Shown: piece after piece, positions 1 to 48,667 of the stretch | Layout of the letters: each line of letters opens with the position of its first letter | Position numbering within the stretch: position 1 is the first letter of the stretch | Source: Bacteroidales bacterium | Lineage (GTDB): Bacteria; Bacteroidota; Bacteroidia; Bacteroidales; Paludibacteraceae | Direction of reading: 5' to 3' | DNA length: 48,667 nt | Assembly: GCA_015061185.1 (NCBI GenBank) | Contig: SUWZ01000021.1 | Coordinates: forward strand, 1-48,667 | Program-made: the position numbers and the translations under genes | Notes under the pieces: model-generated | What the model was told of the DNA's origin: nothing | Databases searched by the model: none | What the model saw: the letters and a program-made list of their open reading frames with translations, nothing else

Positions 1-1105
1 ACAAATAATCTTTGATTACCGTAGAATCATTATTTTGCGCAAAAGTATCAGGATCTTCACCTTCCGGCAAAACTACCACTCGAACATTCAAACCCTCACT
101 TAACAGCAATTTCCCATTTTTGAGAGCTGCATTCATTCCGGCAGAATCTCCATCATAGAGCAATGTCACATTTTTTGCTCCATCTCTATCAGCCTCCACG
201 GAGGGCAAAATTCTGCGTAGCAACCGAATTTGCTCAACGGTCAAAGCCGTTCCACAAGGAGCTACAACATTCTCCAAACCCGATTGAAACATCGATATTA
301 CATCCGCATAACCCTCAACCAAATAGCATTTTTTCTCACGAACAATTGCATTCTTAGCAAAGTAGATTCCATACAACACATTGCTTTTGTGGTAGATATC
401 TGATTCCGGTGAGTTCTGATATTTAACCTGATCATCTTTCTTAATAGCCCGACCACCAAAAGCAATTACTTTTCCTGAGATAGAATGGATTGGGAAAATA
501 GCTCGACCATGAAAACGATCGATATTGTAGTTTTCTTTTACAATGGTGGCTCCTATTTTCTCAAGATACTCCAACTTATACCCTTTCTTTAGGGCTTGAT
601 TGGTATAAGCATCACGCTGATTCAACGCATATCCTAATTGAAAACGCCGAATTGTGTCATCATGGAATCCTCTATGTCTAAAATAAGTCAATCCGACAGC
701 AGTTCCTTCTGGATGTTCAAATAAATTGGTTGTAAATTGTTGATGCAGAGCCTCTGTTACAGCCATCAAGCTCTCTCGTTCGCCACGTTGCTGTATCTGT
801 TCATCAGAAAGTTCCTCCTCAACTATCTCAATATGATATTTATTAGCAAGGAATTTAAGTGCCTCAAAATAAGATAGATTCTCAATCTTCATGATAAAAT
901 TCACAGGATTCCCACCCTCTCCACAACCAAAACATTTATATATATTTTTGGCAGGAGAAACCGAAAAAGAGGGAGTTTTCTCATTATGGAAAGGACAATG
1001 TCCAATCATATTAGCCCCCCTTCTTTTCAAGGTAACATAGTCCCCTACCACCTCTTCAATTTTGGCAGTATCAAAAATCCTATCTATCGTAGATTGATCG
1101 ATCAT
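1..1105 (-). CDS. dnaG: DNA primase DnaG, 3' part cut by window edge
   Basis: This is the replicative primase that makes RNA primers for DNA synthesis. About 368 N-terminal residues are present and the rest lies beyond position 1. Visible in order: the CHC2 zinc ribbon (C37, H40, C58, C61, in the contexts GHCPFH and KCFGCG); the primase core; and the TOPRIM segment with its acidic residues in LVEGYADVI and LLYDGDSAGM. The start is the ATG at 1103-1105 (MIDQSTIDRI), the usual beginning for this family, about 112 bp after the preceding minus-strand lipoprotein gene. The catalytic residues in the visible part look intact. The helicase-binding C-terminus cannot be judged. Identity is essentially certain. 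Confidence 0.97.
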   Translation of the reverse strand, partial: MIDQSTIDRIFDTAKIEEVVGDYVTLKRRGANMIGHCPFHNEKTPSFSVSPAKNIYKCFGCGEGGNPVNFIMKIENLSYFEALKFLANKYHIEIVEEELSDEQIQQRGERESLMAVTEALHQQFTTNLFEHPEGTAVGLTYFRHRGFHDDTIRRFQLGYALNQRDAYTNQALKKGYKLEYLEKIGATIVKENYNIDRFHGRAIFPIHSISGKVIAFGGRAIKKDDQVKYQNSPESDIYHKSNVLYGIYFAKNAIVREKKCYLVEGYADVISMFQSGLENVVAPCGTALTVEQIRLLRRILPSVEADRDGAKNVTLLYDGDSAGMNAALKNGKLLLSEGLNVRVVVLPEGEDPDTFAQNNDSTVIKDYL

Positions 1106-1123
1106 CTATCTGTTAGAAATTTA

Positions 1124-1159
1124 GAGGTTGTGCGAAATTTTTCATTTCAACACAACCTC
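1124..1159 (-). terminator. Hairpin between lipoprotein gene and dnaG
   Basis: The arms GAGGTTGTG and CACAACCTC pair perfectly, and the inner sequence GAAAT/ATTTC extends the stem. It follows the lipoprotein gene that ends at 1218 and precedes dnaG. There is no clear U run on either strand, so it may be a weak terminator, a processing site or a dispersed repeat. A hairpin with similar arm sequence lies at 4514-4547. Confidence 0.45.
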
Positions 1160-1217
1160 AGTAATTTTAGCATAATAAGTAACTTAATTTTATTATTACC
1201 TAATACTCTAATTTTTG

Positions 1218-1667
1218 TTATTTATTCAATAAAGTTTGAATAGAAACCATTGCTTCAATTGCAGTATCCAACGTAAATCCATTATCAAAAATATTTACAA
1301 TACCGGCAACTTCATTATACATATCTTTTGTAACTTGAGCTTCGTCTTCCAATCCAAATTTACCCATTGCAACACCTGTTACAAAGCCGGTTTTCCAACC
1401 AGGAATCTCTTTATTTTCAGTATAATCTGTATATACACCTACCAAGCCTGCTGTCATTGCAGCAATAGAGGCAGTACTAGATCCGGCAGAGTTATAAGTT
1501 TCGTAAATACCATACAACTCCAAGCCAGAAGCAACTCCAGCAGAATTAACATACTCTTCCACCGGGGAATCTCCAGAATCGACATCTTCACCGTCGTTAT
1601 CGCAAGAAGAAAATGCAATACCTACACACAAAAAACACAAAAAAGACCAAAATTTAATCGCTTTCAT
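1218..1667 (-). CDS. Small hypothetical lipoprotein
   Basis: A 149-residue protein not assigned to any named family. It starts with a lipoprotein signal peptide: a positive N-terminus, a hydrophobic stretch, and a lipobox ending FSSC with the lipidated Cys at residue 22. An acidic linker follows (DNDGEDVDSGD), typical of Bacteroidota surface-exposed lipoproteins. The mature part is Ala/Gly/Thr-rich and probably helical, with no recognisable catalytic motif. It begins only 17 bp after the comF-like gene on the same strand, so it is probably cotranscribed with it, with no obvious functional link. A periplasmic or outer-membrane location is inferred from the signal. Confidence 0.8.
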   Translation of the reverse strand: MKAIKFWSFLCFLCVGIAFSSCDNDGEDVDSGDSPVEEYVNSAGVASGLELYGIYETYNSAGSSTASIAAMTAGLVGVYTDYTENKEIPGWKTGFVTGVAMGKFGLEDEAQVTKDMYNEVAGIVNIFDNGFTLDTAIEAMVSIQTLLNK

Positions 1668-1684
1668 ACTTATTTATTTTTAAT

Positions 1685-2413
1685 TTAATTAACAGCAGCC
1701 AAAGCTGCAATACTAATAGTTATTTCACTCAAATACTTAAAAGGCATTGCCATTGCTTCAAGAGTTGCTCCCGTAGTTAAAACATCGTCAACCAACAATA
1801 AATGCATTCCCTTTACTAGTTCTTCATTTTTAAGTCGGAATATTCCTTGTACATTTTCCCACCGCTCTTCTGCTCCTTTCTTTGTCTGCGTAGAATTCTC
1901 TACAATGCGCTCCATAAGATTATTCATTACGGGAATTTTCATCACTTCTGCCATACCTCGACAAATTACCTCACTTTGATTATATCCACGAATTTTCAAT
2001 TTATTAGGGTGTAATGGAACAGGTACTAAGACATCCACCGACTTAAACCGCCCCTTCATCAACTCCTTTCCAAACATCCGTCCAAACTTCATCCCCAATT
2101 CCAAATTCCCCCTATACTTCAATTCATGAAGAATTTGTTGTGTAATTCCATCTTTTTCAAAGTATAAATAGGTTGTCGCATATTGCAACCTTATCCTTCC
2201 GGACAAACGTTCTTCCAAAAAATTCCATTTATGCTCTGAAATTCCAGCATAAGGCATTTCAAATAAACAAGAAAGACATAAATATTCTTCTCCCTTCACC
2301 AATGCCTTTCCACATCCTACACAACAATGCGGATAAAAAAGCGAAATAAAATCGCTAAAAAACACCTTCAATTTAATCATATCAAACGCAAACAAATAAG
2401 AAGTTAATACCAT
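1685..2413 (-). CDS. ComF family phosphoribosyltransferase-like protein
   Basis: The ComF family is linked to DNA uptake in competent bacteria, but in most lineages its role is unproven. Two features place this 242-residue protein in the family: an N-terminal zinc ribbon (C31-x2-C34 and C46-x2-C49) and a C-terminal PRPP-binding motif, LLLVDDVLTTGAT, at about residues 205-217. Middle motifs such as VLVPVPLHPNKLKIRGYNQ also match. The ATG at 2413 gives 11 extra residues; a second ATG at 2380 (MIKLKVFF) is an equally plausible start. A strong promoter lies 110-140 bp upstream. The gene is followed closely by the small lipoprotein gene. Confidence 0.88.
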   Translation of the reverse strand: MVLTSYLFAFDMIKLKVFFSDFISLFYPHCCVGCGKALVKGEEYLCLSCLFEMPYAGISEHKWNFLEERLSGRIRLQYATTYLYFEKDGITQQILHELKYRGNLELGMKFGRMFGKELMKGRFKSVDVLVPVPLHPNKLKIRGYNQSEVICRGMAEVMKIPVMNNLMERIVENSTQTKKGAEERWENVQGIFRLKNEELVKGMHLLLVDDVLTTGATLEAMAMPFKYLSEITISIAALAAVN

Positions 2414-2520
2414 GAATCAATCCAATAATCATTCAGACCTTTTCATCTTCCCACAACTCGTAAAAACATGAGAAAAACTTCCGAAAGAGATACTCTTACC
2501 TACTCTCAAACAAGTACCTA

Positions 2521-2551
2521 CAAAAGTAACAATAAATTTCAATCTCCCAAA
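2521..2551 (-). promoter_or_regulatory. Promoter for comF-like gene
   Basis: Read on the minus strand this is TTTG, 19 nt, TACTTTTG, an exact match to the Bacteroidota housekeeping consensus. Transcription would start near 2514, giving a leader of about 100 nt before the ATG at 2413. Confidence 0.7.
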
Positions 2552-2676
2552 ATGTAAAAATAAAAGATGATAAAAATATCGTTAATCGTTTGTAAAACAA
2601 TAGGAAAATCAGCAATAACAAAACACGACAAAAGAGAATACACAAAAAAATGTGCATTCCCTATATAATCATTTAC

Positions 2677-2700
2677 TGCTAAAACAAGATATTTTTAGCA
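2677..2700. other. Small hairpin in the 2414-2733 intergenic stretch
   Basis: The 320-bp stretch between comF and rpoZ holds the promoter at 2521-2551 and this inverted repeat, TGCTAAAA / 8-nt loop / TTTTAGCA. It lies about 35 bp after the rpoZ stop and could be a weak terminator for bamD-rpoZ, although no U run follows. Nothing else is recognisable in the stretch. Confidence 0.35.
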
Positions 2701-2733
2701 AGCAAATACACCTCAAAAAAGAAAGAAACTTTC

Positions 2734-3066
2734 TTAGTATTTCATCTTTTCCTTAACAGGATTTCTGAAATAGACCTTTCCGTCCGTATATTCTTGAGCT
2801 GCAATCAACGTTGGCTTTGGCAACTTTTCGTAGAAACGAGATATTTCAATTTGTTCACGATTTTCAAAAACCTCTTCCAAATTATCATTATAAGAAGCAA
2901 ACTCTTGCAACTTTCTTTCTAATTCAGACTTCATTTCTACACTAATTTGATTCGCTCTTTTAGCAATGATATTCACTGTTTCATACACATTGCCTGTATC
3001 AGAACACAACTGATTCATATCTCTTGTGATCGTGTTGTTAGGAGCAGAAACTTTCTTGTAATCCAT
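2734..3066 (-). CDS. rpoZ: RNA polymerase omega subunit (Rpb6-like)
   Basis: This small subunit helps assemble and stabilise RNA polymerase. The 110-residue protein is the Bacteroidota form, which resembles eukaryotic Rpb6 and carries a longer tail than the proteobacterial omega. Recognisable segments are DTGNVYETVNIIAKRANQIS and ELERKLQEFASYNDNLEE, followed by the conserved FENREQIEISRFYEKLPKPT. It starts 25 bp after bamD on the same strand, the arrangement usual in Bacteroidales, so both are probably one transcript. Confidence 0.93.
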   Translation of the reverse strand: MDYKKVSAPNNTITRDMNQLCSDTGNVYETVNIIAKRANQISVEMKSELERKLQEFASYNDNLEEVFENREQIEISRFYEKLPKPTLIAAQEYTDGKVYFRNPVKEKMKY

Positions 3067-3091
3067 AATTAAAACGTTTTCTTATAATAAT

Positions 3092-3895
3092 TTACTCGAT
3101 ACTTTTCTGTGCTTTTTTAAACATCCTGTCAGCCTCTTTTTTATACTGACTATTAGGAAATTCGTTGATAAAATTATAATACTCATCAACTGTATCTCTA
3201 TATCGGTCTTTTATCTTCGACTCCACACTCTTCTCTGCCTGCATGAATTTAGATTTCAAAACCAAGAAATACAATTCCTCTTTAAATTTAGACTCTGGAT
3301 AAAGTTTCAACGCATTTGTTGCAGTAACCACTGCTGACAAATAATTATTACCCATATAATCGCCTAATTTATAATAGAGCAACGCACTATTATACTCTTT
3401 TTCTGCCAATTTCTCTTGCAACTCTGTTAAATACTTTGCAACCTCCGGCAATCTTTTACTTTGCGGAAATTTTTCGGAAAAAGATAAAAAAGACTCTATC
3501 GCTTTTTTCGTATTTGTTTGATCTAATTTTACATCCGGTGAGTTTTTATAAAAACTATAACCGATATAATAATGTGCATCCTCAATGTACTTCCCTTTAG
3601 GATAACCTCTCGAATAGGTTGTAAAGTAACTTTTAGCCAATTCATAATCTTCATTCTCAAAATGAGCCATAGCCAACTTATACAATCCTTCTTCTCCTTT
3701 TTCAGTTCCCCTCAACGAAGGAATAACGGCCTCCAACAAGGAGGAAGCTTTAACATAATCTCCGGACTCATAATACTCTAAAGCTTTATCATACTTCAGA
3801 TTATTATCTGTACTTTTTACGATACTATTATAGCCTCCGCAAGATGTCAATCCTGCGACAAAAACGAGCAATATTTTAACTAAAATCCTTTTCAT
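3092..3895 (-). CDS. bamD: Outer-membrane assembly lipoprotein BamD
   Basis: BamD is an essential lipoprotein of the BAM complex, which inserts beta-barrel proteins into the outer membrane. The start chosen is the ATG at 3893-3895 (MKRILVKILL), giving 267 residues with the lipidated Cys at residue 19 (GLTSCGG). An upstream in-frame ATG at 3913 would add six residues, but a -7 promoter box overlaps that position, so the shorter form is more likely. The body is a series of TPR-like helical repeats (ALEYYESGDYVKASSLLE, GYPKGKYIEDAHYYIG, LKLYPESKFKEELYFLVLK). It leads the bamD-rpoZ transcript. Confidence 0.93.
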   Translation of the reverse strand: MKRILVKILLVFVAGLTSCGGYNSIVKSTDNNLKYDKALEYYESGDYVKASSLLEAVIPSLRGTEKGEEGLYKLAMAHFENEDYELAKSYFTTYSRGYPKGKYIEDAHYYIGYSFYKNSPDVKLDQTNTKKAIESFLSFSEKFPQSKRLPEVAKYLTELQEKLAEKEYNSALLYYKLGDYMGNNYLSAVVTATNALKLYPESKFKEELYFLVLKSKFMQAEKSVESKIKDRYRDTVDEYYNFINEFPNSQYKKEADRMFKKAQKSIE

Positions 3896-3910
3896 GTTGA
3901 ATAGATTTTG

Positions 3911-3918
3911 CAAAAATA
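3911..3918 (-). promoter_or_regulatory. -7 box for bamD-rpoZ
   Basis: On the minus strand this reads TATTTTTG, matching TAnnTTTG. Transcription would begin near 3904, just upstream of the ATG at 3895, which supports that start codon. No convincing -33 TTTG is present at normal spacing. Confidence 0.5.
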
Positions 3919-4029
3919 GTCATTTAGATTCAAAAGAAGAAGAAAAAATCGTTCATTTTTCAAATGTTTTTATTTCTTTTGCATTTGAAATAGAAAATTT
4001 AAACAAATTAAAAGGATTGTTAGTTTATT

Positions 4030-4431
4030 ATGTTGAAGAAAATTTTATCAATTTCTGGAAAGTCCGGACTTTACAAGTTGATTTCTCAAGGTAGAAACAT
4101 GTTGATCATCGAGTCATTAAAGGAGAAGAGAAGAATGCCTGCGTATGCTCACGAAAAGATATTGTCTTTAGGTGATATCGCAATGTACACCAACGAAGGG
4201 GAAGTTCCATTGAATGATGTAATGAAAAGTATCAAAGAGAAAGAAGGTGGAAAAGTAATCGAAATAGATTTGAAAAAAGCGGATGCTAAAATATTATCCG
4301 ATTACATGGCTGAAATTCTCCCAAACTATGATAAAGAACGTGTTTACGTTTCTGATATGAAAAAATTATTTTCTTGGTACAACCTTTTAATAGAAACCGG
4401 AAACGATAATTTTGAAAATGACGAGAAATAA
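4030..4431 (+). CDS. DUF5606 family protein
   Basis: A 133-residue cytosolic protein of a family found almost only in Bacteroidota, with no established function. The N-terminal part (ILSISGKSGLYKLISQGRN, IIESL, RMPAYAHEKILSLGDIAMYT) is the conserved core. A helical C-terminal part follows (DYMAEILPNYDKERVYVSDM, KLFSWYNLL) and an acidic tail. The first half resembles a small beta-barrel fold, but this is inference. It is divergent from bamD and followed by a strong terminator, so it is probably transcribed alone. Confidence 0.88.
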   Translation: MLKKILSISGKSGLYKLISQGRNMLIIESLKEKRRMPAYAHEKILSLGDIAMYTNEGEVPLNDVMKSIKEKEGGKVIEIDLKKADAKILSDYMAEILPNYDKERVYVSDMKKLFSWYNLLIETGNDNFENDEK

Positions 4432-4513
4432 TTTTCTCCAATGCGTTCTTCTGTTTGCGAAGGTTACTTAAAAAGCAGATTGAATTGGAATCTTTTCCAT
4501 TCTTTATAAATAT

Positions 4514-4557
4514 GGTTGTGTTAAGGTTCAATGAATTTGACACAACCTATTTTTTTC
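4514..4557 (+). terminator. Intrinsic terminator after the DUF5606 gene
   Basis: Arms GGTTGTGT (4514-4521) and ACACAACC (4540-4547) pair, with further weak pairs inside, and the run TATTTTTTTC follows. This is a clear rho-independent terminator separating the DUF5606 gene from the addB-like gene. Confidence 0.85.
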
Positions 4558-4587
4558 TTATAGCAAATCTCTCCTCAAATAGTTTGT

Positions 4588-7536
4588 ATGAATAATTCCT
4601 TCTTAAAGATTGTTGCAGACGACTTGATTAGTAAACATCAAGACGAACTATCCGATTTTGTAGTTGTTTTTCCTAATAATAGAGCTAAATTATTTTTCAA
4701 CAATTACCTTGCAGACAGAATGGGTGATATACCATTTTGGTCACCCTCATACACTACTATTCAATCTCTATTTATTCAACAATCTTCTTTGCAAATTGCC
4801 GACTCTATTTATTGCGTTTGCAAATTGTATGAAATCTATTCTAATATCATTCAAAAGGAGTTGGGCGACTCCTTTTTGTTAGAGTCTTTGGATCTGTTTT
4901 ATTTTTGGGGAGAGATTCTCTTAAACGACTTTGAAGATGTTGACAACAACTTGGTGGATGCCAAAAAACTCTTCAAAAACATTTCTGACTTAGCCGAGAT
5001 TGAAGATAATTATGACTACTTAACCGAAATCCAAAAGAAAGCTTTAAAAGATTTTTTCACCTACTCACAGTTCTGCGAAAGCTCAGAAGAAAACGGTGGT
5101 GTAAAACATCGTTTTATCCAAATTTGGAATCTTCTCTATCCTATCTACTCTAATTTTAAAGAGGCATTAAAGAGAGAGAATTTGGCTTATGAGGGAATGC
5201 TTAAACGAGAAATAATAGAGCGACTCAAAGGAGTTGATTATAAAGACTTTAAAGCTGAGAAATATATTTTTATAGGTTTTAATGTGCTTAATAAGTGCGA
5301 AGAAGCTCTTTTCTCTCATCTCGACAAGGGAGGAAAAGCTCTATTTTATTGGGATTACGATGATTATTACATGCAAACCGGTCACGAAGCTTCTGTCTTT
5401 ATGCGGCAAAATATAAAAAAATTCCCTAATGCCATCTCTAATAATGAAAGTTATTTTGACAACGTACAACATCGTAACATAAAATTCATCGCCTCTTCAA
5501 CCGAGAATGCTCAAACAAAGTATTTGAAGAACATTCTCAACCAATGGAGCATGGAGGGATACAAAGAAAAAGATACTGCAATTGTTCTTTGTAATGAAGC
5601 CTTATTATTACCTACTCTCCACTCCTTACCTCCACAAGTGAAAGATGTAAATATTACCATGGGATTTCCTCTAACTCAAACTCCCATATTTGCAACCATT
5701 CAGGTTTTGCTGGAAATGCAAAATTCAGCTCAACACACTCAAAAAAATCAATTTAGTTATCGTGCTATCTCGCCGGTTCTAAATGACTCTTATATCCGAA
5801 TCTGCTTCGAAGAGTCCGCCAACTTAATTAAAAGATTAAAACATGAGAAAAGGTACTTCCCTAACAAATCCGAACTCAATATCAATAATGATCTTTCTCT
5901 GCTTTTCACCTCTTTTGACATAGATTCTAATATCTCGCCGGAGATACAATTAACCCAATGGTTATCAGAAATATTAAAAAAAATTGCCCATTCCTACAAA
6001 AAAGAGGAAGCAAAAAGCAATACATTTTTTAACGACTCAGAAAATAACAAGGAGGAAGAGGACATTTATAATGATTTGTATAAAGAGGCTATCTTTCGTA
6101 GCTATACGGCTATCAACCGTCTTCACTCGCTTCAAAATGATGGAATTTTGCGAGTTAACTATACGACTATAACAAGACTTATTAATAAAGTTTTATCTTC
6201 AATTTCTGTCCCATTCACCGGAGAACCTGTAAAAGGAATGCAAATCATGGGATTTCTTGAAACCAGAAACCTAGATTTTAACAATGTGGTAATGCTTTCC
6301 GTTAATGAAGGTGTGGTACCTCGCAGCGGAAAAGAAAACTCTTTTATTCCTCATAATCTTAGGAAGGGACATGGAATGACAACCATCGAACATAAAAACT
6401 CTCTTTATGCTTACTATTTTTACCGTCTCTTACAGCGTGCTAAAAATGTGACACTATTGTATAATACATCAACAGAAGGTACTGGGAAAGGGCAAATGAG
6501 TCGGTTTATGATGCAAATGTTGGCAGACCGAAAATTCAATATCAAATTTGAAGAACTCAATTTCAAAGATACCTTTGCAACGCAAGCTTCCTCTCAAAAC
6601 CACCAAACATTCATCCCTAAAAATCAAGAAATCATTGATTACCTAATAAATAAATATGAAAGAAAAGGTAAATATCTTTCACCATCAGCACTTAATACGT
6701 ACATTGCCTGTCCGGTTCGTTTCTACTTATCCTATATCTTGAATATCAAAGAAGAACAAGATCTTAACGATGAGGTAGATGCTCCAACATTTGGTGACAT
6801 ATTCCACAATACGATGGAGAAAATATATAAAGATTTTGTTGGCAGAAGTGAAATTTGCGACTCTCACCTCTCTTCCATAAAAAAAGAAGATATAAAACGA
6901 TGGGTTGAAGAGGAGTTTAAAGAACGATTTTTTAAAAATTCACATGTTGATTTTAGCGGCGTACAGTTGGTGGCAATCAACGCAATGGTTGAATTCGTCG
7001 ATAAAATGGTTAGATATGACAAAAAATACGAAACTCCATTCCGCATTATTGGACTAGAAAAAGAGGTACTTCACACCCTTCCAATAGCCTTAGAGAATGG
7101 GAAAATAGTTCAAATTCAAATGGGAGGACGTATAGACCGTATTGATGAAAAAGACGGTGCCATTGTTGTTAAAGATTACAAAACAGGTGGCACTCCGGAA
7201 AAATTCAACTCTATCCCTCCAATTTTTGAAATGGGACAATCAAAATTTCAATATAATCGCCAAATCTTACTTTACGCCTACCTATTTGCCAAGCAAGAAG
7301 AGAAAAGCGATATTAAAGCCGCTATTATATACCTTAATGCAGAAGAATCAAAACAGAAGAACTCTTTTTGCGATGATTCTACAATTAACAAACATATAGA
7401 TGAAATTGAAGGAGAAATAAAAAGAATTTTAACAGAACTATTCAATGTAAATATTCCATTTAGCACAGAAACAACTCTAGCCCAATACTGCCAATATTGT
7501 CCCTACTGCAAAGTATGTCCAAACCCGAAGTTATAA
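4588..7536 (+). CDS. addB: AddB-like PD-(D/E)XK nuclease/helicase-related protein
   Basis: AddB is the nuclease partner of AddA in the RecBCD-like enzyme that resects double-strand breaks. This 982-residue protein has a degenerate helicase-like N-terminal two thirds and a C-terminal PD-(D/E)XK nuclease: H740 in TFGDIFHNTME, D850 in GGRIDRID, and D863 and K865 in VVKDYKTGG. Four cysteines (C708 in YIACPVRFYL; C968, C971 and C977 in CQYCPYCKVC) match the 4Fe-4S staple of AddB, with the typical C-x2-C-x5-C end. It appears intact. In Bacteroidota an addA (UvrD-like) gene is often adjacent; none is in this window, so the partner must lie elsewhere. Confidence 0.88.
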   Translation: MNNSFLKIVADDLISKHQDELSDFVVVFPNNRAKLFFNNYLADRMGDIPFWSPSYTTIQSLFIQQSSLQIADSIYCVCKLYEIYSNIIQKELGDSFLLESLDLFYFWGEILLNDFEDVDNNLVDAKKLFKNISDLAEIEDNYDYLTEIQKKALKDFFTYSQFCESSEENGGVKHRFIQIWNLLYPIYSNFKEALKRENLAYEGMLKREIIERLKGVDYKDFKAEKYIFIGFNVLNKCEEALFSHLDKGGKALFYWDYDDYYMQTGHEASVFMRQNIKKFPNAISNNESYFDNVQHRNIKFIASSTENAQTKYLKNILNQWSMEGYKEKDTAIVLCNEALLLPTLHSLPPQVKDVNITMGFPLTQTPIFATIQVLLEMQNSAQHTQKNQFSYRAISPVLNDSYIRICFEESANLIKRLKHEKRYFPNKSELNINNDLSLLFTSFDIDSNISPEIQLTQWLSEILKKIAHSYKKEEAKSNTFFNDSENNKEEEDIYNDLYKEAIFRSYTAINRLHSLQNDGILRVNYTTITRLINKVLSSISVPFTGEPVKGMQIMGFLETRNLDFNNVVMLSVNEGVVPRSGKENSFIPHNLRKGHGMTTIEHKNSLYAYYFYRLLQRAKNVTLLYNTSTEGTGKGQMSRFMMQMLADRKFNIKFEELNFKDTFATQASSQNHQTFIPKNQEIIDYLINKYERKGKYLSPSALNTYIACPVRFYLSYILNIKEEQDLNDEVDAPTFGDIFHNTMEKIYKDFVGRSEICDSHLSSIKKEDIKRWVEEEFKERFFKNSHVDFSGVQLVAINAMVEFVDKMVRYDKKYETPFRIIGLEKEVLHTLPIALENGKIVQIQMGGRIDRIDEKDGAIVVKDYKTGGTPEKFNSIPPIFEMGQSKFQYNRQILLYAYLFAKQEEKSDIKAAIIYLNAEESKQKNSFCDDSTINKHIDEIEGEIKRILTELFNVNIPFSTETTLAQYCQYCPYCKVCPNPKL

Positions 7537-7686
7537 AGACATGCTCTAATAGTTTGCGGATTTCTATGTACTACGCACTATTTAGGATTCCGATAAAAAA
7601 ACATTGGTAGGGATAGCCTCAAAATCAAGTTAGTAATACGTTTCACAAATACAATCTGACTAATTAACTTTCAAAGTTATTTCTAA

Positions 7687-10600
7687 CTAATTTATAGAAC
7701 CTATCTTGATAAATTTCCGCTCTATTAACTCTTGCTTTATTCCTTCGTTCCTATCCTTAGAATCAATCATTAACTGAAGCGTATAGAGATCGCTCTTTAA
7801 ATCTCCAACATAAAGATTCTCTCCGGATTTAATCGTTTTACGAATTACAATCCTTCCTGACATATCTGCAATAGTAACACGAGCCTTTTCGTTACTTCCA
7901 AAATTTAACCACAAATAATCCTCCGCAGGATTTGGATAAATTTTAAGGCCTGTTGAAGGTGACTCTTGGGTGATTTCTTTTAAGTCAACAGTTGCTTCTT
8001 CAACCGGAGAATAGGCGTTTTTCGCACCAAAGGTAGGGATAGAAGTAACGCACCAAACACCATCATTGGAGTATGAAAAACGTGCAAAAGATTCTCTTTT
8101 TTCGTGAGGTTGATAGCGAATAGAATCCACCACTTCCAACTCTCCATTTAACATCCTTGACAAAGTGACGGTTTGAGGTTCTAATTTTGATAATTTAAAA
8201 TTAGTATGTAACGGACCTTGAGACGATGAATCAGCATCCGCCCAAATCACTAAATAACCTTTTGCAGGAACCGTAGTTTTCTCCGGAAAACCGGTTGGAA
8301 TTTGGAATCGTGTCAGATTTTTTCTTTTATCCGATATATACATTCCTCCTATATCCACGGGCGTAGTTCCATCATTATAAATCTCAATCCAATCTTCGTC
8401 CTGTCTAAACTCATCAACATACTGATTATTGGAGACACAAACCTCATTGATATATAACTTAATATCTGAAGGTGTCCAATTGGCATCCTTCTCATATACC
8501 GCTTTCAATACCAATTCACCATTAACCACAGTTGTGTAATTTTGACTATTTGATGTTGAAAGAAGTTTTGACCCTGTGTTACTATCAAACAACGACATAT
8601 CAAACACGATGCTAGTAGAACCTTCCGCATTATGCAATTCCACCGCTATCAAATTAGTTCCGTTCAACAATACACTTCTTGGCACATTAAAACGGAGAGT
8701 TGCATAAGAATCCATCTCTCTATAAGCTTTGATTGTGTCGTGAATTTCCCCTTGAGGCAAGTTATGTCTAAACACCTCATTACCATTAATATAGATTATC
8801 GCTCCATCATTAATATGTGCAAGACATTGCAACTGTTCGTTCAAACTATTAACATCATTAATCTCAAACCTTTTTCTAAAATAGGTGGTGGTATTAACAG
8901 AAGCACCAAATCCACCTCCCCAATTTCCACCTCCCCACATATCTCCCCATCCACCTCCGGTTGTTCCGGAAACCGCTGTTTTCTGATAATAGGTTAGTCC
9001 AGAACCCAATGGGGCTTCTCCTTCAGACCAAGCTGCATCATCAAAAGAGGCACTCTTCCAATTCGGATCTAACGGCTCGCTTTGATACAAATATTTCCAT
9101 TGGTCATTGGTTTTTACCAAATAAGACTCCTGACGAATCTCCCAATTTTTAAAAAAGTAACCATCTGGAACAATTGGAGTCACCGATATTTCAGAACTTC
9201 TAAAATAAGAACTTCTAAAATCTTTTTTATGGATATTTTCTAAATCATTCAAAACAAATCCGGCTCCTTCTATATCTGAATAAACACGAATCGGCAGTGG
9301 ATCACCCAAACCTAACGAGTCTTTCACATGAGTCATCACATAATCTTTCCGATTAGAGACAAAATTTCGCACTTTTTCAACCTCATCTCGCCAATTACCT
9401 GCTTCGTTATATTTTTTTGCCAACAAATAGTCAAAATAATAGTCAGCTTCAAACTCTACGTTCGCCACCATACTATCAAGAAAATGCGACACATATTCCG
9501 GGTCAAAAGTAGTTCCGGCATGTGCAACAAATTTGGTCATCAGACGTTTCTTTATCTCGCTATTTTTTATAAATCTTGAGAAATAACCACACTTAGCCGC
9601 GTATGTAAATCCACTGGTTTGCAAATAGTTATTATACACTGAGGTTGTATAATCAAGATCATACAAAATCCACCTCCATTTCCCATTTTCATTTTTCTTC
9701 CAAAGTTTATTATTACCTGCCGACCAATCTTGGTTGCAGAAATAGATTTGTGTCATAAAATAATTCAAAAATTCATTCACATCCATCAACTCCTCCATTT
9801 TCATGAAAGTAGCAGCACTGTTCATATCCAGTTTAGCCAAATCCAATATCTCATTAAAACTTTCACACTCCTTAGCTGTATCTTGGGTCTCTTCTAAACA
9901 AAACTCATCTTCATCCAACCCATAATTAGAATAAATAAAATCTTTATTGGTTCTCTCTCTAATCCCCATCATCCCATAATACTCTCCATTCAAGAAAACC
10001 ACAGAAGGCTCGTATGCTTGATGATCTAAATCCATACCGGACACTGCCAAAGATTGTAAGAAACCATCTCTAAACAACATCCTTCCAAAATCATTCCCGG
10101 AATTTCTTAAAACAATACTCTTCCATTTCAAATTCTCTTTTTCGTTAAATATAGGATAGTTAATTTTGTTAGCTCCATAAACCTTATTGGCCTTCACCTT
10201 GATTGATTTTATCGGTTTTGTTCTCGAACACGCACCAAATGTACCAATCTTAACCTCCTGACTAATTTGAGGCAAATTCTGCTCATCAAAAAGTTCAAAA
10301 TTACAAGGGCGGTCCCAATCATTCATATAATTTGCCCTTGCATCTCTTGAACCACAATATGAAGGAACTGCACTACCATTCCTACCAACAACCAAAATAC
10401 CCAACTCATCACCGGTAACATAATCAACATTGGTTGACAATGAAACCACTTTTGTAGAAGTTGGAATTTCATTCACCCCCACAAAATAGGTAGCAGTTGC
10501 CACACAACTGGATATTTCACCATCAACAACAGCAATTGCACGCAACGGAGCTGATTTATTGATAGAAATAGGCGAGCTATAAAGCAACGAAGAAAGCGTA

Positions 10601-11217
10601 GGTTCTGAACCATCTGTTGTATAATAAATTTTAGCAGATGGATTATCCGAAGAGATTTGCACAGATATCGTGAAATTATAAAAACCGGCAACATGAGAAA
10701 AAGTTGGAACTGCCGTTTGTTTGGTTGCAACAGCAACACCATTATTAGAAGCCAGACGCGTAGATGAAAGCAAAAAAGCCATTTCATCACCGCCATCAAT
10801 AGTTCTTCCATAAGATGTATTTCTCAACGGCTCCGGATAATTTACAATATCAGCAATATTTCCCTCGCTATCCACCAAATACAAAGCACCTCCATCACTA
10901 TCCAACTTAAACCCTACATGATTCAACGTATCCAACTCATCAAAATAAAAAATTGCATACCCTTTTGGTGCAATTTGAGTATCACCTTCATACTGCCATT
11001 GATAAATATTGGAGGGATCATCAGAAAAAAAGTAATTAGATAGATCCACACTCTCTGCACCCGAATTATACAACTCTACCCATCCCTCAAAATTGAAATT
11101 TTCATTTACATGATTGGAAACATTCTTCACCATAATCTCATTTATATAGATAGAAGAATAAAGCGATAATGGTAAAATAAATACCAATGCTGATGATATA
11201 ATACGATTTAAGTTCAT
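7687..11217 (-). CDS. Large secreted CotH/lamin-tail protein with T9SS sorting domain
   Basis: A 1176-residue secreted protein. In order: signal peptide (about 1-21); a lamin-tail-like domain (about 22-135, INEIMVKN...GWVELYN); a chitobiase C-terminal-type domain (about 168-235, AKIYYTTDGSEPT); a CotH kinase-like domain (about 325-640) with GEYYGMMGIRERTNKDF and WRWILYDLDYTT near residue 520; a region with a Gly/Trp-rich loop (TTGGGWGDMWGGGNWGGGFG) next to a jelly-roll-like segment; a second lamin-tail domain (from about 920, INEVCVSN); and a T9SS type A sorting domain (from about 1089, GLKIYPNPAEDYLWLNFGSN). CotH proteins are atypical protein kinases in spore formers; the substrate here is unknown. 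Its leader holds a repeat element. The protein is likely released or anchored at the cell surface by T9SS. Confidence 0.9.
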   Translation of the reverse strand: MNLNRIISSALVFILPLSLYSSIYINEIMVKNVSNHVNENFNFEGWVELYNSGAESVDLSNYFFSDDPSNIYQWQYEGDTQIAPKGYAIFYFDELDTLNHVGFKLDSDGGALYLVDSEGNIADIVNYPEPLRNTSYGRTIDGGDEMAFLLSSTRLASNNGVAVATKQTAVPTFSHVAGFYNFTISVQISSDNPSAKIYYTTDGSEPTLSSLLYSSPISINKSAPLRAIAVVDGEISSCVATATYFVGVNEIPTSTKVVSLSTNVDYVTGDELGILVVGRNGSAVPSYCGSRDARANYMNDWDRPCNFELFDEQNLPQISQEVKIGTFGACSRTKPIKSIKVKANKVYGANKINYPIFNEKENLKWKSIVLRNSGNDFGRMLFRDGFLQSLAVSGMDLDHQAYEPSVVFLNGEYYGMMGIRERTNKDFIYSNYGLDEDEFCLEETQDTAKECESFNEILDLAKLDMNSAATFMKMEELMDVNEFLNYFMTQIYFCNQDWSAGNNKLWKKNENGKWRWILYDLDYTTSVYNNYLQTSGFTYAAKCGYFSRFIKNSEIKKRLMTKFVAHAGTTFDPEYVSHFLDSMVANVEFEADYYFDYLLAKKYNEAGNWRDEVEKVRNFVSNRKDYVMTHVKDSLGLGDPLPIRVYSDIEGAGFVLNDLENIHKKDFRSSYFRSSEISVTPIVPDGYFFKNWEIRQESYLVKTNDQWKYLYQSEPLDPNWKSASFDDAAWSEGEAPLGSGLTYYQKTAVSGTTGGGWGDMWGGGNWGGGFGASVNTTTYFRKRFEINDVNSLNEQLQCLAHINDGAIIYINGNEVFRHNLPQGEIHDTIKAYREMDSYATLRFNVPRSVLLNGTNLIAVELHNAEGSTSIVFDMSLFDSNTGSKLLSTSNSQNYTTVVNGELVLKAVYEKDANWTPSDIKLYINEVCVSNNQYVDEFRQDEDWIEIYNDGTTPVDIGGMYISDKRKNLTRFQIPTGFPEKTTVPAKGYLVIWADADSSSQGPLHTNFKLSKLEPQTVTLSRMLNGELEVVDSIRYQPHEKRESFARFSYSNDGVWCVTSIPTFGAKNAYSPVEEATVDLKEITQESPSTGLKIYPNPAEDYLWLNFGSNEKARVTIADMSGRIVIRKTIKSGENLYVGDLKSDLYTLQLMIDSKDRNEGIKQELIERKFIKIGSIN

Positions 11218-11240
11218 AATAGTTTTTTTTAATGAAACTT

Positions 11241-11310
11241 AGGGTGGATTCTATACCCTCCCACGTTTTTTACTTTTTTAATTTAAACCGGTGAATTTTA
11301 GAACTCACCT
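11241..11310. repeat. Inverted-repeat element A in the CotH gene leader
   Basis: The left arm AGGGTGGATTCTATA (11241-11255) is the inverse of the right arm ending TTAGAACTCACCT (to 11310); about 11 of 13 core bases match. It belongs to the same family as the elements at 24743-24947 and 44389-44562. It lies between the promoter and the start codon, so it would be transcribed. The rest of the 454-bp gap (11218-11671) holds the promoters listed here and otherwise A/T-rich sequence. Confidence 0.6.
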
Positions 11311-11337
11311 ATAATTTCAGCGCATACCTTAACTTGA

Positions 11338-11367
11338 CAAACTTAATGTTTTTTTTTTAGATACAAA
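11338..11367 (-). promoter_or_regulatory. Promoter for the CotH/T9SS gene
   Basis: Minus strand TTTG, 18 nt, TAAGTTTG, close to the Bacteroidota consensus. Transcription would start near 11331, giving a leader of about 110 nt that includes element A. Confidence 0.55.
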
Positions 11368-11551
11368 CAAAAAAATTAAAAAATCTTATTTTTCAACTAT
11401 TTACATAACAAGATGGTTGCACACACTCCAAGAAACAAGAAAGCAAACCATAAAAATTAGTTCTCTACTCTTACATCCTTGCAAAATAAATTCAACAAAC
11501 AATCTAGCAACATAAGACTTTATTAAAAGAATTAACAATATTTAACTATTT

Positions 11552-11559
11552 TAAATTTG
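11552..11559 (+). promoter_or_regulatory. -7 box for the ftsX-uppP-truB-queA operon
   Basis: TAAATTTG matches TAnnTTTG. No good -33 box is visible. Transcription from here would give a leader of about 105 nt before ftsX that contains three AACAAAATT-like direct repeats. Confidence 0.4.
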
Positions 11560-11587
11560 CTGAGCAGATATATATACGCAATTTTGT

Positions 11588-11647
11588 AACAAAATTAGGG
11601 GAATTAGTAGTTATTTCGAACAAAATTATAATTATCGGAACAAATTT
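11588..11647 (+). repeat. Three AACAAAATT-type direct repeats before ftsX
   Basis: AACAAAATT occurs at 11588-11596 and 11619-11627, and AACAAATTT at 11639-11647. The first copy is also half of the palindrome ATTTTGT-A-ACAAAAT (11581-11595). All lie between the putative -7 box and the ftsX start. They could be regulator sites, but such A/T-rich words can arise by chance. Confidence 0.35.
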
Positions 11648-11671
11648 TCCTTAAAACATTCATGGAGTACA

Positions 11672-12544
11672 ATGATAAAGAAGAATAAATATAAATTTCT
11701 CAACTCAAAATTAACATCAGCCATAAGTATCTCATTGGTACTATTTTTATTAGGATGTATATTGATTGTAGGTTACGTATCCAGAGAACTAACCGGCTCA
11801 TTATTAGAGAATGTAACCTTAACCATTTACCTTGACAACAAGGCAAATCAAACAGATATAGAGGAGTTGACCTATTACCTCTCTAACCAAAAGTATGCAA
11901 AAAAGCGGCAATATATCAGCAAAGAGCAGGCCATACAGGACCTCTGCGCAGAGATAGGAGAGGACCCGGAAGAGTTCAAAAACGACAATCCTCTACCCAA
12001 CACATTCGTTATCAACATGGAAGCTGTATATGCCAATAACGATAGTTTAACCATGATTGTGAAGAATTTAGAAAAATTTGATTTTATTAAGCGAACAGAA
12101 TATCCCAAGACAATGGTACATACTATCGTACGTAACATCAATCGCTTTGCTCTTATGTTAAGCGTAGCCATGATTGTGATGCTCATCATCTCATACGGAC
12201 TGATTCACAACACCATACAACTATTAGTTCGCGCCGACCGGTTCATTATACATACCATGAAATTGGTGGGAGCAACCGGGGGATTTATCCAAAAGCCCTA
12301 TCTATTGCAAGGACTACTTATTGCAATCATTGCCTTTATCTTTGCAACCTTATATTTCATCATTATAGGTTATTTTTTCAAAGATGACAGATTATTCCAA
12401 GTTCTTGGTTTAGACAATTTAGGCAACTACGTGATGCTATTGGGTTCTTTATTGATATGTAGCATCTTAATCACCACAACTGCTTCATTTTTTGCGGTAA
12501 ATAAATATTTAAGACAAGATTCCAACGAATTATATTACATTTAA
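11672..12544 (+). CDS. ftsX: Cell division protein FtsX
   Basis: FtsX is the membrane subunit of the FtsEX complex, which couples ATP hydrolysis by FtsE to activation of septal peptidoglycan hydrolases. The 290-residue protein has the family topology: TM1 about 16-36, a periplasmic domain about 37-155, then TM2 157-178, TM3 211-234 and TM4 252-276. The conserved MKLVGATGGFIQKPYLLQG segment precedes TM3. No ftsE is nearby, which is normal in Bacteroidota. It is the first gene of a five-gene operon with 12 bp to the next gene. Confidence 0.95.
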   Translation: MIKKNKYKFLNSKLTSAISISLVLFLLGCILIVGYVSRELTGSLLENVTLTIYLDNKANQTDIEELTYYLSNQKYAKKRQYISKEQAIQDLCAEIGEDPEEFKNDNPLPNTFVINMEAVYANNDSLTMIVKNLEKFDFIKRTEYPKTMVHTIVRNINRFALMLSVAMIVMLIISYGLIHNTIQLLVRADRFIIHTMKLVGATGGFIQKPYLLQGLLIAIIAFIFATLYFIIIGYFFKDDRLFQVLGLDNLGNYVMLLGSLLICSILITTTASFFAVNKYLRQDSNELYYI

Positions 12545-12556
12545 TAATAAACAAAG

Positions 12557-12796
12557 ATGAAAAGTTCTTACGCTTTAGAAAAAACAAACTTAATCCTTAT
12601 GGCAATCGGGTTTGCGATTATCATACTGGGGTTTACACTAATGATTGGAGGAGATAGCACAGATGGAGTTTCATTTAATCCGGAGATTTTCAGTTTTCAA
12701 CGTGTCACTGTAGCTCCAATGATAGCCTTGTTTGGATTTATATTTGAAATATTTGCCATTCTGTGGCGCCCTAAGAAAGGAGATGAAAAGAAATGA
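12557..12796 (+). CDS. DUF3098 small membrane protein
   Basis: A 79-residue protein with two membrane segments (about 12-30 and 52-69) joined by a short loop ([20 protein letters not shown]) and a basic C-terminus. DUF3098 proteins are restricted to Bacteroidota and nearly always sit between ftsX and uppP, as here; their role is unknown, but the context suggests the cell envelope. Its stop overlaps the uppP start by 4 bp (ATGA), indicating translational coupling. Confidence 0.92.
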
Positions 12797-13641
12797 CATT
12801 ATTTGAGACTATTATCATAGCCATAGTAGAAGGTCTAACCGAATTTTTACCGGTGTCTTCTACCGGGCACATGATTATAACACAAGGGTTGTTAGGCGTA
12901 AAAAGCACAGAATTTGTTAAGGCATTCACGGTAGTTATTCAATTTGGCGCAATTCTATCAGTTGTTTGCCTCTATTGGAAACGATTTTTTCAACTAAATT
13001 CTGCTCCTGCACCTGCCGAATACCCTGCACTGAAACGATTTCTCCATAAATATGATTTTTATTGGAAACTATTTATTGCATTCATTCCGGCAGCCGTTTT
13101 CGGACTGATTTTTTCAGATGCCATAGATGCCCTTTTAGAGCGAGTGGAAGTGGTGGCAATCATGTTAATTATCGGAGGTGTTTTCATGTTATTCTGCGAT
13201 AGAATTTTCAATAAAGGGAGTGAAGATACTCAACTCTCTGAGAAAAAAGCCTTCTACATAGGTCTGTTCCAATGCATCGCCATGATTCCGGGAGTATCTC
13301 GCTCTATGGCCACAATTGTGGGAGGTATGGCTCAAAAACTAACTCGAAAAGAGGCTGCAGAATTCTCTTTCTTTTTGGCAGTACCAACCATGTTGGCTGC
13401 AACCGGATATAGTTTGTTGAAACTATTCCTCTCGGAAGGAGGTGCACAACTAATTTCAGACAATTTAACTACACTGATAGTAGGAAACGTGGTTGCATTT
13501 ATAGTTGCTTTATTAGCCATTAAGTTTTTTATTTCTTTCGTTACAAAGTATGGTTTTAAACTTTTTGGTTGGTATAGAATCATTGTGGGCGCATTGATAT
13601 TAATACTAATGGCTACCGGCTTCAACATGGAGATTGCTTAA
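12793..13641 (+). CDS. uppP: Undecaprenyl-diphosphatase UppP (BacA)
   Basis: This membrane enzyme removes a phosphate from undecaprenyl diphosphate so that the lipid carrier can be reused for peptidoglycan and other wall polymers; its overexpression gives bacitracin resistance. The 282-residue protein is full length. The active-site motifs are [14 protein letters not shown] (E13, E17, H26) and PGVSRSMAT (R170), with multiple hydrophobic helices between. The start overlaps the DUF3098 stop by 4 bp, and the stop overlaps the truB start by 1 bp. Confidence 0.97.
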
Positions 13642-14366
13642 TGGAGAAAGAGTTAAAAAAAATAGTAGAAAATCGTTATACAATTGGTGAAGTTCTCTAC
13701 TTTAACAAGGCAAAAACGTGGACTTCATTTGATTTGGTGAATAAAGTTCGTTATCTAATTCGTAAAGAGTTAGGTGTAAAGAAACTAAAAATTGGTCATG
13801 CCGGCACGTTAGATCCATTAGCAACAGGCGTTATGATAGTCTGCACAGGGAAAGCCACCAAAAGAATTGAATCTTTTCAATACCAAACCAAAGAGTATAT
13901 TGCCACCCTGAAATTAGGTGCAACTACCCCCTCTTTTGACTTAGAAACCGAGGTAGATGCCACCTACCCAACAGAACATATTACGGAGGAATTGCTTCGC
14001 ACGACTCTAAAACAATTCATCGGAGAAATACAGCAAATTCCGCCTAAATATTCTGCCGTAAAAATCAATGGCAAAAGAGCCTACGAATATGCTCGAAATG
14101 GAGAAGAGATAGAGATAAAACCCAAAACATTGGTTATCGATGAGATTGAGTTGCTGGAATTTCACGATTTGATTGCTAAGATAAGGGTTGTTTGCAGTAA
14201 AGGCACCTACATCAGAGCTTTGGCAAGAGATATTGGTGAGGCTCTCAATTGCGGTGCTCACCTTACCGATTTGGAACGCACAAGAATCGGCGACATTACA
14301 TTAGACACTTGTATGTCAATCAACGACTTTCAAAATATTATTAACAACGAAAAAACGAAATTATAA
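13641..14366 (+). CDS. truB: tRNA pseudouridine-55 synthase TruB
   Basis: TruB converts U55 to pseudouridine in the T-loop of tRNAs. The 241-residue protein has the catalytic Asp at D58 in [13 protein letters not shown], followed by [10 protein letters not shown], and the later motifs [21 protein letters not shown] and [16 protein letters not shown]. It is a short version without a clear C-terminal PUA domain, as is usual in Bacteroidota. It is translationally coupled to uppP (1-bp overlap) and followed by queA after 11 bp. Confidence 0.97.
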
Positions 14367-14377
14367 ATAAACAAAAT

Positions 14378-15427
14378 ATGAAACTATCAGAATTTAAATT
14401 CGACTTACCGGAAGAACAAATAGCTCTTTATCCGGCACATAATAGAGACGAGTCGAGAATGCTTGTTTTAAATAGAAAAACGGGTGAAATAGAACATAAA
14501 ATCTTCAAAGATTTGGTCAATTATTTTGATGACAAAGATGTATTTGTATTCAATGACACTCGCGTTTTTCCTGCAAGATTATACGGGAATAAGGAGAAAA
14601 CCGGCGCCAAAATTGAAGTTTTTCTTTTACGAGAATTAAACAAAGAGATGAAGTTTTGGGATGTTTTAGTTGATCCTGCAAGAAAAATACGTATAGGGAA
14701 TAAATTGTATTTTGGCGAAGATGATTCATTAGTGGCTGAAGTAATAGATAATACCACTTCACGCGGTAGAACTCTACGATTCTTGTTTGATGGCACTTAC
14801 GAAGAGTTCCGCAAAACATTGTATGAGTTAGGAGAAACTCCACTGCCAAGATTTATCAATCGTCCGGTTGAACCGGATGATGAGATCCGCTACCAAACAA
14901 TCTTTGCCAAACACGAGGGTGCTGTGGTTGCTCCAACTGCAGGAATGCACTTCAGCAGAGAGTTGTTAAAACGTCTTGAAATTAGAGGTTGTGAATTTTC
15001 GTTCATCACCTTACATGCCGGCTTAGGTAACTTCAGAGAGATTGATGTAGAAGACCTTACGAAGCATAAAATGGATTCAGAACAGATGCAAATTCTTCCG
15101 GAAAACGTAGAGATAATCAACAATGCTCGCCGCAATAAAAATCGTATTTGCGCAGTCGGAACAACAGTAATGAGAGCATTGGAAACCTGCGTTGGTACAG
15201 ATGGATTGATCAAAGCTTACGATGGTTGGACCAATAAATTTATTTTCCCTCCATACGACTTTACAGTGGCAGACTCTATGATTGCCAATTTTCAACTACC
15301 CTACTCCACACTTCTAATGATGATTTGTGCTTTTGGAGACTATGACAAAGTCATGAATGCTTACGATGTAGCATTGAAAGAAGGGTACCGTTTCGGCACA
15401 TATGGTGATGCGATGCTAATTATTTAA
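14378..15427 (+). CDS. queA: S-adenosylmethionine:tRNA ribosyltransferase-isomerase QueA
   Basis: QueA transfers and rearranges the ribose of S-adenosylmethionine onto preQ1 in tRNA to make epoxyqueuosine. The 349-residue length is typical. Conserved segments include [60 protein letters not shown] and [20 protein letters not shown]. It is the last gene of the ftsX operon and is followed by a clear terminator. Confidence 0.97.
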
Positions 15428-15453
15428 AGGGAACTCAATTCATTTAGCAGATT

Positions 15454-15486
15454 GAGGGTGTATCATAATAGATATGCCCTCTTTTT
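15454..15486 (+). terminator. Intrinsic terminator after queA (left end of element E)
   Basis: GAGGGTGTATC (15454-15464) pairs along its whole length, with two G-U pairs, with GATATGCCCTC (15471-15481), followed by TTTTT. It ends the ftsX-queA operon and is the left arm of a 176-bp inverted-repeat element. Confidence 0.85.
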
Positions 15487-15596
15487 ATATAAAGCTCTAT
15501 ATACACTCAATGTATAATGACACTACGAAACGATTAATTTCGTCTATGGCATACCAATTATCAAAAACTTTACCATTGGTCGATTTTAACTAAATA

Positions 15597-15629
15597 CAAA
15601 AGAGGGCATATCAATTTTGAGACACCCTC
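15597..15629 (-). terminator. Intrinsic terminator for the hydrolase operon (right end of element E)
   Basis: On the minus strand GAGGGTGTCTC pairs with GATATGCCCTC (one mismatch, two G-U pairs), followed by TTTT. It lies 80 bp after the hydrolase stop at 15709 and mirrors the queA terminator. Confidence 0.7.
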
Positions 15630-15708
15630 CTTTCGCATTTGATTTATCAGATATTTAGATGTTTTTTAATTTTATAAAATATGCTCGAAATAAAATTTAA
15701 ACAACTTC

Positions 15709-16695
15709 TTAGTCTCCACTCCAATTTTCCCAATTTTTGTATCTACCTTGCCAATATCCTTGTTTACCTATGATTGGTCCACTTACATATTGACCATTAG
15801 GTGTAGTGAATTCATCTTTTCTATTTTCTCCGCCAATGTGCCAACGCATCCAAGCAAGAGTAGCCGCAATACCATCCCAAGCAGCAGAGCCATGACCATA
15901 CCCTCCTTCACTATTATTGGTTGGTCCGCCCGTCATTTTAATCAAACAAGCAGGCGTAGTAACACCGGGATTGTTATAATCGGCTTCGGCATTAGGAGCC
16001 TCCATACCCTTCTCCCCATAAACTATGGCTATAGGCTTTCCTGAACGAATTTGAGACATGGCAGAGTGACCTAAATCTCCACTATTATTCAAAATAGCTG
16101 TATATACGCGAGGATCTTTCAATAATGCCTGCTCCGACTCTAACCCTCCCATCGAGTGACCGGAACAACCGATTCTATCTATAATCAATTTATTGGACAA
16201 TACTCCATAGTCTAAATTATTGCGTTCCTCCAACCAATCTATTGCCGCTGAGGCAGATTTTCCGTCGCCGGGAGAACTACTTAAAGCCAACACGACAAAA
16301 CCATGAGAAACAAGACGATTTATCATACCCATGTATGCTCCCGGTTCTGTATCACCACCAGGTCCCCATATAACAACACCATGCTTTACATTGGGGTCTT
16401 CTGACATATTCTCCGGATAGGCCAAAATACAACCACCATCAGGACCTACATTATTCATGGTAGCCACCTTGCATGGTCCATCTTTATTCACATCATCTCC
16501 TGCCAAAAAGACTGATAATTTATTCTCTTCAGGGTCTGATACCTCTTGATAAGAGAAATCAACATAATCAACATCAGATGTATTAAAAAAAATTTCTTGA
16601 CCATCCGTCTTTACCACTCGCATTTTATAGACCGATTGAGCAACAAGTCCCAACGAGAAGAAAGTTACAATTGAAAGTAATAATAGTTTTTTCAT
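15709..16695 (-). CDS. Secreted alpha/beta hydrolase (GHSMGG type)
   Basis: A 328-residue secreted hydrolase. A signal peptide (about 1-20, ending LVAQ) is followed by a short beta segment, YKMRVVKTDGQEIFFNTSDV, common at the start of Bacteroidales exported proteins. The alpha/beta-hydrolase domain follows: oxyanion/strand region HGVVIWGPGGDTEPGAY, nucleophile S181 in GCSGHSMGG, and His H268 in GGYGHGSAAW; the acid may be E228, E232 or D239. The architecture recalls polyester/cutinase-like and chlorophyllase-like hydrolases, but the substrate cannot be inferred. It has no sorting domain of its own; the co-encoded upstream protein does. Start and stop codons overlap (TAATG), indicating translational coupling. 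Confidence 0.85.
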   Translation of the reverse strand: MKKLLLLSIVTFFSLGLVAQSVYKMRVVKTDGQEIFFNTSDVDYVDFSYQEVSDPEENKLSVFLAGDDVNKDGPCKVATMNNVGPDGGCILAYPENMSEDPNVKHGVVIWGPGGDTEPGAYMGMINRLVSHGFVVLALSSSPGDGKSASAAIDWLEERNNLDYGVLSNKLIIDRIGCSGHSMGGLESEQALLKDPRVYTAILNNSGDLGHSAMSQIRSGKPIAIVYGEKGMEAPNAEADYNNPGVTTPACLIKMTGGPTNNSEGGYGHGSAAWDGIAATLAWMRWHIGGENRKDEFTTPNGQYVSGPIIGKQGYWQGRYKNWENWSGD

Positions 16696-17153
16696 TATTT
16701 GATAATTTTAATGGTTTTAAGAGTTGTTTTAACTACATATACACCGGAAGAATAAGAGTCTAATGAAATCTCCAACGAGCCATCATTTCCTATCACAAAA
16801 GTTCCTTTATTCACTCCTGTCAATGAATAAATTTCAACTAACGAACCCGGCTGTCCGTTCTTAATAATTACACCCTTCTTTGAGGCTCTGATAAAAAGAG
16901 AAGAAAATGACAAATTCAAATCCGTCGATTCTGCTTGAAAATAGTACTTCCCTACATCTGCCAATCCTAACTCTAAAGTAGCAACATCCGATTTAACCAG
17001 AAACTGATTGTCTTTGAACGAAACAACCGGCTTGGAACCTAAATCATAATAAGTTTTATTACCTGTCGTCTCTTCAACAACCAAATACTCTGCATGAATC
17101 GTAAACACGCTTGCTAAAAGCATAATAATGGTAAAAAATTGCTTTGTATTCAT
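16695..17153 (-). CDS. Small secreted protein with T9SS-type sorting domain
   Basis: A 152-residue protein with a signal peptide (about 1-21, ending IHA), a short beta domain (EYLVVEETTGNKTYYDLGSK and KPVVSFKDNQFLVKSDVATL), and a C-terminal module resembling the type A sorting domain (LVEIYSLTGVNKGTF, ISLDSYSSGVYVVKTTLKTI). Small proteins of this architecture are common in Bacteroidales, and none has an agreed function. Its stop overlaps the start of the hydrolase by 1 bp, so the two products are probably made together. It may act as a surface partner for the hydrolase; this is inference. Confidence 0.82.
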   Translation of the reverse strand: MNTKQFFTIIMLLASVFTIHAEYLVVEETTGNKTYYDLGSKPVVSFKDNQFLVKSDVATLELGLADVGKYYFQAESTDLNLSFSSLFIRASKKGVIIKNGQPGSLVEIYSLTGVNKGTFVIGNDGSLEISLDSYSSGVYVVKTTLKTIKIIK

Positions 17154-17251
17154 AATTATAATTTTTTTCGGACTAACTAATACCTCACAAAAATTAGTAA
17201 AAAGTTAGCAGTTATTATGATAACAATATAAAAATTGGTAAATGAACTTCG

Positions 17252-17259
17252 CAAAAGTA
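17252..17259 (-). promoter_or_regulatory. -7 box for the hydrolase operon
   Basis: On the minus strand TACTTTTG, an exact TAnnTTTG match; a -33 box is not obvious. Predicted start near 17245, leader about 90 nt. The rest of the 370-bp gap 17154-17523 is A/T-rich with only a short palindrome (GTTAT-TATG-ATAAC, 17211-17224). Confidence 0.5.
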
Positions 17260-17523
17260 TCTTATGTTCAGAAAAAAAATTAGGATTATCCAACCAAAAT
17301 ATATAAAAATCCAACCATTAAAGACAACACAAAAGAACTATCTCAGCTCGTTTGGATAAGGTAAATACTTAAAATACAAATAGAAAAATAATACCTAAAA
17401 AAGTTACTCCCCTACTATTTATTATTCAAAAAAGGATATCAAGATTAACCTAATAAAGCAAACTATAGAAAGATACTATAATTCATTTCACTGAATTTTT
17501 GAATTAGAACTCGCAGATAATAA

Positions 17524-18138
17524 TCACTCTAAATGAGTAAAATCATTCCAGAAATGCATATTCCACGCCCCATCTTTTAATTCAACAACAGATAGTGCAG
17601 TCGAAAAAGGATGAACCACCTGCGGAATATCATGAAGTTGAAGATAGCGAAAATAGGTAAACAAAATTTTAAGAAAAGCTCCATGAGTAACAACTAAAAT
17701 ATTTCCGGATTTATATTTCTCCACCACAGAACGAACAAATTCGACCCCACGGTCATACACCTGTTTATAGGTTTCACAAGTAGCACGATTAAATGCATGA
17801 GGTTTTGTCCAAAAACACTCAATTTCCTCAGGATAGTCTCGTTTCAAATCCTCCACCAACTCACCTTGCCAATCACCCATACAAATCTCCATCAGCCTAC
17901 GATCTTCCACCACAGGCACATCACCATTCACAGACATTGCCTTCAATGTTTGCAATGTTCGTCTCAGAGGACTGACGTAGATGCAATCAAACTCAACCTC
18001 AGACAAACGTTTACCCAACAACTCGGATTGTCTAACCCCTTCCGGAGTTAAATCTGATTCGGCCTGACCTTGGATACGTTTTTCCACATTCCAAAAAGTC
18101 TGCCCATGCCGGACTAAATACAACTTCAACATAAACAT
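17524..18138 (-). CDS. Histidine phosphatase (phosphoglycerate mutase-like)
   Basis: A 204-residue cytosolic phosphatase of the histidine phosphatase superfamily. The phosphorylated His is H11 in LYLVRHGQTFWN. Other active-site pieces are SPLRRTLQTL, the acidic LMEICMGDWQGE, and the second His in VVTHGAF. Substrates vary widely in this family (sugar phosphates, alpha-ribazole phosphate, others) and there are no cobalamin genes nearby, so no specific role is assigned. A second ATG at 18132 is a possible start. It lies about 60 bp after rpmF. Confidence 0.9.
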   Translation of the reverse strand: MFMLKLYLVRHGQTFWNVEKRIQGQAESDLTPEGVRQSELLGKRLSEVEFDCIYVSPLRRTLQTLKAMSVNGDVPVVEDRRLMEICMGDWQGELVEDLKRDYPEEIECFWTKPHAFNRATCETYKQVYDRGVEFVRSVVEKYKSGNILVVTHGAFLKILFTYFRYLQLHDIPQVVHPFSTALSVVELKDGAWNMHFWNDFTHLE

Positions 18139-18147
18139 ACGACAAAC

Positions 18148-18173
18148 AGGGGAAACCCAATAGGACCTCCCCT
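18148..18173 (-). terminator. Weak hairpin after rpmF
   Basis: AGGGGA and TCCCCT form a short GC-rich stem with a 14-nt loop; the minus-strand tail is only GTTTG. It could reduce read-through from rpmF into the phosphatase gene. Confidence 0.3.
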
Positions 18174-18198
18174 TATTCTTTTAGAATTACAGTCAAAA

Positions 18199-18384
18199 TT
18201 AAACTGCAGCTTCTTTTTCGATAGCAACTACACCACGGTAGAAACCACATTCACCACACACTCTGTGATACAAATGCAACGCACCACAATTTGGGCAAAT
18301 TGCCAATGTTGGAGCTTCAGCCTTATAGTGAGTTCTTCTCTTTGCTCCTCTTGATTTTCCTTGTCTTCGCTTAGGATGTGCCAT
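18199..18384 (-). CDS. rpmF: 50S ribosomal protein L32
   Basis: L32 is a small protein of the large ribosomal subunit. The 61-residue protein begins MAHPKRRQGKSRGAKRRTHY and has a zinc ribbon with four cysteines (CPNCG and CGECG). It lies 18 bp after the yceD-like gene, the pairing found in most bacteria. The zinc-binding form is retained. Confidence 0.98.
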   Translation of the reverse strand: MAHPKRRQGKSRGAKRRTHYKAEAPTLAICPNCGALHLYHRVCGECGFYRGVVAIEKEAAV

Positions 18385-18402
18385 TTTATTTATTAATTTT
18401 AA

Positions 18403-18984
18403 TTAGTTATTATCTAGTAAACTCTTCAATGCATCCCACCGAGGATCAGTTTTCACCTCTGCCTCCTCTGTCTCCTCATCCATCTCTCCCAGATCATCTA
18501 AAAGTTCCGCATCTTCTCCTTCTTCCTTCTCAACAATCAAGTGCTTACGCAACTTTGAGACCATACTCTTCGAGCATTGACCCGCAGGATGAACATTCCG
18601 TATCGGAACACACAACGCAACAAACTCATAAATAAACCATGCTAAGTTTATTGCTCCTTCCGACTCCGGAATCACAACTATGGTATCACTCTCCTCTGAA
18701 AAAGCATCTCCAAATTTCACTGTTAAATGCTCTTGTGCCTCAATCGGTATATCCATATCCGCCAAACACCTATCGCAAGGAACCTTTACAATACCATCGA
18801 TTTCAAAATCCAACTCAAATGCATGTGAATTACGTGTTACCGTTACTATCACATTCACCTCTCCTCTTTTTACCAATGGAGCATCTATGTCCTCAAAAAA
18901 TTTGTCTTGCAACAAATATTCATACTTGTGAACCCCTTGCTCCAAATCCTTCAAAGGGATGTTATACATTCCAAATCTTCCCAC
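18403..18984 (-). CDS. DUF177 / YceD family protein
   Basis: YceD-family proteins are linked to 23S rRNA and ribosome metabolism and are usually encoded directly upstream of rpmF, as here. The 193-residue protein starts MGRFGMYNIPLKDLEQGVH, the usual beginning in Bacteroidota, which supports the ATG at 18984 over the internal ATG at 18969. The core has the paired cysteines in VPCDRCLADMDIPIE, then an acidic segment and the C-terminal DPRWDALKSLL typical of the family. The molecular activity is not well established. Confidence 0.93.
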   Translation of the reverse strand: MGRFGMYNIPLKDLEQGVHKYEYLLQDKFFEDIDAPLVKRGEVNVIVTVTRNSHAFELDFEIDGIVKVPCDRCLADMDIPIEAQEHLTVKFGDAFSEESDTIVVIPESEGAINLAWFIYEFVALCVPIRNVHPAGQCSKSMVSKLRKHLIVEKEEGEDAELLDDLGEMDEETEEAEVKTDPRWDALKSLLDNN

Positions 18985-19011
18985 TTCAACATAAGGATTT
19001 TAAAAACTTCG

Positions 19012-19019
19012 CAAAGTTA
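19012..19019 (-). promoter_or_regulatory. -7 box for yceD-rpmF
   Basis: On the minus strand TAACTTTG matches TAnnTTTG. Predicted start near 19005, about 20 nt before the ATG at 18984. No clear -33 TTTG. Confidence 0.5.
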
Positions 19020-19187
19020 CAAAAATTAACGATATAACGAGCCTTTTAGACACTCATTTTTCGTTTTTTTAGCACATTTGCAAAGTAACTATTTAACAAT
19101 CAATAATTTACATTTATAATTTTTCTCTAAAATTGTAAGATTAGATTCGCTTTTCTTCATTTTTTTAGTAAAAAAGGAAAATCTGAC

Positions 19188-20348
19188 CTACATTTTATTC
19201 AGTATAACACGAAAACATGTTCCTTTGTTCAATTCAGATCGCAAAACATATATCTTTCCGCCATGATACTCTTCTACAATTCGTTTTACTAATGATAATC
19301 CTAATCCCCAGCCTCTCATTTTGGTCGTATAACCGGGTTGAAAAACAGTCTTAAACTTAGATTTAGGAATACCCTTCCCACTATCTATCACATCTAATAT
19401 AACATTTTCAGGTGTTTCGCTTACTTCAAAAATTATTGTTCCCTCTCCCGTTATTGCATCAATGGCATTTTTGCATAAATTCTCTATCACCCATTGAAAC
19501 AACGGTGCATTGAGCCTCGCCTTCACCTCCCCACAATTTTTATAGCTACATGCTATCTTTATCTTTGATGTTGTTCGTGTCTGCATATAACTTAACGAAC
19601 TCTCCAACAAATCATTTAAAAGCACCTCCTCTCGCTCAGGGATTGAACCAACTTTAGAAAATCGCTCTGCTATTATCTTAAGTCGATCGACATCTTTTTC
19701 CATCTCCGGCAAATAGGAAGGATCCATCCCTGTCTCTTTTATCAGCTCCACCCACGCCATTAACGATGAAATAGGAGTCCCCAATTGATGGGCTGTTTCC
19801 TTGGATAAACCTACCCAAACTCTGTTCTGTTCCGATTTCTTGGCACTGGCAAAAAAGAAAAGCAAAAGGCAGAAAAACACCGTTACCAATCCCACTTGCA
19901 CGTAAGGATAGTAGGCTAATTTTTTCAATAGTATCGAATCGTCATAATACAAATAGTGACGAGTCTGAGCATCTATCTCCACAACAATTGGCTCATGAGC
20001 CGACTGAAAGTCGGCAATGGTTTCTTCAATAAACTCTTTATCACTCTCCTCGTCCACCTCTATATTCCGAGAAACGACAACCTCGCCTTGTTCATCTACC
20101 ACCAAAACAGGAATTGAATTATTACCCTCTATCACTTTCAAAATAAAGGATAAATCCGACCCCTCAACGTCCGACACCAAACGCCTCGTCGCCTCTGCCC
20201 ACAAACTGATACGCTGACGTTCTTCTGCTGCCATATCATCCGCCAATTTATTGGAATAATAAACAGAGATCGCCACAATCACAACTGCAAATACAGTAAA
20301 GATTATCTTAATATATTTGAAATCGTCTAACCTCTTTCGCATAATCAT
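19188..20348 (-). CDS. Membrane sensor histidine kinase
   Basis: A two-component sensor kinase of about 386 residues. A membrane segment near the N-terminus (IIFTVFAVVIVAISVYY), a periplasmic sensing region of roughly 120 residues, and a second membrane segment (VGLVTVFFCLLLFFFAS) precede the kinase core. The phosphorylated His is about H187 in SKETAHQLGTPISSL. The ATP-binding domain has the N box NLCKNAIDAI, G1 DVIDSGKGIP and G2 GWGLGLSLVKRI. No response regulator is adjacent, so its partner and signal are unknown. The ATG at 20348, one base after the rsgA stop, is preferred; an ATG at 20372 would overlap rsgA by 23 bp. Confidence 0.9.
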   Translation of the reverse strand: MIMRKRLDDFKYIKIIFTVFAVVIVAISVYYSNKLADDMAAEERQRISLWAEATRRLVSDVEGSDLSFILKVIEGNNSIPVLVVDEQGEVVVSRNIEVDEESDKEFIEETIADFQSAHEPIVVEIDAQTRHYLYYDDSILLKKLAYYPYVQVGLVTVFFCLLLFFFASAKKSEQNRVWVGLSKETAHQLGTPISSLMAWVELIKETGMDPSYLPEMEKDVDRLKIIAERFSKVGSIPEREEVLLNDLLESSLSYMQTRTTSKIKIACSYKNCGEVKARLNAPLFQWVIENLCKNAIDAITGEGTIIFEVSETPENVILDVIDSGKGIPKSKFKTVFQPGYTTKMRGWGLGLSLVKRIVEEYHGGKIYVLRSELNKGTCFRVILNKM

Positions 20349-20349
20349 T

Positions 20350-21273
20350 TTATCGATATTTGCCTTCGTCACAATCTTCCAAAATACTTAAATAACTACT
20401 GTAACGCGACTCACTGATATAATGTTCTTCTAATGCTTTTTTTACTGCACATCCAGGTTCTTTCAAATGCATACAATTACCAAATCGGCAATCTGCCGAT
20501 GCTCGAAATATCTCCGGGAAAAAGTGACTAACTTCCTCTTTCTTAAAATCTATTGTACCAAATCCTTTCACTCCCGGAGTGTCTATCAGATAGGTATTTG
20601 GGAAAATCTCAAACATTTCTGAAAAAGTTGTTGTATGCATTCCCTTATCGTGAATATTGGATATCTCCCCCGTTTTAACTGCCATATCCGGTGAAATTGC
20701 ATTAATAAGAGAAGATTTACCAACTCCTGAATTTCCAGAAAGTACAGAGATTTTACCCTCTAAAATCGACTTTAACTTCTCAATATTTTCTCCTGTCACA
20801 GCCGATACAGCTAAGAAACCATAACCAATTCCTTCATACAACACTTGCAACATTCGCAGATACTCTAACTCCTCCTCTGTATATAAATCACACTTATTCA
20901 CAACAAGTGTTGCTGGAATTCTGTAGGCTTCCGCCGTTGCTAAAACCCGATCAATAAAAATGGTAGATGTTTCTGGATGACTGATGGTAACAACCAATAT
21001 AAGTTGCTCCACATTGGCTGCTATAATATGCAACTGCTTGGATAAATTGGCAGGACGGCGAACAATATAATTTTTACGTTCTTCAATTTCTGTAATCCAT
21101 CCAATACCATCTTCCATCATAACAAAAGAAACCCGATCGCCAACGGCAACCGGGCTGGTACTTTTTATTCCTTTAATACGAAAATTACCCTTTACTCTAC
21201 ATTCATAAACCAAAGAGTCATCCGATTTAACTAAAAACGAACTTCCCGTATTACGAACAACCAATCCTTGCAT
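20350..21273 (-). CDS. rsgA: Ribosome small-subunit GTPase RsgA (YjeQ)
   Basis: RsgA is a circularly permuted GTPase that assists late maturation of the 30S subunit. The 307-residue protein has an N-terminal OB-fold (VKGNFRIKGIKSTSPVAVGD), the permuted G motifs in the order G4 (VVNKCDLY), G1 (SGNSGVGKSSLINAI, starting near residue 180) and G3 (IDTPGVKGFG), and a C-terminal zinc site (CRFGNCMHLKEPGC). It lies between frr (10 bp upstream) and the histidine kinase gene. Confidence 0.97.
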   Translation of the reverse strand: MQGLVVRNTGSSFLVKSDDSLVYECRVKGNFRIKGIKSTSPVAVGDRVSFVMMEDGIGWITEIEERKNYIVRRPANLSKQLHIIAANVEQLILVVTISHPETSTIFIDRVLATAEAYRIPATLVVNKCDLYTEEELEYLRMLQVLYEGIGYGFLAVSAVTGENIEKLKSILEGKISVLSGNSGVGKSSLINAISPDMAVKTGEISNIHDKGMHTTTFSEMFEIFPNTYLIDTPGVKGFGTIDFKKEEVSHFFPEIFRASADCRFGNCMHLKEPGCAVKKALEEHYISESRYSSYLSILEDCDEGKYR

Positions 21274-21283
21274 ACAAATAGGA

Positions 21284-21844
21284 CTAAACAGTCATTATCT
21301 CACGCTCTTTTGCAGAAAGTAATTCTTCCACTTTCTTTATATAACGATCGTGAATTTTTTGAACTTCATTCTCGGCATCCTTCTCAACATCTTCTGCCAA
21401 ACCATTCTTAATCTCTTTCTTAAGTCCGTCGATTGCATCTCTACGAGCATTACGAATACTTATTTTAGCATCTTCGCCTTCTCCCTTTGTCTGCTTTACC
21501 AAGGCTTTTCTACGCTCCTCTGTCAAAGACGGAATTGTAAGACGAATAATCTCTCCATTGTTCTCCGGTGTAATTCCTACCTCTGAGTTTAAAATTGCTC
21601 TCTCGATATCAGCAATCATCTTCTTCTCCCATGGTTGAATAGAAATTGTTCTTGCATCCGGAGTTGTAATTGTTGATACATTTGACAACGGTACCACACT
21701 TCCATAATATTCTACTCGCACAGCATCCAAGATACGAACATTTGCCTTCCCTGCTCTGATATGCGCTAACGCATCATCCAAGTGTAGCACAGCTTGTTCC
21801 ATCTTCTCTTCTGCTACTTTATAGTACTCATTAACTTCTGCCAT
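21284..21844 (-). CDS. frr: Ribosome recycling factor
   Basis: RRF works with EF-G to split the post-termination ribosome. At 186 residues it is the normal family length. Conserved segments are [55 protein letters not shown] and [20 protein letters not shown]. It starts the frr-rsgA-kinase group, with a -7 box about 33 bp upstream. Confidence 0.98.
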
Positions 21845-21876
21845 TTTTACTTATTATTTTAATATTCAATTTTGCG

Positions 21877-21884
21877 CAAAAATA
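21877..21884 (-). promoter_or_regulatory. -7 box for frr-rsgA-kinase
   Basis: On the minus strand TATTTTTG matches TAnnTTTG; predicted start near 21870, leader about 26 nt. No obvious -33 box. Confidence 0.45.
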
Positions 21885-22075
21885 AACAATTCAATTCATA
21901 AATCATACATATATATTTAAATTTTTAAACGTTCCATCATTTTTCTGTACGCACAACATTAAAAATAGGCAATTCTCTTTAGACAACCTCCATAAAGTAA
22001 GTTCTATTTAGAAACCGTTTAAATTTATTTTGAGTGCCAGTTCATCAAATTTATTTCAGATGTCTTCGAATTACT

Positions 22076-22981
22076 TTATTTTGTCATCTCCCTGAAGACC
22101 TCTTCCATAGAACGTTCATTCAACTTTAATGTAAGCAATATCGAATGTGAATTTATTGCATATTCAAAGATAGCTTGTCTAATATCCTCCTCACAATCAA
22201 ATAGGTATGTATTCACTCCTATCTCCTTTACACTACACACATTGGGGAGAGCCGCAAGCACATCAAGAGACTGAGGAGTAGCAAATTCAGCCACCACAGA
22301 AACTACCCCTTCTCTTGCAACTGTTGTCACACTAGTCTCCTTCTCATCAACAACAATTTGACCTTTATTAATGATTATCACTCTATCGCAAATTGCAGAA
22401 ACTTCTTGCATAATATGGGTTGATAGCATCACTGTTTTCTCTTTTCCCACCTCCTTAATCAAATCTCGCACTTCCACAATTTGATTGGGATCCAACCCTG
22501 TAGTAGGTTCGTCCAAAATCAACACTTGAGGGTTAGGAATCAAAGCTTGAGCCAAACCTACTCGCTGCCTATATCCCTTTGATAAAGTTCCAATTTTTTT
22601 ACGATATTCTTTCACTAATCCCGTACGCTCAATCATTTCATCCACTCGATGATTAGCCTCTTTCCCTAACCTATACAAGCCCGCCACAAATCGCAAATAC
22701 TCCCTTACATACATATCCGGATAGATGGGATTATGTTCCGGCAGATAACCTATAAGGCGATGAGCTTCTAAAGGTGATTTTTGCACATCAATACCACACA
22801 CCTCCACCATGCCAGCATCCTGACTAATGTATCCGGTAATAATTTTCATGGTAGTTGATTTTCCGGCTCCATTGTTCCCTAAAAAACCAACAATTTCACC
22901 ACTATTAATGGAAAAACTCAAGTCGTTAAGCACTTGTTGCTTTCCATAACTTTTATGTAAATGAGATACTGCTATTGACAT
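22076..22981 (-). CDS. gldA: ABC transporter ATPase, GldA-like
   Basis: GldA is the ATPase of the GldAFG ABC transporter, first found through gliding motility in Bacteroidota but also widespread in non-gliding members. This 301-residue protein has Walker A at about 35-43 (GNNGAGKST), the signature in GTLSKGYRQRVGLAQAL, Walker B in QVLILDEPTTGLDP and the H-loop STHIMQEV, plus a C-terminal extension after the ATPase fold. No permease (gldF/gldG) is adjacent, so the GldA label rests on similarity alone. It is the last gene of the M20 peptidase-rnhA-gldA run, 11 bp after rnhA. Confidence 0.85.
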   Translation of the reverse strand: MSIAVSHLHKSYGKQQVLNDLSFSINSGEIVGFLGNNGAGKSTTMKIITGYISQDAGMVEVCGIDVQKSPLEAHRLIGYLPEHNPIYPDMYVREYLRFVAGLYRLGKEANHRVDEMIERTGLVKEYRKKIGTLSKGYRQRVGLAQALIPNPQVLILDEPTTGLDPNQIVEVRDLIKEVGKEKTVMLSTHIMQEVSAICDRVIIINKGQIVVDEKETSVTTVAREGVVSVVAEFATPQSLDVLAALPNVCSVKEIGVNTYLFDCEEDIRQAIFEYAINSHSILLTLKLNERSMEEVFREMTK

Positions 22982-22992
22982 ACTATTAAAAT

Positions 22993-23646
22993 TTATTTTC
23001 TTCCAAAATCAGCCGGAATCTCACCCCAAAATGGAGTTTCCCACTTCAGAATTTCCGTCTTATAACTATTAGTTTGCAACCATCGTTCCGCCCTTTCTAT
23101 CAAATCAAAGATAGGACGATTCACCTCTGTGCATACTAATTTTGTTTTACATTTTTTTTGACGAACCCACGAAATAGCATTTGCACTATCTGAGTAAATT
23201 GGCATATCAAAATTATTCTTTTTTAAATAAGCCAACCCGTGTACAAGAGCTAAAAACTCACCAATATTATTAGTCCCCTGCTCCATTGGTCCTATATGAA
23301 ACAATCTCTGCCCATTCCCCACATACACACCTTGATACTCCATTTTTCCCGGATTTCCACTGCACGCAGCATCTACTGCCAACGCATTTTGAATCGGCCC
23401 ATTTTTTATTGCTTCAGGAGGAGAGGGCATCACCTTTTTTACCAATTCAGAAACCAACTGACATTTACCAGCCGAAACATAACCCTCATACCCTCTTTCA
23501 TATGCAGCTAAAGCTTTTTCGTAAGAAGGAAATGACTTATACTTAGCATTCTGACACTTATAAATCTGCTCTTTACACGCCTCCCATGTATCATACACTC
23601 CCGGTAAACGCCCCTCCCAAACAACATAAAATTTTTTTTCAGCCAT
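22993..23646 (-). CDS. rnhA: Ribonuclease HI with viroplasmin-like N-terminus
   Basis: This enzyme degrades the RNA strand of RNA-DNA hybrids. The 217-residue protein begins with the small viroplasmin/hybrid-binding module (about 4-47, KFYVVWEGRLPGVYDTW), then a linker and the RNase H fold. The acidic catalytic set is D92 (VDAACSGNPG), E130 (NNIGEFLALVHG) and D153 (YSDSANA), with a C-terminal D213. The gene is 2 bp downstream of the M20 gene and 11 bp upstream of gldA, so the three are likely one transcript. Confidence 0.93.
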   Translation of the reverse strand: MAEKKFYVVWEGRLPGVYDTWEACKEQIYKCQNAKYKSFPSYEKALAAYERGYEGYVSAGKCQLVSELVKKVMPSPPEAIKNGPIQNALAVDAACSGNPGKMEYQGVYVGNGQRLFHIGPMEQGTNNIGEFLALVHGLAYLKKNNFDMPIYSDSANAISWVRQKKCKTKLVCTEVNRPIFDLIERAERWLQTNSYKTEILKWETPFWGEIPADFGRK

Positions 23647-23648
23647 AA

Positions 23649-24737
23649 TTATCCACGCTTATAATGAGGAATCTCTAAACCATCTAACAACTCAAAATAG
23701 ATCTCAATCCCTTTTTCAATCTCTTCTATACCAACGTATTCGTCCGCAGTATGAGAACGAGAAGAATCACCCGGACCAATTTTTATACTTGGAAAATGCA
23801 AAAAAGCTTGATCAGATAATGTTGGAGAACCATAATAATTGAGCCCTAACGCAATACCCCGCTTCACTATACTCTCTTCTGTTGTAACTCCTGATGAAGT
23901 TAAACGAAATGAACGCGCCTTAATCTCCGAATTTAAATTTTGCTCTAAAATTTCAAACACTTGCTGATTCGAATAGTGCTCATTTGTTCTAACATCAATC
24001 ACAAATGAACATTCGTCCGGAACAACATTATGCTGAGTTCCGGCATGTATCATCGTTACACTCATTTTAACTGGACCCAAAAAATCTGAAACCAAAGGCA
24101 ACTCTGTATTCTGAATCCACTCTACATCCTTCAGGGCTAAATAAATCGCATTTACCCCCTCGTTACGAGCTGCATGTCCAGACTTTCCATGAGAAATACA
24201 ATCTACAACCATCAACCCTTTTTCTGCTATTGCCATTTGCATTCCTGTAGGCTCTCCTACTACGGCGAAATCCAATTGAGGCAACTCTTTCAACAATAAT
24301 TCCATTCCATTCTTACCAGATGTTTCCTCCTCTGCCGAAGCTGCAAATATCAGATTATAAGGTTGACTTTTTTGAGCTAATAAGAAAAACACATACAACA
24401 ATGACACCAATGAAGCCCCCGCATCATTACTCCCCAATCCATACAAGCGTCCATCCTCCAAATTAGGAGCATGTGGATTTCTGTCCCAACCTGCTGTAGG
24501 CTTTACCGTATCGATATGAGAATTCAATAATAAGGTTGGCTTGGAAGAATCAAAATCCGGAGCAATAATCCAAATATTATTCTCCACACGCCCTGTAGAA
24601 TACCCTAAAGACTCTATGTAAACCTGAAGGTAATCTGCCAACTCTTTCTCCTCCCTGCTATAGGATGGTATTGTTATCAACGTTTTTAATAAGCCTATGG
24701 CTGCACTTTGAGCATCTTTTATATCCATGATCAACAC
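23649..24737 (-). CDS. M20 family metallohydrolase (ArgE/DapE-like)
   Basis: A 362-residue zinc-dependent amidohydrolase. Metal ligands of the M20 type are visible: H74 and D76 (NSHIDTVKP), D105 (GSNDAGAS), the acidic cluster E136-E138 (SAEEETSG), E162 (VVGEPTG) and a late His in SSRSHTADEYV. Related Bacteroidota enzymes act as N-acetyl- or N-succinyl-ornithine deacetylases in arginine synthesis, so ArgE-type activity is plausible, but no arg genes are nearby and DapE-like or peptidase activity remains possible. The leader of the gene is almost entirely a 205-bp inverted-repeat element. An internal ATG at 24728 is an alternative start. Confidence 0.9.
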   Translation of the reverse strand: MLIMDIKDAQSAAIGLLKTLITIPSYSREEKELADYLQVYIESLGYSTGRVENNIWIIAPDFDSSKPTLLLNSHIDTVKPTAGWDRNPHAPNLEDGRLYGLGSNDAGASLVSLLYVFFLLAQKSQPYNLIFAASAEEETSGKNGMELLLKELPQLDFAVVGEPTGMQMAIAEKGLMVVDCISHGKSGHAARNEGVNAIYLALKDVEWIQNTELPLVSDFLGPVKMSVTMIHAGTQHNVVPDECSFVIDVRTNEHYSNQQVFEILEQNLNSEIKARSFRLTSSGVTTEESIVKRGIALGLNYYGSPTLSDQAFLHFPSIKIGPGDSSRSHTADEYVGIEEIEKGIEIYFELLDGLEIPHYKRG

Positions 24738-24742
24738 ACTGC

Positions 24743-24947
24743 TTTAAGGTGGGTTCTATAAATTCATTTCCGAGAATTTTTGTTTTTCGAGAAGATTGCT
24801 AAACAAAAGAGGAAAGCAGTGCAAGCACTGTTACCGACTTAACAAACAGCAAACTGCCGAACTAAATCAAAAAATAGCGAAAAGTTTATCACCACCAATT
24901 TACACTTTTATATTTAAAAACGGTGAATTTATAGAACTCACCTTAAA
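24743..24947. repeat. Inverted-repeat element B, 205 bp
   Basis: Terminal inverted repeats of 24 bp with one mismatch: the left begins TTTAAGGTGGGTTCTATAAA, and the right is its inverse ending with ACTCACCTTAAA. The interior has no reading frame. It fills the space between the predicted transcription start (about 24948) and the M20 gene ATG (24737), so it would be the entire 5' leader. The left ~40 bases resemble the left end of element C. The remaining gap to 25359 is described under the next three sites. Confidence 0.75.
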
Positions 24948-24954
24948 ATAATCG

Positions 24955-24962
24955 CAAATATA
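24955..24962 (-). promoter_or_regulatory. -7 box for M20-rnhA-gldA
   Basis: On the minus strand TATATTTG matches TAnnTTTG. The predicted start coincides with the right edge of element B. No good -33 box. Confidence 0.45.
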
Positions 24963-25145
24963 CTAATTTTATCGTTTCTACACCATAAGTAAAGTTCTTT
25001 AGGCAAATCAAATTTGTACATCTTCATACTCTTTTACACCTCAACAAACTCTCCTTAAAAACAAAACGTAACACCCGTATCTATTTATATAAGTCACTAA
25101 ATCAGTCGCTAAATTTCTTTATCTATAAGTGCAATTCCCATAAAT

Positions 25146-25201
25146 ATTCAATTTTAAAAGAGTCGAGAATGGTCTAAAATAGCTATAATTTAAAATTGAA
25201 T
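25146..25201. repeat. 13-bp perfect inverted repeat upstream of the PepSY promoter
   Basis: ATTCAATTTTAAA (25146-25158) and TTTAAAATTGAAT (25189-25201) are exact inverses separated by 30 bp. It lies about 20 bp before the -33 box of the next gene and may be a regulator-binding site or a structural element; the arms are A/T-rich. Confidence 0.45.
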
Positions 25202-25222
25202 GCATAATCACTTCAAAAAATA

Positions 25223-25254
25223 TTTGCATACAAAGAAAAAAAAATGTACTTTTG
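25223..25254 (+). promoter_or_regulatory. Promoter for the PepSY-like lipoprotein and SUMF1 genes
   Basis: TTTG (25223-25226), 20 nt, TACTTTTG (25247-25254): a full Bacteroidota consensus. Transcription would start near 25261, giving a leader of about 100 nt before the ATG at 25360. Confidence 0.7.
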
Positions 25255-25359
25255 AAAAGTGTTGTGATGAAGAATGCGTGAACGAAATTAAACACGATAT
25301 TTAAGGGGGAATAATATTATCGCAAACACAAAACTAAATACACAATAACAAATTACGCA

Positions 25360-26196
25360 ATGGTGAAACAAGTATCAAAATTAACAGTCGTTATTCTTCT
25401 TTGGGGACTATTTACTTGCTGTAGCGAAATGCAAAAATCAAATAATGATTTGCCTACAGAGGCTAACTCTTTTATGAATAACCATTTCAAAGAGACTCCC
25501 ATCATACAAATCAATACTACATCAAAAAAGATGGATTATGAAACTGTTTTAGAGAACGGGACAGAGATTAATTACAACAACATAGGAGAATGGGAAGAAA
25601 TAAATTTTAAATGGAATCCTATTCCTCAATCTTTTTTGAATGAATTACCGAAAGCCATATTGGATTACATAGATGAAAATTATCCGGAAGAAACAATCCA
25701 TAAAATAGAAAGGAAGCATTTCGGTCGTAAGAATTTAATCTATCGCATCCAATTTCATAAACCCAATGATGTCGAAATTAGTTTTACTCAGAATGGAGAA
25801 CTGATCAGCGACAATCCGAACGAAAAGAAATTACCATCTGCTACCAAGGCTTTCTTGAAAAAACATTATCCGGAATCGAATATTATCTCTATCGTTGATG
25901 ATGTTGATGGCGATTTTGAAGTTCGTCTGGACAATAAATCGGAATTGGATTTCGATCGTAAAGGTATGTGGTTTCAACTTGACTCTAAAAAGAAACCATT
26001 CCCTAATTCTATTATTCAACTTCTACCAAACGAAATGATAAAATATATCTCCCAAAACTACCCGGAACAATTTATTAAAGAGGTGGAAAAGAAAAGTTAT
26101 GGTTACCGCATCACATTGAACAAACCGAATAATATCGAACTCTGCTTTACAGGAAGCGGAATTTTAATAGAAGCAGAAGAGGTTCCTGTCAATTGA
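25360..26196 (+). CDS. Lipoprotein with two PepSY-like (DUF2874) domains
   Basis: A 278-residue exported protein. The signal peptide ends in a lipobox-like LFTCC, so lipidation at C20 or C21 is likely. Two repeated units follow (about 35-150 and 155-275), each made of a pair of segments with the pattern ...ILDYIDENYPEETIHKIER... and ...EISFTQNGELI... Comparable strings in the second unit are KYISQNYPEQFIKEVEKK and IELCFTGSGILIEA. This matches the PepSY-like family of Bacteroidota periplasmic proteins, whose role is unknown. A SUMF1-domain gene follows 57 bp later, probably on the same transcript. Confidence 0.82.
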   Translation: MVKQVSKLTVVILLWGLFTCCSEMQKSNNDLPTEANSFMNNHFKETPIIQINTTSKKMDYETVLENGTEINYNNIGEWEEINFKWNPIPQSFLNELPKAILDYIDENYPEETIHKIERKHFGRKNLIYRIQFHKPNDVEISFTQNGELISDNPNEKKLPSATKAFLKKHYPESNIISIVDDVDGDFEVRLDNKSELDFDRKGMWFQLDSKKKPFPNSIIQLLPNEMIKYISQNYPEQFIKEVEKKSYGYRITLNKPNNIELCFTGSGILIEAEEVPVN

Positions 26197-26253
26197 TGCC
26201 ATAGTTACTATTTCTCAACCTATCTTAAAAGTTAACATTCTACAATAGAATTT

Positions 26254-27117
26254 ATGAGAAAGTTATTCCTTCTTTTACTTTTAGTTTTATCGTCTTGTTA
26301 TGCTTTTGCAGAAAAGCCGAGCAAAGAGAGAGGGGCAGCATCTAAAAAGCAAGCCGCTCAACAAACACAACCTAAGCAATCTTCTGCTTACGCCCAAGAT
26401 CAGATTAACAGAAAAAAGGCAATGCTCAACTTTAAGATGATTTTTGTTGAAGGTGGCTCTTTTACAATGGGGTGCACGGCTGAACAAGGTGAGGATTGCG
26501 TTAAATCTGAAAAGCCTGCTCATCCTGTTTTTGTCAGAAGTTATGCTATTAGCAAAAACCTAGTTACTCAACGTCAATGGCGAGAGGTGATGGGGAAAAA
26601 TCCGAGTGTAATGGGTGATGATGATTCTCCTGTTACTAATGTATCTTGGAATGATGTCCAAAAATTCCTCAAAAAACTTAATAATTTCTTAGGGAAAAAC
26701 TATCGTTTGCCTACCGAAGCAGAATGGGAATATGCTGCTCGAGGAGGAACTTATACCAACGACATGAAGTATAGTGGAAGTAATGATATAGGAGAGGTTG
26801 GTTGGTACAAAAACAACTCTAACGATGTCATTCACCCTGTCGGCAGAAAAAAAGGGAATGAATTGGAGATCAATGACATGAGTGGGAATATATGGGAATG
26901 GTGTTCTGATTGGTATGCCTCCTATCCTGAAGATACCGAAACAGAATTGATAAATCCACAAGGTGGAGAAACCGGCACCGAACGTGTTGTTCGTGGCGGA
27001 TATTACGAGGGACCTGCCACCTTCTGCAGAGTCTCTTGCAGAAACAAAAATAAACCTGACCAAGCCTCAGACATCATCGGATTCAGATTGGTTGAGGATA
27101 GAGATGGAAACGAATAA
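26254..27117 (+). CDS. SUMF1/formylglycine-generating-enzyme-fold exported protein
   Basis: A 287-residue protein with the FGE-sulfatase fold. The signal sequence contains a lipobox LSSC (C15) and a possible cleavage at AFA-EK, so it is either a lipoprotein or periplasmic. After a Gln/Lys-rich linker come the fold's hallmarks: FVEGGSFTMGC, SPVTNVSWNDVQKFLKKLN, YRLPTEAEWEYAARGG, MSGNIWEWCSDWYA, RVVRGGYY and the final DIIGFRLV. True FGE uses a Cys pair spaced C-x4-C; here the matching place reads FCRVSCRNKNKPD (C-x3-C), so enzymatic formylglycine formation is not supported. A structural or ligand-binding role, as in GldJ-type proteins, is more likely. Confidence 0.87.
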   Translation: MRKLFLLLLLVLSSCYAFAEKPSKERGAASKKQAAQQTQPKQSSAYAQDQINRKKAMLNFKMIFVEGGSFTMGCTAEQGEDCVKSEKPAHPVFVRSYAISKNLVTQRQWREVMGKNPSVMGDDDSPVTNVSWNDVQKFLKKLNNFLGKNYRLPTEAEWEYAARGGTYTNDMKYSGSNDIGEVGWYKNNSNDVIHPVGRKKGNELEINDMSGNIWEWCSDWYASYPEDTETELINPQGGETGTERVVRGGYYEGPATFCRVSCRNKNKPDQASDIIGFRLVEDRDGNE

Positions 27118-27120
27118 GAG

Positions 27121-27153
27121 GTGAAATTTGTTGTAGATATCAATAAATTTCAC
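27121..27153 (+). terminator. A/T-rich hairpin after the SUMF1 gene
   Basis: GTGAAATTT and AAATTTCAC pair perfectly around a 15-nt loop just after the stop at 27117. A short T-rich run (CTTTTGC) follows. It may act as a weak terminator. Confidence 0.4.
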
Positions 27154-27264
27154 GACTTTTGCATGCGTTTTTGAAGGGCATAGTTTTCTTAACCGGCAAA
27201 CATGCAATTCAATTATCGTTTCATAACGACAGTAAAGAAGTTAAATGTTTCAAATTACTAAGCA

Positions 27265-28278
27265 ATGAAAGCATTATTTATCGGGGGAACCGGAACAATT
27301 AGCATGGCAATCTCCCAACAACTGGCACAACTGCCCGAATGGGAATTGTTCGTAATCAATAGAGGAAATAACAATGACTCTCTCCCTGCAAATGTACATC
27401 AAATTCAAGCAGACATTAATGACGAAAAAAAAGTTGAAGAATTGCTCGTTGACTTAAATTTTGATGTAGTATGTGATTTCATTGGGTTTGTTCCCGAACA
27501 AGTTGAACGCGACTACCGATTATTCAAAAATCGTACCAGACAATATATCTACATTAGTTCGGCTTCCGCTTATCAGAAACCTCTTTCATCACCAATCGTC
27601 AACGAAGCAACCCCATTAGCGAACCCCTATTGGCAATACTCACGCGACAAGATTGCTTGCGAAGAACTCTTAATGAAATTGTATCGAGAAAAAGGTTTTC
27701 CAATCACAATTGTTCGACCAAGTCACACTTACAATGAAAAATCTGTTCCTTTAGGTGTCCATGGGAAACAAGGAAGTTGGCAAGTATTAAAAAGAATGTT
27801 AGAACATAAACCGGTGATTATTCATGGAGATGGCACATCCCTTTGGACCATGACACACAACAGCGATTTTGCCAAGGGCTTTATTGGTCTAATGGGAAAT
27901 ATTCATGCTATCGGCGAAGCGTTCCAAATTACATCAGACGAATCGCTTACGTGGAACCAAATCTATCAAACTATTGCTAATCATCTTAATGTCCCGCTAA
28001 TTGCTTGTCATGTGTCGTCGGAGTTGTTAGCTGCAACATCTGATTACGACCTAACCGGAAGTTTGATTGGAGACAAAGCCAATTCTGTTATTTTCGATAA
28101 TAAAAAATTAAAACGTGTGGTCCCTAATTTCTGTGCAACAACTCGGTTTGATCAAGGAATTCGTCAAACAATAGACTATGTTCTTTCCCATAAAGAATGT
28201 CAACGAGAAGACAAAGAGTTTGATGAATGGTGCGACAATATTGTAAGTAAAATAGAAAACATAAAGAAGAATTTTTAA
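27265..28278 (+). CDS. NAD-dependent epimerase/dehydratase family protein
   Basis: An extended SDR of 337 residues. The nucleotide-binding turn is GGTGTIS (residues 7-13), followed by INRG and a catalytic YSRDK (Y125, K129) preceded by YISSASAYQ. The later region with VRPSHTYNEK and GTSLWTMTHNSDFAKGFIGL resembles the CSP41-like/nucleotide-sugar group. The substrate is unknown. The second SDR gene starts 12 bp downstream, so the two probably act in one pathway, perhaps modification of a sugar or small ketone. Confidence 0.85.
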   Translation: MKALFIGGTGTISMAISQQLAQLPEWELFVINRGNNNDSLPANVHQIQADINDEKKVEELLVDLNFDVVCDFIGFVPEQVERDYRLFKNRTRQYIYISSASAYQKPLSSPIVNEATPLANPYWQYSRDKIACEELLMKLYREKGFPITIVRPSHTYNEKSVPLGVHGKQGSWQVLKRMLEHKPVIIHGDGTSLWTMTHNSDFAKGFIGLMGNIHAIGEAFQITSDESLTWNQIYQTIANHLNVPLIACHVSSELLAATSDYDLTGSLIGDKANSVIFDNKKLKRVVPNFCATTRFDQGIRQTIDYVLSHKECQREDKEFDEWCDNIVSKIENIKKNF

Positions 28279-28290
28279 ACAATTGATAAA

Positions 28291-29034
28291 ATGGTAAATG
28301 TAAAAGGTAAATGGACCCTGATTACGGGTGCTGCCAGAGGAATTGGTTATTTGGCAGCTCAATTTATGGCAAAACAAGGAAGCAACTTAATTTTGCAAAG
28401 TAGAAACATCGCTCACACTGAGAAAATTTTGTCTGAAGTAAAGTCATTAGGTGTTGAAGCATTTGCGGTAGAGGCAGAATTGGGATGCGAAGAGAGTGTA
28501 CGTAAAATGTTATCTGCAATTGATGCATTGGGTGTCAATGTTGAAATTGTATTGAACAATGCCGGATTTCAAATCGGTTATAGAACAGACTATTTCAAAA
28601 CACCTATTGCAGACTATACAGAAAGTTTTAAAGTAAATACAATTGCTCCTGCAATGATTTGCTACCATTTCCTTCCTAAGATGATCGAAAATGGGTTTGG
28701 TCGTATCGTAAATACAACAAGCGGTATTCGCTTAGAACCGGAACAAGCCGGCTATTCTGCCAGTAAAGCAGCTTTAGATAAGATCACAATCGATTTAGGC
28801 TCAAAAATAGAGGGAACAGACGTAACCATCAGCCTCACTGATCCGGGATGGTGCCGTACCGACTTGGGAGGACCTAAAGCTCCTAATGCTCCGGAGAGCG
28901 CATTGCCAGGCGTTATTGTTGGTGCTTTTATAGACGACAAGAAATCAGGCAGACTATTTAGCGCAGGTGATTTTTATGATTTATCTTTAGAAGAGGCTGT
29001 TGCAAAAGCTGAAAAGATGAATTCTGTGTATTAA
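28291..29034 (+). CDS. Short-chain dehydrogenase/reductase
   Basis: A classical SDR of 247 residues. It has the cofactor motif TGAARGIG (12-19), NNAG, and the catalytic YSASK (Y155, K159) preceded by VNTTSGI. The C-terminal substrate loop (DPGWCRTDLGGPKAPNAPES) differs from typical FabG, so a role in fatty-acid synthesis is not assumed. It forms a two-gene unit with the upstream epimerase and ends at a bidirectional terminator shared with trpB. Confidence 0.9.
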   Translation: MVNVKGKWTLITGAARGIGYLAAQFMAKQGSNLILQSRNIAHTEKILSEVKSLGVEAFAVEAELGCEESVRKMLSAIDALGVNVEIVLNNAGFQIGYRTDYFKTPIADYTESFKVNTIAPAMICYHFLPKMIENGFGRIVNTTSGIRLEPEQAGYSASKAALDKITIDLGSKIEGTDVTISLTDPGWCRTDLGGPKAPNAPESALPGVIVGAFIDDKKSGRLFSAGDFYDLSLEEAVAKAEKMNSVY

Positions 29035-29058
29035 CCCACTAACAGAAAACATATAAAA

Positions 29059-29096
29059 AAGAGACTGAGTAGAGATAAAATCCGACTCAGTCTCTT
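29059..29096. terminator. Bidirectional terminator between the SDR gene and trpB
   Basis: AAGAGACTGAGT and ACTCAGTCTCTT form a perfect 12-bp stem with a 14-nt loop. T runs follow on both strands (AATTTTA on plus, TTTTTT on minus), so it can stop both convergent units. Confidence 0.9.
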
Positions 29097-29122
29097 AATT
29101 TTAGTAGTCAAACCAACTCAAC

Positions 29123-30487
29123 TTAAACCAATTTCTCCAATTTAGCCACATTTTGGTCGATAACCTCCTGAGGCAAATCATAATTGGTAAGATCACCGGC
29201 ATTGAATTGATCGTATGCAGTCATGTCAATCAAACCATGACCGGACAAACAGAACAAAATATTCTTTTGAACTCCCTCTTCCTTAGCCTTCAACGCTTCC
29301 CTTATAGTTGCAGCAATTGCGTGAGCAGATTCAGGAGCAGGTATAATTCCTTCTGATTGAGCAAACAATGTTGCCGCTTGGAAACTTTCCAACTGTGGAA
29401 TATCGACACCCTCCATGTATCCGTCCTTAATCAATTGACTCACAATTGTTCCTGCACCATGGTAACGTAAACCACCTGCATGAATATGAGCAGGAGCGAA
29501 ATCATGCCCCAAGGTAAACATTGGCATCATTGGAGTTAATCCTGCCTCATCACCAAAATCATATTGGAAAATCCCTCTAGTCAATTTAGGACAAGAAGCC
29601 GGCTCAGCTGCAAGAAACTTTGTATTCTTTCCATCCAAAATAGTATGTCTCATGAAAGGGAAAGATATACCACCAAAATTAGAACCACCACCAAAACAGC
29701 CAATAACAATGTCAGGATACGCTTCTGCCATCTCCATCTGTTTTTCAGCCTCCAAACCAATAATTGTTTGATGTAAAGTAACATGATTCAAAACGCTACC
29801 CAAAACATACTTACAATTAGGAGTTTGCATAGCCAGTTCAACAGCCTCAGAAATTGCAGTACCCAAACTACCTCTATAATTTGGAGTTTCAGTCAAAATC
29901 TTTCGTCCCACTTTTGTGCTCATACTTGGAGAAGCAATCACTTGCGCACCAAATGTTTGCATAATCGAACGACGGTACGGTTTTTGTTCATAACTAACTT
30001 TCACCATAAACACAGCCAACTCCAATCCAAAAGCTTTTGCTGCATACGACAAAGCTGCGCCCCATTGTCCGGCACCGGTCTCTGTCGTAATATTAGTTAC
30101 CCCCTCTTGCTTACAATAATAAGCTTGAGCCAATGCTGAATTTAATTTATGAGAACCAATCGGACTCACACTTTCATTCTTAAAATAAATATGAGCCGGT
30201 GTATCTAATGCTTTTTCCAAACCGTATGCTCGAACCAAAGGCGTTGAACGGTAATTCTTATACATCTCATACACCTGTTCAGGAATCTCTATCCACGCAT
30301 CAGTTGTATTCAACTCTTGTTCAGAACATGCACGATTGAACACATGCGTCATATCATCCAACGTCATAGGCTTTTTTGTAGCCGGATTCAACATTGGCAA
30401 CGGCTTCGTCTTCATGTCAGCCACAATGTTGTACCATTGTTTCGGAATGGCATTCTCTTCGAGAAAGAATCTTTTTTGTCTTTCCAT
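29123..30487 (-). CDS. trpB: Tryptophan synthase beta-like protein, TrpB2 type
   Basis: TrpB is the PLP enzyme that makes tryptophan from indole and serine. The 454-residue protein belongs to the longer TrpB2 class. PLP-binding Lys K114 lies in SPIGSHKLNSALAQAYY, the catalytic Glu E136 in ETGAGQWGAAL, the phosphate-binding loop is FGGGSNFGG, and the end motif is SGHGLIDMTAYD. All look intact. No trpA or other trp genes are adjacent, so it may work as a stand-alone indole-salvage synthase, as proposed for TrpB2 proteins. Control by tryptophan is strongly indicated by the attenuator in its ~390-nt leader. Confidence 0.95.
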   Translation of the reverse strand: MERQKRFFLEENAIPKQWYNIVADMKTKPLPMLNPATKKPMTLDDMTHVFNRACSEQELNTTDAWIEIPEQVYEMYKNYRSTPLVRAYGLEKALDTPAHIYFKNESVSPIGSHKLNSALAQAYYCKQEGVTNITTETGAGQWGAALSYAAKAFGLELAVFMVKVSYEQKPYRRSIMQTFGAQVIASPSMSTKVGRKILTETPNYRGSLGTAISEAVELAMQTPNCKYVLGSVLNHVTLHQTIIGLEAEKQMEMAEAYPDIVIGCFGGGSNFGGISFPFMRHTILDGKNTKFLAAEPASCPKLTRGIFQYDFGDEAGLTPMMPMFTLGHDFAPAHIHAGGLRYHGAGTIVSQLIKDGYMEGVDIPQLESFQAATLFAQSEGIIPAPESAHAIAATIREALKAKEEGVQKNILFCLSGHGLIDMTAYDQFNAGDLTNYDLPQEVIDQNVAKLEKLV

Positions 30488-30520
30488 ACTTTTATTATTT
30501 TTCTAATAGTTAACAATTTT

Positions 30521-30713
30521 AGAAGTTGTTTAAAATCTTTCTTGAAATTCTTAAAGAAGTGAATTCGAACGGATTTTATAACTTAAAAGCAGAAATAGTC
30601 AACTATTCTCAACTTTAAGAGGTAAAAGCCTTCAAAAGCACACTCTAAGAAGTCACGATTTTACTTTTTATACTTTCGTTACTTTAGATTCAATAAAATT
30701 TTAAACGGCTTCT
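30521..30713. repeat. Inverted-repeat element D in the trpB leader
   Basis: The left arm AGAAGTTGTTTAAAATCT (30521-30538) and the inverse of the right arm, AGAAGCCGTTTAAAATTT (30696-30713), match at 15 of 18 positions. The 193-bp element has no reading frame and lies between the attenuator and the trpB start, so it is transcribed when the attenuator reads through. It looks like a decayed insertion. Confidence 0.5.
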
Positions 30714-30724
30714 TAATTAAAGGC

Positions 30725-30756
30725 AAAAAAATAACCGCAGGTGGATGCCTGCGGTT
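30725..30756 (-). terminator. Attenuator terminator (segments 3:4) in the trpB leader
   Basis: On the minus strand AACCGCAGG and CCTGCGGTT form a perfect 9-bp GC-rich stem with a 6-nt loop, followed by ATTTTTTT. It lies upstream of trpB and downstream of the Trp-rich leader peptide, not at the end of a gene. Confidence 0.92.
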
Positions 30757-30799
30757 TTATCATTTATATGCCATTAGAACCTCGTGCGAATCCACCAAT

Positions 30800-30850
30800 T
30801 TAGATTGAATCGCACCACCACCAATTGTTTGAAATTCTAAGTTTTTGCAT
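30800..30850 (-). CDS. Trp leader peptide with three consecutive Trp codons
   Basis: A 16-residue frame, MQKLRISNNWWWCDSI, ending in TAA. Codons 10-12 are TGG TGG TGG (30823-30815). It begins about 27 nt after the predicted transcription start and ends between attenuator segments 1 and 2. Three Trp in 16 residues, placed exactly before the 1:2 stem, mark it as a sensing peptide rather than a functional protein. Confidence 0.85.
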   Translation of the reverse strand: MQKLRISNNWWWCDSI

Positions 30851-30883
30851 ATCTTTAATTTTTGCCTTTAATGAATTACGTTG

Positions 30884-30915
30884 CAAATATAAAACACTCT
30901 TTTTTTATACACAAC
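30884..30915 (-). promoter_or_regulatory. Promoter for the trp leader and trpB
   Basis: Minus strand GTTG, 20 nt, TATATTTG: an exact -7 box and a -33 box with one mismatch. Transcription would start near 30877, 27 nt before the leader-peptide ATG. The 765-bp gap 30488-31252 thus holds element D, the attenuator, this promoter and, beyond about 30920, A/T-rich sequence and the promoter of the PBP gene. Confidence 0.7.
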
Positions 30916-31209
30916 AATTTTTCAAAAAAAAACTTCATACTAAATCCTCAATCTCTTTTTTCCTCCTATTTCCCCATTCATTTTCAATCGGTTTCGCACA
31001 GAAATATAAATGTTTTATTCATTCACCATCCATAATTCAATATTTTTTCGAGTTGTGAATGGTGAATAATTTTGCCATCTATATAAATATTTGAAATTTA
31101 ATACTTTAGGAACTGTAGTAATTTTAATACCATTACTATTTCCCTATCTATATCTTCATTCTATTTTAGGTTTTACTAAAAATCTTACCTGTATTAAAGG
31201 AATCTTCAT

Positions 31210-31217
31210 TATTTTTG
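31210..31217 (+). promoter_or_regulatory. -7 box for the class A PBP gene
   Basis: TATTTTTG matches TAnnTTTG, about 35 bp before the ATG at 31253. The -33 region is a poor match. Confidence 0.4.
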
Positions 31218-31252
31218 CAATTTAATATTTTAATCTATTTGAATTCTAACTC

Positions 31253-33616
31253 ATGTCTATACATAAAAATCTTTTAATTAAAATCGGAATCGGATTCGTC
31301 GCAATAATATTGGGTCTATATCTTTTTATCATTGCCATCAACCTCAATTTTTTAGGACTTTTTGGAAACTCCCCCACAAAGGAACAATTGGAAAATCCAA
31401 TCAACATGGAGGCCTCTGAAATCTATAGTGACGATGGTTTGTTGATAGGAAAATATTTCATCGAAAATCGCTCTTCCGTTGATTTGGAAAATATTTCACA
31501 AGCGTTTATCCAAACTTTAATTGAAACAGAAGATAAACGTTTCTACGAGCACAATGGGGTAGATTTTAAAGGTCTCTTCGGTGCATTCAAAGATGCTCTA
31601 CTTGGAAACGCTCGCGGAGCAAGTACAATTACGCAACAATTGGTGAAAAATCTATTTAAAACTCGAACTGAATTTTCCAACGGTCTATTTTGTAAAATTC
31701 CCGGTATTAGAACATTCATCATAAAGGTAAAAGAGTGGAAAGGTGCCATGACATTAGAGGAGATTTATTCTAAAGAGGAAATTCTGGAGATGTATGTCAA
31801 TACAGTCTATTTCGGAAATCACTCCTACGGAATCAAAGCTGCTGCTAAAAGTTATTTCAACCAATCTCCGGATAAACTTAACTTTCAACAATCTGCCACC
31901 TTGGTTGGAATCTTAAAAGCAACTACCTACTACAATCCTATTCGGAATCCGGAAAATAGTAAAAAGCGTAGAAATGATATTCTTGTCAACCTTCATAACG
32001 AAGGACTGATCAACAAGGAGACTTGCGACTCACTTTGCCAACTTCCAATAGAACTTCAACTCAACAACACATCTGACAACCGAGGAATTGCTCTTTACTT
32101 CCGAGAGGCGGTGTTTAATGAGATGCAATCTTGGTGTGAAGAGAATGGGAAAGACCTCTATCGAGATGGATTGAAGATTTATACCTCCATCGACTCTCGT
32201 ATGCAAAAGTATGCCGAAGAAGCGGTTAAATCCCAGATGAAAATTGTTCAAAATAATTTTAATTTACATTGGGGCGACAAAAATCCTTGGAGAGATGAAA
32301 ATCAAAATGAATTGAAAGGGTTTATCGAAGATCGCGTAAAAAAATTACCTGAATATAAACTTCTTTCAGAACGATACAACGGCAACACAGACTCCATTAT
32401 GGATGCTCTTAATCGCCCTCACCGCACAAAAGTAATTGATTATCAAACCGGACTGAAAGACACTATAATGAGTACGATAGACTCCCTAAAATACACATTA
32501 CGCTTTTTACACTGTGGCTTTGTTGTTATGGAGCCACAAACAGGAAAGGTCAAAGCGTGGGTTGGAGATGTTGATTTCAATTATTGGCAATATGACAAAG
32601 TAGTTGCCAAAAGACAACCGGGCTCTACGTTTAAATTATTTATCTACACAGAGGCTATTCGCAAAGGCCTATGTAGTTGCGACACTCGAGTGGATAGCGC
32701 AATCAATTGGAGCATAAAAGAGGAGGATGAAATAAAAATTTGGATGCCACAAAATGCCAATCGTACTTTCTCCGACGAAGAGATAACTCTAAAATCAGCA
32801 TTTGCCCGTTCTATCAATAGTGTTGCAGTACAATTAACCCGAGAATATAGTCCGGACAGCATTGTTCAATTGGCCCAATCCATGGGAATAAAAAGCAACC
32901 TTCGTCCTATTCCTTCCATTGGGTTAGGAGCAGAAGATGTTTCTCTTCTTGAAATGGTTACTGCCTACTCAACAATTGTCGATGAAGGAGAAAAACATAC
33001 CCCAATCTTAGTTACACGAATTGAAGATCGCAATGGTAACATTCTTTACGAGAACCATGGAGAAAGCGAAAAAGTGTTGGATTATGAAACAGCCTTTATC
33101 ATGCGAGATATGCTTCAAGAGGGACTAAGAGATGAGCATGGCACATCGCAACGTTTGAAGAAGTATCCTATCTTCAAGAATACAGAATATGGAGGAAAAA
33201 CCGGGACCTCTTCCAACTATTCTGATGCTTGGTATATGGGTATTTCCCCGAAACTTGTAGGTGGTGTATGGGTTGGAGGAGAATATCGCAGCATCCACTT
33301 CCGCGATGGCGCACACGGACAAGGAAGCCAGACAGCTCTTCCTATATTTGGCGATTTCATGAGTCGAGTGATGAGAGATAAAAATCTCGCTCACTATCAA
33401 GGTCTTTTTGGAGAACCGAAACAAGAAATATCAAAAACATACAACTGCGAGGAGCTTGAGAAGAAAAATATTGGAGAAGGATTCGTCAACTTTTGGAAAA
33501 AACTCTTCGGAAGGGATAAAAAAGATAGCATCAACAACGACACAACTACTAACAAGAACAAAAGCAGAAGAGAGAAAAGAAGAGAAAGGAGAGAACGCCG
33601 TAGAAACGGAAGATAA
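31253..33616 (+). CDS. Class A penicillin-binding protein (PBP1A-like)
   Basis: A bifunctional peptidoglycan synthase: an N-terminal membrane anchor (about 9-34), a GT51 glycosyltransferase domain (E93 in ETEDKRFYEHNGVD, then GASTITQQLVKNLF), and a transpeptidase domain with S458-x-x-K461 (PGSTFK), SxN in ARSINSVA and K649-T-G (GGKTGTSSN). At 787 residues it is full length. The C-terminal tail is strongly basic (KNKSRREKRRERRERRRNGR), which could bind acidic polymers or the membrane. It forms its own transcription unit, convergent with the MATE gene. Confidence 0.96.
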   Translation: MSIHKNLLIKIGIGFVAIILGLYLFIIAINLNFLGLFGNSPTKEQLENPINMEASEIYSDDGLLIGKYFIENRSSVDLENISQAFIQTLIETEDKRFYEHNGVDFKGLFGAFKDALLGNARGASTITQQLVKNLFKTRTEFSNGLFCKIPGIRTFIIKVKEWKGAMTLEEIYSKEEILEMYVNTVYFGNHSYGIKAAAKSYFNQSPDKLNFQQSATLVGILKATTYYNPIRNPENSKKRRNDILVNLHNEGLINKETCDSLCQLPIELQLNNTSDNRGIALYFREAVFNEMQSWCEENGKDLYRDGLKIYTSIDSRMQKYAEEAVKSQMKIVQNNFNLHWGDKNPWRDENQNELKGFIEDRVKKLPEYKLLSERYNGNTDSIMDALNRPHRTKVIDYQTGLKDTIMSTIDSLKYTLRFLHCGFVVMEPQTGKVKAWVGDVDFNYWQYDKVVAKRQPGSTFKLFIYTEAIRKGLCSCDTRVDSAINWSIKEEDEIKIWMPQNANRTFSDEEITLKSAFARSINSVAVQLTREYSPDSIVQLAQSMGIKSNLRPIPSIGLGAEDVSLLEMVTAYSTIVDEGEKHTPILVTRIEDRNGNILYENHGESEKVLDYETAFIMRDMLQEGLRDEHGTSQRLKKYPIFKNTEYGGKTGTSSNYSDAWYMGISPKLVGGVWVGGEYRSIHFRDGAHGQGSQTALPIFGDFMSRVMRDKNLAHYQGLFGEPKQEISKTYNCEELEKKNIGEGFVNFWKKLFGRDKKDSINNDTTTNKNKSRREKRRERRERRRNGR

Positions 33617-33647
33617 AACCTCTCAAAATCATATTGAACTCTCACAA

Positions 33648-34997
33648 TCACCTATAGAGTTTTGTTTTATGTCTGAATCTAAGCCCCAATAAAATAGCGG
33701 CTAAATAGAGTTCTATCATAAATGCAATCCATACACCAACTGCACCCCAACTAAAAATAACAGCCAACAAATAGGCCATCGAAAGGTTTACAATTAAATA
33801 ACAAACAATGGCTACCACCATGGGCGCATAAACATCAGACATTCCTCTCAATGCACCGATACTAACTACTTGGAAACCATCCCCAAATTGATAGATGGCA
33901 ACAATGGCTATCAAAAGAGAACTTAGTTCCAACACTTCTGGGTCAACCGAAAATGCTGACGCAATCTGCACTCTAAAGAAAAACAAAATAATGGCGCAAA
34001 CACAACTGAACACCAAACTTAAATGAGTAGAAGCAATACCCGCTTTTCTCATAGATTTAAAATCTTTCACTCCGATTTGATGACTTACCCGAATAGTAGT
34101 TGCAGAAGCCAATCCACTACTAATCATAAAAGTCAATGAGGAGAGATTCATTGCAATCTGATGAGAAGCTAACGCCACAGCCCCAAACCAACCAACCATG
34201 ATAGAAGAGAGACTCATACCTAATGTTTCCAAAAGCATTTGCGAACCAATTGGAATACCCACATAAGCCAAACCTTTTATCTCTCTCCTAGAGAATGATT
34301 TCTTACCAAAAAAATAGAAATATCTAATTAACGGTCTCTTCACAAAGAATAAAACGACGAAAGCTATCGACATCAATATTCTCGCAATTAAAGTTGCATA
34401 AGCCGCTCCGGCAACTCCCAACATTGGGCAACCTAATTTTCCGAAAATCAGTACCCAATTTAAAAATATATTCAAAAGATTCCCAACCAAGGTAATCACC
34501 ATGGCATATTTTGTATTTCCTATTCCTTCCATAAACTGGCGAAATGATTGAAATAGCAATACAAAAGGGAGCGTATAAACAGAAATTCTAAAATAAACCT
34601 GTGCTAACGGCCATACTTCATCAGGTTGCCCCATTCTGTCCATAAAACAAGAGACTCCCCACATTATTCCACCCAAGAGAAGCGATACTCCTAAATCAAA
34701 TAGGATTGAATTTTGGAAAATGATGGCAGAGCGCCTATGCCCCCCTGCTGCATACTCTTTACCTATCAAGGGAGTTGCTCCAATTGACAAGCCTAAAGCA
34801 AAAAGGAAACCTATCATAAAGACAGAACTACCAAATGAAACAGCCGCTAATTCAACAGTACCTAAATGCCCCACCATCACGGTATCTGCAAGCATAACGA
34901 TGGCCTGTCCCAATTGAGCAAACATCACCGGGAGTGCAATTTTTAAATTTCGTCGATAGAACGGGATATACCCTTTTACATAGGTTACAAAACTCAT
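33648..34997 (-). CDS. MATE family efflux transporter
   Basis: A 449-residue membrane protein with about 12 helices in two homologous halves, driven by Na+ or H+, exporting drugs or metabolites. Family motifs include PVMFAQLGQAIVMLADTVMV near the N-terminus and LASHQIAMNLSSLTFMISSG at the start of the second half. The NorM-like group is likely, but the substrate is unknown. Its start overlaps the kdsA stop by 4 bp (ATGA), so it is translationally coupled to the LPS gene kdsA, although no functional link is established. Confidence 0.93.
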   Translation of the reverse strand: MSFVTYVKGYIPFYRRNLKIALPVMFAQLGQAIVMLADTVMVGHLGTVELAAVSFGSSVFMIGFLFALGLSIGATPLIGKEYAAGGHRRSAIIFQNSILFDLGVSLLLGGIMWGVSCFMDRMGQPDEVWPLAQVYFRISVYTLPFVLLFQSFRQFMEGIGNTKYAMVITLVGNLLNIFLNWVLIFGKLGCPMLGVAGAAYATLIARILMSIAFVVLFFVKRPLIRYFYFFGKKSFSRREIKGLAYVGIPIGSQMLLETLGMSLSSIMVGWFGAVALASHQIAMNLSSLTFMISSGLASATTIRVSHQIGVKDFKSMRKAGIASTHLSLVFSCVCAIILFFFRVQIASAFSVDPEVLELSSLLIAIVAIYQFGDGFQVVSIGALRGMSDVYAPMVVAIVCYLIVNLSMAYLLAVIFSWGAVGVWIAFMIELYLAAILLGLRFRHKTKLYR

Positions 34998-35803
34998 AGA
35001 ACCTCTCTAATCCTGACCAAACGATTTAATAAACCATCCAAACGATCTAAAGGTAACATATTAGCACCATCCGATTTTGCAATAGAAGGATTGAAATGAG
35101 TCTCGATGAATAATCCATCCGCACCCACAGCAATACCTGCTTTTGCTATTGTCTCAATCATAGATGGGTCTCCTCCAGTCACTCCGGATTCTTGATTAGG
35201 TTGTTGCAAAGAGTGGGTCGCATCCAATATGACAGGACAACCAATCTTTTTCATAATTGGAATTCCTCTATAATCCACAATTAAATCTTGGTACCCAAAA
35301 CTGGTTCCTCTTTCTGTCAATAACACGTTATTATTCCCACAATTGCGCACCTTTTGAGCAGCGAACGACATTGCTGCAGGAGACAAGAACTGACCTTTTT
35401 TTATATTGATCGCCTTACCCGTTTTAGCTGCCGCAACCAACAAATCTGTTTGACGACAAAGAAAAGCCGGAATCTGCAAAATATCAACGTATTCTGCTGC
35501 CAATGCTGCCTCTTCGGGAGCATGAATATCTGTTACTACAGGAATATCAAAAGTATCCCCTATTTTTTTTAAAACATTTAAGGCCTTATCATCTCCAATA
35601 CCAGTAAAAGAATCTATCTTGGATCGATTGGCTTTGCGATATGACCCTTTAAATATATATGGAATTTTATACTTGTCGGACAAGGCAACTATATGCTCCG
35701 CAATTTGAAAAGCCATCTCTTCTCCCTCTATCACACATGGTCCTGCCATTAAGAAAAAATTGCCTGAATCTGTGTACTTCAATTTTGAACTAATATTAAT
35801 CAT
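34994..35803 (-). CDS. kdsA: 3-deoxy-8-phosphooctulonate synthase KdsA
   Basis: KdsA condenses phosphoenolpyruvate with arabinose 5-phosphate to give Kdo 8-phosphate for the LPS core. The 269-residue protein has PYIFKGSYRKANRSKIDSF, QIPAFLCRQTDLLVAAAKTG, KKGQFLSPAAM and TERGTSFGYQDL. The early motif MAGPCVIEGEE carries a Cys (C23) at the metal-ligand position, with ATHSLQQ, IETHFNP and KSDGANML providing further ligands, so this is probably the metal-dependent (Aquifex-like) class rather than the E. coli metal-free class. It indicates that the organism makes LPS. Confidence 0.96.
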   Translation of the reverse strand: MINISSKLKYTDSGNFFLMAGPCVIEGEEMAFQIAEHIVALSDKYKIPYIFKGSYRKANRSKIDSFTGIGDDKALNVLKKIGDTFDIPVVTDIHAPEEAALAAEYVDILQIPAFLCRQTDLLVAAAKTGKAINIKKGQFLSPAAMSFAAQKVRNCGNNNVLLTERGTSFGYQDLIVDYRGIPIMKKIGCPVILDATHSLQQPNQESGVTGGDPSMIETIAKAGIAVGADGLFIETHFNPSIAKSDGANMLPLDRLDGLLNRLVRIREVL

Positions 35804-35923
35804 ATCTTACTAATTATAAATTTTCTACTACGTTAATCAACTATTGCATTTATGATTTGAATAACCTTGAGGAATATTTTCAAAATTATTTCAACTTAAT
35901 TTACAGCATGCCATAAAATAAGG

Positions 35924-36853
35924 TCAATATCCAATAATTGCAAAACCGATTGCAAAAGTAAGAGAAAAAATCAACATATTTCTTGATGTCTCCCCTATCA
36001 ATGTATTAAGAACTCGACCTTGCCTTATCAATGAAATTTTTCTCCAAGTAAAATAATGCAATAGGAGGTAAATTATAGGCATAACAAATAAACAACACCA
36101 ATGGATTAATGTAAAATCTGATTTCTCAGGTAAGGCTTCATGAAACAAAAGGTGCAAAATAAGAACAGCAACGACACCCAATGCCAAGTAGAAGTATCGT
36201 CCGAAAGTTTCGCCACAGAGTACAATTAATGTTTTTTTACCCACTTTGGCATCTCCCTCTCTATCTCGATAGTTATTCAGTACCAACAATGTATTTACTA
36301 CCATTCCGGTTGCTAATCCTCCCCAAATCAAGAGAGGTGTCCACCTAAGCATCTGAACGTAGGCTGTAAAACCAACAGCTACCAATCCAAAAAAAAGAAT
36401 GACCGCAACATCTCCCAACCCATTATAGGCCAATGGGAAAGGTCCGGACGTATAGATATAGGCAAAAACAACGCAAAACAAACCCACCGCAATCATCTCT
36501 ATTCCGGCAAAATAAATCAAAACAGAACCGCAACAACAACCCAAAGCTATTACTACAATTATCCCGATTTTCATGTAGTTAGGAGTTATCCACCCTTGCG
36601 ATGTAGCCCTCAGAGGTCCTAAACGATCTTCTCCATCCGCTCCCTTTAAATAATCATAATAATCATTTATCAAATTGGCAGCAATTTGCATTGCAACTGC
36701 AAAAAACAAACAAGCTAAAGCCGGAATAACTTTAAATCGACCATAATAGGCAGCTATTCCACAACCTACACAGACCGGAGCAATTGCCGCAGCCAAAGTC
36801 TTCGGACGAGACGCCAACAACCAAGCTTTTAATGAATTTGTTTCAACAACCAT
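35924..36853 (-). CDS. menA: 1,4-dihydroxy-2-naphthoate polyprenyltransferase MenA
   Basis: MenA attaches the polyprenyl tail in menaquinone synthesis. The 309-residue membrane protein belongs to the UbiA superfamily. It has the allylic-diphosphate motif N63-D64-YYD67-YLKGAD73, followed by RLGPLRATSQGWITPNYMK, and the second motif VLNNYRDREGDAKVGKKTL. About nine hydrophobic helices are evident. With the ubiE/menG gene in this window it supports menaquinone as the quinone. It starts 120 bp upstream of kdsA. Confidence 0.95.
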   Translation of the reverse strand: MVVETNSLKAWLLASRPKTLAAAIAPVCVGCGIAAYYGRFKVIPALACLFFAVAMQIAANLINDYYDYLKGADGEDRLGPLRATSQGWITPNYMKIGIIVVIALGCCCGSVLIYFAGIEMIAVGLFCVVFAYIYTSGPFPLAYNGLGDVAVILFFGLVAVGFTAYVQMLRWTPLLIWGGLATGMVVNTLLVLNNYRDREGDAKVGKKTLIVLCGETFGRYFYLALGVVAVLILHLLFHEALPEKSDFTLIHWCCLFVMPIIYLLLHYFTWRKISLIRQGRVLNTLIGETSRNMLIFSLTFAIGFAIIGY

Positions 36854-36971
36854 ATACCTTAATGTCTTCTAACTATTTCAATAAACAAAGTACGAAAAAA
36901 AAACAATAGTGTCCAAATAAATGGTTAAAAAACTTAACAGTTGCCTTAATAGAAACTACTTCCTAAAAAAA

Positions 36972-38459
36972 CTACTCCTCTACTATAATATTTTGAGGTT
37001 CAACTTCCATCTCCTTCATTTCTTGCATCTTCTCTGCATTAGAGTCTGATTCATAAAATGACTCAACTCTTATTGCTTTCTCTTTTTCTTTTCGCTCTCC
37101 TATCGGAAAATTGAAACCAAAGTAGAAATCTCCAAACAACTTTTGCGAAGAATCAAATGGGTATAAGTGAATATGCAAAGGCAAATTCATACCTATCATA
37201 ACACTAAAATCGGCCGGATGGAAATCTGCCACCATTCCTAATGAAGAGCCAAAGGTAGATAATCCATAACTTAACGAACCGTCAAACCAATGAGCAGGTG
37301 CAACATTTGCCGACAAACGCCCCTCAAACCACGAATATCCCGCATTAAATCTGGAAGAAGATAAAAAGCCGAATGTCAATTTATCATAAATGGGCAAAGT
37401 ATATTGAACGCCTAAATTTAAAGTTAAATTCAAAAACTCTTTTGTCTTAGTCTGATTCACTCCTTTAAATTTAAAACACTCTTTAGCCGAATTCCATAAA
37501 GAAGAAACAGCATCTTCCAACTCCTCATCAGAGGATGCATTTTTAACATTATCAAACCCTTCAAATGTCCACGCTTCTACATCCAAACGGCTGCTATATG
37601 TCTTGTTCCACTTCATAAAACCTAAGTTAAGCAATGCCATATTCACCTGCCAATTGTCATTAATATCGTAATTTACTCCGAAGTCGGCTGCCACTCCTAC
37701 TCCGGATATTAGATGGTCATAATCTATTGACACATCACCAAAATCCATCTCGTTCAGATAGCGATTGGATGTCGGAATATCAAAAAAACCGCTAATATCT
37801 AAAACACCTTGCCCTTGCACTTTCCAATGCCCTCCTTCTCCAGAGAAGTTCATCTCATCAATTTTCGTATTTACGTTCAACAATCCTAAAAGCAGCTTTA
37901 CTTTTGCTCCTACAGAAACTTTCTCGTTGATGAGATGTGAGTGACCTAATGCCACCTCCATAAAGCTACTGCTCCTCATTTTCAAATTCTCCAAATTTAT
38001 ATTCTCTCCGGGAGTTGGAGATTGACTTAACACATCTATTAACTCCTTTGGGAAATTCCCTCTTAAATCTGTCTTTAGCGAATAACTGATTGAATTAAAG
38101 CCCTCGAAAGCAAAAAAGCCTATATTGAACAGCGATAAATCTACATTTACATCCAACTTGTTTTGAGGTTTCAACATCGACTTCAACGTAGATGAGTTAA
38201 TACAATCTTCCCATTCCGAAAGGGAACTTTCATGAAGAGCCGAAAAGATATTGCGTGTAGCAACATTAGAACTAAAATTAGTGGAAAAACAGCCTAAAAT
38301 AGGAATACCCACATATCCCCTTTCCGGTTGAAAAGAGGGGTTCATCTCATGACGATAGCGATAACTTTGCAAATAGTATGCAGAACGAAAATAATCTTGA
38401 GAAAACAATTCTCCTACTATCAAGGAAAACAGACTAATAATAAAAATTCTAAATTTCAT
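36972..38459 (-). CDS. DUF5723 outer-membrane barrel-like protein
   Basis: A 495-residue exported protein. The signal peptide (about 1-20, ending ELFSQ) is followed by QDYFRSAYYLQSYRYRHEMN, a beginning typical of the DUF5723 family of Bacteroidota. The remainder alternates hydrophobic and polar residues and is rich in Gly and aromatic residues (GVNYDINDNWQVNMALLNLG, YTLPIYDKLTFGFLSSSRFN), consistent with an outer-membrane beta-barrel. The function is unknown. The C-terminus ends with an acidic Glu-rich tail after the last strand. It stands alone with its own promoter. Confidence 0.87.
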   Translation of the reverse strand: MKFRIFIISLFSLIVGELFSQDYFRSAYYLQSYRYRHEMNPSFQPERGYVGIPILGCFSTNFSSNVATRNIFSALHESSLSEWEDCINSSTLKSMLKPQNKLDVNVDLSLFNIGFFAFEGFNSISYSLKTDLRGNFPKELIDVLSQSPTPGENINLENLKMRSSSFMEVALGHSHLINEKVSVGAKVKLLLGLLNVNTKIDEMNFSGEGGHWKVQGQGVLDISGFFDIPTSNRYLNEMDFGDVSIDYDHLISGVGVAADFGVNYDINDNWQVNMALLNLGFMKWNKTYSSRLDVEAWTFEGFDNVKNASSDEELEDAVSSLWNSAKECFKFKGVNQTKTKEFLNLTLNLGVQYTLPIYDKLTFGFLSSSRFNAGYSWFEGRLSANVAPAHWFDGSLSYGLSTFGSSLGMVADFHPADFSVMIGMNLPLHIHLYPFDSSQKLFGDFYFGFNFPIGERKEKEKAIRVESFYESDSNAEKMQEMKEMEVEPQNIIVEE

Positions 38460-38526
38460 AATTCCAACAATAAACGATTTTAGAAGGTAATAAATTTCAC
38501 ATATTTCTAACCCTTCTCCACATTTA

Positions 38527-38534
38527 CAAATATA
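38527..38534 (-). promoter_or_regulatory. -7 box for the DUF5723 gene
   Basis: Minus strand TATATTTG matches TAnnTTTG; predicted start near 38520, leader about 60 nt. It almost abuts the divergent promoter at 38543. Confidence 0.5.
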
Positions 38535-38542
38535 GATATAAG

Positions 38543-38574
38543 TTTGTAAAAATTAAAATAGTTTCATACTTTTG
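38543..38574 (+). promoter_or_regulatory. Promoter facing the 38817 lipoprotein gene
   Basis: TTTG (38543-38546), 20 nt, TACTTTTG (38567-38574): full consensus. The first annotated gene is 240 bp away, giving an unusually long leader. The 357-bp gap 38460-38816 holds this, the divergent -7 box, a hairpin at 38652-38679 (AATTTCTTGAA with TTCAAG-TAAATT) and a tiny frame at 38700. Confidence 0.65.
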
Positions 38575-38699
38575 CCTGTAGTAATACATAAAACAACTTC
38601 AATAAATTACGATTTGTCTCATTTTAGCAGGTTCGATAAAGTCGTTTCGTGAATTTCTTGAATTTATTTCAAGTAAATTGCTGGTCGAAAGAAGGAGAA

Positions 38700-38762
38700 A
38701 TGCAAATGTTGAGACTGATTGACAAACAGGAGATTACCAATACAAGCGTTAAAAACTCATGA
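38700..38762 (+). CDS. Possible 20-codon leader frame
   Basis: ATG to TGA encoding MQMLRLIDKQEITNTSVKNS. It is preceded by GAAGGAGAA, an unusually good Shine-Dalgarno-like sequence for this phylum, and sits in the long leader of the next gene. There is no amino-acid bias to suggest attenuation. It may be a chance frame. Confidence 0.25.
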   Translation: MQMLRLIDKQEITNTSVKNS

Positions 38763-38816
38763 TTTGTAGAAGCTATTTATGGTGTTACTTGTTTATAACA
38801 ATATAGATTAATTAGT

Positions 38817-39299
38817 ATGAAAAAATTATTTATTCTTGCGCTAAGTGTTGTTGCGCTATTATTTTATTCTTGTGGTGATAAGAAAGTTCCGTATAACTAC
38901 ACAACTCACCATGGGAAAGAATTTTCAATTGATTATCCATCCAATTGGACTAGTGAAGTAAATGTTCATCCTGTTGCTCCATTTGTAGCATACTCTGATT
39001 ATCAAACCATTCGTGTAGGAACTCGTTTAATTGGAGGCATCTCGTTAGATAGTTTTGTCAATGAGCGCATAGAAAATTTTGAGATTTTGCTTGTAGGTTT
39101 TAATTTGGTAAACAAAGAGGTAAACGGAGACGAAGCTATTATACGTTACTATACAGAGGATGAAGAGTCTCCTAAGATTGAAACAATTATGAAAATCCTA
39201 AAAGGGAAAGAACACTTTTATGGTGCAGATTGCAGTTACGATAGCGAAGCTCAGAAGGACACTGTTGAGCACATCATTAATTCTTTCTCTCTCAATTAA
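38817..39299 (+). CDS. Small lipoprotein, PsbP-like fold suspected
   Basis: A 160-residue exported protein with a lipoprotein signal: the lipidated Cys is C19 in LFYSCGDKK. The body starts HGKEFSIDYPSNWTSEVN, the pattern seen in PsbP/DUF1795-like domains (a substrate- or partner-binding alpha/beta fold), and ends ISLDSFVNERIEN ... TVEHIINSFSLN. No catalytic motif is visible and the function is unknown. Its last 8 bp overlap the end of the convergent symporter gene. Confidence 0.78.
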   Translation: MKKLFILALSVVALLFYSCGDKKVPYNYTTHHGKEFSIDYPSNWTSEVNVHPVAPFVAYSDYQTIRVGTRLIGGISLDSFVNERIENFEILLVGFNLVNKEVNGDEAIIRYYTEDEESPKIETIMKILKGKEHFYGADCSYDSEAQKDTVEHIINSFSLN

Positions 39300-40716
39300 A
39301 ATTTGAATCTGATCTTTTAGAGTTCAAGAAAAGTACTAAAAATACTATAGTTCCATTTAGGAGTAGTAATTCGTACCCCATAACATAGTCAATTTTCTTC
39401 AAGAATAGTGCTATAATATAGGACAATAACGGACCCAAGACCGAGGCAAGCGGAATTGCTCTCGGTCTTACTTTTCTCTTGGTTGCCATAGCAAAAGCAA
39501 AAAGTCCCAAAAGCGGACCATACAAATAAGAGACCAAAGTATAAATCATATCTAAGGCATGGTCGCTCTTCACCCAACGCACCATACACATCAAAAATAG
39601 GAAGAGTCCGGCAACAGCAAAATGAATCATGATACGTTTAAACTTTGTTACATTCCCAGCTCCCAGAAAATCTACAGAAAAAGATGTGGTAATTGATGTC
39701 ATGGCTGAATCCATGCTTGAAAAAGCCGAAGCCATGATCCCAATAGAGAAAAACATCATTGCCCATTGACCATTTTTAAGAACAAAATCAGACAACAATA
39801 AATCACCATCAACGGGAATCTGGATACCATTTTGCGAATAAAACAAAATTATCAAAGCTCCCAATGATAGAAGAATAAGATTAAGAGGTATAAACAACAC
39901 ACTTCCTAAGAGAATGTTTTTTCGAGACTCTGATAATGACTTACAAGATAAGTTTTTCTGCATTAGATCTTGATCCAAACCAGTCATAACAATCACAACA
40001 AAAGCTCCTGAAAGAAATTGTTTAAAAAAATTTTGCTTAGAAATCCAATCATCAAAAACAAAGGTTGTAGAAAGAGTACTTTGAGCTACAGCCTCAAAAG
40101 CACCCATGAATCCTTCGCCAAAGAGGTCAATCACCACCTTTAACAGAACAAATAGAGAAATTACAAGAAATATGGTTTGAATAAAATCTGTCCATACAAT
40201 CGTTCTAATTCCACTCTTGTAGGTATAGATCCATACAATAAGTAATGCGGCAATCGCAACAAGAAAGAAAGATACACCAATAGTTTCAAACAACAATTTA
40301 TGTAAAATAAAAACTGCCATGTAAAATTTCACTGCTGATGACAATAACTTCCCAACAACAAAGAAAAACGAAGCTGTTTTCCCTCCTATCGGTCCAAACC
40401 TCAGTGATAATAATTCATAGATAGAAGTGAGGTTATTTCGATAATAAAGTGGCAATAACACAAGCGCAATAAACAAGTAACCGGGAATAAATCCTAATAC
40501 CATCTGCATATATGTAAACTGCGTGTATTGCACTGCACCGGGAACAGATATTAACGTAACTCCTGAAACAGAAGCTCCCAACATACCTAATGCAACAGCC
40601 CACCATGGCGAATGCCGATTCCCCACAAAGAAATCGGCATTCGCATCATATTTTCCTAATCGAAATGATATTCCTAAAAGAAAGAGTACATAAGCAAGTA
40701 AAACCGCATAAATCAT
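39292..40716 (-). CDS. Sodium:solute symporter family protein
   Basis: A 474-residue membrane transporter of the SSS family, with about 13 helices. The early motif NADFFVGNRHSPWWAVALGM and the following GASVSGVTLISVPGAVQ match the family. The Na+-site regions cannot be assigned with certainty and the substrate is unknown. Its ATG overlaps the yidC stop by 4 bp, so it is coupled to yidC translation; the 3' end overlaps the lipoprotein gene on the other strand. Confidence 0.93.
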   Translation of the reverse strand: MIYAVLLAYVLFLLGISFRLGKYDANADFFVGNRHSPWWAVALGMLGASVSGVTLISVPGAVQYTQFTYMQMVLGFIPGYLFIALVLLPLYYRNNLTSIYELLSLRFGPIGGKTASFFFVVGKLLSSAVKFYMAVFILHKLLFETIGVSFFLVAIAALLIVWIYTYKSGIRTIVWTDFIQTIFLVISLFVLLKVVIDLFGEGFMGAFEAVAQSTLSTTFVFDDWISKQNFFKQFLSGAFVVIVMTGLDQDLMQKNLSCKSLSESRKNILLGSVLFIPLNLILLSLGALIILFYSQNGIQIPVDGDLLLSDFVLKNGQWAMMFFSIGIMASAFSSMDSAMTSITTSFSVDFLGAGNVTKFKRIMIHFAVAGLFLFLMCMVRWVKSDHALDMIYTLVSYLYGPLLGLFAFAMATKRKVRPRAIPLASVLGPLLSYIIALFLKKIDYVMGYELLLLNGTIVFLVLFLNSKRSDSNFN

Positions 40717-42611
40717 TTTTTATTCTGTTTTTCTTGCATTTGTTTTTGCAATTCCATTTGTTGTTTCTGCATCTCCTCTAATCGAGATAACCAAGAGGAT
40801 TTACTTCTTGGTTGTTTTTGTTTTTCCTTAATCTGAGCCAACAATTTCTCTTCGTCAACGAAAAACTTTCTGATGATAAATGTCTGCAAGATTGTTATTA
40901 ACAACGATACTAAATAGTAATAACTTAAACCGGAAGCATAATCATTAAAGATAAACAAGAACATCAAAGGCATGAAATACATCATATACTTCATAAATGG
41001 CATTTGATTCATTTGTCCGGTATCCGTCATACTCATATTTACTTTTGTATAAACGATATTTGTAATAGTCATTAACAAACAAAACAAACTGATGTGATTA
41101 CCAAATGTATCCGAAATAAATGGAATATGCGTATTCCAAGAAACAATTGCATCATACGAAGAAAGGTCATCAGCCCATAAGAAACTCTTTCCTCTTAATT
41201 CAATTGCTGTAGGGAAGAAGTAAAACAATGCAATCAAGAAAGGCATTTGCAACAACATTGGAAGACAACCACCCATTGGATTAACCCCCGCTTTACTATA
41301 CAACTCCATCGTAGCTTGAGATCGCTCTGTTGGACGATCTTCCGGGATCCTTTGATTAATCTCCTCTATTTGAGGGCGTAAAGCCTTCATTTTTGCTGTT
41401 GACATATACGATTTATAGGTCATTGGGAAGATTAACAACTTAATGACAATCGTTAACAACAAAATGATGATACCATAATTTGAAATAAAGCCTCCAAAGA
41501 AGTTAAATAATGGTATGGTAATCAACTTATTAATCCAACTTACAAGTGAAATTCCCAACGGAACCAATGTTTGAAGATTCAACTCCTCATCACTTGGCAC
41601 TCCATCATCATAATCTTTCAACAAACTATATTTATTCGGACCGAAGAAAAGTCTTAAATCCATCTGCGAATTACCTCCCTCATAAGGAAGCATAATAGTA
41701 GAAGAGTAAGCCTTTAAATACTCAGACTTATCCGGTTCCAATTCAGAAGACATTGTAGCACTCTTAATAGAGTTATCTGCAATAAGAACAGATGAAAAGA
41801 ATTGATCTTTATATGCAATCCAACGAATTTTCTCATTTACCTCTTCAGTTTCAGAAGATGTTTCACTCAAATATTCATAATCTTCATCATCGGTCAAATA
41901 ATAATAAATTTGAGAGTATCTATTTTCAAATTTTCTCCCTTTTTCTTGTTGACGAACCTTATATTTCCAATAAGATTTCAACGCATCTACGGGTTGAAGA
42001 ACTTCGCTCAAGCCATTTGCTTTCACATCAAAATCAACCATATAATCGTTTGGGTGCAACACATAGATAAAGTCTAAAGAACGTCCCCCATCTACCGGTA
42101 AAGTAAAAACGACAGAACTATCTGTTTTAGCCCCCACACGGAAATTCATATCCGCAGTTTGCAACATTCTATTAGAACGAGTTGGCAACTCGATACTAAA
42201 CCAATTGTCACCCTTTTCAAATAGGGTTAATGTCTCTTTTTTATAATTTAAGTAATCTTTCAGAACAACACTCTCAACAAGAGCTCCTTTTGTTGAAAAA
42301 ACAATCTTAACCACTTCATTTTCAAGGGTTACTATCTCTTCTGAACCTAAAGCACCTTGAGCAAAATCACCCAAAGCATAACTCGCCTTAGCCATCTTGG
42401 TTGAATCTGAGTCAGCCTCGTCATAAATAGGCTTATTCAACTCTGCCTGCTTAGCTTCCAACTCAGCTTGCTGCATCAATTGTGCATTCTGAATAGAATC
42501 ATAATAATGCTGACGAGCTTCGATTTGCTCTTGCGTTGGTCTGTTCCACCAACTAAAACCAAGAAGGACCAATCCAATCAAGATAAATCCTGTAAGAGTA
42601 TTTTTATCCAT
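40713..42611 (-). CDS. yidC: Membrane protein insertase YidC
   Basis: YidC inserts and folds inner-membrane proteins, alone or with SecYEG. The 632-residue protein has an N-terminal anchor (about 6-21, LTGFILIGLVLLGFSWW), the large periplasmic beta domain of Gram-negative YidC, and the conserved C-terminal helical core (FGGFISNYGIIILLLTIVIK, YKSYMSTAKMKALRPQIEEI, NPMGGCLPMLLQMPFLIALF). The tail is rich in Gln and Lys and likely binds ribosomes. It follows pyrG by 78 bp, as is usual in Bacteroidales. Confidence 0.97.
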   Translation of the reverse strand: MDKNTLTGFILIGLVLLGFSWWNRPTQEQIEARQHYYDSIQNAQLMQQAELEAKQAELNKPIYDEADSDSTKMAKASYALGDFAQGALGSEEIVTLENEVVKIVFSTKGALVESVVLKDYLNYKKETLTLFEKGDNWFSIELPTRSNRMLQTADMNFRVGAKTDSSVVFTLPVDGGRSLDFIYVLHPNDYMVDFDVKANGLSEVLQPVDALKSYWKYKVRQQEKGRKFENRYSQIYYYLTDDEDYEYLSETSSETEEVNEKIRWIAYKDQFFSSVLIADNSIKSATMSSELEPDKSEYLKAYSSTIMLPYEGGNSQMDLRLFFGPNKYSLLKDYDDGVPSDEELNLQTLVPLGISLVSWINKLITIPLFNFFGGFISNYGIIILLLTIVIKLLIFPMTYKSYMSTAKMKALRPQIEEINQRIPEDRPTERSQATMELYSKAGVNPMGGCLPMLLQMPFLIALFYFFPTAIELRGKSFLWADDLSSYDAIVSWNTHIPFISDTFGNHISLFCLLMTITNIVYTKVNMSMTDTGQMNQMPFMKYMMYFMPLMFLFIFNDYASGLSYYYLVSLLITILQTFIIRKFFVDEEKLLAQIKEKQKQPRSKSSWLSRLEEMQKQQMELQKQMQEKQNKK

Positions 42612-42689
42612 TATTTTTTTGTTACAAAAAGTATATTTTAAATTAAGCGTTTTTCATTCCATTAGCAAATCGGAATAAAAACTCAACAA

Positions 42690-44291
42690 TTATTTTTTAT
42701 CTATTGAAGCACGAACAAAATCCAAGAACAAAGGATGCGGATTAAGCACGGTACTATTATATTCCGGATGGAATTGCACACCGACAAACCACTTCAACGA
42801 AGGAATTTCGATAATTTCCACCAAACCGGACTCAGGGTTTACTCCTGAACATACCATTCCTGCTTTCTCCAAATCCTCTTTGTACTTATTATTTAATTCA
42901 AAACGATGACGATGACGTTCACTAACCATCTCTTTACCATAAATAGAACGAACAAAAGAGTCTTTCTTCAATGCGCAGTTATACGCACCCAAACGCATAG
43001 TACCATCAGTTTTCAAAGAACTTTTTTGCTCCTGCATCAAATCAAAAAGTCTGCATTCAACTTTTGTATCAATCTCAGATGAATCTGCATTCTTTAATCC
43101 CACAACGTTTCGAGCAAACTCAATCACAGCACATTGCATTCCTAAGCCAATTCCAAACATTGGCAAGTTATTCTCACGAGCATAATTACAAGCAATAATC
43201 TTGCCTTCTACACCACGCTGACCAAAGCCCGGAGCAACCACAATACCATCTAAACCTTTCAATTTATCTGCAACATTTTCTTTGTTAATCTTCTCCGACT
43301 GAAAAAATGATAATTTCAAACGTCTATCATTGTATGTTGAAGCTTGAATCAAAGATTCATGGATAGATTTATACGCATCCGGCAATTCTACATATTTACC
43401 AACAATACCTATACGCACCTCTTTAGTGGCATTCTTCATTTTTGTAGTAAAATTCTCCCATTTAGATAGGTCTTGAGTTTGATCGGTTGGCATACCTAAT
43501 AAATTAAGAACCACCAAATCCAATCCCTCTTCCCTCATCCTTAAAGGAACCTCATAGATAGAAGGTACATCAATACATTCCACAACTGCATCTTGACGAA
43601 CATTGCAGAACAATGCAGTTTTTTTACGGACATCTACATTCAATTTATGTTCTGTACGAAGCACCAAAATATCCGGTTGAACACCCAACTCCTGTAACTT
43701 TTTTACAGAATGTTGAGTCGGTTTTGTCTTCAACTCCTTGGCTGCCGCAACGTATGGCACATAAGTCAGATGAATATTCAAACAATCATTAGGCAACTCC
43801 CAGCGTAACTGACGAACACTCTCGAGATATGGCAAAGATTCCATATCACCCACAGTTCCACCAATCTCAGTAATTATAAAATCATAATCCTCGGAAGCTA
43901 CTCTCTTGATTGTTTGCTTAATCTCATTGGTAATATGAGGAATTACTTGAACTGTTTTCCCCAAGAAATCCCCTCTACGCTCTTTTTCAATAACACTTTG
44001 ATAAATTCTACCACTGGTAACATTGCTATTACGAGTTGTGTGAATATCCAAGAAACGCTCATAATGTCCAAGATCTAAGTCTGCTTCATGACCATCCACT
44101 GTCACATAACTCTCTCCATGTTCATAAGGAGTTAACATCCCCGAATTCACATTCAGATAAGGATCCATTTTTTGATTTGCAACTTTGAATCCTCTGGATT
44201 GTAACAACTTACCTAACGATGCAGAAACAATCCCTTTACCTAACGAAGAGGCAACTCCTCCTGTTACGAATATGTACTTAGTCTTGCCCAT
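42690..44291 (-). CDS. pyrG: CTP synthase PyrG with altered glutaminase nucleophile
   Basis: PyrG converts UTP to CTP using ATP and ammonia, normally taken from glutamine. The 533-residue protein has the synthase domain (GGVASSLGKGIVSASLGKLL, DLDLGHYERFLD) and a C-terminal class I glutaminase domain with H508 and E510 (GVQFHPEYNS). The nucleophile motif, normally GICLGMQ, reads FGIGLGMQCAVIEFARN, with Gly382 (GGC) in place of Cys. A single T-to-G change would explain this. Either the enzyme is limited to free ammonia or the base is a sequence error. The next Cys (C386, after GMQ) is not at the nucleophile elbow. Confidence 0.95.
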   Translation of the reverse strand: MGKTKYIFVTGGVASSLGKGIVSASLGKLLQSRGFKVANQKMDPYLNVNSGMLTPYEHGESYVTVDGHEADLDLGHYERFLDIHTTRNSNVTSGRIYQSVIEKERRGDFLGKTVQVIPHITNEIKQTIKRVASEDYDFIITEIGGTVGDMESLPYLESVRQLRWELPNDCLNIHLTYVPYVAAAKELKTKPTQHSVKKLQELGVQPDILVLRTEHKLNVDVRKKTALFCNVRQDAVVECIDVPSIYEVPLRMREEGLDLVVLNLLGMPTDQTQDLSKWENFTTKMKNATKEVRIGIVGKYVELPDAYKSIHESLIQASTYNDRRLKLSFFQSEKINKENVADKLKGLDGIVVAPGFGQRGVEGKIIACNYARENNLPMFGIGLGMQCAVIEFARNVVGLKNADSSEIDTKVECRLFDLMQEQKSSLKTDGTMRLGAYNCALKKDSFVRSIYGKEMVSERHRHRFELNNKYKEDLEKAGMVCSGVNPESGLVEIIEIPSLKWFVGVQFHPEYNSTVLNPHPLFLDFVRASIDKK

Positions 44292-44325
44292 ATCTTTAAA
44301 TTTATTTTATTCTCAAAACAAAATG

Positions 44326-44355
44326 CAAAGTTACAAAATTCCCATTTACCTCAAC
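44326..44355 (-). promoter_or_regulatory. Promoter for pyrG
   Basis: Minus strand GTTG, 18 nt, TAACTTTG: a good -7 box and an approximate -33 box. Predicted start near 44319, leader about 30 nt. No attenuator-like C run or hairpin is seen in this short leader. Confidence 0.5.
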
Positions 44356-44388
44356 TCTTTACGCCCATTTTTTTTCAAAAAAAATTTT

Positions 44389-44562
44389 AGTTGGATTCTA
44401 TAAATTCATTTCGTAAAAAATTTTTTTCGAGTATATGATATCTATTACTATACCCACATCGTTTCTTTGTAAATATGCCCAATCTCGCAAAATACTCTTC
44501 AAAAGCATCTAAAACAGAATTTATGAGCCGTAAATAGAAAATCGTAATTTATAGAAGTTGTC
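44389..44562. repeat. Inverted-repeat element C between divergent promoters
   Basis: The left arm AGTTGGATTCTATAAATTCA (44389-44408) and the inverse of the right arm share TTCTATAAATT. The left ~40 bases also resemble the left end of element B, including a downstream T run ending TTTTTTTCGAG. No reading frame. The 352-bp gap 44292-44643 holds the two promoters and this element. Confidence 0.55.
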
Positions 44563-44585
44563 TTAAAAGTCACCTTAACATTGTT

Positions 44586-44617
44586 TATTGATGGTATGAA
44601 TAATAATTTTACCTTTG
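44586..44617 (+). promoter_or_regulatory. Promoter for the SDR gene at 44644
   Basis: ATTG (44587-44590), 19 nt, TACCTTTG (44610-44617). Transcription would start near 44624, which shows that the upstream in-frame TTG at 44581 and ATG at 44596 cannot be the start; the ATG at 44644 is used. Confidence 0.6.
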
Positions 44618-44643
44618 CAATAGAAATTTCTCACATAATAAAA

Positions 44644-45375
44644 ATGAAAAAAGTAGTAATAATAGGTGCAAGTTCGGGTATTGGAGAGGCTCTTGCCAAA
44701 GAATTTGCATCCCAAAAATATGAGGTGGCCATTGCAGCTCGCAGAATAGAAAACTTAAAGAAACTGAAAGAAGAGTACCCTCAAATCACGCTCTTTCGCG
44801 CTATCGACATAACCTCAGAGGGGTGCGTGACTGAACTATCACAGTTAATTGCAGAATTGGGCGGAATGGATATTCTTCTATTAACTGCCGGCGTTGGATG
44901 GAGAAATCCGTCTTTAGACGAGGAGAAAGAATTGCATACAATCGATGTCAATTGCACCGGATTTATGCGTATTCTTTTGTATGCTTATCAATATTTTTGC
45001 AAAAAGGGAAGTGGAACAATTGCTGCAACAAGTTCTATCGCCGGATTTAGAGGCTTAGACTTGTGTCCGGCATACTCTGCCTCCAAAGCTTTCGAACTTT
45101 CTTATTTGGAAAGCCTTAGACGGAAATCAAAAACCGAACGTAAGAACATAAAAATCATATCCTTAATTCCGGGATTTGTTAACACAGCCATGGGACAAGG
45201 TACAGGTGTGTTCTGGAGATGCGAGCCCGAAGTGGCAGCTCAACAAATTCGCAAAGGTATTGAGCAGAAAAAAGAGATTATCTACATTACTAAACGATGG
45301 AGAATTGTTGCGTGGTTCATGAAAAGGATTCCCAACTTTTTGTTTGAAAATATAGCCTTCCGTACCAAAGGATAA
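44644..45375 (+). CDS. Short-chain dehydrogenase/reductase
   Basis: A 243-residue classical SDR. Cofactor-binding GASSGIG occupies residues 8-14, the catalytic YSASK is Y144/K148 preceded by ATSSIAGF, and PGFVNTAMGQG forms the substrate loop. The hydrophobic C-terminal part suggests peripheral membrane association. The substrate is unknown; relatives act on fatty acyl, steroid or sugar substrates. The start at 44644 is fixed by the promoter position. The next gene, ubiE/menG, has its own -7 box. Confidence 0.9.
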   Translation: MKKVVIIGASSGIGEALAKEFASQKYEVAIAARRIENLKKLKEEYPQITLFRAIDITSEGCVTELSQLIAELGGMDILLLTAGVGWRNPSLDEEKELHTIDVNCTGFMRILLYAYQYFCKKGSGTIAATSSIAGFRGLDLCPAYSASKAFELSYLESLRRKSKTERKNIKIISLIPGFVNTAMGQGTGVFWRCEPEVAAQQIRKGIEQKKEIIYITKRWRIVAWFMKRIPNFLFENIAFRTKG

Positions 45376-45440
45376 AATTCACCCTACAAAAGTAATTTGA
45401 AAATCCTTCACTTGGGAATAAAAAAGTAACGAACTATAAC

Positions 45441-45448
45441 TATCTTTG
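45441..45448 (+). promoter_or_regulatory. -7 box for ubiE/menG
   Basis: TATCTTTG matches TAnnTTTG, 18 bp before the ATG at 45466, giving a very short leader. No good -33 TTTG. Confidence 0.45.
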
Positions 45449-45465
45449 CAATAAATTTTTACAAT

Positions 45466-46209
45466 ATGGCAGAATTTAAATGTGAAAAGGTATTGCCTTA
45501 CACAGATTCAGAAGAGGGCAAAAAAGAACAAATCTCTAAGATGTTTGATCATATTGCTGACGTATATGATCCAATGAATAGGCTAATGTCTTTGGGACAA
45601 GATAGATGTTGGCGGAAAAAAGCTATTCGACGATTAGGTGACTTTTCTCCAAAACGTATTTTAGATGTTGCCACAGGAACAGGAGACTTTGCCATCCAAG
45701 CTGCTCAATCACTAAATCCCGACTATGTATTGGGAATTGACATTTCTGAAGGAATGATGGAGGTGGGTAAACAAAAAGTGCAACAATTGGGTTTATCTGA
45801 TAAAATCTTTTTTGAGTATGGTGATTCAACAGCACTTTCATTGTCTTCTGATTCATTTGATGCGGTTACAGTAGCTTTTGGAGTGCGCAATTTTTCAAGT
45901 CTTTCGGATGGTTTAAAACAAATGTTCCGGGTACTGAAAAAAGGGGGTGTTGCAGCGATTCTAGAGATGACAGAACCCGAAAATGTGTTCTTTAAGTTAG
46001 GCTATAAAATTTACACGAAAATCGGTATCCCGGTTTTGGCGAAATTAATGTCAGGCGAAATTAATGCTTACAATTATCTACCAGCCTCCATCGAAGCATT
46101 TCCTCAAGGAGAAGAGATGAAAAAATTGTTGATAGAGTCCGGATTCTCAAAAGTTGAAATAAAAAAGTTTACTTTACAGACTTGTACTTTTTATTTAGCT
46201 ATTAAATAA
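45466..46209 (+). CDS. ubiE: Demethylmenaquinone/quinone C-methyltransferase
   Basis: This S-adenosylmethionine-dependent enzyme adds the ring methyl in the last step of menaquinone synthesis (MenG; called UbiE where it also serves ubiquinone). The 247-residue protein has the family start FDHIADVYDPMNRLMSLGQD, motif I LDVATGTGDFA (66-76), AVTVAFGVRNFSSL, ILEMTEPENVFF and the C-terminal NYLPASIEAFPQGEEM. It complements menA in this window. The following epimerase gene starts 64 bp later and may be cotranscribed. Confidence 0.96.
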   Translation: MAEFKCEKVLPYTDSEEGKKEQISKMFDHIADVYDPMNRLMSLGQDRCWRKKAIRRLGDFSPKRILDVATGTGDFAIQAAQSLNPDYVLGIDISEGMMEVGKQKVQQLGLSDKIFFEYGDSTALSLSSDSFDAVTVAFGVRNFSSLSDGLKQMFRVLKKGGVAAILEMTEPENVFFKLGYKIYTKIGIPVLAKLMSGEINAYNYLPASIEAFPQGEEMKKLLIESGFSKVEIKKFTLQTCTFYLAIK

Positions 46210-46273
46210 TTATAGGTTGGTTCCATATCTACTGGTTGACGTTTATGGACATTACCTCAATTTAAACTAATTT

Positions 46274-47284
46274 ATGAAAATTTTAGTTACCGGAGCAAAT
46301 GGTTTTATTGGGAGCTTTGTTATTGAAGAAGCACAAAAACGCGGATATGAAACGTATGCTGCCATGCGTTCTTCGAGCAACAAATCGAACTTAAAGGGAC
46401 TTACACCTCATTTTATCGATCTTCCATACGCTAACAAAGATAAACTAATTTTTTATCTTTCTGAATGGAAAAAGTCGTACGGAAAATGGGACTACATCGT
46501 TCATACCATGGGAGTCACCAAATGCAAAAACAAAGAGGACTTTGAGACGGTAAATTACCTATATACAAAAAATTTTATAGAAGCTTTGCTCGAAACTGAG
46601 ATGACACCTCAACATTTTATCTATTTGAGCAGTTTGTCGGCATTCGGAGAGGGAGATTCTATCCATTTCACAGAGATAAAACCCAATGACACTCCTAATC
46701 CGAATACTTACTACGGAAAAAGCAAACTAAAAGCAGAACAATTTATTCAAACCTTAGGGGGTACTCTTCCCTATACAATTCTTCGTCCTACGGGTGTATA
46801 TGGTCCGAAAGAGAAAGATTATTTGGTAATGCTAAAAACGCTGCAAAAACACCTAAATCCTGGAATTAATGTGGGAATACAATACATTACATTCATTTAC
46901 GTAAAAGATTTGGTGGATGTAATTTTTAAAGCCTTGGATAATGGCGCAAATGGGAAAGCCTATTTTGTGGCTGATGGTGACGTATGGACCTCTGACGAAT
47001 ATGCAAAATTGGCTCAAAATCTTTTGGGCATAAATCGGGTTGTATCACTAAAATTTCCTGCTCCTATTGTCAAAGGAATTGCATTTATTTTTGATAAAGT
47101 AGGAGGATGGATAGGTAGTACACCTACTTTGAATTTGGACAAATACTATATCCTTACAGCAAGAAATTGGAAGTGCGACATCGAACCTCTCCAAAAGGAT
47201 TTAGGATTTAATGCAAAGTACAATTTAGAACGGGGACTAAAAGAATCAATCGAATGGTATAAAAAAGAGGGGTGGTTAGATTGA
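46274..47284 (+). CDS. NAD(P)-dependent epimerase/dehydratase
   Basis: An extended SDR of 336 residues. Rossmann motif TGANGFIG (6-13), SSLSAFGEG, catalytic YYGKSK (Y147, K151) and LRPTGVYGPKEKDYLVMLKT are visible. The C-terminal segment with WIGSTPTLNLDKYYILTARN resembles the 3-beta-hydroxysteroid/sugar-epimerase-like proteins common in Bacteroidota. The substrate is unknown. It is convergent with the beta-helix gene, with 23 bp between the two stops. Confidence 0.9.
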   Translation: MKILVTGANGFIGSFVIEEAQKRGYETYAAMRSSSNKSNLKGLTPHFIDLPYANKDKLIFYLSEWKKSYGKWDYIVHTMGVTKCKNKEDFETVNYLYTKNFIEALLETEMTPQHFIYLSSLSAFGEGDSIHFTEIKPNDTPNPNTYYGKSKLKAEQFIQTLGGTLPYTILRPTGVYGPKEKDYLVMLKTLQKHLNPGINVGIQYITFIYVKDLVDVIFKALDNGANGKAYFVADGDVWTSDEYAKLAQNLLGINRVVSLKFPAPIVKGIAFIFDKVGGWIGSTPTLNLDKYYILTARNWKCDIEPLQKDLGFNAKYNLERGLKESIEWYKKEGWLD

Positions 47285-47307
47285 TATCCCCCCTTATCTT
47301 ATTTTGC

Positions 47308-48600
47308 CTAATTCATAGTACTCTCCTTGATAAACTTTGCCACCTTGACTTCTTTTCCATCTATCAATCGCAACCAATAAATACCCTGTAAAAGGTGAGA
47401 AACCTCGATTGTTCCGCCTGCAGTCCTGCCGCTCATCACCAAACATCCATCCACCGAATAGATTTGATAACTCACATCTTCTGCAATTCCTGTTTTTAGA
47501 TAGCTAGAAACTGGATTCGGTGTAAGCACAATGATTTTAGAACTTACATTTTCCGCTATTTTAGAGTCATTGAACGTAGCACAATACACCTCGCTCAAAT
47601 TACTTGTGGCTCGACATGGATAGGTGGCTGTGGCGGTAAAGCAAAGTGAGCCGCCTTTGTCTTTTACATTCTCCACCGGAATGGAAAAAGAAAAGCCTCC
47701 ATCTGAATCTGTCTCCACTCTGCCTAAAAACGCTTCTGCCGTCTGCGGAGCGCCTGATGTGTAAAAGAGTTCTATGGTTGCCATAGAATCAACCTTGCCC
47801 ACAACAACTATGTCATCTCCTTGTTTGCTGACATTCATAATTACTGGCACAGACAATGGCTTTACGTTGCAAATGGCTGAGTCTTTGGTCTCCAAAAACA
47901 AATTCTCCGAAATGGAAATATTCAAACGAGTGCTATCTATTCTAATTGCCTTGGGCGAACTCTGCAAAAAGGTATTATTACGTATTGTTATCTTCGGGTC
48001 TCGCACATAATCATAACCCCTATCTAACCAATACCTTAATTCCGTTTCTGACATAAGAAGCAAATCGCCATGTTTATTTGGAGATTTTTCTTCTCCATTG
48101 AATCCAAATGAATTCCCCTCTATAAGCAAAGTGTCACTCCCTTTGTCACTGAGGGCAAACGAATTTTCGCCCCAATACTCAGACTCTCCTTCTATACCGT
48201 AAAAAACATTATTACGTACAACCGTGTGCGATGCATCCAACAAAACACCAACCCCTCCATTTTCAACAGAGCCAAAGATATTGTTCTCTATATGCAACTT
48301 GCTATATTTATCAGTATAATACAGACGAGTAAGTATGATATTTTCTTGTCCGGACCCTCTAAATTCACAGTTAGTCACATACGTTTCCGAGCCATCCAAA
48401 TAATTCTCAAAACCATACCTCCCCGTGTTAAATATGTGACAACTATCCATATAGATCTTCGCTTGGCACAAATCATCACAACCTATACTTATTGCATCAT
48501 ACCTTGTATCTTTAAACGTACTTTTCGAGAATATCATCTCTGCAGAATTACCTACAAACCCATAATAGCATTTTTCAAAAAGACATTTTTGGCGTATAGG
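47308..48600 (-). pseudogene. Beta-helix T9SS surface protein, 5' end broken at window edge
   Basis: About 430 residues of a larger exported protein are readable. The N-terminal two thirds are right-handed beta-helix coils (AKIYMDSCHIFNTGRYGFEN, TYVTNCEFRGSGQENIILTR, HIENNIFGSVENGGVGVLLD, ITIRNNTFLQSSPKAIRID), followed by a beta-sandwich linker and a T9SS type A sorting domain (IIVLTPNPVSSYLKTGIAED to KEVKVAKF). The only ATG in frame (48535-48537) is in the middle of a coil; the frame continues upstream to KCLFEKCYYGFVGNSAEMIF and stops at a TGA (48601-48603). Adding one A to the A5 run at 48586-48590 would join it to the frame SLQIDLYAKK..., so a frameshift, real or a sequencing artefact, is likely. 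Carbohydrate-binding or lyase-like function cannot be assigned. Confidence 0.75.
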
Positions 48601-48656
48601 TCAATTTGCAGGCTGTAAACAAGTATGTATTGTTCAATAGGTCAATTTGCAGGCTG
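48596..48656. repeat. 20-bp direct repeat with 41-bp period at the window end
   Basis: ATAGGTCAATTTGCAGGCTG occurs exactly at 48596-48615 and 48637-48656. Matching stops at both flanks, so the repeat is exactly 20 bp with a 21-bp spacer. It lies inside the broken beta-helix gene, and 41 is not a multiple of three. It may be an assembly artefact at a sequence end or a tandem duplication. Confidence 0.7.
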
Positions 48657-48667
48657 AAATTGTAGCA

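What the first reader, a model, noticed from the sequence alone, without database searches (positions are those of the whole stretch)
30725..30850. Complete tryptophan attenuator upstream of trpB in a Bacteroidota genome
Seen: a 16-codon leader frame with TGG TGG TGG, a 1:2 stem (8 of 9 pairs), a 7-bp antiterminator pairing (GGTGGAT with ATCCACC), and a perfect 9-bp terminator hairpin with a U run, all correctly ordered behind a consensus promoter and ahead of trpB. Known: ribosome-mediated trp attenuation is best studied in Enterobacteria. Inference: this trpB, which lacks neighbouring trp genes, senses charged tRNA-Trp in the same way. A stand-alone TrpB2 under its own attenuator is a neat example of convergent or widespread regulation; whether it has been described for this lineage is not known to me.
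Basis: partly seen in the sequence, partly recalled or inferred. Interest (0 to 1): 0.85.

Follow-up and report, generated by a model that had tools for sequence, protein, structure and literature searches.

The report
Tryptophan attenuator before a lone trpB2
A bacterium in which the other tryptophan-pathway genes we looked for are missing still carries one tryptophan-making enzyme, probably to salvage indole, and an RNA switch in front of its gene seems to turn it on when the ribosome runs short of tryptophan.

Summary
On the minus strand, ahead of trpB2 (29123-30487), lie a Bacteroidota-type promoter, a leader ORF MQKLRISNNWWWCDSI (30800-30850), a 1:2 hairpin, a 7-nt antiterminator segment and a terminator. 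It is not chance: similar leaders precede trpB2 in many Bacteroidales; in 53 distinct cases antiterminators match their own terminators far better than swapped ones (sum 1004 against 760.5, sd 20.3; 0 of 20000 permutations) and start 10-22 nt after the last Trp codon in 47 of 53. Ribosome-mediated Trp attenuation is thus well supported by comparison, untested by experiment. The kind is known: Rfam RF01692 is a Bacteroidota trp leader, found here mainly at trp operons; its model reaches 1 of 28 trpB2 leaders scanned, not this one. New is the class on stand-alone trpB2, in a genome (99.98% complete) without TrpA or TrpC; I infer control of indole salvage. In the family the attenuator is commoner where TrpA is absent (15 of 18 against 6 of 23, p 0.0004), but not significantly once descent is considered, and weakly in the order (10 of 19 against 11 of 29).

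The parts
30884..30917 (-). Bacteroidota-type promoter, TTG then TATATTTG (consensus recalled)
   Evidence: TAnnTTTG lies within 90 nt upstream of the leader ATG in 11 of the 16 sequences (window included; L004 and L006 are near-duplicates)
30800..30850 (-). leader ORF MQKLRISNNWWWCDSI, stop TAA at 30800-30802
30815..30823 (-). three tandem Trp codons (TGG TGG TGG)
   Evidence: recur in relatives
30784..30815 (-). 1:2 (protector) hairpin that hides the antiterminator segment
   Evidence: segment 2 paired with upstream leader at mean probability 0.73
30790..30796 (-). segment 2, GGTGGAT, antiterminator strand
30740..30746 (-). segment 3, ATCCACC: 5 nt in the terminator loop, 2 nt in its 3' arm
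30725..30756 (-). intrinsic terminator: 9-bp stem, loop CATCCA, U tract
29123..30487 (-). trpB2, stand-alone TrpB-like tryptophan synthase, 454 aa
   Evidence: only match to it in the genome
30521..30713 (-). MITE-like 193-bp stretch between terminator and trpB2 (not part of the switch)

Best explanation
A ribosome-mediated transcription attenuator that senses charged tRNA-Trp and controls a stand-alone TrpB2. With Trp plentiful, the ribosome runs to the leader stop codon (30800-30802) and covers GGTGGAT, or, with no ribosome there, the 1:2 hairpin hides it; the terminator forms and transcription stops before trpB2. When charged tRNA-Trp is short, the ribosome stalls on codons 10-12, the 1:2 hairpin cannot form, and GGTGGAT, just ahead of the ribosome, captures the terminator loop and the start of its 3' arm as they are made. 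RNA polymerase passes and trpB2 is made. As no TrpA or TrpC was found in the genome, TrpB2 probably makes Trp from indole taken up from outside. Shown: parts, order, conservation, covariation, spacing, gene absences. Modelled: the pairing switch. Inferred: the Trp response in cells and indole salvage. The confidence below is for the attenuation mechanism; I put indole salvage at about 0.7.
For: Anatomy. Detector controls. Own against swapped antiterminator-terminator pairs in 53 distinct elements: 1004 against 760.5 (sd 20.3), 0 of 20000; own above the swapped median in 49 of 53. Segment 2 starts 10-22 nt after the last Trp codon of the main cluster in 47 of 53, against 43% on average for swapped pairs; sd 4.8 nt against 12.6; relative to the stop codon it varies more, sd 11.8. 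Terminator covariation in 9 of 11 pairs. Folding of partial transcripts: with RNA polymerase just past ATCCACC, P(2:3) is 1.000 with the ribosome stalled on the Trp codons, 0.004 with no ribosome, 0.000 with it at the stop. No TrpA and no TrpC in the genome (both models fire in 14 of 14 control genomes); one TrpB.
Against: On the complete transcript the terminator wins in all three states (P 0.998 even with a stalled ribosome), so the switch must be kinetic, which is not shown. The 11-nt ribosome mask is assumed. The element is patchy: of the first seven loci listed, L002 and L008 have none, and G003, G029 and G036, with TrpB2 83-87% identical, have none. The link with TrpA loss is not significant on the tree (median p 0.25, or 0.125 with the traits exchanged). 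Segment 2 is paired upstream at 0.5 or more in only 31 of 53. In some members the best helix is short or misplaced (L007, L088, L121, L143). The true partner beats every other terminator in only 7 of 53. No expression data.
Confidence: 0.9

Rival explanations
1. The attenuator is as described, but TrpB2 is not used for indole salvage; it has another role (another substrate, or an indole source inside the cell that was not seen). This rival concerns the salvage step only.
For: The function of TrpB2 here was not tested; the attenuator also stands before trpB2 in genomes that have TrpA (6 of 23 in the family; 11 of 29 in the order).
Against: A Trp-codon leader ties the gene to Trp supply. For Thermococcus kodakarensis, TrpB1 and TrpB2 are reported as involved in indole salvage (title of Hiyama 2014 in the reference list, and one passage, of PMC11085991; the Hiyama paper itself not seen).
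Confidence: 0.25
2. TnaC-type arrest: the nascent leader peptide stalls the ribosome when free Trp or indole binds, rather than the ribosome waiting on Trp codons.
For: Short Trp-containing leader before a gene that may use indole (inference).
Against: Two to four Trp codons side by side in most members, with the rest of the peptide varying freely; the antiterminator is anchored on the Trp codons. The tna system works through Rho-dependent termination, not a competing hairpin (recalled).
Confidence: 0.04
3. A chance short ORF next to an ordinary terminator.
For: Terminators alone give many weak matches in a genome-wide search with the model built here.
Against: 0 of 435 shuffles, and 3 hits elsewhere in 1.1 Mb against 15 in the 600 nt before trpB2 of 80 loci; antiterminator covariation; the nearest upstream ORF of 100 aa or more is divergent, so there is no evident upstream gene to terminate.
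Confidence: 0.02

Closest known systems
Bacteroid-trp leader RNA (Rfam RF01692; Weinberg 2010, PMC2864571)
   Same: Bacteroidota; leader ORF with tandem Trp codons, an antiterminator segment, and the start of a terminator at the end of the Rfam model (alignment to L069).
   Different: In the family survey its 8 above-cut-off matches lie, in six genomes, about 6-7 kb upstream of trpA on the same contig and, in one (G051), directly before canonical trpB1; the eighth (G022) was not examined. The window's element is before stand-alone trpB2 and gets no RF01692 match. Of 28 trpB2 leaders scanned, one, L069, reaches the cut-off, with 49.2 bits against 49.
Enterobacterial trp leader (Rfam RF00513, E. 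coli trpL)
   Same: Same logic: Trp codons, 1:2, 2:3 and 3:4 pairings, U tract.
   Different: 21.2 bits against a cut-off of 41; stands before a lone trpB2; the antiterminator pairs with the terminator loop and 3' arm, not the 5' arm (the E. coli arrangement is recalled).
Stand-alone TrpB2 (NF009057, TIGR01415; nearest solved chains 6hul, 4qys, 6hte)
   Same: The enzyme belongs to it.
   Different: No description of attenuator control of a lone TrpB2 came up in the paper searches.

Membership tests
Ribosome-mediated Trp transcription attenuators | short leader ORF with tandem Trp codons behind a promoter | tested here: met
   promoter by consensus only
Ribosome-mediated Trp transcription attenuators | mutually exclusive 1:2, 2:3 and 3:4 pairings, kept by covariation | tested here: met
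   2:3 and 3:4; 1:2 pairing present in the window but less uniform across the set, 31 of 53
Ribosome-mediated Trp transcription attenuators | readthrough rises when charged tRNA-Trp falls | not testable with these tools
   needs expression data
Bacteroid-trp, RF01692 | covariance-model score of at least 49 bits | tested here: not met
   no match in the window at gathering; not among the 8 matches at E up to 10 for 30480-30960; no match in the genome at E up to 1, with stricter filters and 45 of 1005 candidates scored
Bacteroid-trp, RF01692 | Trp-codon leader with terminator in a Bacteroidota genome | tested here: met
   lineage inferred from the record titles of the nearest loci
Enterobacterial Trp_leader, RF00513 | score of at least 41 bits | tested here: not met
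   21.2 bits
TrpB2 / TIGR01415 | family score over the curated cut-off | tested here: met
TrpB2 / TIGR01415 | acts without TrpA | tested here: inconclusive
   no TrpA in the genome, but enzyme activity cannot be tested here

The most novel reading that the evidence does not exclude
In Bacteroidales that have lost Trp biosynthesis, a Trp-charging attenuator has been gained or kept on a lone trpB2, so that scavenging of indole made by neighbours is switched on only under Trp starvation; in about half of these elements (26 of 53) the antiterminator leans on the terminator loop and 3' arm as they emerge, a kinetic switch that differs from textbook 5'-arm capture.
Probability: 0.45. Interest if true: 0.65.

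Novelty: new variant of a known kind. Interest (0 to 1): 0.5.

Why it matters
It gives regulatory evidence for what stand-alone TrpB2 does in cells without the rest of the pathway, which enzyme assays alone do not settle, and it predicts Trp-controlled use of indole released by other bacteria; several near relatives come from rumen or reticulum (record titles). It also points to a class of Bacteroidales attenuators that Rfam's model reaches in only 1 of 28 cases scanned, diverse enough (53 distinct elements) to study how far a ribosome-gated switch can drift while keeping its spacing.

Tried and rejected
Viral contigs: 6 pattern matches, none a relative of TrpB2. Other Trp leaders: with the model built here (R1, from 20 of the 53 elements, chosen by me as nearest in layout), the 16 matches at E up to 1e-8 in the 61 family genomes are trpB2 leaders, G002's by inference from a contig end; in the own genome only the window's element is strong (1.1e-11). 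I fetched 15 further places. Two own-genome ones (E about 0.024) and 11 in other genomes (one of them fetched for a weak RF01692 match) showed no leader with terminator; L187 holds a Trp-paired ORF but no terminator that the detector accepts. L175 is the trpB2 leader of G002 and L177 a trpB1 leader of G051. The list was cut and most weak matches were not examined.

Association with TrpA loss: strong by plain counting in the family (15 of 18 against 6 of 23, Fisher 0.0004; 10 of 13 against 5 of 20 among genomes rated at least 90% complete, counted by hand). In independent pairs on the TrpB2 tree it never runs the other way, but only about 3 of 6 pairs are informative and the sign test has median p 0.25 (0.125 with the traits exchanged). 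In the order it is weak (10 of 19 against 11 of 29). I keep it as a suggestion. Rows set aside: G147, G169 and G205 (truncated TrpB2) and G176 (stops inside) were not fetched; G000 and G018 are counted in the family set. TrpA means over the Pfam cut-off in the family and E up to 1e-10 in the order. Three family leaders missed by the detector (L095, L096, L117) were added by eye after reading their sequences, and G002, where its leader ends a contig.

Limits of the detector: only ATG starts were sought, so counts are lower bounds. It also fires with other residues in place of Trp: of 14 residues tried on the 87 regions, Trp 37, Asn 22, Arg 12, Ser 12, Thr 8, the others 6 or fewer. Many of these leaders contain Asn runs (by eye), which may explain the Asn figure; not tested. 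The swap test does not correct for relatedness among the 53.

Equilibrium folding of the full transcript cannot show the switch: the terminator wins in every state.

Full report
WHAT IS THERE. Reading the minus strand from 30917 downwards: a promoter of the Bacteroidota type (TTG, then TATATTTG; consensus recalled) at 30884-30917, a 16-codon leader ORF MQKLRISNNWWWCDSI at 30800-30850, a hairpin at 30784-30815, and a terminator with a 9-bp stem at 30733-30756 and a U tract. The ATG of the next gene is at 30487. The segment GGTGGAT inside the hairpin is exactly complementary to ATCCACC in the terminator. The region folds at -49.6 kcal/mol, z -5.15. The gene is a TrpB-like enzyme of the stand-alone type (NF009057, TIGR01415); its nearest solved relatives are named tryptophan synthase beta chain 1 or 2 (6hul, 4qys, 6hte).

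THE GENOME. The assembly is rated 99.98% complete. It holds one match to TrpB2, no TrpA and no TrpC; the two family models fire in 14 of 14 control genomes. Its only chorismate-binding protein is nearest to isochorismate synthase (206.5 bits, just under that family's cut-off of 224.75; anthranilate synthase models score 47.7 or less). TrpD, TrpF and TrpG were not searched. So the switch stands before the only tryptophan-forming enzyme found, and the likely substrate is indole from outside (inference).

RELATIVES. Of the 80 trpB2 loci kept, 15 carry a Trp-codon leader with a terminator: L003-L007, L009, L012, L013, L018, L024, L036, L053, L055, L068 and L069; they range from MAGs whose titles name rumen or reticulum to Tannerella (L009) and Dysgonomonas (L069). 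L002 and L008, among the first seven listed, have none. Of 61 genomes drawn from the window's family, itself included, 41 have trpB2 and 21 of these 41 have the element. In an order-level draw of 149 genomes, 54 have trpB2; I took the upstream DNA of 48 of them (leaving the two already in the family set and four truncated or broken genes) and the detector found the element in 21.

COVARIATION. After removing 3 near-duplicates, 53 elements remain. The best helix between the stretch after the Trp codons and the terminator sums to 1004 for true pairs and 760.5 (sd 20.3) when terminators are swapped between elements; 0 of 20000 permutations reach it. The true partner beats every other partner in only 7 of 53, many terminators being alike, but it beats the median partner in 49 of 53. 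Examples: GGTGGAT/ATCCACC (window), AAGTGGAG/CTCCACTT (L004), GATAAACAATGG/CTATTGTTTATC (L095), GCTTCCTGT/ACAGGAAGC (L154). In an alignment of 20 elements the terminator has 11 predicted pairs, 9 with changes on both sides in at least one sequence. The swap test does not correct for relatedness.

SPACING. The antiterminator segment begins on average 16.2 nt (sd 4.8) after the last Trp codon of the main cluster, 10-22 nt in 47 of 53; swapped pairs give 43% in that range on average (at most 64% in 2000 trials) and sd 12.6. Its distance to the stop codon varies more (sd 11.8), yet it lies within 20 nt of the stop in 44 of 53. This is what one expects if a ribosome stalled on the Trp codons leaves the segment free and a ribosome at the stop covers it; the footprint size is recalled, not measured here.

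MODEL OF THE SWITCH. With the transcript ending just after ATCCACC, the 2:3 pairing has probability 1.000 if the first part is masked by a ribosome on Trp codon 12, 0.004 with no ribosome, and 0.000 with a ribosome at the stop; for the finished transcript the terminator has 0.998 or more in every state. The mask, 11 nt beyond the codon, is my assumption. The switch would be decided while RNA polymerase is still near. In the window, and in 26 of 53 elements, the pairing leans to the 3' arm (with the loop); in 21 it leans to the 5' arm, as in E. coli (recalled); 6 are balanced. Across the set, segment 2 is paired with upstream leader at mean probability 0.60, at 0.5 or more in 31 of 53.

KNOWN KINDS. 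RF01692 (Bacteroid-trp) comes from Weinberg 2010 (PMC2864571; I saw only passages found by term search: its row in a table, y for RNA, y for cis-regulatory, n for switch, Bacteroidetes). In the family draw it exceeds its cut-off in 8 of 61 genomes; in six of these it lies about 6-7 kb upstream of trpA on the same contig (G001, G023, G024, G035, G038, G055), in one directly before canonical trpB1 (G051), and in one (G022) on a contig that I did not examine. Weak matches under the cut-off hit the trpB2 leaders of G005, G007, G025 and G035. Four further trp-operon regions that I fetched and scanned (G003, G027, G029, G054) each have one Trp-codon leader about 6 kb upstream of trpA; none of these reaches the RF01692 cut-off. 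G054, of the window's genus, has attenuators on both the trp operon and trpB2. Of 28 trpB2 leaders scanned at the cut-off (window, 11, 16), one matches, L069. So the kind is known in this phylum; the trpB2 class is the new part. Paper searches for a described trpB2 or Bacteroidota trp attenuator and for TrpB2 function listed no title that describes it; of the papers listed I looked only into PMC2864571 and PMC11085991 (passages), and the library lacks most subscription journals.

TRPA LOSS. In the family, 15 of 18 genomes without TrpA and 6 of 23 with TrpA have the element (Fisher p 0.0004). On a TrpB2 tree the two traits change at least 8 and 7 times; in independent pairs they never go against this trend, but the sign test has median p 0.25. 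In the order draw the figures are 10 of 19 and 11 of 29. The link is a suggestion.

A SIDE FINDING. Between the end of the terminator stem and trpB2 lie 245 nt. Of these, 193 (30521-30713) look like a miniature transposable element with inverted ends AGAAGCCGTTTAAAAT ... ATTTTAAACAACTTCT; a diverged copy of 194 nt lies elsewhere in the genome (129 identities, 51 mismatches; score 40.5 against 7.9, sd 6.4, at most 23.0 for 200 shuffles). Without it the distance would be 52 nt, inside the 36-64 nt of 11 of the 12 relatives whose attenuator terminator located (the other has 84). Some family members also have long distances without my having looked for an insertion (for example L107, L108, L114).

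Noticed in passing
window 30521-30713: MITE-like 193-bp stretch with inverted ends between attenuator and trpB2; a diverged 194-bp copy at L230:1507-1700 and a similar 5' end at L231.
   Followed up: partly
L057 around 4902 (+): A further Trp-rich leader with terminator (MQNICINIQSWRWWRTLMRHHSTAYMS) downstream of trpB2, perhaps the leader of an adjacent trp operon.
   Followed up: no
L122, L171, L172, L173: trp-operon regions of G054, G027, G003 and G029 each have a Trp-codon leader and terminator that does not reach the RF01692 cut-off.
   Followed up: partly
window 30670-30766 (+): The model R1 also scores on the other strand over the terminator (22.3 bits, E 0.0041), on the strand of the penicillin-binding protein gene that starts at 31253.
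   Followed up: no
G027 (window's genus): A genome of the same genus rated 100% complete has TrpA and TrpC but no trpB2 at E up to 1e-50, the reverse of the window's genome.
   Followed up: no
L027, about -76 to -44 before trpB2: A terminator like those of the W-R-W leaders but no Trp ORF with an ATG start was found before it; perhaps another start codon or a decayed leader.
   Followed up: no
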